From contig JALSQW010000037.1 in assembly GCA_026985095.1 (NCBI GenBank), positions 1 to 53,061 of the forward strand: 53,061 nucleotides of DNA. Reading direction: 5' to 3'. The stretch is from Acidimicrobiia bacterium. Its GTDB lineage: Bacteria > Actinomycetota > Acidimicrobiia > Spongiisociales > UBA5794. Below the pieces are notes generated by a model. That model was not told where the DNA came from. It did no database searches and worked only from the letters and a program-made list of their open reading frames with translations. Position 1 is the stretch's first letter. The number at the start of each line of letters is the position of its first letter. Position numbers and translations under genes: made by a program. Positions 1 to 53,061 of this stretch are shown one piece after another.

Positions 1-502
1 ACCAACTTTGCCCTGTCTCAAGAATCTTGACACGCGGCACTCCCCACCTGGCTCCCCCAGCTCATCGACCAACACGTGGCCGACTACCCGCCCGGACCCG
101 ACGGGCTGCTGTTCACCGCCCCCCCCCCAAGGAGGACCCATCCGGCGCAACGCCTTCCGATCCCGCATCTCGCACCCAGCCGTCGATGCTTCGGTCGAAC
201 ACCCGATGCGCTTCCACGACCTCCGCCACAGCCACGTCGCGCTGCTGATCGCCGAAGGTGCCCACCCTGCCGTCATCGCCTCGAGGCTCGAGCACACGAG
301 CGTCAAGACCGTCCTCGACGTCTACGGCCACCTCCACGAAGGCCTCGACCGCAACGCCGCCGACACCCTCAACCCACCCTGGAACGATCCTGACGTGGAC
401 GCAACACAACCGGCACCGCGACCAAGGAAGGGAACTGACCTAGAGAAACACAACAACCACAACGGAATCCAAGCGTGGGCGCTACTGGGATCGAACCAGT
501 GA
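1..502 (+). pseudogene. Tyrosine recombinase (integrase) C-terminal remnant
   Basis: This is the catalytic end of a phage-type tyrosine recombinase. The second half reads RFHDLRHSHVALL followed by SRLEHTSVKTVLDVYGHL, which carries the Arg-x-x-His box, the second His/Trp-region and the nucleophile Tyr. The first part (about 37-118) reads LPTWLPQLIDQHVADYPPG and LLFTAP in a different frame. The two frames meet at a run of ten C at 119-128; one C fewer would join them. The 5' part lies outside the window. The second frame runs on to 502 and into the opposite-strand tRNA-Val, so the tail after about residue 120 is probably not native. The position beside the 3' end of a tRNA suggests an integrated element whose body lies to the left. 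It could be a sequencing error in the C run rather than true decay. Confidence 0.7.
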
Positions 503-547
503 CCTCTGCCGCGTCAAGGCAGCGCTCTCCCGCTGAGCTAAGCGCCC
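476..547 (-). tRNA. tRNA-Val (GAC)
   Basis: A 72-nt cloverleaf reads on the minus strand from 547 to 476. The acceptor GGGCGCT pairs with AGCGCCC, the anticodon stem CTGCC/GGCAG holds loop TTGACGC with anticodon GAC, and the T arm has TTCGATC. The discriminator is A. The 3' CCA is not encoded. It is the last of three clustered tRNAs, and its 3' end faces the integrase remnant, so it is the likely attachment site of that element. Confidence 0.93.
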
Positions 548-573
548 TCAGGGGGACGTTCATTGTATCCCCG

Positions 574-645
574 AGGCGACGCCGGGAATCGAACCCGGGT
601 ACAGGGTTTTGCAGACCCTTGCCTCAACCACTCGGCCACGTCGCC
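574..645 (-). tRNA. tRNA-Cys (GCA)
   Basis: The minus strand from 645 to 574 folds as a tRNA. Acceptor GGCGACG pairs with CGTCGCC, anticodon stem AGGGT/ACCCT encloses CTGCAAA with anticodon GCA, and the T loop is TTCGATT. The discriminator is U, as expected for tRNA-Cys. CCA is not encoded. It lies between tRNA-Gly and tRNA-Val, an order common in actinobacteria. Confidence 0.93.
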
Positions 646-680
646 AGACAGAATCGGGCGGTCGAAGACCGCCCTGTTCG

Positions 681-753
681 AGCGGACGACCGGGTTCGAA
701 CCGGCGACCTCAACCTTGGCAAGGTTGCGCTCTACCAGCTGAGCTACGTCCGC
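681..753 (-). tRNA. tRNA-Gly (GCC)
   Basis: The minus strand from 753 to 681 folds as a tRNA. Acceptor GCGGACG pairs with CGTCCGC, D arm GCTC/GAGC is present, anticodon stem CAACC/GGTTG holds TTGCCAA with anticodon GCC, and the T loop is TTCGAAC. The discriminator is U, as in bacterial tRNA-Gly. It is the first gene of the Gly-Cys-Val cluster, 41 bases downstream of dut on the same strand. Confidence 0.93.
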
Positions 754-794
754 GCGGCCCGAAGGCTACCACGACCGCGATCCGAATCGATCCC

Positions 795-1223
795 TCAGAC
801 CCCGGTCGAGCCGAACCCGCCGCGTCCCCTCGCCGTGTCGTCCAGTTCGTCGACGGCCACCGGCTCCTGAACCACGAACGGCACGACGACGAACTGCGCG
901 ATCCGATCACCCCGTCGCACCTCGAAGGTCTCCGAACCCACATTGACGAGGATCACCCGCACCTCCCCCCGGTAGCCCGAATCGACCAGACCCGGCGCGT
1001 TGAGCACCGTCACGCCGTGGCGGACGGCCAGGCCGCTGCGCGGCACCACCCACCCGGCGTGGCCGGAGGGCACCGCGACCGCGACGCCCGTGCCCACGAG
1101 CGCCCGCTCACCGGGATCGAGCACCACGTCGTGGGCCGCCACGAGGTCCACGCCGGCATCCCCCGGATGGGCGTGTTCGGGCAGAGGAAGCAACGGATCG
1201 AGCGGCAGGAACGGTATCTTCAT
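795..1223 (-). CDS. dut: dUTP diphosphatase (dUTPase)
   Basis: A 142-aa trimeric dUTPase that hydrolyses dUTP to dUMP and pyrophosphate, keeping uracil out of DNA and feeding dTMP synthesis. All five family motifs are present in order: [15 protein letters not shown], the substrate loop [19 protein letters not shown], and the C-terminal Gly-rich [10 protein letters not shown] that closes over the active site. The ATG at 1223 gives a normal family length (about 140-155 aa); the longer upstream extension of this frame is only the shadow of the divergent gene. It diverges from the membrane-protein gene that starts 40 bases away and is followed by tRNA-Gly. Confidence 0.95.
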
Positions 1224-1262
1224 GGTCCGATTGTCCCATCTCCGTGCACGAGGAGCGTTCCC

Positions 1263-2462
1263 GTGAGCCGACGCCCATCGATCCCCGAGCTTCCGGGAAG
1301 CGACGCGTCGTGGTTCCTCGAGCTGGTCGGAGCGATCGCGCCCACCCCGACACCCAAGGGATCCCTCGCCGACCTCGCCTCCGAATCCAACCGTCGGAGC
1401 GACGGCGAGGCCGACGCACCGGTCGCCGCGGACACTGCCGCCATGCCAGACGATCCCTTCCCAACGGACACCTCCACGACCGGGGCCTCCATCGCCGTGG
1501 AAGGGCTCGACGCTCCCCCGACCGGGACCCTCCCGGTCGCCGCGCCGGCCGCCCGCACCGTCCCCGCGTCGCCTCCACCGGCGACCCCAGCCGACGGGTC
1601 GCCGCTGCCCGGCGGATGGACACCCGGTGACCTCGCCCCCGAACTCGAGACCCGACGGAGTGTCCGGCTCGGATCCATCCTGGCCACCCTGGTCCTCGTG
1701 GTGGTGGTCGGCGCCGCCGTGGTGCTGGTCCCCCGATTCGTCCGCAGCGAAGCCGCCTCCACCGCCCTTCGCTACGAGACGGCGCTGGTCGACCTGCGGA
1801 ACGTGCTGCCCGACGCCCAACTCGCCCTCGCCACCCTCACCGACCCCACCGCGGTCGCCGGCGACGTCACCGCCACCGTCCCGACCGTCGCCGCCCTCGA
1901 CGCCGCCGCCCACGACGTCGTCGTCCTCGGCGACGCCCCGTTGCCATCGACACCGCCCCTGGTCCCCCGCGGTCCCCTCGACGCCCTCGAACCGGCGCGA
2001 CAGCAGCTCAGCGTCCTGGGCACCGAAGGATCCTCCATCGCCTCCCGCCTCGGGCACATCTTCAGCTACCGCACCACCGTCGGCGACCTCCTCGACACCG
2101 GGCCGCTGCCGGTGACCGCCGACCCCCAACAGATCAACACGCTCAGCGTCGATCTGGCAGAGACCCTGGCCGACGACGCCGAACTGGTGGCGGCACTTCC
2201 CGACGACGCCGCCTTCACACAACTGCGGGGCGCCGTCGACGACGCGCTCGTGCGGTTCGCGGCATGGCAAGGCGACTACACCGAAGCGCTGGCCTCCGGA
2301 GACGACGCGACCGCGACGGTGCTCGTCGCCGAGCTCTCGGACCTGCGCCGATCCCTGATCCATCTCCTCGACGTCGCTCTCGCCGACGTCCGACCCGACC
2401 TGGATTCCCAGATCATCGAGCTCGCCGGCCAGATCGAAACCGCGATCGACGACCTCCGCTGA
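1263..2462 (+). CDS. Single-pass membrane protein of unknown function
   Basis: A 399-aa protein I do not recognise. The GTG at 1263 is chosen because GAGGAG lies at 1250-1255, seven bases upstream. Residues 1 to about 135 are polar, rich in Pro, Thr and Ala and probably disordered. One strong hydrophobic helix follows ([21 protein letters not shown], about 140-160), then a long helical extracytoplasmic region of Ala, Leu, Asp and Thr with no Cys. The layout, a disordered cytoplasmic N-terminus, one anchor and an outer helical domain, is typical of actinobacterial envelope proteins. It ends tail-to-tail with nrdR. Function cannot be inferred. Confidence 0.75.
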
Positions 2463-2496
2463 ACCGGCGCCGGTCGACCCACCCGCCGTCGTCCGC

Positions 2497-2949
2497 TCAA
2501 CGGTCCTCTTCGAGGGCAGCCATCTCCCGTTCGAAGTCCCGTGCCCCTTCGAAGTCCTTGTAGACGGAGGCGAACCGCAGATAGGCGACCTCGTCGACCG
2601 CCCGCAACCCGGCCAGCACCTCCCGACCGACGTCCTCGGTCGTCACCGTCCCACCCGGGTCGGCCATGACCATCGCCTCGACCCGCCCCACCAGTCGATC
2701 GATCGCCCCTTCGGGCACGGGCCGATCCGCGAGCGCACGTTCCACCCCTCGACGCACCTTGGCGGCGGTGAACCTCTGCAGTGAGCCGTCGCGTTTGCGG
2801 ACGCTCGGCACCACGTCGGGACGCTCGAAGGTCGTGAACCGCTGACCACAGGCCACGCACATCCGTCGACGACGGATCGCCCGACCCTCCTCGGCGGGCC
2901 GACTGTCGACGACGCGGGTATCTTCCATGGTGCAGAACGGACAGCGCAC
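2497..2949 (-). CDS. nrdR: Transcriptional repressor NrdR
   Basis: A 150-aa NrdR, the nucleotide-sensing repressor of ribonucleotide reductase genes. The N-terminal zinc ribbon uses Cys3, Cys6, Cys31 and Cys34 (CPFC...CVAC). The ATP-cone follows at about residues 48-138 ([19 protein letters not shown] to [12 protein letters not shown]). The start is GTG at 2949. There is no Shine-Dalgarno sequence, but TACCCT lies nine bases upstream, so the message may be leaderless. Its place next to the LysM gene and lexA is the usual actinobacterial arrangement. Confidence 0.96.
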
Positions 2950-2968
2950 GATGAACGGAGGGTAGCCC

Positions 2969-3604
2969 GTGCAGTGGCTCCAGGTTCACGACACGTTCCT
3001 GTCCCTGGCCGACTCGCTCGTCGAACTCGTGGCCGGGGTCGAGGACTTCTCCATCCCCGCCCTCGGAGCCTGGGACGCCGACCGGTTGACCGGGCATCTC
3101 CTGCGAGCCGTCGTCACGCCCGTCCACTACCTCGCCGAACCCGAACCCGACGGCGGACCCCTGCCGTCGACGGCGGACTACTTCGTCCGCTATCTCGACC
3201 GCCGCGACGAGGACCCCGAGGCGATGGCCGCCGGGATCGCATCCCGGGCGGGAGACGAGCTGGAGGGCATCGACCCGGCGGCGTACCCACGCATGTTCCG
3301 GGAGGCCGCCGCTGCTGCCCGCGCCGCCCTGCAGGTGATCTCGGGCGACCGCAAGGTCCCGACCCCGATGGGGCCCATGCGCATCCACGACTACCTGCGG
3401 ACCCGCATCCTGGAAGCAACGGTGCACGGGGTCGATCTCGCCCGGGCCACCCACAGCCGATGGGAGCCGCCCGAGACCGCCGTCGCCGACAGTCTCGTGC
3501 TGCTCACCGAGATCTCACGACACCGGGGCCTGGGGGTCGACCTCCTGCTGGCGTTGACCGGCCGCACGAGCTGCGACGACCGGGCCTTGCCCGTCCTGAG
3601 CTGA
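2969..3604 (+). CDS. DinB/maleylpyruvate isomerase-like protein
   Basis: A 211-aa protein of the mycothiol-dependent maleylpyruvate isomerase / DinB-like superfamily: a four-helix bundle with a metal site, typically involved in thiol transfer or detoxification. The N-terminal helix DTFLSLADSLVELVAGV, the WDADRLTGHLLRAVVTPVHYL segment with its conserved His, and the late motif RILEATVHGVDLARAT are family hallmarks. GTG at 2969 is chosen because GGAGGG sits about seven bases upstream. It diverges from nrdR. The substrate is unknown. Confidence 0.75.
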   Translation: MQWLQVHDTFLSLADSLVELVAGVEDFSIPALGAWDADRLTGHLLRAVVTPVHYLAEPEPDGGPLPSTADYFVRYLDRRDEDPEAMAAGIASRAGDELEGIDPAAYPRMFREAAAAARAALQVISGDRKVPTPMGPMRIHDYLRTRILEATVHGVDLARATHSRWEPPETAVADSLVLLTEISRHRGLGVDLLLALTGRTSCDDRALPVLS

Positions 3605-3616
3605 CCGCCCCCGGCG

Positions 3617-3913
3617 TCAGGGTGAGCCGGGGTCGTACACTGGCACCTCGAGGCGCTGGCCCACCTGCAGGACCGACCCTTCGATCCGGTTGATCCGTCG
3701 GATCTGTTCGACCACGTCGCGGGTGTCGGCCCCATCGGGACCGACCTCACGGGCGATCTCCCACAGCGTATCGCCAGGGTGGACCCGATACTCGGTGGTC
3801 GGGGTAAGTTCGCCGGTGGCTTGGCCGGCCGAGGCGAGGAAGAGGAAGACCGCGACGACCGTCGTGGTGATGATGACCAGAGCCCGTGCTCCGATGTTGG
3901 TCCGGTGTTGCAT
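3617..3913 (-). CDS. LysM-domain membrane protein, SOS-controlled
   Basis: A 98-aa protein with an N-terminal hydrophobic segment (ALVIITTTVVAVFLFLASAG, about 10-29) and one LysM peptidoglycan-binding domain (YRVHPGDTLWEIAREVG to LQVGQRLEVPV, about 42-93). ATG 3913 is preceded by GGAGG with good spacing; a longer frame start at 3949 is not needed. In actinobacteria the gene next to and divergent from lexA is a LysM protein made on DNA damage; mycobacterial Rv2719c is the known example and YneA is the Bacillus analogue. It probably restrains division or cell-wall growth during the SOS response. The upstream promoter (4101-4167) with three LexA operators supports this. No catalytic domain is visible. 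Confidence 0.88.
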   Translation of the reverse strand: MQHRTNIGARALVIITTTVVAVFLFLASAGQATGELTPTTEYRVHPGDTLWEIAREVGPDGADTRDVVEQIRRINRIEGSVLQVGQRLEVPVYDPGSP

Positions 3914-4100
3914 CTTCCTACCTCCTCTACCTGGCCGGCCCCCCGCCACTCCCCCGGGAGCCGCTCCGCCGCCCTACCGCTCCCGGGCCGAAACCCTGCG
4001 TCGGCGGGTCGACTCCCCCACCCGCCACCTCGCTTCCGAACTCGGGTTCTCGAGGTGACACGATCACCGTATCGACCGGGTGTGACAGGAACGCCGGGTA

Positions 4101-4167
4101 CGAACATGTGTTCGCTAGCCACACCATACCGAACGCCTGTTCGACTGTCAAGGCGAACACCTGTTCC
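4101..4167 (-). promoter_or_regulatory. SOS promoter with three LexA operators (LysM gene)
   Basis: On the minus strand a sigma-70-type promoter reads TTGACA at 4151-4146, a 17-base spacer, and TATGGT at 4128-4123. Three near-identical SOS boxes sit on it: CGAACATGTGTTCG at 4101-4114 just past the start point, CGAACGCCTGTTCG at 4130-4143 filling the spacer, and CGAACACCTGTTCC at 4154-4167 just upstream of -35. They match the actinobacterial LexA consensus CGAAC-N4-GTTCG. The predicted leader before the LysM start codon is about 200 nt. Confidence 0.88.
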
Positions 4168-4456
4168 CCCGCGGCGCATCGGAACGGATCCCATCGGCTA
4201 CCGGCCGCCGACGGGTCGGCGGGCCTCGGCCCGACCGCCTCACCAGCGTCGAGCCCGACCGCGCCGGCGGCGGAGGCGGCTCGCCGGGCCCGCCGTCGGG
4301 GCTTCCGTCGCGACGGGCCGGCAGCGGTGCGTCCCTCGGGCCCCGACCTCGCCGGCAACGACGCGAAGAGAGGGACCGGGCCTCCTCCCGCCGACCCACC
4401 ACGCCATGACCCCCAGGGGAGAGCCAGTCGCGCCCCGCCGTCCAGACCGGCCCTAC
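4168..4456. other. Non-coding stretch between SOS promoters
   Basis: I see no supportable gene here. Frames are open on both strands because of the high GC, but their translations are low-complexity Arg/Ala/Pro/Gly with no start signal or domain. With 3914-4100, the leader of the LysM message, it makes an unusually long divergent control region for lexA. Confidence 0.6.
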
Positions 4457-4470
4457 CGAACATATGTTTG
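4457..4470 (+). promoter_or_regulatory. LexA operator of lexA
   Basis: CGAACATATGTTTG is an SOS box with one arm mismatched, 55 bases before the lexA ATG. A possible promoter is TTGGTC at 4468-4473, overlapping the box, with TACCAT at 4491-4496 at 17-base spacing. It would give autoregulation of lexA, as is universal for the gene. Confidence 0.82.
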
Positions 4471-4525
4471 GTCCCTGCGCGGTTCCCGGGTACCATCAGG
4501 ACCCACGCCAGTCGAGGGGAACATC

Positions 4526-5167
4526 ATGACCACCGAACCTGCCCGGCTCTCGGACCGCCAGCGCCAGATCCTCGAGCTCATCATGGCGACCGTCGCCGAC
4601 CGCGGCTATCCACCATCGGTCCGCGAGATCGGCGAGGCCGTGGGCCTGTCGTCGCCGTCCACCGTCCACAGCCACCTGTCGGCCCTCGCCAAGGCCGGGT
4701 ACATCCGCCGCGACCCGAGCAAACCGCGAGCCATCGAGGTCATCGACCGCGGCGACGCCACCGTGTCGGATCTGCACCGGGCACCCGTCCGCGACGTGCC
4801 CCTCGTGGGACGCATCGCTGCCGGCTCGCCCATCCTCGCCGAAGAGGACATCGAGGAGATCTACCCGCTCCCCACCGAGATCGTCGGCAACGAACCCGTG
4901 TTCATGCTCGAGGTCCGGGGCGACTCGATGATCGACGCCGGCATCCTCGACCGCGACTACGTCGTGGTCCGCCGCCAACCGACCGCCGACGACGGCCAGC
5001 TCGTGGCAGCCCTCGTCGACGGTGAGGAAGCCACCGTCAAGCGCCTCCAACGTCTCGACGGCCGCGTCGTGTTGCGGCCCGAGAACCCCGACTACCCGCC
5101 GATGGTGTTCAGCGACGGCGTCGAGATCCTCGGCGTCGTCGTCGCCGTGCTCCGTCGCGTCGAATAG
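4526..5167 (+). CDS. lexA: SOS repressor LexA
   Basis: A 213-aa LexA: repressor of the DNA-damage regulon and self-cleaving protease activated by RecA filaments. The winged HTH spans about residues 5-70 (LSDRQRQILELI, SVREIGEAVGLSSPSTVHSHL). The cleavage site is Ala99-Gly100 in GRIAAGSP, the catalytic Ser is 134 in RGDSMIDAG, and the Lys is 172 in ATVKRL. The ATG at 4526 has GAGGGG just upstream. It diverges from the LysM gene and is autoregulated through the box at 4457-4470; matching boxes occur in the LysM and recA promoters. Confidence 0.98.
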   Translation: MTTEPARLSDRQRQILELIMATVADRGYPPSVREIGEAVGLSSPSTVHSHLSALAKAGYIRRDPSKPRAIEVIDRGDATVSDLHRAPVRDVPLVGRIAAGSPILAEEDIEEIYPLPTEIVGNEPVFMLEVRGDSMIDAGILDRDYVVVRRQPTADDGQLVAALVDGEEATVKRLQRLDGRVVLRPENPDYPPMVFSDGVEILGVVVAVLRRVE

Positions 5168-5173
5168 CGGACA

Positions 5174-5935
5174 TCACCGGCCGATCGACCCGGTGAACAC
5201 GATGTTCGCCGGGCCTTCGATCCACGCCCCCTCCTCGGTCAGCTCGACGACCAGCTCCCCGCCCGGCAACTTGACCTCCACCCGACGCCCGACCTCACCG
5301 GCCTCGTGGGCGGCGTAGGCCGCCGCCGCCGCACCCGTACCGCACGCCAGGGTCTCGCCCACTCCGCGTTCCCACACCCGCAACCCGATCCGTTCGGCGT
5401 CGATGACCTGGACGAACTCGACGTTCGTTCCCCCGGGGAACATCGGATCGGTACCGATCCGCGGTCCGAGGTCCCCCACCGGCGCGGCCTGCGCGTCCTC
5501 GACGAACACGACGGCATGCGGGTTCCCCATCCCGACGGGTTTCACCTCGGCTCCCGCGACCGCCAGGACATCGGTGCGGAACCCATGCGGCGCACCGAGG
5601 AACGCCCGCACACCCTCGTCGAGGATCTCCACCGGCCGCGCACCGACCGCGGTCTCCACGACGAAGCGTCGACCACCGACCCACCCTCGCTCGAACGCCA
5701 GGCGGGCGACACACCGCAGCCCGTTGCCGCACATCTCCGCCGGCGCACCGTCGGCGTTCCAGTATCGCATCGAGATCCGGTCCCCATCCAACGGGGTCAC
5801 CTCGAGGAACCCATCGGCACCGATCCCGAACCGGCGAGCACACCATCGCTGGATGTCTCCCGGGTCCGGAGCCTCCATCGGGCCCTCCACGACGATGAAG
5901 TCGTTCCCGAGCCCCTCCATCTTCACGAAGTCCAT
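5174..5935 (-). CDS. dapF: Diaminopimelate epimerase
   Basis: A 253-aa DapF, converting LL- to meso-diaminopimelate for lysine and peptidoglycan cross-links. The two catalytic cysteines are Cys69 in EMCGNGLRC and Cys198 in LACGTGAAAAA, one in each pseudo-symmetric half, and FVKMEGLGNDF is the family N-terminus. The start overlaps the end of miaA by 13 bases, so both are probably on one message. It ends six bases from the lexA stop, tail-to-tail. Confidence 0.97.
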   Translation of the reverse strand: MDFVKMEGLGNDFIVVEGPMEAPDPGDIQRWCARRFGIGADGFLEVTPLDGDRISMRYWNADGAPAEMCGNGLRCVARLAFERGWVGGRRFVVETAVGARPVEILDEGVRAFLGAPHGFRTDVLAVAGAEVKPVGMGNPHAVVFVEDAQAAPVGDLGPRIGTDPMFPGGTNVEFVQVIDAERIGLRVWERGVGETLACGTGAAAAAYAAHEAGEVGRRVEVKLPGGELVVELTEEGAWIEGPANIVFTGSIGR

Positions 5936-6837
5936 ACCGGATCCTCCTCGAGCGTCGCCACGATCGTCTCGGCGACGGCGTCCGGATCATCCTGCCACGC
6001 CAGCCAGCGGAGACGCGGATCCCTCCCGAAGAAGGTCCGCTGGCGCTTCGCCAACGCCAGCGTCGCGGCCATCGCCGCCGCCACACCCTCATCCTCGGAT
6101 CGCTCACCGGCGACCACCGGCAGCAGCTCCTTGTACCCGACCGCCTGGGACGCGGTCCGGCTCAACCGTCCCGCCAGCGAGGCCACCTCGTCGAGGAGTC
6201 CGGCAGCCATCATCACCTCCAGCCTCCGCGTCACCCGTCCCCTCAGCTCATCCCCCGGATCGATCCCGAACCCCACGAACGGCACCTCCGGCTGGTACCT
6301 TCGCACCGCGATCGCCTCGCGGGTCGCTGCTCTCGACGACGGGCCGCGACCGGTGAGGCGCAGGATCTCCACCGCCCGCGCCACCCGCCGGGGGTTCGCC
6401 ACATCGACGTGCTCGGGAGCCGCAGGATCGGCGGCCAGCAGCTCCGCGACCAACGCCTCGGCGTCGACGTGCTCCAACGACGCGGCCAGCATCGGGTCCC
6501 GCGGCTCGAACCGCAACGGGTCCACCAGGGACCGGAAATGGAGGCCGGACCCTCCGACCACGACCACCGGCCGGCCGGCGAGCTCTTCCAGCGCCTCGCG
6601 CCCGGCCCGCTGGAACGCGGCCACGGTGAAGTCCTCCTCGGGATCGCACAGGTCGATCATGCGGTAGTCGAACTCGCGACGGGCAGCGACGCCCGGCTTG
6701 GCGGTCCCGATGTCCATCCCCCGGTACACCTGCATCGAGTCGACCGATACGATCGCCGCGCCCAGTCGGCGGGCGACGGCCTCGGCCACCGCCGACTTGC
6801 CCGACGCCGTGGGACCCACGATGGCGACGACCGTCAG
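5923..6837 (-). CDS. miaA: tRNA dimethylallyltransferase MiaA, probable CTG start
   Basis: MiaA adds a dimethylallyl group to A37 of tRNAs that read U-starting codons. The P-loop GPTASGKS is near the N-terminus, with VSVDSMQVYRGMDIGTAK, GGSGLHFRSL and QAVGYKEL following as in the family. The first ATG/GTG in frame (GTG 6819) would start inside the conserved beta-strand before the P-loop. Six codons upstream is CTG at 6837, giving (M)TVVAIVGPTASGKS, with AGGAG seven bases before it, and a CTGA overlap with the miaB stop. I therefore place the start at CTG 6837 (304 aa). It is translationally coupled to miaB and overlaps dapF. Confidence 0.92.
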   Translation of the reverse strand: MTVVAIVGPTASGKSAVAEAVARRLGAAIVSVDSMQVYRGMDIGTAKPGVAARREFDYRMIDLCDPEEDFTVAAFQRAGREALEELAGRPVVVVGGSGLHFRSLVDPLRFEPRDPMLAASLEHVDAEALVAELLAADPAAPEHVDVANPRRVARAVEILRLTGRGPSSRAATREAIAVRRYQPEVPFVGFGIDPGDELRGRVTRRLEVMMAAGLLDEVASLAGRLSRTASQAVGYKELLPVVAGERSEDEGVAAAMAATLALAKRQRTFFGRDPRLRWLAWQDDPDAVAETIVATLEEDPVWTS

Positions 6838-8219
6838 CTCGGCGCTCCTTCGAGGTGATGCGGAGCGGCCCTGGTGATCGTCACGTTCAAGAACGTGCCC
6901 GCCGGCCAGCTTCCCGGGACATGGACGATCCGATTGCCGCGAGATCGCGCGGTCACGACCGACCGATCTCGGCGGGACGGCCCTTCGACCAGGACCTCGA
7001 GGCGCCGGCCGACCCGCTCCTGGTTGCGCTCGAAGGTGATGGCGTTCTGGAGCTGCACGAGGCGGTCGAACCGCTCCTGGACGACCTCGGCGGGAACCTG
7101 CCCGTCCATCGTCGCCGCCGGCGTCCCCGGCCGAGGCGAGTACTGGAACATGAACGCCGAATCGAAGCGGGCCTCGGCCACCACCTCCAGGGTCCGCTCG
7201 AAGTCGTGGTCCTCCTCCCCGGGGAACCCGACGATGATGTCCGTCGACACGCTCAGATCCGGCACCATCGCCCGGGCCATCTCGAGCTTGCGCAGGAACC
7301 GCTCGGCCGTGTACCCCCGATGCATGGCGGCCAGGATCCGGTCGCTTCCGGCCTGGAGCGGCAGGTGGAGCTGCTCGCAGACGGCGTCGGTCTCGGCCAT
7401 CGCCGCCACCACGTCCTCCTTGATGTCCTTCGGATGCGGACTGGTGAAGCGGATCCGGCGGATCCCGTCGACATCGCCGACCCGGCGGAGAAGCTCCGAG
7501 AACAGCGCCTTGTGGCCCCCTTGCTCGAGATCGCGGCCATAGGAGTTGACGTTCTGGCCGAGGAGGGTGACCTCGACCACCCCTCGGGCGGCGAGGGTCT
7601 CGACCTCCCGCAGGACGTCGCCCGGCCGGCGACTGAGCTCAGGGCCCCGCACGATCGGCACGATGCAGAAGGTGCACGAGTTGTTACATCCGATCGTGAT
7701 CGTCACCCACGCGGTGTGCTCGGACTCCCGATGGGCCGGGAGATGGGACGGCATCTCGGCAGCGTCGACCGTCTGTTCCCAGATCTCGGTCACCGGTCCC
7801 CATTCGTCGACGTGGTCGAGGAGGTCGACGACCCGGTGCGTGTTGTGGGTCCCGAAGACGACGTCGACCCACTCGGCTCGTTCCCGGATCGTCCCGCGGT
7901 CCTTCTGTGCCATGCATCCGCCGACGGCGATCCGCATGTCGGGACGGTCCCGTTTCAGGCGACGCAGCGACCCGAGGTACCCGTAGAGCTTCCGGTCGGC
8001 GTTCTCCCGGATCGTGCAGGTGTTGAGCACGACCAGGTCCGCCTCGGCGGGATCGTCGGTGGGGACCATCCCGTCGGCCTCGAGCAGCCCGGCGATCCGT
8101 TCCGAGTCGTGGTCGTTCATCTGGCACCCGTACGTCCGCAGGTAGTAGGTGCGTCCCGTCCGGGTCGGGACGCGGGGTTCCTTGACGGTCGGCATGCCGA
8201 GCAGGGTGGTCTCGCTCAC
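6834..8219 (-). CDS. miaB: tRNA methylthiotransferase MiaB
   Basis: A radical-SAM enzyme that adds the 2-methylthio group to i6A37, directly after MiaA in the pathway. The N-terminal MTTase domain holds three cluster cysteines (YGCQMN, NTCTIR, GGCMAQ), the radical-SAM CxxxCxxC is CNNSCTFC, and a TRAM domain closes the protein. GTG 8219 is preferred over ATG 8237 because GAGGA lies seven bases before it and nothing comparable precedes the ATG. It is co-directional with rny (34-base gap) and overlaps miaA at the CTGA. Confidence 0.96.
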   Translation of the reverse strand: MSETTLLGMPTVKEPRVPTRTGRTYYLRTYGCQMNDHDSERIAGLLEADGMVPTDDPAEADLVVLNTCTIRENADRKLYGYLGSLRRLKRDRPDMRIAVGGCMAQKDRGTIRERAEWVDVVFGTHNTHRVVDLLDHVDEWGPVTEIWEQTVDAAEMPSHLPAHRESEHTAWVTITIGCNNSCTFCIVPIVRGPELSRRPGDVLREVETLAARGVVEVTLLGQNVNSYGRDLEQGGHKALFSELLRRVGDVDGIRRIRFTSPHPKDIKEDVVAAMAETDAVCEQLHLPLQAGSDRILAAMHRGYTAERFLRKLEMARAMVPDLSVSTDIIVGFPGEEDHDFERTLEVVAEARFDSAFMFQYSPRPGTPAATMDGQVPAEVVQERFDRLVQLQNAITFERNQERVGRRLEVLVEGPSRRDRSVVTARSRGNRIVHVPGSWPAGTFLNVTITRAAPHHLEGAPS

Positions 8220-8253
8220 GGGTCGATCCTCGATCATCGGGGCGGATGGATGC

Positions 8254-9777
8254 TCAGCGGGCGTAGTCCCGGGCGCGGAACTCCCGGATGACGGTCACCT
8301 CGATCTGGCCCGGATACTGTAGGTCCTCCTCGAGCTTTCTCGCGATCCGACGGGCCGTCTCCGCCGCGGTCAGATCGTCCATCTCCTCGGGGTCGACGAT
8401 GACCCGCACCTCCCGACCGGCCTGCAATGCGAAGACCCGTTCGACGCCGGGGAACCCGGCGGCGATGTCCTCGAGCCGTTCGAGGCGACGGACATAGGAC
8501 TCCAGGACCTCGCGTCGTGCGCCGGGCCTGGCGGCCGACACCGCGTCGGCTGCCTGGACGAGCACGGCCGTGAGGGTGCGAGGCTCGACCTCGTTGTGAT
8601 GGGCCTCGATGGCGTGCACGACGGGCGGCTCCTCCCCGAAGCGGCGTGCGATCTCGGCCCCGATGAGGGCATGGGATCCGCCGATCTCGTGCGACACCGC
8701 CTTACCGATGTCATGGAGGAACGCGGCCCGTCTCGCCTCGTGCTCGTCCACGCCGAGCTCGGCGGCGAGCATCCCCGCGATGTGCGCCGATTCGACGAGG
8801 TGATCCAGCACGTTCTGACCGTAGGAGGTCCGGTACTTCAGGCGTCCCAGCAGGGTGATCAGCTCGGGATGCACGCGGGTGATCCCGACCTCGAGGACCG
8901 CCCATTCACCGGCGTCGGTGATGCTCTGTTGCACCTCGGCCCTGGCCTTCTCGTAGGCTTCCTCGATGGAGGCCGGGTGGATCCGGCCGTCTTCGACGAG
9001 CCGTTCGAGCGCGATCCTGGCGATCTCCCGTCGAACCGGATCGAACGTCGACACCGACACGGCCTCGGGGGTGTCGTCCACGATGAGGTTGACGCCTGCG
9101 AGGGCCTCGAAGGCGCGGATGTTGCGGCCGTCCCGGCCGATGATCCGTCCCTTCATGTCGTCCGATGGGAGCGGCACGGTCGAGACGGTCGTCTCCGAGA
9201 CGACCTCCGAAGCGAGGCGTTGGATCACGCCGGCCAGGATGCGCTTCGCTCGCCGTTCGGCTTCCTCCCGAGCCTTCGCCTCCAGGTCACGAACGAGCAC
9301 CATCGCTTGGCGTTTCGCCTCGGCCTCGGTGCGGGCGAGCAGTTCGGCCTTGGCGGCCTTGGCGTCGAAGGCTGCGATCCGTTCGAGGGTGTCGCGGGCT
9401 TCCTCCTTCAAGCTCTCGGCCTCCCGGATCGCCTCGGCCGCTGCCCGTTCCTTGATCATGATCAGCTCCTCGCGCTGGGCGAGGTTGGCCGCCCGCTGCT
9501 CGAGCGTGGCTTCCCGTTGCGCGAGGCGTTCCTCTTGACTGCCGATCTCGACCCGCCGATGCTCGAGGGTCGCGTCCTCCCGATCCCGGTAGGTCTCCGC
9601 CTTGGCCCGCGCCTCTTCCTCGGCGCGGGCCAGGATCCTCTGCGCTTCGAGACGAGCTTCGCCGATCAGCTCCTCAGGGGTCTGCTGCGTGGCGACACCC
9701 CTTCGTGCCAGCAGCGTCCCGGCGGCGAAGGCGAGTACCACCACGGCCGCGACGACCGCTGGGATCACCCACTGCAT
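8254..9777 (-). CDS. rny: Ribonuclease Y
   Basis: RNase Y, a membrane-bound endoribonuclease that starts mRNA turnover. The 507-aa form from ATG 9777 begins MQWVIPAVVAAVVVLAFAAG, a membrane anchor, followed by a long Glu/Ala/Arg-rich coiled coil (about 35-200). The KH domain contains GRIIGRDGRNIRAFEALAG and the HD phosphohydrolase domain contains FLHDIGKAVSHE. The longer frame start at 9834 would put non-family residues before the anchor. A 10-bp hairpin lies in its leader (9809-9832). It belongs to the recA-rny-miaB-miaA-dapF order, with no recX between recA and rny. Confidence 0.96.
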   Translation of the reverse strand: MQWVIPAVVAAVVVLAFAAGTLLARRGVATQQTPEELIGEARLEAQRILARAEEEARAKAETYRDREDATLEHRRVEIGSQEERLAQREATLEQRAANLAQREELIMIKERAAAEAIREAESLKEEARDTLERIAAFDAKAAKAELLARTEAEAKRQAMVLVRDLEAKAREEAERRAKRILAGVIQRLASEVVSETTVSTVPLPSDDMKGRIIGRDGRNIRAFEALAGVNLIVDDTPEAVSVSTFDPVRREIARIALERLVEDGRIHPASIEEAYEKARAEVQQSITDAGEWAVLEVGITRVHPELITLLGRLKYRTSYGQNVLDHLVESAHIAGMLAAELGVDEHEARRAAFLHDIGKAVSHEIGGSHALIGAEIARRFGEEPPVVHAIEAHHNEVEPRTLTAVLVQAADAVSAARPGARREVLESYVRRLERLEDIAAGFPGVERVFALQAGREVRVIVDPEEMDDLTAAETARRIARKLEEDLQYPGQIEVTVIREFRARDYAR

Positions 9778-9808
9778 TGTCCACCCCGTTCCCGGGTCGG
9801 CACGCAAC

Positions 9809-9832
9809 GTGCCGAGGCCGTAGCCTCGGCAC
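9809..9832. terminator. Perfect 10-bp hairpin between recA and rny
   Basis: GTGCCGAGGC at 9809-9818 and GCCTCGGCAC at 9823-9832 are exact inverted repeats around loop CGTA. The structure lies 31 bases before the rny start, on the side of the recA 3' end. No T run follows on either strand, so a classic intrinsic terminator is doubtful. It could be a read-through attenuator, a processing site, or a leader stem for rny control. Confidence 0.55.
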
Positions 9833-10099
9833 ACACACGGACGATCTGGAGAACCGGGCCCTGCCCGGCGCGGTCAACTACCGGCGTGGCGGCTGCCGCC
9901 TCCTGATCGTGTCGCTCTGCGGATCCGGACCCGAATCATCGTGTTTCAACGGTACTTTCGTGTGTGTGTCCTCCGATAGTAGCCCACCGGTGTCCCACGC
10001 GGAACGCGAAATCTCAGGAGCTCGCGGCGCCCCGAGCCCGGCGATCTCTCTCTGACGCGCGGCAAACACCACCAGGGACCGCGCGCTGCTCCGTGGCCG
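9833..10099. other. Intergenic region after recA, no gene seen
   Basis: Together with the rny leader this gap is 322 bp. Open frames here have no conserved sequence or start signal, and no RecX-like helical repeat protein is found. Short CA/GT-rich tracts (ACACACAC at 9831-9838 and TGTGTGTG at 9960-9967) are the only visible pattern. The gap may hold the recA terminator and the rny promoter. Confidence 0.5.
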
Positions 10100-11164
10100 T
10101 CACGCGTCCCCGATAGCGTCCTCGGTGGGTTCGGCGTCCGCGGCGTCGGCGGCGTCGTCCTCATCGACGATCACCCCTACCGCCCGCAGGACCCGATCCT
10201 GGAGCTGCATGGCGACCTCCGGGTTCTCCCGCAGGAAGGCCTTGGCTCTCTCCCGGCCCTGACCCAACTGATCGCCGTCGTAGGTGTACCACGCACCCGC
10301 CTTGCGGACGATGCCCTCCTCCACGGCGACATCCAGGAGGCTGCCCTCCCGGGAGATACCCTCACCGAACATGATGTCGAACTCGGCGAGCCGGAACGGT
10401 GGTGCCACCTTGTTCTTGACGATCTTCGCCCGCACCCGGTTCCCGACGTTGTCGGTCCCGTTCTTGATCGCCTCGATACGACGTACGTCGATCCGGACGC
10501 TGGCGTAGAACTTCAACGCCCGACCGCCCGGGGTGGTCTCCGGCGATCCGAACATGACGCCGATCTTCTCGCGAAGCTGGTTGATGAAGATGGCCGTCGT
10601 CTGGGAACGGTTGATCGTCCCCGCGAGCTTCCGCAATGCCTGGGACATCAATCGGGCCTGGAGCCCGACATGGGTGTCGCCCATGTCACCCTCCAGCTCG
10701 GCACGCGGGACGAGCGCGGCCACCGAATCGACCACGACCACATCGAGAGCCCCCGACCGGATCAACATGTCGGCGATCTCGAGCGCCTGCTCTCCCGTGT
10801 CGGGCTGGGAGATGAGCAGCTCGTCGACGTCCACCCCGATCGCCCGGGCGTACACCGGGTCGAGGGCGTGCTCGGCGTCGATGAACGCCGCGATGCCGCC
10901 GTTGCGCTGCGCCTCGGCGACGATATGCAACGCCAAAGACGTCTTGCCCGAGCTCTCCGGTCCGTAGATCTCGACGATCCGGCCTCGGGGCACGCCACCG
11001 ATCCCCAACGCCAGATCGAGGGACAACGCACCGGTGGGGATGGCATCGATCCGACGGATCTCCTCGTCACCGAGCTTCATCACGGCGCCCTTGCCGAACT
11101 GTCGCTCGATCTGGGACATCGCCATCTCGAGGTTCTTCTCACGATCCTGCGGGTTGATGCTCAT
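10100..11164 (-). CDS. recA: Recombinase RecA
   Basis: A 354-aa RecA: strand exchange, and the co-protease that triggers LexA self-cleavage. Walker A is GPESSGKT at residues 68-75; Walker B lies in [13 protein letters not shown]; loop regions [23 protein letters not shown] are intact; the acidic tail [17 protein letters not shown] is typical. ATG 11164 has a purine-rich GAAGG upstream. The promoter at 11267-11295 carries a perfect SOS box. RecX, its usual downstream partner in actinobacteria, is absent. Confidence 0.98.
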
Positions 11165-11266
11165 CCTTCGGTTCCCTTCCTCGACGCCGCACCCACGACC
11201 GTAGCGGGCGTCTGCGACAGAACTGACTTCCGAACCGCACCGATGTCCTTCCTCGGCGCGGACACG

Positions 11267-11295
11267 AGCCTAGGCGAACGCATGTTCGATGTCGA
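11267..11295 (-). promoter_or_regulatory. recA SOS promoter with LexA box in the spacer
   Basis: On the minus strand, TCGACA at 11295-11290, a 17-base spacer and TAGGCT at 11272-11267 form a promoter. The palindrome CGAACGCATGTTCG at 11275-11288 fills the spacer, the same geometry as the central box of the LysM promoter. The leader before the recA ATG is about 95-100 nt. The box ends 18 bases from the stop of the upstream glycosyltransferase gene, so recA has its own transcription unit. Confidence 0.88.
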
Positions 11296-11305
11296 GGACC
11301 TCGCC

Positions 11306-12700
11306 TCACCGCTCCCCACACGAGGGACGCCGCGCGATCCACACCCCGTCGAACACCTCGCCGGGCATCATCCCGACGTCCGTGAGCACGTCGTCGAGCC
11401 CTTCCACCCGGGCCAGACGGCCCGATCCCAGGACCACCGCGCACACCTCCGGGTCGACCAGCACCTCGGCCAGGTCGGCGGCCGTCAACCGACCCGCCTC
11501 GACCACCGCGAAACTCGTGTCCACCACCCCCGGAGGTGCCCGCCGTCCCGCTGCATACGCCAGGTCGGGCACGTCCGTCAACGCCGACGATCCCGCCGGC
11601 AGTTCCTCCAGGAACGCCACGAGGCGCGCCTGGGTCTCGTTCGGATGCCGACCCCATACCAGCCCCCACGACACGGCGAGTTGCACCGGCGCCAGGAGCG
11701 CCAGCACCACCGCCACCAGCCGCGCCGACGGGCCCAACGCGACCATGAGCAGCACCACCGGTGGCACGACGGCCACCAGATAGCGCTCCCGTCCGCTCCC
11801 CGCACCCAACACCACCACCAACCCGACCGACACCGCCAACCACGCAACGGCGACCGTCAGGTCGGCCCGCCGCGCCGGCCGTCGCACGACCGCCGCGGCG
11901 ACCGCGGCGACGGCCAAGCCCACCAGCGCCGGCTCGTAGCGGACGAGCCCGCCCATCAGCTCCCCGACGTGACCGGCAACATCGGGCACGCCCCGGCCTT
12001 CGAGGTGGAACCGCACCGACTGGTCCCACACCACCCCCACCCCGAACGGCAACGCCACCGCCACAGCCGTCGCCGCCGCACACCCAGCCACCACGATCGT
12101 CGCCGTCGCGCTCCGCCGCCGCCACACCGTCGCGGCGACCGCCACCGCGGCTGGCACCGCGAACACGTTCTTCGTGGAGCCGGCCAGACCCACCAGCACC
12201 CCGGCGACGAACACCCGCCACCACCGCGGATCGTCACGATCGGCCACGACGAAGGCCGCGGTCGCCAACGCCATCGTCGGTCCCTCCGATTGCAACGGGC
12301 CAGACGCCAGGAACACCGACCCACCCACCGCCACCGCCACTCCCACCAGCATCGCCGGCACCGGCGCCGACCGGCGGCTCGCCAACCGCCACAGGGCGAT
12401 GGCCAGCACCATCCCCGACGCGACCATGGCGAGCCTCGGCGCCCACGGTCGGCGCAACCCCACCACGTCCGCCAGCCACAGCACCGGCAGGAACAGCGGC
12501 CCCTGACTCGAGAACACGTCCCGGAACGGCACCGCACCTTCCCGCATCGCCAGCACCGACAGCCCGTAGACGCCGTCGTCGAACGTCCGGAGGCGACCCA
12601 TCGACAGGACCGGGAGCCGCGCCGCCGCTGCCGTCGCGGCGACCACCAGCCCGCCCCAGCTCGCCGCGACGCGCGACACACGGTCCGGTCGTACCGTCAT
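11306..12700 (-). CDS. GT-C family membrane glycosyltransferase
   Basis: A 464-aa polytopic protein resembling the ArnT/PMT (GT39/GT83-like) class, which use polyprenyl-phosphate sugars outside the membrane. After the first helix it has the acidic loop RLRTFDDGVYGLSVLAMREG and RDVFSSQGPLFLPVLW, the usual catalytic loop. About ten hydrophobic helices follow, and a short soluble C-terminal domain (about 370-464: LVAFLEELPAGSSALTDVP onward) resembles the periplasmic tail of this class. The acceptor is unknown; cell-wall glycan or protein mannosylation are possible. It is 21 bases downstream of the APC permease on the same strand. Confidence 0.78.
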   Translation of the reverse strand: MTVRPDRVSRVAASWGGLVVAATAAAARLPVLSMGRLRTFDDGVYGLSVLAMREGAVPFRDVFSSQGPLFLPVLWLADVVGLRRPWAPRLAMVASGMVLAIALWRLASRRSAPVPAMLVGVAVAVGGSVFLASGPLQSEGPTMALATAAFVVADRDDPRWWRVFVAGVLVGLAGSTKNVFAVPAAVAVAATVWRRRSATATIVVAGCAAATAVAVALPFGVGVVWDQSVRFHLEGRGVPDVAGHVGELMGGLVRYEPALVGLAVAAVAAAVVRRPARRADLTVAVAWLAVSVGLVVVLGAGSGRERYLVAVVPPVVLLMVALGPSARLVAVVLALLAPVQLAVSWGLVWGRHPNETQARLVAFLEELPAGSSALTDVPDLAYAAGRRAPPGVVDTSFAVVEAGRLTAADLAEVLVDPEVCAVVLGSGRLARVEGLDDVLTDVGMMPGEVFDGVWIARRPSCGER

Positions 12701-12721
12701 GGACCCAACCCTATGGGACCC

Positions 12722-14092
12722 TCACGCCCCCCGCCGGGCCCCGATCCTCCGTTCGATGCGACCGAGACGCTCCCGCAGGTGGGGACGGAGAGGGAACCGG
12801 GTACCGATCACCCTGCGCCGCCACCGCTGCAACCCCCACTCGGCGGCGAAGGACCCGGCCAGGAAGACGACCACGACCACCACCCGCAGCGGCTCGACGG
12901 TCCACGAGTAGATCATGAAGATCCCGGCCACCGCCGCGGTCGCCGCCACCCCCAACCAGAGAAGGCGCCGGTCCGCCCCCGTCTCGGCCGCAAGATCGAG
13001 GTGTCCCCACTGCACCGCCAGGTACAGCAGCAACGCCGCCGCCCCGGCCGCGGCGGCGATCGTCGCCAGCTGCATCCAGACGGCCAGAGCGACCATGAGC
13101 CCGGCGGTGAGAACGAGGCCCTCGGTACCGCCCTTCCAGACACGACGCTGGAAGGGCCGCGGAAGCTGACCGTACTTGGCCAGCAGATAGCTGATGTTCA
13201 ACGCCCCGTAGACGCTGGCGTTGATGGTCGACGACGTCGACAGGACCGCAGCGACGGCCATGATCGTGAACCCCGCCGCCCCGAACACGGGCTGGGCCGC
13301 CCGCGCCAGGACGGTGTCCTGGCCGGCGACGATCTCGGCCAGCGGCAGGTTCCCCAACACGACGATGGCCAGGACCACGTACAGGGCGATCACGATCCCG
13401 ATCGCCAGGAAGATCGCCCGTGGCAGGGTCCGGCTCGGGTCCGGCATGTCCTCGGCGGCGTTGGTGATGATCCCGAAGCCGGTGTAAGCGAAGAACGTGA
13501 TCCCCACCGCCGATAGCACCGGCCAGGTGCCCGGAGATCCGGCCTCGGCGATGAGCGACGGCCGCACACCGACGACGCCCGCGACCGCGAACGCGCCCAG
13601 GGCGGTGAGCTTCAACGCCACGAACGCCTTCTCGAGCGGCGCGACCGCAGCTGCGCCGACCACGTTCACCAACGTCAACGCGACGACCGCTCCGGCGGCC
13701 AACGCCGGCTCGGCGACTCGATGGGTGCCCTCCCCGAGGAGCTGCGAGCCATACGCGCCGAAGGCACGGGCCACCATGGCGGTGCCGATGACCAACGACG
13801 AGTAGTAGAACAGCGATAGCCCGCCCGACAGGATCCCCGGCCCGTAGGCCTGGACGAGGTACTCGACGACACCGCCCGCGGACGGGAACCGGGCACCCAG
13901 CTTCCCGTAGGAGTACCCGGCGATGAGAGCGACGACCCCGCCGAGGGCGAAGACGACCGGCGTCAGTCCTCCCGCCATCGACGCCGCCTCACCCATCAGC
14001 GAGAAGATCCCTGCCCCGACCATCGCTCCGATGCCGAGCGACACCGCCGCCCACAGGGTCATGTGTTTGGTGCGGTCGGTGGCCATCGACAC
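12722..14092 (-). CDS. APC-family amino-acid permease
   Basis: A 456-aa transporter of the amino acid-polyamine-organocation superfamily. TM1 carries the unwound-helix motif GIGAMVGAGIFSLMGEA, and the later FFAYTGFGIITNAAEDMPDPSRTLPRAI is the TM6/loop signature. About 12 helices are visible, followed by a basic cytoplasmic tail (WRRRVIGTRFPLRPHLRERL). Substrate specificity cannot be read from the sequence. It lies 68 bases after thpR on the same strand, so it may share that transcript. Confidence 0.88.
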   Translation of the reverse strand: MSMATDRTKHMTLWAAVSLGIGAMVGAGIFSLMGEAASMAGGLTPVVFALGGVVALIAGYSYGKLGARFPSAGGVVEYLVQAYGPGILSGGLSLFYYSSLVIGTAMVARAFGAYGSQLLGEGTHRVAEPALAAGAVVALTLVNVVGAAAVAPLEKAFVALKLTALGAFAVAGVVGVRPSLIAEAGSPGTWPVLSAVGITFFAYTGFGIITNAAEDMPDPSRTLPRAIFLAIGIVIALYVVLAIVVLGNLPLAEIVAGQDTVLARAAQPVFGAAGFTIMAVAAVLSTSSTINASVYGALNISYLLAKYGQLPRPFQRRVWKGGTEGLVLTAGLMVALAVWMQLATIAAAAGAAALLLYLAVQWGHLDLAAETGADRRLLWLGVAATAAVAGIFMIYSWTVEPLRVVVVVVFLAGSFAAEWGLQRWRRRVIGTRFPLRPHLRERLGRIERRIGARRGA

Positions 14093-14160
14093 GCGATGCT
14101 ACGAGCCGGGGAACGCCTCAGCCGAATCGCACTCCCTCGGCCGGCGGACCGGGGAACGTC

Positions 14161-14730
14161 TCACCGGTGGAGGGGAAGGACGGCCACCGGCTCGTAGCGA
14201 GGGCCGTCGGGTCCCGGATGGGATGCGAACAGGACGACCCGATCCACCGTCTGGGTCAAGGGGAACCGATCGACCGACCCGACGAGCGCCGACACGTCCC
14301 GGGGAGGACGCAGACGCGCCAAGGTGAGATGAGGCCGGTAGGGTCGCTCCTCGGGCTCGAGGCCCGACGCCTGCGCGGCGTGCTCCGCCTCGTCCGCCAG
14401 CTCGGCGAGGGCGTCGGCGCCGCGGGCCACGTCCAGCCACAGGACGGAGGCCCTCGTCGGGCGAGGGAACGCTCCGAGCCCTCCGAAACCGAGCGTGAAC
14501 GGCTCCCGGCGCAGATGCTCGGCGAGGTCGCCCACGAAGCGTTCGGCCTGTTCGACGGTGACCGGACCGAGGTACCGCAACGTGATGTGCCACGAACGCG
14601 GATCGGCCGAGCGACCCGGGAGAGGCGACCCCGCCAGCTCGTCGGCGAGGAACGCGGCGAGGCCGTGCCTGACCTCCGGGGTGAGATCGACCGCCAAGAA
14701 CAGCCGCTGACGCCGACCGCCGTCGGTCAT
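14161..14730 (-). CDS. thpR: RNA 2',3'-cyclic phosphodiesterase (2H family)
   Basis: A 189-aa 2H phosphoesterase of the LigT/ThpR type, opening 2',3'-cyclic phosphates on RNA. The two HxT catalytic motifs are HITLRYLG and HLTLARL, separated as in the family, with the N-terminal RLFLAVDL strand. ATG 14730 overlaps the cinA stop by four bases (ATGA), so the two are translationally coupled. Confidence 0.93.
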   Translation of the reverse strand: MTDGGRRQRLFLAVDLTPEVRHGLAAFLADELAGSPLPGRSADPRSWHITLRYLGPVTVEQAERFVGDLAEHLRREPFTLGFGGLGAFPRPTRASVLWLDVARGADALAELADEAEHAAQASGLEPEERPYRPHLTLARLRPPRDVSALVGSVDRFPLTQTVDRVVLFASHPGPDGPRYEPVAVLPLHR

Positions 14731-15977
14731 CGGGCGGTACCCCAGTCGACGCCCTCCAGCGAGAGGCGGGCCAGATGCAACGCGGCGGTGGCGGTGAACG
14801 TGCGGGCCCGTTCTCGATCGGGAGGCATGTGCAGTGTCCGGGCCCTGGTGCCGTCGGGGGTCGCCACCGCGACCACCATCGTGCCGACGGGCTTGTCCTG
14901 CGGCTCGGGTCCGGCCGACCCGGTGATGCCCACCGCGACGTCGACGTCGAGGAGGCGCCGTGCCCCCACCGCCATGGCCACCGCGACCTCCTCCGACACG
15001 ATCCCGTGGGCCTCGATCGTCGCCGCAGGGACGCCAAGGAGTCGCTCTTTGAGGTCGAGCTGGTAGGCGACGATGCTTCCCCGGTAGGCGTGGCTGGATC
15101 CGGGGACCGACGTGATCCGAGCCGCCACCATCCCTCCGGTAGCCGACTCGGCGGTCCCGAAGGTCAGCCCTCGGGAGACGAGCAGGTCGAGCAGTACCTT
15201 CTCGATGGTCTCGTCGTCGACCCCGAAGACGCGGGTCCCGAGTCGCTTGCGGATCTCGGTCTCGAGGGGAGCGATGAGCCGCCGCGCCTCCTCGTCGGTC
15301 TCGGCCTTGGCCGTCACCCGGAGTTTGATCTCGCCGCTCGACGCCAAGAACGCGAGCGTCGGGTTGGTGGCGGCCTCGAACAGGTCCCCGAGACGCTCGG
15401 CGATCTTGGATTCCGAGTCACCCCAGGTGCGTAGGACACGACTGACGAGGACCCCGCCACCGCCCGCCCGGGTGAGGAACGGGATCACCGACGCGTCCAG
15501 CATGGCTCGCATCTCGACGGGAACCCCGGGCAGGGCGAAGACCCACGTGCCGTCGATCGACATGCGGATGCCCGGAGCGGTCCCGACCGGGTTCTCGATG
15601 AGCTCCGATCCTGCCGGCCGGTACGCCTGTCGCAGGTTCGTCTCGGGCATCTCCCTGCCGCGTGACTCCCAGTATCGGCGAAGACGGTCGGCCACGTCGG
15701 CGTCGAACACCGGCGGGACACCGGCCAGCGTCGCCAGGGCTTCTCGGGTGAGGTCGTCCTGGGTCGGCCCGATGCCGCCGGTGACGATCACGGCGTCGGC
15801 GCGGTCGATCGCGCCGCGCAACGCGCCGACGATCCGCCCGAGGTTGTCGCCGACGACGCAGCTTCCAAGATGATCGAGGCCCGACTCGGCGAGGCGTTCG
15901 CCGATCACCGCCGCGTTCGTGTTCACGATCTGGCCGAGGAGGAGCTCGGTGCCGACCGCGAGCACTTCGACGTTCAC
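14727..15977 (-). CDS. cinA: CinA-family nicotinamide-nucleotide amidase
   Basis: A 416-aa CinA with an N-terminal MoaB/MogA-like domain (VLAVGTELLLGQIVNTNA, VTGGIGPTQDDLTREALA, about 1-170) and a C-terminal PncC amidase domain (LTFGTAESATGGMVAARITSVPGSS, GITGSAGPEPQDKPVGTM). It deamidates NMN in pyridine-nucleotide salvage and has been linked to competence/recA loci. The start GTG 15977 overlaps the rimO stop as GTGA; thpR overlaps its end. Actinobacteria often place pgsA between rimO/ftsK and cinA; it is not in this window. Confidence 0.95.
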   Translation of the reverse strand: MNVEVLAVGTELLLGQIVNTNAAVIGERLAESGLDHLGSCVVGDNLGRIVGALRGAIDRADAVIVTGGIGPTQDDLTREALATLAGVPPVFDADVADRLRRYWESRGREMPETNLRQAYRPAGSELIENPVGTAPGIRMSIDGTWVFALPGVPVEMRAMLDASVIPFLTRAGGGGVLVSRVLRTWGDSESKIAERLGDLFEAATNPTLAFLASSGEIKLRVTAKAETDEEARRLIAPLETEIRKRLGTRVFGVDDETIEKVLLDLLVSRGLTFGTAESATGGMVAARITSVPGSSHAYRGSIVAYQLDLKERLLGVPAATIEAHGIVSEEVAVAMAVGARRLLDVDVAVGITGSAGPEPQDKPVGTMVVAVATPDGTRARTLHMPPDRERARTFTATAALHLARLSLEGVDWGTAR

Positions 15978-17296
15978 GGCCCGATACGCCTTCCGGCCAG
16001 ATCGTTGCCGTACACCCCGGTGATCTCGGCGACCGTCCACTCCCCCGGCACGCCGGAGTCGAGGACGATGACACCGTCGATCTCGGGTGCCTCCCGATAG
16101 GACCGGGCGACGGGGGTGCCGTCCTCGACGTGGTCGACGAGCACGTCGAGGAGGTGACCGACGAGCGACGCGTTGCGTTCGGCGGTGATCTCCTCCTGGA
16201 TGGCCTGCAGGTGGCGGAGACGCTCGAGCTTCTCCGGTTCGGGGATCTGGTCGGCCAAGACGGCGGCCTCGGTGCCTTCTTCGGGCGAATACGGGAAGAA
16301 CCCGCCCCAGTCGATGCGAGCGGCTTTCAGGAAGTCGGCGAGCTCCTCGACGTCGGCGTCGGTCTCGCCGGGGAACCCGACGATGAAGCTCGACCGGACC
16401 GCCGCCCGGGGGGCTCGGGCGCGGATGTCGTCGATGAGCTCGAGGTGCGCCTCGCCGCTGCCGGGCCGCCTCATGGCGCGCAGGAGGGTCGGCGACGTGT
16501 GCTGGAGGGACAGGTCGAAGTAGTCGACGACGAGCGGGTTCTCGATCATCTCCTCGATGAGGGCGGGTCGGACCTCCTTGGGGTACAGGTAGAAGAGACG
16601 AAGGCGCCGGAGCCCGTCGACGTCCGAGACGAATCGGATGAGCTCGGTCAAACCGCCGGGCGCGTCGATGTCGCGCCCGTACGCGGCGAGGTCCTGGGCA
16701 ACGAGCACGATCTCGCCGACGCCCGCGGCCGTGAGGTCGACGATCTCGTCGCGGATGTTGACCGGCGGCCGGGAACGCTGCGCTCCCCGGAACTGAGGGA
16801 TGGCACAGAAGCTGCAGGTCTTGTCGCAGCCTTCGGCCACCTTGACGTACGCGTATGGGGTCGTCGGGGTCGGCCGCGCGACGCGGAAGAGGATGTCCAT
16901 GGAGCTGCGCCGGGCGGGGCGGATGTCGATGGGCTGCCAGTCGGTCAGCGTGTCGAGCCGGCCGATGAGCTCCGGGTAGCGGTCGAGGCCGACCACGGCA
17001 TCCGCCTCGGGAAGCGCCGAGGCGAGCTCGGTCTCGTACCGCTGCGCCATGCAGCCGATGACCACGAGCTTGGCGTCGGCGCGTTTGGCGGCTGAGAGCT
17101 CGAGGATGGTGTCGATCGATTCCTGGCGGGCGGCTTCGATGAAGGCACAGGTGTTGACCATGACGACGTCCGCCACGGCAGGGTCGTCGGCCGCTCCGTA
17201 GCCTGCCTCGCCCAACAGCGCAGCCACCTTGTCGGAGTCGACCTGGTTCTTGGCGCACCCGAGGGTGGTGAGATGGACGGCGGGAGGCTGCGACAT
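15974..17296 (-). CDS. rimO: Ribosomal protein S12 methylthiotransferase RimO
   Basis: A 440-aa radical-SAM methylthiotransferase that modifies the conserved Asp of ribosomal protein S12. It has the N-terminal cluster cysteines LGCAKNQ, NTCAFI and GCMAQR, the radical-SAM CDKTCSFC, and a TRAM domain at the end. The LGCAKNQVDSD start and SFIVGFPGETDADVEEL are RimO rather than MiaB hallmarks; MiaB itself is at 6834-8219. TAGCCT lies ten bases before the ATG. It heads the rimO-cinA-thpR coupled set. A tandem-repeat tract lies upstream. Confidence 0.95.
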   Translation of the reverse strand: MSQPPAVHLTTLGCAKNQVDSDKVAALLGEAGYGAADDPAVADVVMVNTCAFIEAARQESIDTILELSAAKRADAKLVVIGCMAQRYETELASALPEADAVVGLDRYPELIGRLDTLTDWQPIDIRPARRSSMDILFRVARPTPTTPYAYVKVAEGCDKTCSFCAIPQFRGAQRSRPPVNIRDEIVDLTAAGVGEIVLVAQDLAAYGRDIDAPGGLTELIRFVSDVDGLRRLRLFYLYPKEVRPALIEEMIENPLVVDYFDLSLQHTSPTLLRAMRRPGSGEAHLELIDDIRARAPRAAVRSSFIVGFPGETDADVEELADFLKAARIDWGGFFPYSPEEGTEAAVLADQIPEPEKLERLRHLQAIQEEITAERNASLVGHLLDVLVDHVEDGTPVARSYREAPEIDGVIVLDSGVPGEWTVAEITGVYGNDLAGRRIGP

Positions 17297-17349
17297 GACC
17301 CCGAGGAGGCTACCGGCCCTCGGCCCCGTGACGCGCCCCCAGATCCCCG

Positions 17350-17510
17350 AACCCAGGGTTCACCACCCCCCAAAAGGGGGTCCACCAACCCAGGGTTCAC
17401 CACCCCCCAAAAGGGGGCTCACCAACCCAGGGTTCACCACCCCCCAAAAGGGGGCTCACCAACCCAGGGTTCACCACCCCCCAAAAGGGGGCTCACCAAC
17501 CCTGGGTTCA
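17350..17510. repeat. Tandem 37-bp repeat, four copies plus a partial fifth
   Basis: Copies start at 17350, 17387, 17424, 17461 and 17498 (partial). Each begins AACCCAGGGTTCACCA, continues CCCCCCAAAAGGGGG, then ends CTCACC. Copy one differs by TCC for CTC near its end, and the partial fifth reads AACCCTGGGTTC. Each unit holds two small inverted repeats, AACCC-A-GGGTT and CCCCC-N-GGGGG. There are no spacers between copies. It lies between rimO and the flavin reductase gene, 53 bases upstream of rimO. Confidence 0.95.
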
Positions 17511-17529
17511 GGGAACCGCGACGGGGCGG

Positions 17530-18051
17530 TCAGCGGAGGGTGTGGTACCGGCCGCGGAAATAGACCAGAGGGGCGGTGAGGTCCGCCAGCTCGACCCGGT
17601 CGACGTCGGCGGCGACCAGGATCGAGTATCCCTCCTCCTCGCCGGTGACGTAGCTGCAGTACGCCCGATCGGCCACCTCGTCGAGGACCGGACCCCACGG
17701 GGAATCCGTGGACGCGACCGACGCGAAGGGCCCACCCGGCGCCGGTCGCCGAGCCGCGAACAGCTCGGCCAGGCTCCGCTGCGACGCGTCGAGGACGTGA
17801 ACGACGAACCGGCCCGATCGTCCGAGGAGGTCGTACACCGCCGCGGTGGGCGACACCAGGAACGCCAGCCGGGCCGGCTCGCCCTCGGACACGACGAGGG
17901 ACGACACGGTCAGCCCCGCCCGTTCTCCCTCGAGGCCGGCCGTCACCACCGCGACCGGGGCAGCCAGCCGCCCCCGGAACCGTCGCACCGGATCGCGACC
18001 CTCTTCCGGATCCTGGAACGGGTTCTCGCCTTCGTGGATGATCCCGGTCAT
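17530..18051 (-). CDS. Flavin reductase-like FMN-binding protein
   Basis: A 173-aa protein with the split-barrel flavin reductase fold. Visible features are RFRGRLAAPVAVVTAGLEGERAGLTVSSLVVSEGEPARLAFLV, the usual N-terminal strands that bind FMN, and FVVHVLDASQRSLAELFA. Such proteins reduce FMN/FAD with NAD(P)H for monooxygenases or act as stand-alone flavin enzymes. ATG 18051 overlaps the stop of the PHP gene (ATGA), with GGAGG just before, so they are coupled. The longer upstream frame is the shadow of the PHP gene. Confidence 0.87.
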   Translation of the reverse strand: MTGIIHEGENPFQDPEEGRDPVRRFRGRLAAPVAVVTAGLEGERAGLTVSSLVVSEGEPARLAFLVSPTAAVYDLLGRSGRFVVHVLDASQRSLAELFAARRPAPGGPFASVASTDSPWGPVLDEVADRAYCSYVTGEEEGYSILVAADVDRVELADLTAPLVYFRGRYHTLR

Positions 18052-18944
18052 CGCACCTCCTCCTCGTCGATCGGAACCTGCGTTCGACGCCGCTGCCGGA
18101 ACGCCGCGCGGTCGGTGTAGCCGACCCGCCGGGCGAGCTCGACCGCCCGGTTGCGGTCCCTGGCCGCGTCGGCCGGCATGTGGGCGTCGGAGGCGAAGGT
18201 GATCGGCACCCCTGCCTCGTGGAACATCCCCAGGAGGGTCGGCTCCGGGTAGATCTCGGCGGCGGGAACCCGGAGGCCGGCCGTGGACACCTCGACCGCC
18301 GTTCCGCTGCGGGCGGCGCCGTCCACCACCGGACCGTACAGATCGACGGGCGGCTCGGGGAGGCGATGGCCGTGCTTCTTGACGACGTCGACATGGGCGA
18401 GGACGTCCACGGCACCCGAGGCGGCGAGCTGGGCTTCGACGGTGAAGTAGTCCTCGTAGGCGCGCCGTACCCCGCGGCGTTCGAACTCCCAGGCCACATC
18501 GGCATGGTCGATCGACCAGCCCCCGACCCAATGGACCGAGCCGATGAGCACGTCCCACGGGTACGGTGCGAGGAGGTCGAGGACCGCATCGATGGTGTCG
18601 GGGAAGAAGTCGACCTCGAGACCGAGGAGGACCGGGAGCCCTCGGTCCTTGGCGGCGACGACGGCCTCGACGTACCGATCGAGGGACAGGACCCGGTCCT
18701 CGTCGACGAACGTCCGCGTCTGGTCGGCGAGATCGCGGCGGGGTTCCGTCTCCCAGAACGGGCCCAACGCGGCCTCCGCCTCGACGCACCGGTAGAGATG
18801 TTCGGTGAAGGCGATCTCGCTCGCCCCGCGGGCCGCAGCCGCCTCCACGTACGCCTCGAGGTGGCTCGCCGGGTAGTCGCCCGGCTCGGGCCCGACACCC
18901 CGGTAGGGACCGTGAGGGTGGAGATGCACGTGGTAGTCGCCCAT
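18048..18944 (-). CDS. PHP-domain phosphatase, histidinol-phosphatase type
   Basis: A 298-aa polymerase-and-histidinol-phosphatase (PHP) metal enzyme. DYHVHLHPHG at the N-terminus gives the first metal histidines; IAFTEHL, LGLEVDFFP, GSVHWVGGWSIDH, LAHVDVVKKHG and FASDAHMP supply the remaining ligands of a trinuclear site. The layout resembles HisK-type histidinol-phosphate phosphatases. With no other his genes nearby, a different phosphoester substrate is possible. TAGCCT lies eight bases before the ATG, which has no Shine-Dalgarno sequence. It is followed by the coupled flavin reductase gene. Confidence 0.85.
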   Translation of the reverse strand: MGDYHVHLHPHGPYRGVGPEPGDYPASHLEAYVEAAAARGASEIAFTEHLYRCVEAEAALGPFWETEPRRDLADQTRTFVDEDRVLSLDRYVEAVVAAKDRGLPVLLGLEVDFFPDTIDAVLDLLAPYPWDVLIGSVHWVGGWSIDHADVAWEFERRGVRRAYEDYFTVEAQLAASGAVDVLAHVDVVKKHGHRLPEPPVDLYGPVVDGAARSGTAVEVSTAGLRVPAAEIYPEPTLLGMFHEAGVPITFASDAHMPADAARDRNRAVELARRVGYTDRAAFRQRRRTQVPIDEEEVR

Positions 18945-19001
18945 TGAGGAGAAGGCTACCGGCCGGCCGCCGGGTCCTCGTCTCCCGCCGCGCCGACGGG
19001 A

Positions 19002-19631
19002 TCACTCGCCCGGTGGTCGGGACGGTCGCCGGAAGACACCGTAGAGGAACCGCTGCTCGACCCCGTCAGGAGTGAGGTGGGTCTCCTCCTCGAAGGCCTC
19101 GGGGACCAGGAACTCGACGAACACGGCTGCCAGCTCGTCGCGGCCGTACCGTCGAACCGGGAGCCCGCTGCACCGCTGCGGCCCGTCGAGCGCGAAGGTC
19201 GCGACGATCGCGGCGCCACCGGGCACGACCGCCCGACGCATCGTCTCGACGTACCTGCGACGATCCCCGGCATCGACCATGAAATGGAAGACCGCCCGGT
19301 CGTGCCAGAGGTCGTATCCCTGCGAGGGCCGCCAGGAACGCACGTCGGCCTCCACCCACGTGACACTCCCGGCGACGGGACCGAGGCGTTCGCGGGCGTA
19401 GCCCAACGCCGTCGCCGACAGATCCGCCACTGTCACCCAACGGTAGCCCTCGGCGACGAGCCGGTCGACCAGCCGCGAGGATCCGCCTCCGACGTCGACC
19501 AACGCTGCCTCGCGGTCGGGGACCGCCTCGGCGATCAGCCGCATGGACGTCGACGGATCCTGTTGATGCCAGCTCACGGCCTCCGGGCCCCGACGGCGGT
19601 AGATGTCCTCCCAATGGTCCTGAAGGGACAC
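19002..19631 (-). CDS. Class I SAM-dependent methyltransferase
   Basis: A 209-aa methyltransferase. Motif I is ALVDVGGGSSRLVDRL, with the acidic post-I residue in VTVADLS, and WVEADVRSW and YDLWHDRAVFHFMVD follow as motifs II-III. SWHQQDPSTSMRLI near the start resembles the thiopurine-methyltransferase-like group often called by DUF-style names. The substrate is unknown. Its start is three bases after the end of the small gene at 19635-19931, so they form one operon. Confidence 0.87.
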   Translation of the reverse strand: MSLQDHWEDIYRRRGPEAVSWHQQDPSTSMRLIAEAVPDREAALVDVGGGSSRLVDRLVAEGYRWVTVADLSATALGYARERLGPVAGSVTWVEADVRSWRPSQGYDLWHDRAVFHFMVDAGDRRRYVETMRRAVVPGGAAIVATFALDGPQRCSGLPVRRYGRDELAAVFVEFLVPEAFEEETHLTPDGVEQRFLYGVFRRPSRPPGE

Positions 19632-19634
19632 GGC

Positions 19635-19931
19635 TCAGTCGGCCACGGGCTCACCGGCGGAGCGCTTGAGCTCCTCGACGAGGATGCTCAACGGGCCGGG
19701 ACCGGCCGCTTGACCGATCAGATCCCACGTCATCGGAGGGATCGGGACCCCGGCGTCGAGATGCCCGGCGGCGGTGTCGACGATCTCGTGGAAGTCGGTG
19801 AACATGCCGACCTGGTCGAGTTCGAGCACCTTCCTGGCGGCCCTGCGGGCGTCGTCGGGGCGCCCCTCGGCCAGGGCGCGGAGCGCGGCTTCGGCTGCGG
19901 TGAGCGCCTTGCGCTGCTTCTTCCCGTCCAT
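19635..19931 (-). CDS. Small helical protein of unknown function
   Basis: A 98-aa protein starting MDGKKQRKALTAAEAALRAL. GGAGG precedes ATG 19931 with good spacing. The N-terminal half looks like a TPR-type helical hairpin (AALRALAEGRPDDARRAARKVLELD), the C-terminal half is mixed and contains DFHEIVDTAAGHLD. No catalytic motif or membrane segment is seen. It sits between a coiled-coil protein and a methyltransferase, all close and co-directional. I do not recognise the family. Confidence 0.75.
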   Translation of the reverse strand: MDGKKQRKALTAAEAALRALAEGRPDDARRAARKVLELDQVGMFTDFHEIVDTAAGHLDAGVPIPPMTWDLIGQAAGPGPLSILVEELKRSAGEPVAD

Positions 19932-19941
19932 GGTGCGCCTC

Positions 19942-20421
19942 CTATTCGGTGGTCGGTTCGGGCCGGCGCCCGAGGTTCGCCGGTCCGGCAGCCGATCGCG
20001 CCCGGCCCGAGGCCGGGTCGATCCCTCGCTCGACCAGGACGCGTTCGATGATCGCCTTCCTGGCCAGCAACGGGCCCAGGTCACTGGCGGCGTTCGCCTT
20101 GGCGTCGATGACGGCCCGGGTCATCTCCCCGCTCACCGCGGCGGGCGCCCCGCCCGTGCCACCTGGTCCCGACATCATCGTGAATCCCGAGACCCGCCGT
20201 TCGGCAGCCGCGACTCGGGCCGCGATCGACCGCAGCTCGGCCACGAGGGCGGGCGTGGGTCGCCGCTCGTCGGCGGCCCTCCGGTACCGGTCGGCCTCGG
20301 CGCGGAGACGATCCCGGCGGAGCTCCAGCTCGTACCGTTCGGCGAACCGGCCGGCGTCCAGGCCCAGTAGGGCGTCCTGGATCTCTGCCAGCTCCGCCGT
20401 GATCCTGTCGAGGTCGGTCAT
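19942..20421 (-). CDS. Coiled-coil protein of unknown function
   Basis: A 159-aa protein. ATG 20421 is chosen because GGAG lies seven bases before it; the longer frame start at 20607 has no support. Residues 1 to about 80 are charged heptad-like helix (LDRITAELAEIQDALLGL, RYELELRRDRLRAEADRYRRA, ELRSIAARVAAAERRV). A Gly/Met-rich linker (FTMMSGPGGTGG) separates a second helical part with DLGPLLARKAIIERVLVERG. The function is unknown. It diverges from the OsmC gene across 121 bases. Confidence 0.72.
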   Translation of the reverse strand: MTDLDRITAELAEIQDALLGLDAGRFAERYELELRRDRLRAEADRYRRAADERRPTPALVAELRSIAARVAAAERRVSGFTMMSGPGGTGGAPAAVSGEMTRAVIDAKANAASDLGPLLARKAIIERVLVERGIDPASGRARSAAGPANLGRRPEPTTE

Positions 20422-20542
20422 GGGCAACTCCTCTCCGCGAATGGTACCGGACCGTCGGCCCCTGGTCGATCGGCCGGGACGGAGATCGACGGGCGGAGCA
20501 CCTGTCGGTCGTCTACGGTGGGAGACAACGAGGAGGTTGCCA

Positions 20543-21022
20543 ATGGACGATGCGGTCGCGTACCGGTCCGAGGTGCACATCGAACGGCTCCGCGGGCCCA
20601 TCCGCAAGGCCTGGGTGCCGGGCCGTCACGATCCCATCACCTTCGGCGTCCACGGCGAGATCGCTCAGCACTATGGGGTCTCGCCTGCCGATTTCCCGCC
20701 CGATGCGACGACGATCGACTACCTGGTCGCTGCCGCCGGGGGCTGACTGACGGGGACCCTTGGAGGCGCGCTGGAAGCGCGCGGCATCGATGCCAGCGAA
20801 GGGCGGCTCACCTCCGACACGGTCGGTGAGGTGGTCAAGGACGGCAAGGTCCTGGTGGTCCGCCGGATCCACGTGACGTACCGCCTCGCCGACGTGGCCG
20901 AGGACAAGCGGGACGCCGCCCGCCGCGCCCACGAGCACCATGCCGAGTTCTGTCCGGTGGCCCGGTCCATCAGGGACGCCATCGACATCAGCACCGAACT
21001 CGAGTTCGTCGACGGGCACTGA
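20543..21022 (+). CDS. OsmC-family protein, candidate selenoprotein (TGA at codon 68)
   Basis: OsmC/Ohr-fold thiol peroxidases use two cysteines: one in a helix after LLAAA-like residues, one in a CPV motif. Here ATG 20543, with AGGAGG upstream, reads to VAAAGG at codon 67, then TGA at 20744-20746, then LTGTLGGALEARGI in the same frame to the stop at 21022. TGA stands exactly where the first catalytic Cys belongs; the second is Cys137 in EFCPVARS. Homology continues on both sides with no frame change, so this is not an indel. A 6-bp stem with loop TGGAA starts 20 bases after the TGA. Read as Sec the protein is 159 aa, normal for the family. Alternatively, TGC mutated to TGA (pseudogene) or a base-call error. 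Sec-containing OsmC-like proteins have been reported from marine metagenomes. The Sec machinery genes are not in the window. Confidence 0.78.
20766..20782 (+). promoter_or_regulatory. SECIS-like hairpin after the in-frame TGA
   Basis: GCGCGC at 20766-20771 and GCGCGC at 20777-20782 pair around loop TGGAA at 20772-20776. The loop begins 25 bases after the TGA and has G at its second position, both within what is accepted for bacterial SECIS elements. An outer CCCTT (20757-20761) / AAGGG (20799-20803) pairing could close it. Such GC-rich hairpins also occur by chance in this genome. Confidence 0.5.
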
Positions 21023-21038
21023 GGGGTCGCGCGGGGGA

Positions 21039-21461
21039 TCAGTCCAGGTCGGTCGGCGGTCGACGCCGACGCTTGAGAGCGGCCCGACGGCGCTTGTCGT
21101 CGAGGCGCCGGCGGCGAGCGGCCGCCGACGGCCGGGTCGGTCGACGCGGCGGAGGCGGCGGCGCCAGCGCTTCACGGAGGCGCTCGGCGAGGCGGGCCCG
21201 AGCCTGCCGGCGGTTGCGCCACTGCGAGCGGGAGCGATCCGCCTCGACGACGATCACGCCGGCGGCGGGGGCGAGCCGCTCGAGGATACGGTTCCGCTCG
21301 GCCTCGTCGAAGGCGGCCGAGCGGGCGACGTCGAACGACAGGACCGCCCTGGTGGCCGAACGGTTGGCGTGCTGGCCTCCGGGCTTCCCCGACGGCTCGA
21401 ACCGCCACTTCAGCTCGCTCGCCGGGATCGTATGGGCGTCGTCGACGACGAGATCCTCCAT
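21039..21461 (-). CDS. arfB: Peptidyl-tRNA hydrolase ArfB (stalled-ribosome rescue)
   Basis: A 140-aa ArfB/YaeJ-type release-factor homologue. GKPGGQHANRSATRAVL holds the GGQ loop at residues 28-30, which hydrolyses peptidyl-tRNA on stalled ribosomes. The C-terminal tail is very basic (ARRRRLDDKRRRAALKRRRR), as needed to enter the empty mRNA channel. ATG 21461 fits the family start; the longer frame start at 21623 overlaps the divergent ligase gene. It faces the OsmC gene tail-to-tail, 16 bases apart. Confidence 0.92.
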   Translation of the reverse strand: MEDLVVDDAHTIPASELKWRFEPSGKPGGQHANRSATRAVLSFDVARSAAFDEAERNRILERLAPAAGVIVVEADRSRSQWRNRRQARARLAERLREALAPPPPPRRPTRPSAAARRRRLDDKRRRAALKRRRRPPTDLD

Positions 21462-21572
21462 GAGCGAACCGTAGCGGCCCTCCAGGATCCCGACCGGTGA
21501 CCCTTCGGCAACGGGACGCGGGACGGCGTATCGTGGGATCCCACACCGTCGACCGTCGGAGGAGGCATCGCG

Positions 21573-23186
21573 ATGCACATGCAGGACGATTTCCCGCTGC
21601 TCCTGTCCACCCTGTACGACCATGGCGTCCGCCAGTATCCGGACCAGGAGATCGTCTCACGTGAATCCGATCGCTCGATCTCCCGCGCCACCTACGCCGA
21701 GACCGATGACCGTGTCCGCCGCCTGGCCACTGCGCTGCAGACCCGGCTGGGCATCGAGCCGGGCGACGTCGTGGGCACGATGGCGTGGAACAACCGCCGA
21801 CACCACGAGATCTACTGGGCGACGGCCAACACCGGCCGGATCTGCCACACGCTGAACATCCGCCTGTTCGCCGAGCAGCTCGAGTACATCATCAACCACG
21901 GCGCCGACAAGGCCATCTTCGTCGACCCGGACCTGACGCCACTCCTGCATGCGGTGGCCGACAAGATCCCGACCGTCGAGCACTTCGTCATCATGGGCGA
22001 CTCCGCCGAGGATGCGAAGCTGCCGGGCGCCATCGCGTACGAAGAACTCATCGACGGCGTCGAACCGCACGGCGCCTGGCCCCTCCTCGACGAGCGCAGT
22101 CCGATGATGTTCTGCTACACGTCGGGAACCACCGGCAACCCGAAGGGGGTCGCCTACACGCAACGCTCCACTTACCTGCATACGATCTCGAACCTGGCGA
22201 ACTTCCCGATCTCGGCGTCGGACAACGTGCTGCCGGTCGTCCCGATGTTCCATGCCGCCGCCTGGGGGTATCCGTTCCAGGCGGTGCCGATGGGCGCCAA
22301 GATCACGTACCCGGGCCCCGACCTGACGCCGCAGGGGCTCGTCGAGTTGTTCATCGACGAGCAGGTCACGTTCTCCGCCGGCGTCCCGACGGTGTGGCTC
22401 GGCATCCAGCAGTACCTGATCGACCATCCCGAGACCGACCTGTCGTCGATGCGGGCGTTCCTGTGTGGAGGATCGGCGGTGCCGAGAGCGATGATCGACT
22501 GGTACCAGCGCGAACGCGACATCCTCGTCGTTCAAGGGTGGGGCATGACCGAGACGAACCCGGTGGCGTCCGTCGCCCAGCTCAAGCCCGGCATGGAGCA
22601 GTGGGACTGGGAACGCCAGCTCGACGTCCTGGAGACCGCCGGCCGGGTCGTGCCCGGTCTCCAGGTGAAGATCGTCGACGAGGACGGCAACGAGCTCCCC
22701 CACGACGGCGAAGCCTTCGGCGAGCTGCTCATCCGAGGGCCCTGGATCGCGGCGGAGTACTACAACGACCCGCGGTCCCCCGAGTCGTTCGTCGACGGAT
22801 GGCTCCGCACCGGCGACGTGTGCAAGATCACTCCCGACGGGTACATCCGGATCACCGACCGGGCCAAGGACGTGATCAAGTCCGGTGGCGAGTGGATCTC
22901 GTCCCTCGACCTGGAGAACACGTTGATGGCTCATCCCGACGTGGCCGAGGCCACCGTGGTGGGTCTCAAGCATCCCAAGTGGCAGGAGCGCCCGGCGGCC
23001 TTCGTGGTCCGGCGTCCCGGATCGGAGGTCACCGCCGATGAGCTGTTGGCGTTCCTCCACGACAGGGTCGCCAAGTGGTGGCTACCCGACGAGGTCGTCT
23101 TCGTCGACGAGATCCCCAAGACCGGCACCGGCAAGTTCGACAAGAAGGTCGTCCGGGATCGCTACAGCGACCTGCTGATGAGCTGA
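21573..23186 (+). CDS. Medium/long-chain fatty-acid-CoA ligase
   Basis: A 537-aa ANL-superfamily acyl-adenylating enzyme. The P-loop is [11 protein letters not shown] (from about residue 182); [10 protein letters not shown] is the adenine-binding A5 motif; [35 protein letters not shown] includes A7-A8; [11 protein letters not shown] carries the catalytic Lys. The overall pattern is closest to AlkK/FadD-like medium- to long-chain acyl-CoA synthetases. ATG 21573 has GGAGGAGG about eight bases upstream. The gene is single, divergent from arfB. Confidence 0.93.
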
Positions 23187-23274
23187 CCGGGGGTTCGGGC
23201 CGTCCGCCTCGCCCGCCGGTGCCCAGGATCCGCCGTGCCCGGTGGGCCCCTCGGCGGAACGCCCAGCCGCGCCG

Positions 23275-23756
23275 ATGGCGTCGGAACGGATGCGCGAGGT
23301 TCGAACGATGCCCCCGACGAGACCACCGACTGCCTTGGCCACCGCGGTGCGTCTGCTCGCCCACCCGGTGAGCGTTGCCGCGATCGTCGTGCTGATGACG
23401 AACGACCTCGTCGACAAACCGACGTGGCGTCGTTGCCGGCCACCGCCGTCCCCTCGACGGGCCTCTTCGTCTGGGCGCCTCCCGCGATCTTCTCCGCCGT
23501 GGTCCTGCGCGCGCCGAACCGCGCCGCCGTGTGGGCGAGGATCGTCGCGGTCGTGGCGCTGACGCTCGTGTTCGGGGAGCTCCCGGACCCGCCCACCGTC
23601 GCAACCCTCTCGCGCGTGGTGAGGCTCGGGGCTGTCCTCCCGATGCTGCTGGCGGCCGCCGGTTCCGTCACGGTTTCGCTGTTCGGTGGTCCCTCCGAGA
23701 CCGACGACCGCATCGCCGACCACGAGACCGCAACACCGTCCGGCCCCGGCGTGTGA
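23275..23756 (+). pseudogene. Frameshifted small membrane protein (uncertain)
   Basis: Two frames together look like one small membrane protein. From ATG 23275 the frame gives TALATAVRLLAHPVSVAAIVVLMTNDLVDK, a hydrophobic helix ending in an Asn-Asp pair. From about 23421, in the next frame, it gives STGLFVWAPPAIFSAVVLRA, WARIVAVVALTLVFGEL and VRLGAVLPMLLAAAGSVTVSLF, up to the stop at 23756. The join near 23415-23421 needs a one-base change. This resembles small actinobacterial multi-pass proteins with an ND...LSD pattern, but the match is weak. It could be two spurious frames. Confidence 0.4.
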
Positions 23757-23839
23757 CCCATCGGCCGCGAGCGCGCCACCGATGGCCGCGGTGAGAGGGC
23801 ACCCCGGCGCGTTCCTCGCGATCGAGCGGAGCCCGACGT

Positions 23840-24397
23840 CTATCCCCCGGCTTCCCGCTCGGCATCGTCTCGCACCTCGGTGCATGCGAACCACGTGGCG
23901 GCATCCGAGTCCACGACCGCCCGGATGTCGGTGCTGGTGGCATCGTCGGAGATGTCCACCCCCGCCTCCTGGAGACATTCCACCATGGCCCGCCGACCGG
24001 CCTCGATGGCCTCCGGAGGAGGATCGAAGCCGGCAAGGTAGCCTTCTTCGACGAACACCAGACGCTCCTCATAGCAGTCCTCGTAGATCTGGTCGGCGGC
24101 GGTCGAATCCTCCGGCCCCGATTCATAGGCCAGCGACCAGCCACCGCCGCGGATCTCGAACTCCACGATGACCACGCCACGTTCCTCGAGACAGGCGATC
24201 GTCGCCAACACCGCCGACTCGAACTCGGCGGAGGTGACCGCGCCGTCGTGGAGGATCGCCTCCTGGAAGGGCGGCAGGTCGCTCACCGGGCCGCTTCGAG
24301 TCGGCTCTAGAGCCGGAGTGCACCCTGCCGCGATGACGATCATCCCGAGGACCGGCACGAGCACGAGGCGTGCTCTCCGCCATCGGAAAGGCGTCAT
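23840..24397 (-). CDS. Lipoprotein of unknown function, paralogue copy 2
   Basis: A 185-aa secreted lipoprotein: signal LVLVPVLGMIVIAAGC with lipidated Cys26. The mature part has four further cysteines (IACLEER, EDCYEER, VECLQEA, WFACTE), probably two disulfides. It is clearly homologous to 24610-25221: EFEIRGGGWSLAYES, GFDPPPEAIEAGRRAM and CLQEAGVDISDDA match almost residue for residue. ATG 24397 is chosen for the lipobox; the open frame continues upstream only because it runs through a decayed fragment (24480-24512). The function is unknown. Confidence 0.82.
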   Translation of the reverse strand: MTPFRWRRARLVLVPVLGMIVIAAGCTPALEPTRSGPVSDLPPFQEAILHDGAVTSAEFESAVLATIACLEERGVVIVEFEIRGGGWSLAYESGPEDSTAADQIYEDCYEERLVFVEEGYLAGFDPPPEAIEAGRRAMVECLQEAGVDISDDATSTDIRAVVDSDAATWFACTEVRDDAEREAGG

Positions 24398-24479
24398 GGT
24401 GACCGCATCGACGTCGTCTCGGCGCCGAAGACGACCGTCAATGATCGATCCTGAAGCCTCGCCACGTCCCGAACTCCGG

Positions 24480-24512
24480 TAGTTGTGGTCCGCCCAGTCC
24501 ATGTCGGTCCCC
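24480..24512 (-). pseudogene. Remnant of the small secreted protein's C-terminus
   Basis: The minus strand here translates as GTDMDWADHNY, matching ATDMAWADHNY at the end of the intact secreted protein (25212-25598). It lies upstream of lipoprotein copy 2 just as the intact gene lies upstream of copy 1. So an ancestral two-gene unit was duplicated and the first gene of this copy decayed. Confidence 0.65.
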
Positions 24513-24609
24513 GCGAGGGGACGCTCACGGCGCCAACCCCGCACTTCTCCATCCATCACCTCCGCCGGTGTTTCCGACCTCCATCACGTCCGAGCCGGAG
24601 ACAGGCCGC

Positions 24610-25221
24610 TCATCCACCGGCTTTCCGGAACGCCTCGGATTCCTCCTGGCGGCACATGAACCACACTCCGGGATCGGTGTCCAACACGGACTGGAAGTCG
24701 CTCTCGGCAGCGTCGTCGGAGATCTCGATGCCCTCTCGCTGCAGGCACTCGACCATGGCGCGTCGGCCGGCTTCGATCGCCTCCGCGGGAGGATCGAACG
24801 AAGCGAGGTAGTACGGTTCGACGGCCGACAGCCTCTCTTGGTAGCAGTCATCGTAGATGCGATCTCCCCCCGCATCGTGTTCGTCCACCGACGCGTAGGC
24901 GATGGACCACCCGCCTCCTCGGATCTCGAAGTCTTCGACGGGGACACCTCGATCCTCCAGACACGCGACCATCGCGAGGACGGCGGACTCCCACTCCTCC
25001 GGCCCCACGACACCATCCTCGAGGATCCTGGCTTGGAAGGGAGAGATCCCCTGCAGCGCCTGCGGAGCGATCGGTTCGGGCGCTTCCGGCTCGGAGGTCC
25101 CGGTACATGCGCTCACCACGAGGAGCGCCCCCGCGAACAAGATGGACAGCCGACGTCGCGCGCCGAGAACGATCCACCGACCGACCTGTCCCGGATGACT
25201 GCGGCCAAAGGTCAATGCCAT
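24610..25221 (-). CDS. Lipoprotein of unknown function, paralogue copy 1
   Basis: A 203-aa lipoprotein: signal LSILFAGALLVVSAC with lipidated Cys39, then a Pro/Glu-rich linker and a domain with four cysteines (VACLEDR, DDCYQER, VECLQRE, WFMCRQ). It is paralogous to 23840-24397 over the whole mature domain. ATG 25221 overlaps the stop of the secreted-protein gene by ten bases, so the two are translationally coupled. The family is not recognised; an extracellular binding or inhibitory role is only a guess. Confidence 0.85.
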   Translation of the reverse strand: MALTFGRSHPGQVGRWIVLGARRRLSILFAGALLVVSACTGTSEPEAPEPIAPQALQGISPFQARILEDGVVGPEEWESAVLAMVACLEDRGVPVEDFEIRGGGWSIAYASVDEHDAGGDRIYDDCYQERLSAVEPYYLASFDPPAEAIEAGRRAMVECLQREGIEISDDAAESDFQSVLDTDPGVWFMCRQEESEAFRKAGG

Positions 25222-25598
25222 CTACGGAAACCGAGCCACGGGCTTCCGGCCTTGAAGTAGTTGTGGTCTGCCCATGCCATATCGGTGGCTCCGTGACCCT
25301 GGATCTTTGCGAAGCTCGCGTCCGTGTCCTGGCGGGTGATCCATGAGCCGTTCTCCTTCACTCGGATCTTCGCCTGCAGGGAATCGCAGGACGACGACCG
25401 TTCCCGCAGTTCAGCGTATCGCTCGAGGTACCAGACGTCGAGATCCGTCCAATCGAAGGTGCACCCGTTGCTCGACGCGAACGTGCCGCTGCGGTTGTGA
25501 GCCAGGACCGGCGTCGCCGTCCCGATCACTGCCACGAGCGCCGCCACGATCAGCACGGTGCGTGTGCGCCTCCGGAGTCCTCCCCGCATCGTGGCCAT
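25212..25598 (-). CDS. Small secreted protein, partner of lipoprotein copy 1
   Basis: A 128-aa secreted protein. After a basic start (MATMRGGLRRRTR) comes a signal helix TVLIVAALVAVIGTATPVLA with likely cleavage before His34. The mature part has two Cys (NGCTFDW, SSSCDSLQ), several Trp/Tyr, and ends DMAWADHNYFKAGSPWLGF. There are no enzymatic motifs. It is coupled to the downstream lipoprotein gene. Transcription probably starts from a promoter whose spacer is a (GA)n tract at 25675-25695. A decayed duplicate of its end survives at 24480-24512. Confidence 0.8.
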   Translation of the reverse strand: MATMRGGLRRRTRTVLIVAALVAVIGTATPVLAHNRSGTFASSNGCTFDWTDLDVWYLERYAELRERSSSCDSLQAKIRVKENGSWITRQDTDASFAKIQGHGATDMAWADHNYFKAGSPWLGFRRWH

Positions 25599-25665
25599 CT
25601 CGTCCTCTCCCTTCTGCCGTCCGGTTCATGCCGGCGACCCGAGAGGACCTTCCACGCGCCCCACC

Positions 25666-25701
25666 TATTGTGCCAGAGAGAGAGAGAGAGAGAGACGTCA
25701 A
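25666..25701 (-). promoter_or_regulatory. Candidate promoter with (GA)n microsatellite spacer
   Basis: On the minus strand TTGACG at 25701-25696 resembles a -35 and CACAAT/ACAATA at about 25672-25666 a -10. Between them lies an uninterrupted dinucleotide tract, ten AG units plus A (25675-25695). The present spacer is 23-24 bases, longer than the optimal 17; loss of three units would give 17-18. Slippage could therefore switch the secreted-protein/lipoprotein operon. The tract is certain; the promoter reading is inference. Confidence 0.5.
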
Positions 25702-25827
25702 CCTGTTCTCGGCATCACGGCCCGCGGAGGCCGCAACGGCGCCCAACGACGCGTGACCGGGACCGCCGGCGCGACAGAGACACACGACGGGACGGGCCCT
25801 GCGGTCCTCCGACGAGGACGGCCGCCC

Positions 25828-28074
25828 TCAGGCGAGGATCTGCGGGAGCTCGTCCTCGGTGACGAGGACGGCGCGGGCCTTGGAGCCGATCGACGGGCCG
25901 ACGATGCCCTTCCGCTCCAGGATGTCCATGACCCGGCCGGCCCGGGCGAACCCGATCCGCAGCTTCCGCTGCAACATGGAGGTCGACCCGAGCTGGCTGC
26001 GGACGATCAGCTCGATGGCCTCCCGCACGATCTGGGGATCCTCACCCTCGAACTCCTCGGCGGACTCGGCCTGCTTGGCGGCGGTCTCGAACACCTCGGC
26101 GTCCTTGTACCGCGCCTCGCGCTGGGAGCGCACGAAGTCGACCACGGCATGCACCTCGGCCTCGGACACGAAGGCACCCTGGATCCGTTCCGGCTTCGGC
26201 TCCCGGGCGGTGACGATGAGCATGTCGCCGAGGCCCACGAGCTTCTCGGCGCCGGCCTGGTCGATGATGACCCGCGAATCGGTCTGCGACGCCACCGAGA
26301 ACGCGAGTCGGGACGGGACGTTCGCCTTGATGACCCCGGTGATGACGTTCACCGACGGACGTTGGGTCGCCAACACCAGATGGATCCCCACCGCCCGGGC
26401 CATCTGTGCGATCCTCACGATCGACTCCTCGACCACCCGGCCGGCCACCATCATCAGATCGTTCAGCTCGTCGACGACGGCCACGATGTAGGGGAACCGA
26501 TCGAACAGCTCCTCGTCCAGCATCCCGGCGTCGAACCTCTCGCGGTACGAGATGATGTCGCGCACCCCGGCGTCGGCCAGCAGGTCGTAGCGCCGATCCA
26601 TCTCCTGTACCGCCCACTGGAGCGCATCGGCGGCCTTCTTCGGGTTCGTGATGACCCGGGTCAGCAGATGCGGCACGTCGTTGTACTGCCCGAGCTCGAC
26701 GCGCTTGGGGTCGACGAGGATGAGCCGAACCTCCTCCGGGGTGGCCCGCATGAGCAGCGACGTGATGAGGGCGTTGATGCACGACGACTTGCCGGCCCCG
26801 GTGGCTCCGGCGATCAGCACGTGCGGCAGTTCGGTCAGATGCAACATCCGCGGCGTCCCCGAGACGTCCATGCCCAGGCCCACGTGCATCGGATCGGGAT
26901 CCTCGGTCGCCGCCGGGCCGGTGAGGATGTCGCCGAGGGTGACCAGGCGCCGTTTCCGGTTCGGGACCTCGATCCCGATGGCGCTGCGGCCCGGGATCGG
27001 GGCGATGATGCGGACGTCCGCCGACGCCAGGGCGTAGGCGATGTCGTGGGACAGGTTCGTCACCCGTGACACCTTCACCCCCGGGGCGAGCTCGATCTCG
27101 TAGCGGGTCACCGTCGGCCCCGGGACGATCCGGGTCAACCGTGCGTCGACGCCGTGCTGGCGGAGAGCTTCCTCCAGATCGGCGGCGGTCTGCTCGAGGG
27201 ACCGCCGGTTGGTGCCGGACGACTCGGAGGTCTTCAGGAGCGATAGCGGCGGCAACACGTAGCCGTCGCCCGTGGCCGGCCGCGGCGGCGGAGGCGGCCG
27301 CTTGCGGGTCTTCCGCTTCGGCGCCGGTTCCTCGTCGATGACGTCGTCGGGAGCGGCCGCCGGCTCGAGCGGAACCGAATCGGGATGGACGATGACCGCC
27401 GGTGCCGGGGACGGACCGACCTCGGGCAGGGTCAACAACCCCACCCAGGCGCGGAAACCCCGCACGGCGGCGACGATCTCGTGGGCGACGTCGCGGATCG
27501 TCGCCCGGGTCAAGATCAGCGTGCCCATCCCCAAGAACGCGAAGAGGATCACGAAGGTGCCCCAGAAACCGATGAGGCGTCGCAGGGGAAAGGCGATGAG
27601 GCTCCCCACGGCGCCGCCGTGGCTGGCGATCCGGTCGAGGTTCCCGGCGATCGCCAGGGAACCGGTCATGAGGTGGAACATGGCCAGCGAGGAGACGAAC
27701 ACGACCCCGACCCCGACGGCGAGGCGGCCGTGATCCGGCCTCGGGAACAGCCCGATCAGGGACACGCCGAGGAAAGCGACGGCGGCGGGCAGCAGGTAGG
27801 CCCACAGACCGAACAGGAACCGCAACGATCCGGCGACGACCCCACCGACCGGTCCGGACAGATCGAAGAACGACAGCGCCATGAGGGCGGCGACGACGAG
27901 GAGCACCACACCCCACACGTCGTCGGTCTGACGACCGAGCCGCTCCCGGACCCTGGCCCCTCCCGTCCGCAGCGCGCCGACGATCCGGGTGGTCCGAGAG
28001 ACCTTCGGTTTCCTGGTCTTCCTGGTGGCCCTACTCCGCCCCTTCGCCCCGCGGGTTCGTGTCCGCGTTGCCAT
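25828..28074 (-). CDS. ftsK: DNA translocase FtsK/SpoIIIE
   Basis: A 748-aa septal DNA translocase that pumps chromosomes through the closing septum. After a basic N-terminus, four to five TM helices occupy about residues 55-210, then a Pro-rich linker (KRPPPPPRPATG). The motor has Walker A GATGAGKSS, LVDPKRVELGQYNDVPHLL, Walker B IVAVVDELNDLMM and LATQRPSVNVITG. The C-terminal winged-helix gamma domain is EAIELIVRSQLGSTSMLQRKLRIG to IVGPSIGSKAR, which reads KOPS-like motifs. ATG 28074 is preferred over GTG 28116; TATCGT lies nine bases before it. Confidence 0.97.
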   Translation of the reverse strand: MATRTRTRGAKGRSRATRKTRKPKVSRTTRIVGALRTGGARVRERLGRQTDDVWGVVLLVVAALMALSFFDLSGPVGGVVAGSLRFLFGLWAYLLPAAVAFLGVSLIGLFPRPDHGRLAVGVGVVFVSSLAMFHLMTGSLAIAGNLDRIASHGGAVGSLIAFPLRRLIGFWGTFVILFAFLGMGTLILTRATIRDVAHEIVAAVRGFRAWVGLLTLPEVGPSPAPAVIVHPDSVPLEPAAAPDDVIDEEPAPKRKTRKRPPPPPRPATGDGYVLPPLSLLKTSESSGTNRRSLEQTAADLEEALRQHGVDARLTRIVPGPTVTRYEIELAPGVKVSRVTNLSHDIAYALASADVRIIAPIPGRSAIGIEVPNRKRRLVTLGDILTGPAATEDPDPMHVGLGMDVSGTPRMLHLTELPHVLIAGATGAGKSSCINALITSLLMRATPEEVRLILVDPKRVELGQYNDVPHLLTRVITNPKKAADALQWAVQEMDRRYDLLADAGVRDIISYRERFDAGMLDEELFDRFPYIVAVVDELNDLMMVAGRVVEESIVRIAQMARAVGIHLVLATQRPSVNVITGVIKANVPSRLAFSVASQTDSRVIIDQAGAEKLVGLGDMLIVTAREPKPERIQGAFVSEAEVHAVVDFVRSQREARYKDAEVFETAAKQAESAEEFEGEDPQIVREAIELIVRSQLGSTSMLQRKLRIGFARAGRVMDILERKGIVGPSIGSKARAVLVTEDELPQILA

Positions 28075-28167
28075 GGGCCGCGAACGATACCGCCTCCCCA
28101 ACGATGTGCCAACCACCCTCCGCGCGAGCCATCGCGCGCCAAGTTACATCGATGTGGTTCTCGGACC

Positions 28168-29379
28168 TCAGCTCATCGCCGGAACATGGTTCGGGTTCTG
28201 ATCGGGCACCCGGACCAGCAGCAACGCCGCCGCACCGGCGAAGGCGGCGCCGAGCAGGAACGCCGCCTCCGGGCTGACCGCCACCCACACACCACCGAAG
28301 ATCACCGACGCCGGCAACGCGCCCAACCCGACCGCCGCGTTGTAGTAACCGAACGCCGAACCCCGAAGCCGCTCCGGAACCAGCCCCGCCACCCATGCCC
28401 GCTCCACCGGCTCGGTGAGCCCGAAGTAGACCCCATAGACGAGGAACAACCCGACGAGGACGGGCAGCCGTGTGAACGCCGCCATCCCGGCGTACACGGC
28501 GGCGTACACGGCCCAACCGCTCAACTCGAGACGCTTGCGACCGAACAGGTCCGACAGCCGCCCACCGATGACGCTGGCGACCATCTTCACGCCGTTGAGG
28601 AGCCCCCACAGGATCGCCACCTTCGCCGCGCCGACCCCGGCGTCGGACAAGCGCAGGAGCAAGAACGCGTCCGCCGAGTTTCCCAGGGTGAACACGAAGA
28701 TGGCCGTCAGCAGCAGCCAGTAGCTGCCGCCCATCTCCCGCCAACCGGCCAGGATCGGTGCGCTCGGTGGCTTCGCCTCGGCATGGTGCTCGGCGGGCTC
28801 ACGCACCCACAGCACGATGACGGCGATGACGATGACCGCCGGGACCGCCGCGAAGAAGAACACCCCCCGCAACGACAAGCCGACCCCCAGGAGCACCGCG
28901 GCGACGATCGGACCGAACAGGGCGCCCCCGTCGTCCATCGCCCGGTGCAGCCCGTAGGCGGCGCCCCGCGACGCCTCCGGGGTCACGTCGGCGATCAGCG
29001 CATCCCGCGGCGACGTCCGCAGGCCCTTCCCGACCCGGTCCGTGACCCGCACCGCCGCCACATGGACCCAGCTCGTCGCGAACCCGATCAGCGGACGGAC
29101 CGCACCGGCCAGGCCGTACCCGACGAGCACGAACGGCTTACGGCGCCGCACCTTGTCCGTCCACAGCCCCGAGACGATCTTGAGGAGCGACGCCGTCGAC
29201 TCGGCCATGCCCTCGATGAGTCCGAGCGCCACCGCGGTCGCCCCCAGCTCGGATTGCAGGAACAAGGGGATCAACGGGTAGATCATGTCCGACGACATGT
29301 CGGTGAAGAAGCTGACGAACCCAAGGGCCACAACCGTCGGTGGGATCCCGTCCCTGAACCGCTGCACGATGGAGCGCAT
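28168..29379 (-). CDS. MFS transporter
   Basis: A 403-aa major facilitator with about 11-12 helices. FVSFFTDMSSDMIYPLIPLFL opens TM1, GLWTDKVRRRKPFVLVGY is the A-like motif between TM2 and TM3, and GGRLSDLFGRKRLELSGW repeats it after TM8. RVGKGLRTSPRDALIAD is typical of a widespread MFS group annotated as drug or unknown-substrate transporters. The substrate is not readable. It diverges from the NRAMP gene (52 bases between starts). Confidence 0.9.
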   Translation of the reverse strand: MRSIVQRFRDGIPPTVVALGFVSFFTDMSSDMIYPLIPLFLQSELGATAVALGLIEGMAESTASLLKIVSGLWTDKVRRRKPFVLVGYGLAGAVRPLIGFATSWVHVAAVRVTDRVGKGLRTSPRDALIADVTPEASRGAAYGLHRAMDDGGALFGPIVAAVLLGVGLSLRGVFFFAAVPAVIVIAVIVLWVREPAEHHAEAKPPSAPILAGWREMGGSYWLLLTAIFVFTLGNSADAFLLLRLSDAGVGAAKVAILWGLLNGVKMVASVIGGRLSDLFGRKRLELSGWAVYAAVYAGMAAFTRLPVLVGLFLVYGVYFGLTEPVERAWVAGLVPERLRGSAFGYYNAAVGLGALPASVIFGGVWVAVSPEAAFLLGAAFAGAAALLLVRVPDQNPNHVPAMS

Positions 29380-29431
29380 CGAACCACCCTACCCGGCACA
29401 GACGACGCCAGTCGACCGATAGGATGCGCCG

Positions 29432-30694
29432 GTGCCCCACCCAGAGCGAGGGAGCCGGCGACTCCGCGAACGTGTCCGCGCCGACGTGGCTCGCAACCGC
29501 GAACGCATCGAAGGCGTCGGCGTGGGGATCATCACCGGAGCCGCCGGCGACGACCCGGCCGGCATCGTCACCTACACCATCGTCGGCGCCACCACCGGAT
29601 TCCAGCTCCTCTGGCTCATGGTCGTATCGACCCCGATGACCATCGCCGTGCAATCCACCGTCGCCCGGATCGCCATCGTGACCGGCAAGTCCCTCCCCGA
29701 GCTCACCACCGCCTTCTACCATCGGACGACGACGGTGGCGATGATCGCCGTCCTCGCCGTCGCCAACATCCTCACGATCGGCGCCGACCTCGACGCCGTC
29801 GCCGCCATCGTCGGGATCATCACCGGAACCGACCCCGTGTGGTTCCTCCTCCCGGTGACCGCCCTCATCGGCTACCTCGTCGTCTACGGCGCCTACGCCA
29901 CCATCAAGCGGGTCCTCATCGCCCTGTCGGGCATCCTCATCGTCTACGTCGTCTCGGCGTTCCTGGCCCGACCGGATCTCGCCGACATGGTCCGCCACAC
30001 GCTGGTGCCGACCGTCTCGTTCGACATGGCGTTCATCCTCGCCGCCCTCGGCCTCCTCGGCACCACCATGTCGCCGTACATGATGTTCTGGCAGGCCGCC
30101 GAGGAACGCGAAGAACACAAGACCGTCGCCCAGGCCCGCAACGTCACCGCCGAGACGGCGATCGGGATGAGCTACTCCACCGGCCTCGCCTACTTCCAGA
30201 TCGTCGCCGGCGCCGTCACCCTCAGCGGCGTCGCCGTCGTCACGGTCACCGACGTCGCCAAGGCCCTCGAGCCCCTCGCCGGCCGGTACGCCTTCGCGTT
30301 GTTCAGCATCGGCATCGTCGTCTCCGGGCTCCTCGCCATCCCCGTCCTGGCCGGGTCGACCGCCTACGCCATCGCCGATGCCTTCGGATGGCGGGAAGGG
30401 CTCGACGAGAAGGTCTCCGACGCCCGCGGCTTCTACGTCGTGTTCGTCGGCTCGATGCTGCTCGGCGCCCTCATCGACCTCTCCCCCGTCTCGGCCGTCG
30501 ACGCCCTCTACTACAGCCAGGTCCTCGACGGGCTCCTACTGCCGTTCCTCGTCGCCGTGATGCTGCTCGTCGCCAACAACCGCGTCATCATGGGCGAGCA
30601 CACGAACAGCCGGTTCAACAACGTCTTCGGAGGATCGGCTCTCGTCGTCGCCGCCGTCCTCGGCATCGTCATGGTCGTCAACCTGATCGGCTGA
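29432..30694 (+). CDS. NRAMP-family transporter with altered metal site
   Basis: A 420-aa, roughly 11-TM NRAMP homologue. Canonical Mn/Fe NRAMPs bind metal with DPGN in TM1 and MPH in TM6. Here TM1 reads GDDPAGIVTYTI (D41, P42, A43, G44), so the Asn is Gly, and TM6 reads GTTMSPYMMFW, so the Met is Ser214 and the His is Tyr216. Loss of the Met and Asn is reported for NRAMP-related magnesium transporters, so Mg2+ is a reasonable guess. GTG 29432 has TAGGAT six bases upstream. It ends three bases from the end of rnj. Confidence 0.85.
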   Translation: MPHPERGSRRLRERVRADVARNRERIEGVGVGIITGAAGDDPAGIVTYTIVGATTGFQLLWLMVVSTPMTIAVQSTVARIAIVTGKSLPELTTAFYHRTTTVAMIAVLAVANILTIGADLDAVAAIVGIITGTDPVWFLLPVTALIGYLVVYGAYATIKRVLIALSGILIVYVVSAFLARPDLADMVRHTLVPTVSFDMAFILAALGLLGTTMSPYMMFWQAAEEREEHKTVAQARNVTAETAIGMSYSTGLAYFQIVAGAVTLSGVAVVTVTDVAKALEPLAGRYAFALFSIGIVVSGLLAIPVLAGSTAYAIADAFGWREGLDEKVSDARGFYVVFVGSMLLGALIDLSPVSAVDALYYSQVLDGLLLPFLVAVMLLVANNRVIMGEHTNSRFNNVFGGSALVVAAVLGIVMVVNLIG

Positions 30695-30697
30695 CGG

Positions 30698-32326
30698 TCA
30701 CACCTCGATAGCCACCGGGACCACGAAAGGCCGCTTGCGCATCGTGCCCTTGAGGGCCCGACCGGCGCTGTTGCGGATGCGGCGCCGCAGCGTGTCCATG
30801 TCGATCGGCCGCTCCAGCGCCTCGACGCCTTTGGCGACGCGTTCGACGATCAGGTCGTGGAGGTCCTTCGGCTCATCGGTGAGCCCATGGCTGTCCACCT
30901 CCGGGCCGATCACCACATCCCCGGTCCGCTGATCGATCCCGACCGTCACGATGACGACCCCACCGTCGGCGAGGTGCCGCCGGTCACGGATCACGCCTTC
31001 GAGGTCCCCGATCCCCGACCCGTCGACGTACACGTACGACGCCGGAACGGCCCGGCGCTCCACACGGAATCCGCCGTTCTCCAACACCACCGCGTCACCG
31101 TCCTCGAGGACCGCGATCTCCTCGATCCCGACCTTCTCCCCCAATGCCGCGTTGGCGACCATGTGCGAGTACTCGCCGTGAACCGGGATCAACGCCTGCG
31201 GACGCACGACGTTGTAGAACGTGAGCAACTCGTCGGCCGCGGCATGACCGGACACGTGCACGTGGGTGTTGCGGCCGTGAAAGACGCTCACCTTCTGGCG
31301 GATCAGATTGTTGATCACTCGCGAGACCTTCGTCTCGTTGCCCGGGATCGGCGTCGCCGAGATGATCACCGTGTCGTTCGGATCGAGCTTGATCGAGCGG
31401 TGCTCCCCCGCCGCCATCAGCGACAATGCCGCGAAGGGCTCCCCCTGGGACCCCGTGGAGATGACAGCGGTCTTCTCCGGCGGCAGATCGAGCAGGTCCG
31501 ACAGTTCGACGAGATGCCCCTCATGGGTGTCCAGCAGCCCGAGACGCCCGGCGATCTCCGACACCCGCAACATCGACCGGCCGATGAACGCGAACTTGCG
31601 ACCGTCGGCGACCACCGCGTCGATCGCCTGCTGCACTCGATGCACATGCGACGCGAAACACGCGATGATGACCCGGCCGTCGGCGCCGGCGACGATCTCC
31701 CGCAGCCGTGGGCCGACGGTCGTCTCCGACGGCACGACGCCGGGACGTTCGGCGTTCGTCGAGTCGGCCAACAACAGGCGGACGCCCCGCCGCCCGAATC
31801 CGGCGAACGTCTGCAGGTCGGCGGTGCGCTTGTCGAGCGGCGTCGGGTCGAGCTTGAAGTCCCCCGAATGCATGACGATGCCCTCGGGCGTCTCGACGGC
31901 GATGCCGCCGGCCTGCGGGATCGAATGGGTCACCGGGATGAACGTGAACCGGAACGCCCCGGCCTCCACCCAGGTCCTGGGCTCTACCGGATGCATCTCG
32001 GCGGTGAGTCCCGACTCTTCGATCCGCGCCCGGGCCAGCGCCAACGTCAGCGGCGTCCCGTAGATCGGCACGTTCACCTCACGGAGCAGATAGCTCAACG
32101 CCCCGATATGGTCCTCGTGGCCGTGGGTCAGCAACACCGCGTCCAGGTCCCCGGCGCGTTCGACCACCGAGGAGAAGTCGGGCAGGATCAGATCCACCCC
32201 CAACATGTCCTCTTCGGGGAACATCAACCCGGCGTCGATCATCGCCAGGCGACCGTCGATGTCGATCGTCGCGCAGTTCCGCCCGATCTCCCCCAGACCG
32301 CCGAGGAAGCTGACCCGAACGGTCAT
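30698..32326 (-). CDS. rnj: Ribonuclease J
   Basis: A 542-aa metallo-beta-lactamase/beta-CASP RNase J with 5'-exo and endonuclease activity. FLGGLGEIGRNC opens the protein, LLTHGHEDHIGAL gives the HxHxDH zinc ligands, VTHSIPQAGGIAVETPEG and MHSGDFKLD the later ones. The beta-CASP part includes ADSTNAERPG, STGSQGEP and HVSGHAAADEL. It overlaps dapA (ATGA). RNase J and RNase Y are both present in the window, the two main decay nucleases of Gram-positives. Confidence 0.97.
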   Translation of the reverse strand: MTVRVSFLGGLGEIGRNCATIDIDGRLAMIDAGLMFPEEDMLGVDLILPDFSSVVERAGDLDAVLLTHGHEDHIGALSYLLREVNVPIYGTPLTLALARARIEESGLTAEMHPVEPRTWVEAGAFRFTFIPVTHSIPQAGGIAVETPEGIVMHSGDFKLDPTPLDKRTADLQTFAGFGRRGVRLLLADSTNAERPGVVPSETTVGPRLREIVAGADGRVIIACFASHVHRVQQAIDAVVADGRKFAFIGRSMLRVSEIAGRLGLLDTHEGHLVELSDLLDLPPEKTAVISTGSQGEPFAALSLMAAGEHRSIKLDPNDTVIISATPIPGNETKVSRVINNLIRQKVSVFHGRNTHVHVSGHAAADELLTFYNVVRPQALIPVHGEYSHMVANAALGEKVGIEEIAVLEDGDAVVLENGGFRVERRAVPASYVYVDGSGIGDLEGVIRDRRHLADGGVVIVTVGIDQRTGDVVIGPEVDSHGLTDEPKDLHDLIVERVAKGVEALERPIDMDTLRRRIRNSAGRALKGTMRKRPFVVPVAIEV

Positions 32327-33222
32327 CCTTCATCCAACCCGGAGACCAGCTCCTCGATCCGACGGATCGTCGCCTCCGACGCAGGCACCAGCGGCAACCG
32401 GGGATCACCCACCCGGTCCCACACGGCGTTGAGGGCGCCCTTGACCGGGATCGGGTTCGGCTCGACGAACAGCGCCTCGTACAGCGGCGCCAGGGTGTCG
32501 TCGATCCGCCCGGCCTCGTCATGGTCGCCGGCGAGCATCGCGTCGACCATCCTGCGGATCTGCCGCCCCGCGACGTGAGCAGCCACCGACACGACCCCCA
32601 CGGCGTTGGCGGCCATCAGCTCCCGGGTCATCGCGTCGGATCCCGAGTACACCGCGAACCCCTCCGGCAACGCACCGATCGCGCCGCGGCTCCATTCGAT
32701 ATCGTCCACGGCGTCCTTCACCGCCACGATGCGGGGATGCTCCGCCAGCCGTCGCAACGTGTCGACCTCGATCAACCGGCAGGTCCGGCCCGGGATGTTG
32801 TACAACAGGACCGGCAGCTCCACCGCGTCGGCGACCGCGGTGAAGTGCCGGAACAGGCCCTCCTGCGGCGGTTTCGAGTAGTAGGGCGTCACCAACATCA
32901 CCCCATCGCAACCGGCCTCCGCGGCCCGCTCTGACAGCTCGATCGATTCCCGCGTGTCGTAGGTCCCGGTGCCGGCGATGACCTTCATCCGGTCGCCGAC
33001 GGCATCCACCGCGGCCTTGAACAACGCCACCTTCTCCACCTTGGACAAGGTCGGCGACTCGCCGGTCGTTCCGGCGACGACGACACCGTCCGAGCCGGTC
33101 TCGGCGAGATGGCGGGTCAAACGCCAGAAGGTGCCGTAGTCGATCGAGCCGTCCTCACCGAAGGGGGTGACGACGGCGGTCAGGACGTGGCCGAACGGTG
33201 CATCGAGGGGTCGGGCTTCCAT
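32323..33222 (-). CDS. dapA: 4-hydroxy-tetrahydrodipicolinate synthase
   Basis: A 299-aa DapA, the first committed step to diaminopimelate: pyruvate plus aspartate semialdehyde. The Schiff-base Lys lies in IVAVKDAVDD; AGTTGESPTLS, LVTPYYSKPPQEGLF with the catalytic Tyr, and YNIPGRTC are all present. ATG 33222 gives the normal length; TAACGT lies seven bases upstream and there is no Shine-Dalgarno sequence. It is coupled to rnj; dapB is about 1.3 kb upstream on the same strand. Confidence 0.97.
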   Translation of the reverse strand: MEARPLDAPFGHVLTAVVTPFGEDGSIDYGTFWRLTRHLAETGSDGVVVAGTTGESPTLSKVEKVALFKAAVDAVGDRMKVIAGTGTYDTRESIELSERAAEAGCDGVMLVTPYYSKPPQEGLFRHFTAVADAVELPVLLYNIPGRTCRLIEVDTLRRLAEHPRIVAVKDAVDDIEWSRGAIGALPEGFAVYSGSDAMTRELMAANAVGVVSVAAHVAGRQIRRMVDAMLAGDHDEAGRIDDTLAPLYEALFVEPNPIPVKGALNAVWDRVGDPRLPLVPASEATIRRIEELVSGLDEG

Positions 33223-33265
33223 GAGGGGGACGTTACCAGGCACCCCCCTCACTATCCTCACTCGC

Positions 33266-34111
33266 ATGGAACACACCAGCCCCTTCGTCAAGGACGTCGA
33301 TCAGGACACCTTCGCCACCGAGGTCCTCCAACGCAGTCGCGAGGTCCCGGTCGTCGTCGACTTCTGGGCGGAGTGGTGCGCCCCGTGTCGCACCCTCGGG
33401 CCGCTCCTCGAGCGCCTCGCCGACGAGTACGGCGGCGCCTTCGAGCTCGCCAAGGTCGACGTCGACGCCAACCAGCCGCTGGCTGGACAGTTCCGCGTCC
33501 AGGGGATCCCGACGGTGGTGGCGATCCGCGACGGTCGCGAGATCGACCGGTTCACCGGCGCCTACCCGGAGCCCGCGCTGCGGGAGTGGCTGAAGGCCGT
33601 GCTCCCCAACGAACTCGACGAGATGGTCGACACCGCACGCACCGCCCTCATCGACGGCGACACCGCCGGCGCCGAGCACATCCTCCGCCAGGTGCTCGAA
33701 CGCGAGCCCGGCCACATCGAAGCCGGCACCGCCCTCGCCAGCCTCCTCATCGACCGCGGAGAGCTCGACGACGCGTTGATCCTGCTCGGGAAGCTCCCTC
33801 CCACCGCCGAGGTGGAGCGCCTCCAAGCCGCCGCACGCCTCAAGGCCGCCGCCGGCGAGGACCTCTCCGAGCTCGAAACACGGATCGCCACCGACGCCGG
33901 CGACGACGAAGCCCGCATCGAGCTGGCCCGGGCCCTCGCCGCCAAGGGCGAATACGAACCTGCGCTCGACCATCTCCTCGAGGTCGTCAAGGCGAAGGGT
34001 GAGCACAAGGACGTGGCCCGGCAGGCGATCCTGGACATCTTCGGGGTGCTCGGCGACGAGCACCCGCTCACCCGCACCTACCGAAAGGCGCTCGCCTCGG
34101 CGTTGTTCTGA
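33266..34111 (+). CDS. Thioredoxin-TPR chaperone, CnoX-like
   Basis: A 281-aa protein with an N-terminal thioredoxin domain (active site WCAPC, Cys38 and Cys41; FRVQGIPTVVAI has the cis-Pro) and a C-terminal TPR region from about residue 115 (DTAGAEHILRQVLEREPGHIEAGTALASLLID). This is the CnoX/YbbN layout: a redox-regulated holdase that hands proteins to GroEL and trigger factor. TATCCT lies seven bases before the ATG. It diverges from dapA. Confidence 0.92.
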   Translation: MEHTSPFVKDVDQDTFATEVLQRSREVPVVVDFWAEWCAPCRTLGPLLERLADEYGGAFELAKVDVDANQPLAGQFRVQGIPTVVAIRDGREIDRFTGAYPEPALREWLKAVLPNELDEMVDTARTALIDGDTAGAEHILRQVLEREPGHIEAGTALASLLIDRGELDDALILLGKLPPTAEVERLQAAARLKAAAGEDLSELETRIATDAGDDEARIELARALAAKGEYEPALDHLLEVVKAKGEHKDVARQAILDIFGVLGDEHPLTRTYRKALASALF

Positions 34112-34181
34112 CTCAAGGCCCTACCCGCGGGCACCGGGAACGCCGCACGATGGACACAGACACAACCGGAAGGAGCGAACG

Positions 34182-34547
34182 ATGGAAGGCTACACCAAGC
34201 AGATCCCCAAGGAACGGTGGGGCACCTACCTCGAGAACCTCACCAAACAGCTCGAAGGTCGTTGGATCACGATGGAGGTCCTCGACAAGGAGTTCGGGGA
34301 CCAGTACGAAGTCGAGAAGCTTCCGCTGGCGTTCTTCTTCTACGACCACAAGGACGACGTCGTCGAGATCGCCGTCGGCGGATGGACGACCTCGTTCCCC
34401 GTCGAACTGCGCCACTTCGTCCATCATCCCACCGAGATCTGGGAGAAGGACCTGATCGGGACGGAACCCACCGGGTTCCTCATCGTCGACACCGACGGGC
34501 GCAAGACGGTCATCACGGTGCACGAGCCCCCCGCCCTGCCCGAATAG
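34182..34547 (+). CDS. DUF5335-like protein
   Basis: A 121-aa soluble protein: TKQIPKERWGTYLENLTKQLEGRWITMEVLDKEFGDQ. This pattern, with ...VEIAVGG... and HPTEIWEKDL, resembles the DUF5335 family of small proteins of unknown function. AAGGAG lies upstream of ATG 34182 with good spacing. It follows the CnoX-like gene by 70 bases on the same strand and meets dapB tail-to-tail. Confidence 0.75.
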   Translation: MEGYTKQIPKERWGTYLENLTKQLEGRWITMEVLDKEFGDQYEVEKLPLAFFFYDHKDDVVEIAVGGWTTSFPVELRHFVHHPTEIWEKDLIGTEPTGFLIVDTDGRKTVITVHEPPALPE

Positions 34548-34556
34548 ACCGCGCGA

Positions 34557-35318
34557 TCAGTCCAGAGAGAGCAACGCCTCGAGCCCGACGGTCACCGGCG
34601 ACCGCAGGTCACCGACCGACCGGATGGCCAGCAGCACGCCCGGCATGAAGGCGCTCCGGTCCGTCGTGTCGTGACGGATCGTGAGGGTCTCGCCGGCGCC
34701 GCCGAACAGGACCGCCTGGTGCGCGACGAGGCCGGGCAGCCGGACCGCATGAACCGGCACCCCGGCAACGTCGGCGCCCCGGGCGCCCCGCACCAGCTCT
34801 CGGGACTCGACGGTCCGACGCTGCTTGGCCGCATGCGCGATCCGCTCCGCGGTGGCCATCGCCGTCCCGGACGGCGCGTCGACCTTCCGGTCGTGATGGA
34901 ACTCGATCACCTCGGCCGCCTCGAAGTGCGGCGCTGCGAGCTCCGCCAGGCGCATCATCACCACCGCACCGATCGAGAAGTTGGGCACCACGATGCAGTT
35001 CGGCGGACCCGATGGCCACAGCTCGCCGAGCTCGGCCACGCGGCGCTCATCGAACCCCGACGTGCCGACGACCGCATGGGCACCCAGCCGACGCCACCTC
35101 GAGAGGTTCTCCATCACGACGTCGGGAACCGTGAACTCCACCACGACGTCGCACCCCGCCAGCGTGCCGGGATCCTCCGAGACCGGCACGCCGGCCACCA
35201 CCTCATCGGCATGGTTGGGGTCGTAGAGGCCGGCGAGTCGGAGATCGTCGGCAGCCGCCACCTGCTCGGCGACGAGGCCCCCCATGCGACCTCCGGCGCC
35301 CGAGATCCCGACCTTCAT
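34557..35318 (-). CDS. dapB: 4-hydroxy-tetrahydrodipicolinate reductase
   Basis: A 253-aa DapB, reducing the DapA product with NAD(P)H. The nucleotide site is VGISGAGGRMGGLV; VVEFTVPD and GTSGFDERRV follow; the catalytic region is EVIEFHHDRKVDAPSGTAMATAE with His-His and Lys. It overlaps the M16 protease stop (ATGA), so the pair is coupled. It completes three DAP-pathway genes in the window with dapA and dapF. Confidence 0.97.
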   Translation of the reverse strand: MKVGISGAGGRMGGLVAEQVAAADDLRLAGLYDPNHADEVVAGVPVSEDPGTLAGCDVVVEFTVPDVVMENLSRWRRLGAHAVVGTSGFDERRVAELGELWPSGPPNCIVVPNFSIGAVVMMRLAELAAPHFEAAEVIEFHHDRKVDAPSGTAMATAERIAHAAKQRRTVESRELVRGARGADVAGVPVHAVRLPGLVAHQAVLFGGAGETLTIRHDTTDRSAFMPGVLLAIRSVGDLRSPVTVGLEALLSLD

Positions 35319-36565
35319 GCCACGAACGGCGCCAGGTCGTCGGCCGAGAACGGCCCCACCGCGCCCAGCACGTACGGACCCCGGTAGGCGACGCGGGCCA
35401 CATCGACGATGTCGTCGGCGGTCACCTGGTCGACCCGTTCGACGATCTCGTCCACCGACAGATGCGGAAGGCCGGTCAGCTCGTTGCGTCCGAGCCGGTT
35501 CATCCGGCTGTTGACGTCCTCCAAGGACAACGCCAAGGACCCCTTGACATGACCCTTGGCCCGCACGAGCTCGTCGTCCGTGAGCCCGTGCTCCATCAGC
35601 TTGTCCAACTCGGTCCGCACGAGCTTGAGCACCTCGGGTGCCTGATCGGGGGTCGTCCCCACGTAGATGGCCGTCGCCCCCGCATCCTGGAACGGGAGGC
35701 GGAAACTGTGCACCGCGTAGGCCAGCCCACGGGTCTCGCGGATCTCGCGGAACAGGCGAGACGACATGCCCCCGCCGAGCACGTGATCGGCTACCAGCAA
35801 CGCATAGCGCCGGTCATCGTCTCGCGGTAAGGCCGGGGACCCGAACACCAGATGCGCCTGCTCGGTGTCCTTGGTGCGGACGCCGACACCGGCGGTGACC
35901 CGCGGCTCGCGCACCTGCCGTTCGACCTTCGCACCCTCCCACGTCCCGAATCGCTCCTCGGCCATCGCCACCAGATCGTCGTGAGCGATGCGGCCCGCCC
36001 CTGCGATCACCATCGACCCGGGCGAGTAGCGCCGTCGCCAGTACCCGGCGATCGTGTCGCGGCTCATCGACGTGATCGATCCGCGGGTACCGAGGATCGG
36101 AGGAGCCAACGGATGGTTCCCCCACAGGGTCCGGATGAACTCCTCGTGGGCGACGTCGGTCGGGTCGTCCTCGTTCATGTTGATCTCTTCGAGCACGACG
36201 TTGCGTTCGCTGTCGATCTCCTCGGGACGGAAGGCGGGACGCTGCAGCATCTCGGCCAGGATCTCCATGCCGAGGGGGATGTCCTCGTCGCGCATGCGCG
36301 CCCAGAAGCAGGTGTACTCCTTGGAGGTGAACGCGTTGTGGCGAGCACCGGTGGCATCGAACGCCTCGCTGATGGCGCGCGCCGACCAGCGATCGGACCC
36401 CTTGAAGAGCAGGTGCTCGAGGAAGTGGGACGCTCCCGCCTCCTCCGGCCTCTCGTCGCGGCTCCCCGTGTCGACCCAACAGCCCACGGCGACCGAAGCC
36501 ACCGACGGCATGTCCTCCGAGATGATCCGAAGGCCGTTGGGGAGTGTGGTGATCTGGTAGTGCAT
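35315..36565 (-). CDS. M16-family zinc protease
   Basis: A 416-aa pitrilysin-family protease of the MPP-like type. The inverted zinc motif HFLEH (His47, Glu50, His51) lies in GASHFLEHLLFKGSDRWSA, with the downstream Glu in ERNVVLEEINM. The second half has GGGMSSRLFREIRETRGLAYAV, which helps bind substrate. In bacteria this gene usually lies next to pnp or dapB. ATG 36565 is chosen over the longer frame start at 36949; TATCAT lies six bases upstream. The substrate is unknown. Confidence 0.95.
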   Translation of the reverse strand: MHYQITTLPNGLRIISEDMPSVASVAVGCWVDTGSRDERPEEAGASHFLEHLLFKGSDRWSARAISEAFDATGARHNAFTSKEYTCFWARMRDEDIPLGMEILAEMLQRPAFRPEEIDSERNVVLEEINMNEDDPTDVAHEEFIRTLWGNHPLAPPILGTRGSITSMSRDTIAGYWRRRYSPGSMVIAGAGRIAHDDLVAMAEERFGTWEGAKVERQVREPRVTAGVGVRTKDTEQAHLVFGSPALPRDDDRRYALLVADHVLGGGMSSRLFREIRETRGLAYAVHSFRLPFQDAGATAIYVGTTPDQAPEVLKLVRTELDKLMEHGLTDDELVRAKGHVKGSLALSLEDVNSRMNRLGRNELTGLPHLSVDEIVERVDQVTADDIVDVARVAYRGPYVLGAVGPFSADDLAPFVA

Positions 36566-36685
36566 CTGGCGATGATAGGGAGCACCGTCACCCAGCGACG
36601 GGCCATCGGACCCTGCCGCAGCGGCGCCCGCGTCGATACCCTGATGATGGAGCCGATACAGTTCCCGCACCACGGAGGTACGGCC

Positions 36686-37111
36686 ATGACCGACGACTTC
36701 GCTCCGACGGTCCAGAAGGGTCACGAGTGGGTCAACCAGGTCGCCGCAGCCTTGGGGACCGACGACCACCATCGCGCCTATCTCGCGATGAAGGCATCGC
36801 TTCTCGCCCTGCGCGACCGCCTCCCCGTCAACGAGGCCGCCCAGCTCGCCGATCAGCTCCCGATGATCCTCCGAGGCATGTTCTTCGAGGCGTGGAGCCC
36901 CTCCCGGGTCCCGATCAAGGATCGGCACCTCGACGAGTTCCTCGAGCACGTCGCCGATCGGTTCCCCGGCGAACCCGATCTCGAGGAGGCGCGACGGTTC
37001 GCCGAAGCCACCTATCGGGTCCTGGCCTCGCGGATCTCTCCCGGCGAGCTCGACGACGTCCTGTCGGTACTTCCGGGTGAGCTACGGCAGCTCTTCCCCG
37101 GCCCACGCTGA
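36686..37111 (+). CDS. DUF2267 protein
   Basis: A 141-aa helical protein: ADQLPMILRGMFFEAWSPSRVPIKDRHLDEFLEHV and LEEARRFAEATYRVLASRISPGELDDVLSVLPGELRQLF. This is the DUF2267 pattern, resembling duplicated helical repeats. GGAGG lies seven bases before ATG 36686. The function is unknown. It diverges from the M16 protease across 120 bases. Confidence 0.88.
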   Translation: MTDDFAPTVQKGHEWVNQVAAALGTDDHHRAYLAMKASLLALRDRLPVNEAAQLADQLPMILRGMFFEAWSPSRVPIKDRHLDEFLEHVADRFPGEPDLEEARRFAEATYRVLASRISPGELDDVLSVLPGELRQLFPGPR

Positions 37112-37161
37112 GGGACCCGGACCGAACCTCGCCGACCGGAGGCCTGGCATACTCGGCGCCC

Positions 37162-38622
37162 ATGCGCGCCCTGCCTGCCCGTGCCCTGGTGTTCGGAACG
37201 TCCGCCGCGGTGCTCGTCCTCGAGATCCTCGCCGGTCGCCTCCTCGCGCCCTACGTGGGGGTCACCCTGGAGACGTTCACGGCGATCATCGGCACGATCC
37301 TGGCCGGGATCTCGGTGGGAAGCTGGCTCGGTGGCCGCGCCGCCGATCGCCTGGCACCGCGCCGCCTCCTCGGGCCGCTGCTGCTCGCCGGCGGCGTCCT
37401 GACGTTGGCGGCACCCAGCATCGTCACGCTCCTCGGCCCCGCCCTCGCCGGCGGTGAACCGGTCGAGATCGTGATCCTCGCCATCGTCGGGTTCTTCGCC
37501 CCGGCGGCGGTCCTGAGTGCCGTCAACCCGGTCGTCGTCAAACTGCGCCTCGAGGACCTCGACGAGACCGGCACCGTCGTCGGCCGGCTCTCCGCGCTGG
37601 GCACGGCCGGAGCGATCTTCGGGACCTTCTTCACCGGCTTCGTGCTGCTGGCGTCGTTCCCCACCCGGCCCATCGTCTTCGGTGTCGGCGCGATGCTGTC
37701 GCTCGTCGGCCTCGGCACGTGGCTCCGCTACGCACGCCCGTCGTGGCCCGACGTCGCCGCGGCTGCCGTCGTGCCCCTCGCCGCCTCCGGCATCTTGTCC
37801 GTCGTGGCGGGCCCGTGCGAGATCGAAACGACGTACTTCTGCGCCCGGGTCACCGTCGACGCGGGGCACCCGACGGGACGGATCCTCTGGTTGGACACGC
37901 TCCGTCACTCGTACGTGGACCTCGACGACCCGACCTTCCTCGAGTTCCGCTACTCACGGATCGTCGCCGACGCGGTGGGCGCCTACACCTCGGGGCCGAT
38001 CGACGCCTTGTTCATCGGTGGCGGCGGCTTCACGTTGCCTCGATGGCTGACAGCGACCCGCCCGGGAAGCACGACGACGGTCCTCGAGCTGGACCCGAGC
38101 CTGGTCACGATCGCGGAGGATCGACTCGGCCTCACCCCCGGGGACGTCGACACCATCGTGGTCGGTGACGCCCGCCTGACCCTCGACGACCTGCCGCGCG
38201 GCACGAGCGACCTGGTGATCGGCGACGCGTTCGGTGGTCTGGCGGTGCCCTGGCATCTGACCACCGTCGAGTTCTACACGGCGGTCGCCGAACGGATGTC
38301 CGCCGACGGCATCTACGTCATGAACCTCATCGACTACCCGCCGCTCGGTTTCGCGCGCGCCGAGGCGGCGACGCTCCGCGCCGTGTTCTCCAGCGTCGTC
38401 GTGGTCGCCCCACCCGACTATCTGGCCGGCACCGCCGGTGGGAACTTCGTGCTCGTGGCGTCCGAGGCGGAACTCGACCCGGCCCGCCTGACCGCCGCGC
38501 TGGCCCGACGCAGGGCGGTAGAGGTCCCCCTCACCGGTGCGGCCCTCGACGACTGGATCGCCGACGCCGCCCCGCTCACCGACGACTTCGCGCCGGTGGA
38601 TCAGCTCATCACCCGACCCTGA
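37162..38622 (+). CDS. Fused membrane / spermidine-synthase-like protein
   Basis: A 486-aa protein. Residues 1 to about 220 form six to seven hydrophobic helices (VFGTSAAVLVLEILAGRLLAPYVG is the usual opening). Residues from about 270 on form a spermidine-synthase-like Rossmann domain: DALFIGGGGFTLPRWL is motif I, TVLELDPSLVTIAED the acidic loop, VGDARLTLDDLP the next. Such fused-MFS/aminopropyltransferase-like proteins are common in actinobacteria, with no settled substrate. CATACT lies eight bases before the ATG. Confidence 0.88.
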   Translation: MRALPARALVFGTSAAVLVLEILAGRLLAPYVGVTLETFTAIIGTILAGISVGSWLGGRAADRLAPRRLLGPLLLAGGVLTLAAPSIVTLLGPALAGGEPVEIVILAIVGFFAPAAVLSAVNPVVVKLRLEDLDETGTVVGRLSALGTAGAIFGTFFTGFVLLASFPTRPIVFGVGAMLSLVGLGTWLRYARPSWPDVAAAAVVPLAASGILSVVAGPCEIETTYFCARVTVDAGHPTGRILWLDTLRHSYVDLDDPTFLEFRYSRIVADAVGAYTSGPIDALFIGGGGFTLPRWLTATRPGSTTTVLELDPSLVTIAEDRLGLTPGDVDTIVVGDARLTLDDLPRGTSDLVIGDAFGGLAVPWHLTTVEFYTAVAERMSADGIYVMNLIDYPPLGFARAEAATLRAVFSSVVVVAPPDYLAGTAGGNFVLVASEAELDPARLTAALARRRAVEVPLTGAALDDWIADAAPLTDDFAPVDQLITRP

Positions 38623-38669
38623 GAGTCCCGACGGTCCCCGCAGCCGATCCGGACCGGTACGCTCGGATC

Positions 38670-39449
38670 ATGCGCACCCGCCTCGCCGGACTCGTCGTCG
38701 TCGGACTGATCGCCACCGCCTGCTCGGGATCTCCGCCGTTGCCGGAGAGGCCCGGCCCCGCCCTGACCACCACGTCGAGCTCGGCCGAGGTGACGACCAC
38801 CACGGCCACCACCGTCGCCCCACCGACGGGCACCGACGCCACCGTCCCACCGGAAGGAACGCCCCTCGCCTTCGACAACGCCGACGGTCAGCGCCTCGAA
38901 GGGCGACGCTTCGGGTCGGGATCGACCTTCGTCGTTCTCGCCCACATGAAACCCGCCACCATGGAGTCGTGGTTCCCCTTCGCCGAGGAGCTCGCCGCCG
39001 AGGGCTACTCGGCGTTGACGTTCAACTTCCGCGGCTACGGTGGATCCGAGGGCGACGGCTTCGCCGTCGACATCGACACGATCGCCGCCATCGACGAGGC
39101 CCTCCGGCTCGGAGCCGAGAAGGTCTACGTCATCGGCGCCTCGATGGGCGGCACCGGAGCGATCGCCGCCTCCGCCCAGCGGGACGTCGCCGGCACCGTG
39201 ACCCTGTCGGCTCCCGCGCGCTTCGGCGAGGTCGACGCTGTCGCTGCAGCCGCGGACCTCCGGGCTCCGCTGATGCTGATCGCCGCCGAGGGCGACGACG
39301 CCTACGTCGCCCAAGCCCGCCAGATCGCCGACGCGGCTCCCGTCGACACCGACGTGGTCCCGGTCGATGGATCCCGCCACGGCACGGACCTGTTCGTCGA
39401 CCACGGTTCGCAGCTGCGGGAGCTGATCTTGTCGTTCATCTCCCGCTGA
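38670..39449 (+). CDS. Alpha/beta-hydrolase lipoprotein
   Basis: A 259-aa lipoprotein with lipobox IATAC (Cys18), a Thr-rich linker (about 30-60) and an alpha/beta-hydrolase fold. The nucleophile elbow is GASMGG with Ser158; FNFRGYGGSEG supplies the oxyanion region; EGDDAYV holds the acid and DGSRHGTDLF the His. It is secreted and anchored outside, with unknown ester or peptide substrate. TACGCT lies six bases before the ATG. Its end overlaps the CapA gene by 14 bases, tail-to-tail. Confidence 0.88.
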   Translation: MRTRLAGLVVVGLIATACSGSPPLPERPGPALTTTSSSAEVTTTTATTVAPPTGTDATVPPEGTPLAFDNADGQRLEGRRFGSGSTFVVLAHMKPATMESWFPFAEELAAEGYSALTFNFRGYGGSEGDGFAVDIDTIAAIDEALRLGAEKVYVIGASMGGTGAIAASAQRDVAGTVTLSAPARFGEVDAVAAAADLRAPLMLIAAEGDDAYVAQARQIADAAPVDTDVVPVDGSRHGTDLFVDHGSQLRELILSFISR

Positions 39450-41778
39450 CCGGCACCGGTCGGACGATCGTCACCTCGGCGCCGTCGGGCCCCTGGATCG
39501 CCTCCATCGACACGACCCGCCCGACGGCAGGGGGAAGGTCACGCCACTCGAGGAACCGGACGTCGTCGACGGTCACCGTTCCCCGACCGTCGGTGGTCAC
39601 CTCCAGATACGGGAGGACCGCATCGACCGTCCGGTCACCGTCGCCGGCGAACACCGCGGCGGGGATCCGGAACGCCACCGTCCGGCCCGTCGCCGCCGGG
39701 ATCCGCACGGGGATGGCGACGCTCCGCACCAGCTCCGAGTTGGGGTCCCGAAGGGGATCGGCGTCCATCACCCGATAGGCGGCCAGCCGCAGCGTCAACG
39801 TGGTGTCCCTGCTCGACGACACGACCGCCGCGAACGTGTACCAGGGGTCCCCGTCGAGCGGTCTCCCATCGGCGGCGAAGATCCGGTGGGCAGGCACCGG
39901 GATCCGCCCGACGGACCGGACGATCGTGCGGCGACCCTCGGCGGCGAGACGAAGGCGACGACCCCCTGCCGCGTCGACCGGCTCGGATCCGACCCTGCGG
40001 GGTGTGACCGGCACCCACGCTGGAGCGCCCCCGGACACGCCATCGGCGAGGTCGTCGTCGAAGCTGCCGATCCCCAGCAGGTCGACGCCGTACGACGTTC
40101 CCGGATCGGCAGCGACCACCCGAACGACCGGATCGCCGACGACCCGGAGCGGAACCGCCCCGGCGACGACCGTCTCGGGATCCGACTCGACCGCCGGGAC
40201 GATGCGCCCACCATCGTCGACGGTCACCGACGACGTGGCCCCGCTCGGGACCATCCCGACGGTGCGGTCCGGAAGCCGGGTCGCCTCGGTGTCGATCGCC
40301 GAGGACCAGCGGATCCGCTGCCAGATGCGGTCGGCCAGCGTCCCCACGGCCGGCACGGGACGGTACCCCTCGATCCACACCGGAAGGAACCGGGCCTCGA
40401 GCACCCGTCCACGGTCGTCGATCACGACGCGGAGGAACGCCGACGCGAAGGTGCGGAGCAGGTCCTGGTCGAACACGAGGTTGCCCAACGAATGGACGAT
40501 GAGCTTGCCGCGGTACCGTTCGACTCCCTGCAGGACGTGGGGATGGTGCGCGACGACCAGGTCGGCGCCGGCGTCGATGGCCGCGTAGGCGGCCGCTCTG
40601 GAGAACCCCGAGGGACCGTCGGCGTACTGGAACCCGCCGTGGATCTGGACGATGACGAACCGGGCTCCGGCCTGCGACACCGCGGCGACATCGGCGGCGA
40701 TCATGTCGGGCCGTGCCGGCTGCGCGCCGCCATGGCCCCGTCGGGCCACCCAGTCCTGCAGCTCGGGGAACGTCGTCGTCACGGCGGTCCACGCCGCGGC
40801 GACATCCGCCGCCGGCGCCTTCGCCTCGAACCGGCGGAACCAGCGCCACAGATCACCGGCGGTGACCGGGCCGGTGGGCCATCCAGGGAACCCGGCCCGG
40901 CCCGCATCGCGCCGCTCACCGATCCAGGTCCCTTCGTCGGCCGCCGTGACCTCGCCCGTCACGGGGAGCTGGTCGTTGACGAAGTCGCCGTTGGTGGTGG
41001 TGTACGAGAGCGTCGCCACGTCCCCGGCCGGCACGGTCACCCAGGCGGGCGCCGGCGGCGAACCGTCCACGCTGGCGCCCGTCACCGCGATGCCGGCAGC
41101 CCGCAGGGTCGCGATCGTGGTCGCCACGCCGGACGGTCCGAAGTCGTAGGAGTGGTTGTTGCCGAGCACGGCGACATCGACGCCGAGCACCCCCAGTGCC
41201 GATGCCATGACCGGAGGCGAAGCGATGAGGTACCGCTTCCCCGGGGCCCCATCCGCCGCGTCGACGTCGCCGACCACCGACTCCACGTTCACCGTCGACA
41301 GGTCCGCCGCCGCGAACAGCGGCCCGAGGGACGCCACCACCCCGCGGGCGGTGCGGGGATCGTTGGGGTCGACCACCGCGGTTCCCTCGCGGATCGGGGT
41401 CAGGTAGCGCCGCCCGAGCATCGTGTCACCGCCGAAGTGGAGCGCCGACCGCACCGCGCCGTCGGGGCCTTCCCTCCGCCACATCGCGACCGTTCCTCCC
41501 GGTGGAGCGACGGCGAAGGGCTCGGGCAGGAAGCCCGACGCGTCCACCCGACCCGAGAGCGGACCGTCTCCGGCCAGACGAGCCGTTCCGTCGATGTCGG
41601 TGATCGCGACGGCGCCCCCCGACCTCACCTCCGCACCCGCGATCGGCGCACCCGCGCGGTCGAGCACCCGCAGCGTCACCGCCGGGTCCCCCGGCGCCTT
41701 CGCCCCCGCGGACACCGCGCATCCCGCCGCCACGAGCGCGACAGCCACCACGACCACGAGGAACGTCCGAGACCCCAT
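39436..41778 (-). CDS. CapA-like (PGA_cap) lipoprotein with extra C-terminal domains
   Basis: A 780-aa lipoprotein, lipobox LVAAGC with Cys20. Residues about 30-85 look like a carboxypeptidase-regulatory Ig-type strand repeat (VLDRAGAPIAGAEVRSGG, DIDGTARL). The CapA metallophosphatase-like domain follows: HFGGDTMLGRRY, TVNVESVVGD, LGNNHSYDFG, IHGGFQYA, VAHHPHVLQGVERY and SLGNLVFDQ give the metal ligands. About 300 further residues are beta-rich and resemble sugar-binding or jelly-roll modules. CapA proteins act in poly-gamma-glutamate or capsule biology; here no cap operon is present. ATG 41778 has AAGGAA upstream. Confidence 0.85.
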   Translation of the reverse strand: MGSRTFLVVVVAVALVAAGCAVSAGAKAPGDPAVTLRVLDRAGAPIAGAEVRSGGAVAITDIDGTARLAGDGPLSGRVDASGFLPEPFAVAPPGGTVAMWRREGPDGAVRSALHFGGDTMLGRRYLTPIREGTAVVDPNDPRTARGVVASLGPLFAAADLSTVNVESVVGDVDAADGAPGKRYLIASPPVMASALGVLGVDVAVLGNNHSYDFGPSGVATTIATLRAAGIAVTGASVDGSPPAPAWVTVPAGDVATLSYTTTNGDFVNDQLPVTGEVTAADEGTWIGERRDAGRAGFPGWPTGPVTAGDLWRWFRRFEAKAPAADVAAAWTAVTTTFPELQDWVARRGHGGAQPARPDMIAADVAAVSQAGARFVIVQIHGGFQYADGPSGFSRAAAYAAIDAGADLVVAHHPHVLQGVERYRGKLIVHSLGNLVFDQDLLRTFASAFLRVVIDDRGRVLEARFLPVWIEGYRPVPAVGTLADRIWQRIRWSSAIDTEATRLPDRTVGMVPSGATSSVTVDDGGRIVPAVESDPETVVAGAVPLRVVGDPVVRVVAADPGTSYGVDLLGIGSFDDDLADGVSGGAPAWVPVTPRRVGSEPVDAAGGRRLRLAAEGRRTIVRSVGRIPVPAHRIFAADGRPLDGDPWYTFAAVVSSSRDTTLTLRLAAYRVMDADPLRDPNSELVRSVAIPVRIPAATGRTVAFRIPAAVFAGDGDRTVDAVLPYLEVTTDGRGTVTVDDVRFLEWRDLPPAVGRVVSMEAIQGPDGAEVTIVRPVPVSGR

Positions 41779-41954
41779 CACGGTTCCTTCGGAACCCGTC
41801 GTGGTTCCCCTGAGCCGTTCCCCCGACGGCGGCGGCGCCTCGGACCCCGCAACGCCGACCATCTCCCGACCCACGATCGGGCACGCGAAGCGCCGACCGG
41901 ACCCGCCCGCCTCCACGGTGGGCACCGAAGACGGCGGCGTATCATGGAAGGTTC

Positions 41955-44159
41955 ATGCGTACCCGCGAACGATCGTTCCTCTCGGAGGTCCTCCCGGCCG
42001 AAGAGACGGCCATCGAGGCCGTCGTCGCCCGGTACCAGCGGGTCGCGCCCGCCGTCACTCGGTTCGCCAGGACCATGGCCGGCAACGACGAACTACGCGT
42101 CCGCCTCGGGTCGCGCGAGCACGCCGGAGCAGACGAGATCGTCCTCGACCCCGGCGTGTTCCAGGCCGCCTACCTGCGAGCCGCCCCCGTGACCCCCACC
42201 GAGGTCGCCCTCACCTCGGCCCTGCACGAGGTGGTCCACCTCATCGCCACCGACTTCGACGACGAGCGACCGATCCCGAAAGCGTGGCTCGATCACCGCA
42301 CCGCCATCGAACAGGGCGGAACCGATGGGCCCATCGAATCCCCGCTCCGGTTCCTCGACCCCGAGCGGATCGACCTCGACCCGCCGCCGGTCGTCGATGA
42401 CGGGGAACAGGACGGATCCCCGTCGATGCCGGTCCTCCATGCCCTCGAGGAGGTCGCCGGGCCCGCCGCCGAGGCCATCTTCCTGGCCATCGAGGACGCC
42501 AGGCAGGAACACGCCCACTTCGCTCCCTACCCCGGGGCCGGATCGGTCCTGGCCGACCTGTACCGGGCAGCCGTCCCGGGCGCGATGGCGAACGCCCGCC
42601 CGCTCGGCCAGTTCGCCCTCGCCGCGTTCCTCCTGGTCGGCGGCTACTTCGACCGCGACACCCTCCAGCGCCGCCTCGCACCCCACGTCGCTGCCGCCGT
42701 CGACGACGCCATGGCGTTTCTCGGGCGGGTCAACGAACTCGACGACCCGTGGGCCGTCGGCACCATCGCCCTCCAACTCCTCGAGGTGGCCCGGATCCAC
42801 GGCCTCCTCACCGAATCGTCGGCGACCGACACGCCCGCCGGCCGGAAGGCGGCCCACGAGGCCGATCGCGCCGCCGTGGCCGAAGGCGTCGACGCCGTCC
42901 GGCTCGTCACCCCGACCCTCCAGGACCGCGATTCGTACGACGAGACCCGCCAGGCAGCCCAGAGCGTCTCGGCCGAGCACGGTCGCGCCGGCGAGGTCGA
43001 CCACGCCGGCGATCCTGCCACCGAGCAGATCATGAAGATCAGCGTCGCCCCCACCGTCTACCTCCCCACGGGTCAAGCAGGCAAGCTGGTGGTGGCGGAC
43101 TTCCCCGACCGGTTCCGCGCCTTCGCGTCCGAGGGACACGCCCTCCTCGCCGAGGCCGCCCGTCGCTGGGGCGTGGCGCAGCATCGGGTGTCCGGAGAGC
43201 TGTACCCGCTCTTCCTCGCCAACCAGCGCCGCGGCCTGCGCAGCGGCTACGACGCCGGGGACCTGTCCCCCTACTCGGCGCTGTTCCTCGGAGCCGGGCT
43301 CTACGAGCGCATGTTCGAACGGCGCGACCTGCCCACCCGCCGCTCGTACGGTGTCAGCCTCCTCGTCGACGGTTCCGCCTCGATGCTGCAGCCCCGCGAC
43401 ACCGCCAAGGGACGCCGGCGACCGTGGGCCCTGGCGGCCGCCACCTTGGGAGCATGGACCTTGGCGCGGCTGTGCGACGAACTCCAGATCGAGTTCGAAG
43501 TCGCGATCTTCAACCGGTCCTTCGCCGCCTCCACCAACGACACCGAGCGGTCGTACCTCGAACGCCGCAACCGGGCCACCGGGTCACTGCGCCGCTCCCA
43601 AGGCGGCGCCGCAGAGCGGCTCACCAGGACCGTCAACCACTACCTCGTCAAGCCCTTCTCCAGCCGCTGGCGAAGCGCCGAAGAGATCCTCGCCGGCCTG
43701 TTCTGGATGGCCGCTGCACCCACCGACGCCGCCCGCGAGGTACGACGCTCCCCCGCCGATCGGCCACCCATCTCGATGTTCGAGAAGGCCGCCAACGTCG
43801 ACGAGTTCAACGTCGCCCACGCCGCCGAGCGGCTCGCCGCCCGCAACGTGTCGCACCGGATGCTCGTCGTCCTCGCCGACGGCATGACCCGAGGCTCGGT
43901 CGAAGCGCTCGCCGAGACCGCGGCAGGAGTCGAGTACGGCGGCACCACCGTGTTGGGCATCGGGATCGGGGACGAGACCGTCGCCGCCACCTACGCCCGC
44001 AACCAGATCGTCGAGCGTCCCGAAGCCCTCGCCGCGGCGATGGTCGAAGGCGTACGCGCGACGCTGTATCGCAGCCTGGCCACCGGCGGTGCCGACAGTT
44101 GGTGGCGGGCGGCGTCCGAACAACGGATCATCGAACCAGGGAGCATCATCCATGCCTGA
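41955..44159 (+). CDS. VWA-domain protein with HEVVH motif
   Basis: A 734-aa CobT/VWA-like protein. Residues 91-95 are HEVVH in a helix (TSALHEVVHLIATD), with a later IEDARQEHAHF, so a zinc-metallopeptidase-like N-terminal domain is likely. The middle is helical and acidic. The C-terminal VWA domain has a MIDAS motif DGSAS at 472-476 (VSLLVDGSASM), and HRMLVVLADGMTRGS further on. The stop overlaps the AAA gene by eight bases, so they are coupled. VWA proteins paired with MoxR/CobS ATPases usually act as metal-insertion or assembly chaperones. The client is unknown. TATCAT lies nine bases before the ATG. Confidence 0.85.
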   Translation: MRTRERSFLSEVLPAEETAIEAVVARYQRVAPAVTRFARTMAGNDELRVRLGSREHAGADEIVLDPGVFQAAYLRAAPVTPTEVALTSALHEVVHLIATDFDDERPIPKAWLDHRTAIEQGGTDGPIESPLRFLDPERIDLDPPPVVDDGEQDGSPSMPVLHALEEVAGPAAEAIFLAIEDARQEHAHFAPYPGAGSVLADLYRAAVPGAMANARPLGQFALAAFLLVGGYFDRDTLQRRLAPHVAAAVDDAMAFLGRVNELDDPWAVGTIALQLLEVARIHGLLTESSATDTPAGRKAAHEADRAAVAEGVDAVRLVTPTLQDRDSYDETRQAAQSVSAEHGRAGEVDHAGDPATEQIMKISVAPTVYLPTGQAGKLVVADFPDRFRAFASEGHALLAEAARRWGVAQHRVSGELYPLFLANQRRGLRSGYDAGDLSPYSALFLGAGLYERMFERRDLPTRRSYGVSLLVDGSASMLQPRDTAKGRRRPWALAAATLGAWTLARLCDELQIEFEVAIFNRSFAASTNDTERSYLERRNRATGSLRRSQGGAAERLTRTVNHYLVKPFSSRWRSAEEILAGLFWMAAAPTDAAREVRRSPADRPPISMFEKAANVDEFNVAHAAERLAARNVSHRMLVVLADGMTRGSVEALAETAAGVEYGGTTVLGIGIGDETVAATYARNQIVERPEALAAAMVEGVRATLYRSLATGGADSWWRAASEQRIIEPGSIIHA

Positions 44160-45144
44160 CACCGTCACCTTCACCGACCCCACCGGAGACGGTCCGCCCG
44201 TCGAGCTCGAGATCGTCGAACTGCCCAAGGAGCTGCCCGACTACGAGCTCCGGATCGAGCACATCCCGCTCCCCGACCCCTACTACGTGGACCTCGGGAT
44301 GCTGTACCGACTCGCCAGACTCGAGGAGATCCGCCGGGGACCGTTCTTCGACACGCCCCTCCACCTCGCCCTCCGCGGCCACATGGGGACCGGCAAGGAC
44401 CACGATCTCGAACAGTTCGCCGCCCACCTCAAGATGCCCTATTACCGGATCCCCCTCACCGGCGAGGTCCGTGACATCACCTTGATCGGTTCGATCAAGC
44501 TCCACGGAGACGGCAAGGGCGGCACCGAATCCCGGTGGGAAGACGGCGACATCACCCGGGCCTTGCGGGGACCCGCCATCGTCAACCTGTCGGAACTGAA
44601 CGCCGCCGGCGCCGAGACCCTCTTCGCGCTCCACGGCCTCCTCGACCGCCATCAGGCTCTCGAGCTCCCGACCGGCGAGATGGTACGGCTCAGGCCCGAC
44701 GTCCGGATCTTCGGCACGTTGAACCCGACCGACCTGCGCGACTACGCCGGCACCCAGACCCTCAACAAGGCCTTCGCCGACCGGTGGATCATCTGGGAGA
44801 AGACCTTCCCCGGCGAGGAGCAGCTCGTCGTCATGATCGAGCGGCGGCACCCGCACATGCGGCGGGACCTCGTCCCGCTCATCTCCAGACTCGCCGTCGA
44901 GATCAACCAGTCGTTCGCCGCCGGCGACGCCCGCACCCGAGTCGAGACGCCCATGAGCCTCCGTACCGTCCTGGACCGTATCCCCGCAGGCCTCCGCATG
45001 TACGGGAACGCCGACGACCCGCTGCGACGAGCCTGGGAGGAGTTCGTCCTTCCTCACATCGACCCGTACGATCGCGATCACTACGAGACCATCTGGTCCG
45101 CCGTCGTCCGCAAGGGCCCCGCCGGACCGCCGTTCATCGACTGA
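44152..45144 (+). CDS. MoxR/CobS-like AAA protein with altered Walker motifs
   Basis: A 330-aa AAA_5-type protein, partner of the VWA gene. The P-loop reads GHMGTGKDHDLEQ (76-88): the Lys82 is kept but the Ser/Thr after it, which binds Mg2+, is Asp83. The Walker B region reads IVNLSELNAAG with Ser147 in place of the usual Asp, Glu148 kept. Sensor-1-like FGTLNPTDLRDYAG and AFADRWI are normal. ATP may bind differently or hydrolysis may be lost. ATG 44152 lies in the end of the VWA gene; yajQ starts 15 bases downstream. Confidence 0.87.
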   Translation: MPDTVTFTDPTGDGPPVELEIVELPKELPDYELRIEHIPLPDPYYVDLGMLYRLARLEEIRRGPFFDTPLHLALRGHMGTGKDHDLEQFAAHLKMPYYRIPLTGEVRDITLIGSIKLHGDGKGGTESRWEDGDITRALRGPAIVNLSELNAAGAETLFALHGLLDRHQALELPTGEMVRLRPDVRIFGTLNPTDLRDYAGTQTLNKAFADRWIIWEKTFPGEEQLVVMIERRHPHMRRDLVPLISRLAVEINQSFAAGDARTRVETPMSLRTVLDRIPAGLRMYGNADDPLRRAWEEFVLPHIDPYDRDHYETIWSAVVRKGPAGPPFID

Positions 45145-45159
45145 AGAGGAACCAGCACC

Positions 45160-45645
45160 ATGCCGAGCTTCGACATCGTCTCCACGATCGACATGCAGGA
45201 AGTCCGCAACGCGGTCGATCAAGCCTCACGGGAGATCGTCAACCGCTTCGACTTCAAAGGGACGAACACCACCGTCACCCTCACCGACGACGGCATCACC
45301 GTCGAATCGTCGGCCGAGGGTCGGCTCGACGCCGCCGTCGACGTACTCCGATCCAAGCTGGTCCGCCGCAACGTGCCCCTCAAGGCGCTCGCCGGGGGCG
45401 AACCTCGATCGGTGGGCTCGGGCCGGATCCGCGCCGACTTCACCCTCACCCAGGGGATCCCCGCCGACGCCGCCAAGGAGCTGGCCAAGAAGATCCGCGA
45501 CATGAAACTGAAGGTGCAGGCACAGATCCAAGGCGATCAGCTCCGGGTCCAGGGCAAGAAACGGGACGACCTCCAACGCGTGATCGCCGAGATCAAGGGT
45601 CTCGACTACCGGATCCCGCTCCAGTTCGTCAACTTCCGCGACTGA
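45160..45645 (+). CDS. YajQ-family protein
   Basis: A 161-aa YajQ: PSFDIVSTIDMQEVRNAVDQASREIVNRFDFKG, then ERRL-type segments and KKIRDMKLKVQAQIQGDQLRVQGKKRDDLQ to LQFVNFRD, matching the family end to end. YajQ has two ferredoxin-like domains, binds nucleic acid, and in some bacteria binds cyclic di-GMP. AGAGGAACC precedes the ATG. It may be the third gene of the VWA-AAA operon. Confidence 0.95.
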   Translation: MPSFDIVSTIDMQEVRNAVDQASREIVNRFDFKGTNTTVTLTDDGITVESSAEGRLDAAVDVLRSKLVRRNVPLKALAGGEPRSVGSGRIRADFTLTQGIPADAAKELAKKIRDMKLKVQAQIQGDQLRVQGKKRDDLQRVIAEIKGLDYRIPLQFVNFRD

Positions 45646-45654
45646 GTCGACCCA

Positions 45655-46209
45655 TCACGAGCGGGGTCGATCGGCGATCTGCCACTCGAAGGTGGTGTCG
45701 TCGGTGCCGACGCCATCGAAGGTGATCGTCATGTCCCACGACACGCCATCGGGATCGGTGACGACGCAGGTGATCTGCTGCGGGTCGTCGAGCACGATGG
45801 AACGGTCGCCGCAGTCGATGTCTTCGGGGGCCACCGCCACCCCGGTCACGTCGAGCACCTGCTCCGCGACGATGGCGGTGGTGGCCTCCAGGTCCTGGAT
45901 CGTGAGGGCGTTCTTGGAGACGACGAAGACCTGCTCGTCGTCCTCGATGGTGGCCTCGAAGCGGACGGTCTCGCCATCGGGGGTCGTGGCGGTGCACAGG
46001 AACGTCGTTCCCGGCTCCTCGTCGGCCGGATCGTTGCACGACGCGTCCAGGTCACCGAGGCCGAGCTGGTCGGCCAGCTCGCTCTCGATGAGATCCTCGG
46101 CGACGTTCTCGACCGGCGTCTTGGAGATGGTGAACTCGCCCGATGCCGTGCAAGCGGACACGACGAGGACGAAGGACGACGCGAACGCAACGAACCTGGT
46201 GGTGATCAT
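45655..46209 (-). CDS. DUF4333-like lipoprotein
   Basis: A 184-aa lipoprotein: lipobox VLVVSAC (Cys20), then two related halves, each with one Cys pair (ASCNDP/FLCTAT and IDCGDR/ITCVVT). DLDASCNDPADEEPGTTFLC followed by DGETVRFEATI is the DUF4333 pattern seen in actinobacterial secreted proteins. TACGGT lies eight bases before ATG 46209. It ends nine bases from yajQ, tail-to-tail. Confidence 0.85.
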   Translation of the reverse strand: MITTRFVAFASSFVLVVSACTASGEFTISKTPVENVAEDLIESELADQLGLGDLDASCNDPADEEPGTTFLCTATTPDGETVRFEATIEDDEQVFVVSKNALTIQDLEATTAIVAEQVLDVTGVAVAPEDIDCGDRSIVLDDPQQITCVVTDPDGVSWDMTITFDGVGTDDTTFEWQIADRPRS

Positions 46210-46299
46210 GGGGAGCGACCGTAGCGCCGGTTCGCGCGATCGCCGCCGACCATCCCCCGCCGGCCGCCACGATCGGGCCTCCCGGTAGGCTGACCCGTC

Positions 46300-47343
46300 A
46301 TGCGGAACTACCGATTCGGCGACGACGAGATCGACCGACAGATCGACGAGCTCCTCGCCGCCGCCGACGATCATCCCGACGATCACGTCCACCACGACGA
46401 TCTCGTGCGAGAGATGATCGTCACGTCGCTGAAGCTCCTCCGGGACGACTCGGACCGCGGCGACCTGAAGCTCATCAACACCGCCCTCAAGGAGATGCGC
46501 TACTCGTTCCTCGTCTTCTCGCGACATCGGGACGTCCCCAAGGTCACCGTCTACGGGTCGGCTCGGACCACCCCTGAGGACCCCAACTACTCGCTCGCCT
46601 CGGAGTTCTCGAACCGCATGGTCGACGACCATCGCTGGATGGTGGTCACCGGCGCCGGCCCGGGGATCATGGAGGCCTCCAACCGCGGCGCCGGCGCCGA
46701 CTACAGCTTCGGGGTGAACATCCGCCTCCCGTTCGAAGCCGAGGCCAACCCCTACGTCCACGAGTCGAAGCTCATCAACTTCAAGTACTTCTTCACGAGG
46801 AAGCTGATCTTCGTCAAGGAGTCCCACGCCTTCGTCCTGTTCCCCGGGGGATTCGGCACCCAAGATGAGTCCTTCGAGCTCCTCACGCTCATCCAGACCG
46901 GCAAGTCGGACCTGCATCCCGTCGTGATGCTCGAAGCCCCCGGTACCGGCTACTGGGAGCCGTGGCGAGCGTTCGTGGACAACCTGGCGACCCAGGGCAT
47001 GATCTCGCCCGACGACTTCAGCCTCTTCCGCATCACCGACGACATCGACGTCGCCATCGACGAGATCCTCACCTTCTACCGGATCTACCACTCGCAACGC
47101 TACGTCGACGGCAACCTCGTCCTCCGCCTCAGAGCCGCACCGTCACCCGAACTCGTCGAACGGCTCAACGACGAGTTCGCCGACATCGTCTCGTCGGGTC
47201 GCATCGAAGCGACCGCGGCGTTCCCGGCCGAGCGCGACGACCATCCCGCGCTGCCTCGACTGGCGTTGCACTTCGACCGGCGCCACCACGGTCGTCTCCG
47301 CCAGCTCATCGATGTGTTGAACCGGGAGGTCGAGTCGGCCTGA
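46300..47343 (+). CDS. LOG-family protein (nucleoside monophosphate phosphoribohydrolase-like)
   Basis: A 347-aa LOG/lysine-decarboxylase-like protein. The family nucleotide motifs are VVTGAGPGIMEASNRGA and LFPGGFGTQDESFELLTL (PGGxGTxxE). LOG enzymes cleave nucleoside monophosphates to base and ribose 5-phosphate. It is longer than the usual 190-250 aa, with an acidic N-terminal extension (about 1-80) and a C-terminal region after LTFYRIYHSQRY. TAGGCT lies eight bases before the ATG. Confidence 0.9.
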   Translation: MRNYRFGDDEIDRQIDELLAAADDHPDDHVHHDDLVREMIVTSLKLLRDDSDRGDLKLINTALKEMRYSFLVFSRHRDVPKVTVYGSARTTPEDPNYSLASEFSNRMVDDHRWMVVTGAGPGIMEASNRGAGADYSFGVNIRLPFEAEANPYVHESKLINFKYFFTRKLIFVKESHAFVLFPGGFGTQDESFELLTLIQTGKSDLHPVVMLEAPGTGYWEPWRAFVDNLATQGMISPDDFSLFRITDDIDVAIDEILTFYRIYHSQRYVDGNLVLRLRAAPSPELVERLNDEFADIVSSGRIEATAAFPAERDDHPALPRLALHFDRRHHGRLRQLIDVLNREVESA

Positions 47344-47399
47344 AAACGGCCTCGGGACCGGTCGAGCACGGCAGCGATGACGCTACAATCTGTGTCGCG

Positions 47400-48182
47400 A
47401 TGCGTGAGATCCTGTCCGACCTGGTGGCCGAAGAACAGCATCTGGACCAGTTCCTCCAGACGCTGACCGAACGGCAGTGGAAGACCCCGACACCGGCCGA
47501 AGGGTGGAACATCCTCGACCAGGTGAATCATCTCGCCGCCGTCGAAGCCCTCGCCGCCGAGGTGATCGCCGAAGGCGCCGATCGCCTCGCTCGGGAAGCG
47601 ATCACGACGGTCGACGACTGGACCGAGCGCCATGTGTCGGACGCACGCGGTAGACGCCATCAAGCCGTGATCGAGGGTTGGCGACATGCCCGCGCCGACG
47701 TCATCGACGCGCTGTCGCGCCTCGAACCCGACGAGCGGATCCCGTGGCTGTACGGGGACATGAGCGCCCGCAGCTTCGCCACCATGCGTCTCATGGAGAC
47801 CTGGGCCCACGGCCTGGACATCAAGGCCGCCGTCCTCGGCCGCTTCACGCCGCTGCCTGAGGACAAGCTCGAAGAGGACGAGGAAGATCCCCTGGCCGAC
47901 ACGATCCGGCTCCGCCATGTGGCCTGGCTGGCCCAAGCGACCCTCCCCTTCGCGTTCGCCGAGGCAGGCGAGGATTACCCCGACGCCGGGATCCGCGTCG
48001 AGGTCATGGGCCCGAGATACCAGACCTGGCGCTTCGGATCCGAAGCGACCGATCAGGTGATCCGCGGCAAGGCCGGGGAATGGTGTCGGGTCGCCGTGCA
48101 GCGTCAATCCCCCGAGGAGACCGAGCTCAAGGCGATCGGCGATGCCGCCGAGGTCGCCCTGCGTATCGTTCGGTGCTACTGA
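47400..48182 (+). CDS. DinB/maleylpyruvate-isomerase-like protein, TIGR03084 type
   Basis: A 260-aa protein with the N-terminal bundle EILSDLVAEEQHLDQFLQTLTERQWKTPTPAEGWNILDQVNHLA, whose His is a metal ligand, then MRLMETWAHGLDIKAAV, the third ligand region. It resembles the TIGR03084 group of mycothiol-type proteins. Metal-dependent thiol chemistry is likely, the substrate unknown. TACAAT at 47384-47389 ends ten bases before the ATG, so a leaderless transcript is probable. Confidence 0.85.
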   Translation: MREILSDLVAEEQHLDQFLQTLTERQWKTPTPAEGWNILDQVNHLAAVEALAAEVIAEGADRLAREAITTVDDWTERHVSDARGRRHQAVIEGWRHARADVIDALSRLEPDERIPWLYGDMSARSFATMRLMETWAHGLDIKAAVLGRFTPLPEDKLEEDEEDPLADTIRLRHVAWLAQATLPFAFAEAGEDYPDAGIRVEVMGPRYQTWRFGSEATDQVIRGKAGEWCRVAVQRQSPEETELKAIGDAAEVALRIVRCY

Positions 48183-48184
48183 CC

Positions 48185-48967
48185 GTGACCAGCATCCCCC
48201 GCCTCGTCGGGATGGTGCATCTCGGCCCCTTGCCGGGCTCCCCCGACTTCTCGGGCTCCCTCGACGCGGTCGAGGGCGCCGCGGTGGTCGACGCCCGCAT
48301 CCTGGAACAGGCGGGCTTCGACGGCATCATGGTCGAGAACTTCGGTGACGTGCCATTCTTCGCCGACGACGTCCCCAAGCTCACCGTCGCCGCGATGACC
48401 CGCATGCTCACCGCCGTCGTCGATGCCGTGTCGTTGCCGGTCGGCGTCAACGTCCTCCGCAACGACGGCACGGCGGCCCTCGCCATCGCCGCCGTGACCG
48501 GTGCCGCCTACGTGCGCATCAACGTCCTGTCGGGCCTCATGTACACCGACCAGGGACCGATCGTCGGCCGTGCCGCCGAGATCGCCCGCTTCCGCCGGCA
48601 GCACGCGCCCGACGTCGCCATCATGGCCGACGTGTTCGTCAAGCACGCCGTGCCCCCTCCGGGATCGACCATCGAACAGGCCGCTCGCGACCTCGCCGAA
48701 CGCGGCGGCGTCGACGCCGTGGTCGTCTCGGGGTCGGGGACCGGGGCCGCCGCCGCTCGCGAGGACCTCATGAAGGTCCGAGCGACGGTCGACCTCCCGG
48801 TCGTCGTCGGGTCGGGAGCCACCGTCGAGACGGTCCGCGACCTCCTCGGGCGTGCCGACGGCGTCATCGTCGGCACGTCGATCAAGCGCGATGGCGTCTC
48901 CACCAACCCGGTCGACCTGGAACGGGCCCGAGCGTTCGTCGCCGCCGCCGGGGCCCACACGCCGTGA
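48185..48967 (+). CDS. BtpA/SgcQ-family TIM-barrel protein
   Basis: A 260-aa protein: LVGMVHLGPLPGSPDFSG, GFDGIMVENFGDVPFF, VGVNVLRNDGTAALAIA, YVRINVLSGLMYTDQGPIVGRA and DGVIVGTSIKRDG are the BtpA/SgcQ signature. BtpA stabilises photosystem I in cyanobacteria; elsewhere the family is probably enzymatic, related to phosphoribosyl isomerases. GTG 48185 lies three bases after the previous stop. It overlaps the next gene by four bases (GTGA), so the two are coupled. Confidence 0.9.
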   Translation: MTSIPRLVGMVHLGPLPGSPDFSGSLDAVEGAAVVDARILEQAGFDGIMVENFGDVPFFADDVPKLTVAAMTRMLTAVVDAVSLPVGVNVLRNDGTAALAIAAVTGAAYVRINVLSGLMYTDQGPIVGRAAEIARFRRQHAPDVAIMADVFVKHAVPPPGSTIEQAARDLAERGGVDAVVVSGSGTGAAAAREDLMKVRATVDLPVVVGSGATVETVRDLLGRADGVIVGTSIKRDGVSTNPVDLERARAFVAAAGAHTP

Positions 48968-49389
48968 CCGCCCACGTCCTCAGACCCGGACCCGTGCACC
49001 TGCTGCGTCTGGCCACCGGCGACGACCTGTACCGGGAGATCACCCGCTACGTGATGGCCTCCGACATCCGCGCCGCCACCCTCAACGCCCTAGGCGCCGT
49101 CTCCCGGGCGTCGTTGCGGTACTACGACCAGTCGGCCAAGCGGTACGAGGACCTCATCATCGACGAACCCCTCGAGGTCGTCGCCGCCGTCGGCAACGTG
49201 AGCCTGCTCGACGGCGCCCCCTTCGTGCACCTGCACGCGGCGTTCTCGGCCGAGGACGGCCGCGGATTCGGCGGCCACGTGAACGACGGCACGATCGTGT
49301 TCGCGCTCGAGGTGCACATCACCCAACTCGTCGGCGAGCCGCCGGTCCGGCTCCCCGACGACTGCACCGGCCTGAACCTCTGGGGCTGA
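48964..49389 (+). CDS. PPC (DUF296) domain protein
   Basis: A 141-aa single-domain protein: LATGDDLYREITRYVMASDIRAATLNALGAVSRASLRYYD, then HLHAAFSAEDGRGFGGHVNDGTI with the histidines that bind a metal in the trimeric PPC/DUF296 fold. Plant relatives carry AT-hooks; this one does not. The role in bacteria is unknown. GTG 48964 overlaps the BtpA stop. Confidence 0.9.
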   Translation: MTAHVLRPGPVHLLRLATGDDLYREITRYVMASDIRAATLNALGAVSRASLRYYDQSAKRYEDLIIDEPLEVVAAVGNVSLLDGAPFVHLHAAFSAEDGRGFGGHVNDGTIVFALEVHITQLVGEPPVRLPDDCTGLNLWG

Positions 49390-49637
49390 ACCCGTCGGCC
49401 TGAACCCGTCGGCCTGGATCTCCGGGCCTGACCGGACGGTCCCCGACCCGCCTCCGGGGGTGACGCGTCTTACCCACGTCGCGTGCACCTAAGACGATTT
49501 TGTCATTCACGCGACCCTCGACCGCTGGTCGAGGGTCGGGCCGAGAACCCTTGTCGCTGCCGGATCGGACCAACCCTCAACCCCTGCTGGAGGGTCCACC
49601 ATGACCCTCCGAGCACCCCCGCCGGTACCCTTGCGGG
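49390..49637. other. Intergenic region with hairpins before the helicase gene
   Basis: It begins with a tandem 14-bp repeat CTGAACCCGTCGGC (49386-49399 and 49400-49413). At 49466-49472 and 49490-49496 CGTCTTA/TAAGACG form a stem followed by ATTTTG, a weak intrinsic-terminator look. At 49513-49523 and 49527-49537 an exact 11-bp palindrome GACCCTCGACC/GGTCGAGGGTC surrounds loop GCT. A third, weaker pair ACCCTC/GAGGGT lies at 49573-49595. No gene is seen. Confidence 0.65.
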
Positions 49638-52600
49638 ATGGATCCCCTCGCCGCCTTCTCAGAACCCACCCGGGGCTGGTTCTCCGCCACCTTCCCCACG
49701 CCCACCCCCGCGCAACGGCGAGGATGGCCCGCCATCGCCGCCGGCGGCCACACCCTCATCCACGCCCCCACCGGCTCGGGCAAGACCCTCGCCGCGTTCC
49801 TGTGGGCCATCGACCAGCTCACCGACCGACCCCCGCCACCGGCTCGCGACCGCTGTCGCGTCCTGTACATCTCACCGATGAAGGCCCTCGCCTACGACAT
49901 CGACCGCAACCTCCGCCATCCCCTCGCCGGCATCGCCCGGACCGCCGCCGACCTCGGTCTCGACCCGCCAAGGGTCACGACGGCCATGCGCACCGGCGAC
50001 ACGCCCCCCTCCGAGCGCCGAGCCATGCTGCGCCACCCGCCCGACATCCTCATCACCACACCCGAGAGCCTCTACCTCATGCTCACCTCCCGCACCGCCG
50101 AGATCCTTCGTCCCGTGACGACCATCATCGTCGACGAGATCCACGCCGTCGCCGCGACCAAACGCGGCACCCACCTCGCCCTGTCCCTCGAACGCCTCCA
50201 AGAGATCGTCGACGTCTCCCCCCAGCGGATCGGGTTGTCGGCCACCCAACGGCCCCTCACCGACATCGCCCGATTCCTCGGCGGCGCCGACATCGTGGAT
50301 GGTCGACGAATCGAACGGGACGTCACGATCATCGACGCCGCCGCGCCCGGCGACCTCGAGATCGATATCGTCGTCCCCCTTGCCGACATGACCGCCCCCG
50401 CCGCCGGGCACGACCACGACCCGGCCGGCCCGCCACCGGTGCGATCCATCTGGCCATCGATCTACCCCCGCATCGTGGAGGACATCCGCGCCCACCGGTC
50501 CACCATCGTGTTCGTCAACAGCCGCGGCCTCGCGGAACGCCTCGCCGCCGCCATCAACGAGCTCGCCGGTGAGCAACTCGTCCGCTCCCACCATGGCTCC
50601 GTCTCACGAACGGAACGTCTCGAGATCGAAGCCGCCCTCAGCGACGGGACCCTCCGCGGCGTCGTGGCCACATCGACCCTCGAACTCGGCATCGACATGG
50701 AAGCGGTCGACCTCGTCGTGCTCGTCGGCACGCCGCCATCGGTGGCATCCGCACTGCAGCGGGTCGGCAGGAGCGGCCACCGCGTCGGCGCTCCCAGCCG
50801 CGCCAAGCTGTACCCGAAGCATCGCGGCGACCTCCTCGAAGCCACGGTCGTCGCCGAGCGCATGCGGAACCACGCCATCGAACCGACCCGCATCCCCCAC
50901 GATCCCCTCGACGTCCTCGCCCAGCAGCTCGTCGCGACCGCCGCCACCGGCACCTGGCACATCGAGGATCTGTACGACCTCGTCCGGCGGTCGTTCCCCT
51001 ACCGGAACCTCACCCGCACCGTCTTCACCTCGGTGCTCGACATGCTCGCCGGACGGTACCCGTCCGACGACTTCGCACCGCTACGGCCCCGCATCGTGTG
51101 GGATCGGACCACCGACACGGTGCACGGACGGCGTAGCGCCCGCATGGTCGCCGTCACCAACCCGGGCACCATCCCCGACCGGGGCCTGTACAGCGTCGTG
51201 CTCCCCGACGGCAGCCGCGTCGGCGAGCTCGACGAGGAGATGGTCTACGAATCGAGATCCGGCGATGCGTTCGTGCTCGGCTCCTCGACCTGGCGGATCG
51301 ACCAGATCACCCGAGACCGCGTCGTGGTGACCCCCGCGCCCGCCGGATCGAGCACTCGCATGCCGTTCTGGCACGGCGACGGCCCCGGTCGGCCCATCGA
51401 ACTGGGCGAAGCCGTCGGGGCGTTCCTCCGCGAGATCGCCTCATCCGACGACCCCGCGGGTCTCCTCGAGGAACGGTATCGCCTCGACGAGACCGCAGCC
51501 GCCAACCTCGGAACGTTCATCGCCGAGCAACGCGCCGCCGCCGGAGCCGTCCCCGACGACCGCACCATCGTGGTCGAGCGCTTTCGCGACGAGATCGGTG
51601 ACTGGAGGATCGCGGTGCTCTCCCCCTTCGGTGCTCGGGTCCACATCCCCTGGGCGCTCGCCATCCGAGGTCGGTACCGGGAGCTCGTCGACGTCGACGT
51701 CGACGTCGACGTCGTGTGGTCCGACGACGGCATGATGTTCCGGTTCCCAGATCGCGACCGGCCACCCGACCTCCATCCCATCGCCATCGATCCCGACGAG
51801 ATCGAAGAACTGGTCGTCCGGGAGATCGCCGACAGTGCCCTGTTGACCAGCCGGTTCCGTGAGGCCGCCGGTCGGGCGCTCCTGCTCCCCCGCCGGCAGC
51901 CCGGCTCCCGTACGCCGCTGTGGCTGCAACGCCGACGGGCGGCCAACCTCCTCGAGATCACTCGACGCTACGGCTCGTTCCCGATCGTCCTCGAGACGTA
52001 CCGGGAGATCCTCGAGGACCATCTCGACGTCGCGGCGCTGGCCGGCGTCCTACGGGCCATCCAGGAGCGCCGGACCCGTCTCGTGACCGCCGATGTCATC
52101 CGCCCCGGGCCGTTCACGACCGCGCTCCTCCTCGACTTCGTGGCCACCTTCATGTACGACTACGACGCCCCCATCGCCGAGAAGCGCGCCGTCGCCTTGA
52201 CCCTCGACCGGACGCTCCTGGCCGAGCTGCTCGGCGAGCCCGAGTTCGGCGACCTCATCGACGACGCCTCGATCAGGTCCGTCGAGCAAGAACTCCAGCG
52301 TCTCGACCCGCCACGGCGGGCCCGGTCCGCCGATGCCCTCCACGACTTTTCCGGGACCTCGGACCGCTGGATCACGCCGCCGCCGCCGCCCGCTGCGACC
52401 CCGGTGACGCCCTCGACGGGTGGATCGACGAACTGCGTCGGACGCACCGGATCATCGACGTCACCGTCGGCGGGCAGGAACGCATCGCCGCCATCGAGGA
52501 CGCCGCCAGGCTCCGCGACGGCCTCGGCGTCACGATCCCGGCCGACGTCCCCGACGCGTTCCTCGAGGCGGCACCGGACCCGCTGGGCGACCTCGTCGCC

Positions 52601-53061
52601 CGGTTCGGACGGACCCACGGACCGTTCACCACCGCCGAAGCCGCCGCCGACCTCGGGATCGTCCCGGCGGTCGCCGACGAGATCCTCCACCGTCTCGCAG
52701 ACACCGGCCCCCTCGTCGCCGGCGGCGTGAGCGGGCACGGCCCCGAATGGCTCGACCGTGACGTGCTCCGACGCATCCGGCGTCGAGCCCTGGCTCGGCT
52801 CCGGACCGACGTCGAGGCCGTCGATCCCTCCCGCTACATGTCGTTCCTCGCCACCTGGCACGGGATCGGAAGCCCCGCCGGCCACCACGACCGCCTGCAC
52901 CAGGTCGTCCGTCGCCTCCAAGGCACCGAGATCCCCGCCCGAACCCTCGAACGCGACATCCTGGCCGCCCGCTGCGACTACGACCCATCAGAACTCGACG
53001 AGCTCCTCGGCTCGGGAGAGATCCTGTGGACCGGACGGCGGCCCATCGGCCGCAAGGACGG
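49638..53061 (+). CDS. lhr: Lhr-type ATP-dependent helicase, partial, one frameshift
   Basis: The N-terminal part of a large Lhr superfamily-2 helicase. Walker A is APTGSGKT, Walker B VDEIHAV, motif III SATQRP, motif VI QRVGRSGHRVG; then the winged helix and Lhr-core domains. Residues 1-903 are in one frame; at the TTTT run 52347-52350 the homologous sequence moves to another frame (RDLGPLDHAAAAARCDPGDALDGW...), continuing to the window edge. One missing or two extra bases would explain it. Lhr acts on DNA-RNA hybrids and damage responses. TACCCT lies six bases before the ATG. The C-terminus is outside the window. Confidence 0.9.

Follow-up and report, generated by a model that had tools for sequence, protein, structure and literature searches.

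The window analysed here, the whole 53,061-nucleotide stretch of DNA from an Acidimicrobiia bacterium, carries on its forward strand an OsmC-like gene that is interrupted by an in-frame TGA codon at the position of the first redox cysteine of the family (Table 1). Translation confirmed the claim of an earlier note, made from the letters of the DNA, that the gene is a single frame with this TGA as its sole internal stop. The read-through product has 159 residues and ends at a second TGA (21020-21022). The note had also expected a standard gene caller to split the gene into ORFs of 67 and 63 amino acids; such a split may occur, but it is not the only outcome, as the frame stays open upstream of the ATG as far as a GTG at 19949, and a 265-amino acid ORF from that GTG to the TGA is also possible. 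A convergent gene on the reverse strand (21039-21461) encodes an RF-1 domain (PF00472) with a GGQ motif, and its product resembles the ArfB/ICT1-type peptidyl-tRNA hydrolases.

Table 1. Features of the OsmC-like locus, in coordinates of the window.
Feature	Position	Strand	Evidence
Strong Shine-Dalgarno sequence GAGGAGG, 6 nt 5' of ATG 20543	20530-20536	+	sequence inspection
OsmC-like gene, predicted to encode a selenoprotein	20543-21022	+	translation, Pfam match, homologue alignment, OsmC fold model (pLDDT 95)
In-frame TGA, predicted to be read as selenocysteine (residue 68, first redox Cys position)	20744-20746	+	TGA in homologues, alignment with 2onf, Cys in distant homologues
Predicted SECIS hairpin: stem GCGCGC (20766-20771) and GCGCGC (20777-20782), loop UGGAA (20772-20776)	20766-20782	+	conservation, MFE fold
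Cys137 of a CPV motif, second (resolving) Cys and putative partner of Sec68 in the proposed selenylsulfide	20951-20953	+	invariant in alignments A1 and A2; aligned with Ohr

The assignment to OsmC held at the level of both sequence and structure. With Cys placed at residue 68, the protein matches the Pfam OsmC model PF02566 at 46.4 bits (E 5.6e-12, gathering cut-off 27.5), and all 44 members of alignment A2 match the same model at E ≤ 0.001. An AlphaFold model with a mean pLDDT of 95.2 has the OsmC fold over the whole chain, and its top structural matches in VIA-align, also over the whole chain, are OsmC/Ohr proteins. The closest solved folds are Ta0195 of Thermoplasma (2onf, Z 14.7) and the structural genomics entry 1ml8 (Z 13.9), although identity to them is just 17–18% and their entry titles give no established function. 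OsmC and Ohr proteins score in the range of about 12–13 (E. coli OsmC 12.4–12.9, Ohr ~12.5). The family profile aligns residue 68 with the first Cys of 2onf (Cys54), in agreement with the proposed location of the TGA, and places Cys137 opposite the second Cys of Ohr. Alignments A1 and A2 show no variation at Arg21, residue 68 and Cys137, and hardly any at Asp59. The protein thus shares with the OsmC/Ohr peroxiredoxins (TIGR03562, TIGR03561; PDB 1qwi, 1nye, 1n2f, 1zb9) the fold, the two redox positions and a preceding conserved Arg, but it would have Sec in place of the peroxidatic Cys, and identity in the structural alignments is about 10–16%. It scores 18.2 bits against the OsmC model TIGR03562 (cut-off 85.8), and the Ohr model TIGR03561 has no listed match.

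To follow the interrupted codon through the family, homologues were collected from several samples. The residue-68 codon is TGA in every one of the 132 homologue rows that span it, and the second Cys, which the earlier note had found intact in the window, is kept in all rows that reach its column. The 132 rows include genes reached by two tools; the number of distinct 249-nt DNA windows among them is 113. This conservation lies far beyond chance and bears out the suspicion that the TGA had not arisen as a random nonsense mutation. Had the stop been seen once, in one draft genome, a pseudogene or a sequencing or assembly error (a Cys codon lost by a nonsense change or a miscall) would look alike, but both are scarcely credible here: the TGA is conserved across phyla, which refutes a pseudogene, about 100 independent sequences from independent assemblies share it, which excludes an error, both halves of the gene are conserved, and chromosome-level records (CP046147, CP070697, CP070746) have the TGA form.

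The form is common enough to contradict the expectation that Sec-containing OsmC proteins are rare in actinobacteria. A homologue was found in 23 of 395 genomes sampled from the class, with TGA in all 22 that cover the site, and a match in 46 of 396 genomes sampled across the phylum, mostly with one in-frame TGA, a count that includes some Cys forms. A scan of GTDB genomes returned 321 relatives; the best 80 were retained. By their record titles, these 80 include Acidimicrobiia and Nitriliruptoraceae among actinobacteria, SAR202, Thermoflexus, Dehalococcoidia, Anaerolineae and Thermomicrobiales among Chloroflexota, and Desulfobacterales, Acidobacteriota, Dormibacterota, Poribacteria, Nitrospinota, Nitrospirota, Gemmatimonadota, Tectomicrobia and KSB1. 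The complete genome of the chloroflexotal Ca. Lucifugimonas marina carries a TGA-form gene as well, near 219.6–220.1 kb of CP046147. Two records titled 'Acidobacteria bacterium' (L045, JACZST010000011; L046, JADFIY010000024) appear to be the same as two genomes of the window's own family (G359 and G213, respectively) and are apparently mislabelled. No relative was detected in viral contigs at the sensitivity used. Two distant actinobacterial relatives (L162, G435:C15; L163, G565:C74) have the TGA in a UMMGT motif, and their genomes contain tRNA-Sec and selA.

The earlier note had suggested looking for relatives with Cys at the same column, and these exist too. Of the two search patterns in the GTDB scan, one required Cys at this codon; the design thus left Cys forms open to detection. 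Among the homologues found, Cys (TGC or TGT) occurs in one more distant group only, the genes L154–L160 from five actinobacterial genomes of a single family. A convincing tRNA-Sec is absent from these five genomes, in which the best matches (46–51 bits) are like the secondary matches of other genomes, and selA is absent from four of them. For the TGA form, 45 genomes were compared: a tRNA-Sec scoring 60–84 bits is present in 39, tRNA-Sec or selA is present in 43, and the two genomes with neither are 75% and 82% complete. Within the class, selA is present in 20 of 22 TGA genomes (the remaining two are 60% and 68% complete), which is weak evidence because selA is found in 255 of the 395 class genomes anyway. 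In a tree the Cys rows fall apart from the main Sec clade; the tree has no outside root and therefore does not decide whether Cys or Sec is ancestral. In the genome G694 (L160, L161), selA is present and the OsmC relatives are Cys-containing or cysteine-less, but there is no clear tRNA-Sec; this lineage may be losing its Sec system, or a contig may be missing. Second tRNA-Sec-like matches of 52–57 bits were seen beside the main tRNA-Sec in three cases (G753:C1:1741271-1741361, G754:C1:2219071-2219161, G419:C19:10563-10652) and are possibly long-variable-arm tRNAs or second tRNA-Sec genes.

The host genome itself (2.93 Mb in 70 contigs, completeness 100%, contamination 0.25%) encodes the complete Sec machinery. 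It has one tRNA-Sec (73.6 bits, anticodon tca), selB (C23:41633-43405, 294 bits) adjoining selA (C23:43423-44745, 402 bits), and selD (L017, C32:14580-15503, 396 bits). All four components are thus present, among them selB, tRNA-Sec and selD, whose absence the earlier note would have taken as grounds for rejection. The host selD is a selenoprotein gene in its own right: its frame contains a TGA, in the motif HGAGUACK; Sec within GAGUACK is the usual Sec form of SelD.

We then examined the RNA downstream of the UGA codon. Compared with the codon usage elsewhere within the same genes, codon identity at synonymous sites is 2–2.4 times the expected value at +21, +24, +27, +33 and +36 after the UGA; it is also raised at +3 (1.9-fold) and +6 (1.6-fold) and is about 1 almost everywhere else. 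The conserved codons at +21 to +38 form a hairpin, GCGCGC-UGGAR-GCGCGC. All its base pairs are present in 94 of 112 sequences, and a further 11 have the hairpin in a shifted register (of the type GUGCC-CUNGA-GGCAC). The total of 105 compares with 19.0 ± 3.8 expected from random synonymous codon draws (maximum 31 in 1000 trials). Neither register is fully formed in the other seven sequences, Ca. Lucifugimonas among them. The hairpin is kept in none of seven Cys-form genes tested, nor is the GCGCGC form kept in the two UMMGT genes. The MFE fold of the local RNA contains the hairpin. Because folding energy alone does not single it out (z 0.10; P 0.066 with synonymous shuffling), the argument for a SECIS element is made from conservation. 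According to the Sargasso Sea study (PMC1088965), bacterial SECIS elements follow directly on the UGA and have a guanosine in a small apical loop; the hairpin has such a loop, UGGAA, beginning 25 nt past the UGA. We therefore predict from the sequence that it is a bacterial SECIS element. When the window was scanned for TGA frames that have a SECIS-like stem, 39 matches came up; family support for the frame is known for the TGA at 20744 alone, and the other 38 look like chance products of GC-rich sequence.

The codon is known at the DNA level alone, which leaves room for UGA to be read as another amino acid, such as Trp or Cys, through an altered code or a suppressor tRNA, or for regulated readthrough. 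We consider this very improbable: genomes with the TGA form have Sec machinery, homologues from genomes without a convincing tRNA-Sec have Cys in this column, the sequence after the UGA has a conserved SECIS-type hairpin, and the gene's own terminator is TGA. With TGA conserved at this codon in every homologue row that spans it, we regard the question as settled, as far as sequence can settle it, in favour of a real selenoprotein: the UGA almost certainly encodes Sec at the active site.

OsmC-like selenoproteins are already known, as the earlier note said, and the new sequences had to be placed relative to them. Proteins with the motif UxxT have been listed since 2005, with three Sargasso Sea (PMC1088965) and five GOS (PMC2398784) sequences, and they also appear in reviews (PMC9312934, PMC13188914). 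The window protein is like them in belonging to the OsmC family, in placing its predicted Sec where the central helix has its first Cys, and in a predicted bacterial SECIS; it differs in its motif, U-L-T-G-T, which has G rather than T at +3 and T at +2 and +4. The NCBIfam model NF041052 (OsmC_like_Se, 'OsmC-related (seleno)protein'; cut-off 95 bits) gives it 14.3 bits and matches other members of the subfamily only at weak E-values (best 3.8e-05). From its motif and name, we infer that this model represents the published UxxT family. Three UxxT genes with in-frame TGA, of the forms ULLT, UVLT and UMLT (L185, G765:C6:186571-186879; L186, G757:C25:17543-17851; L187, G086:C19:72952-73260), score 146–173 bits against it. 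All three come from genomes that also carry the ULTGT form, and G086, a member of the window's own order, holds both kinds. The differing motif and the scores of 14.3 versus 146–173 bits set the ULTGT subfamily apart, so that the published Sec-OsmC family is most likely, by motif and model, the UxxT subfamily and not this one. In a 2026 review (PMC13188914), Sec proteins that share a domain but differ in Sec position or motif count as separate subfamilies. One more OsmC protein (L184, G756:C1:5729437-5729742; LATUMTTTMVYH) also has a TGA within its frame; it reaches only 54.7 bits against NF041052 and is perhaps a third Sec-OsmC type.

What might the selenoprotein do? Starting from the features computed directly, namely the conserved TGA, the OsmC fold, Cys137, the hairpin and the complete Sec machinery, we infer the insertion of Sec, the peroxide substrate and the reductant, and a Sec-based two-residue peroxidase cycle emerges as the best-supported mechanism. 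SelB and tRNA-Sec, directed by the hairpin about 20 nt downstream, would decode the UGA as Sec, and Sec68 would take the place of the peroxidatic Cys of OsmC/Ohr. Its selenolate would attack an organic (or lipid) hydroperoxide, the resulting selenenic acid would condense with Cys137 to a selenylsulfide, and this would be reduced by a dithiol, either a lipoyl protein or thioredoxin. No conserved gene neighbourhood that would name a reductant or point to a pathway was found across ~80 loci, at which recurrent neighbours belong to common families or are lineage-specific. By analogy with known family members, the protein is probably a Sec-dependent hydroperoxide reductase. The analogy has limits: the catalytic triad of Ohr consists of Arg19, Glu51 and the peroxidatic Cys61, with Cys125 as resolving Cys (PMC5962072), and since the acid is at C−10 in Ohr whereas the conserved Asp59 of the window protein is at U−9, the active-site chemistry is only similar. 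A selenoprotein in which Sec68 has another redox or ligand role, for instance in a thiol/disulfide or persulfide reaction, is the less likely but still serious alternative. Peroxidase activity is not shared by every protein discussed alongside OsmC and Ohr: FTN_1133, implicated in organic peroxide resistance, is reported to lack thiol-dependent peroxidase activity (PMC4069020). Moreover, the ULTGT subfamily is distant from OsmC and Ohr in sequence, and its neighbours are uninformative; against this stands the combination of predicted Sec, conserved second Cys and invariant Arg21, which matches the layout of Ohr peroxidases.

The ULTGT proteins apparently form a widespread Sec-OsmC subfamily that has so far not been described, although supplements or further papers may mention the form. 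On balance, we favour an undescribed, phylum-spanning subfamily of Sec-dependent peroxidases with the OsmC fold for which Sec is all but obligatory: more than 100 genes sampled from actinobacteria, Chloroflexota and other lineages of soil, sea and subsurface retain it, and Cys was seen just in a more distant group whose genomes have no convincing tRNA-Sec. There would then be at least two separate Sec-OsmC subfamilies, ULTGT and UxxT, and perhaps four with UMTTT and UMMGT. Because ordinary gene callers would split the ULTGT genes in two and none of the curated NCBIfam models searched covers the subfamily, the selenoprotein, encoded at about 300 loci of the species-level genome collection, has probably been missed or misnamed. 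It gives a concrete selenoprotein to seek in many uncultivated lineages with Sec machinery and in Ca. Lucifugimonas marina, and it raises a testable question: why Sec has been kept, with hardly any replacement by Cys, in a fold in which Cys works well elsewhere.
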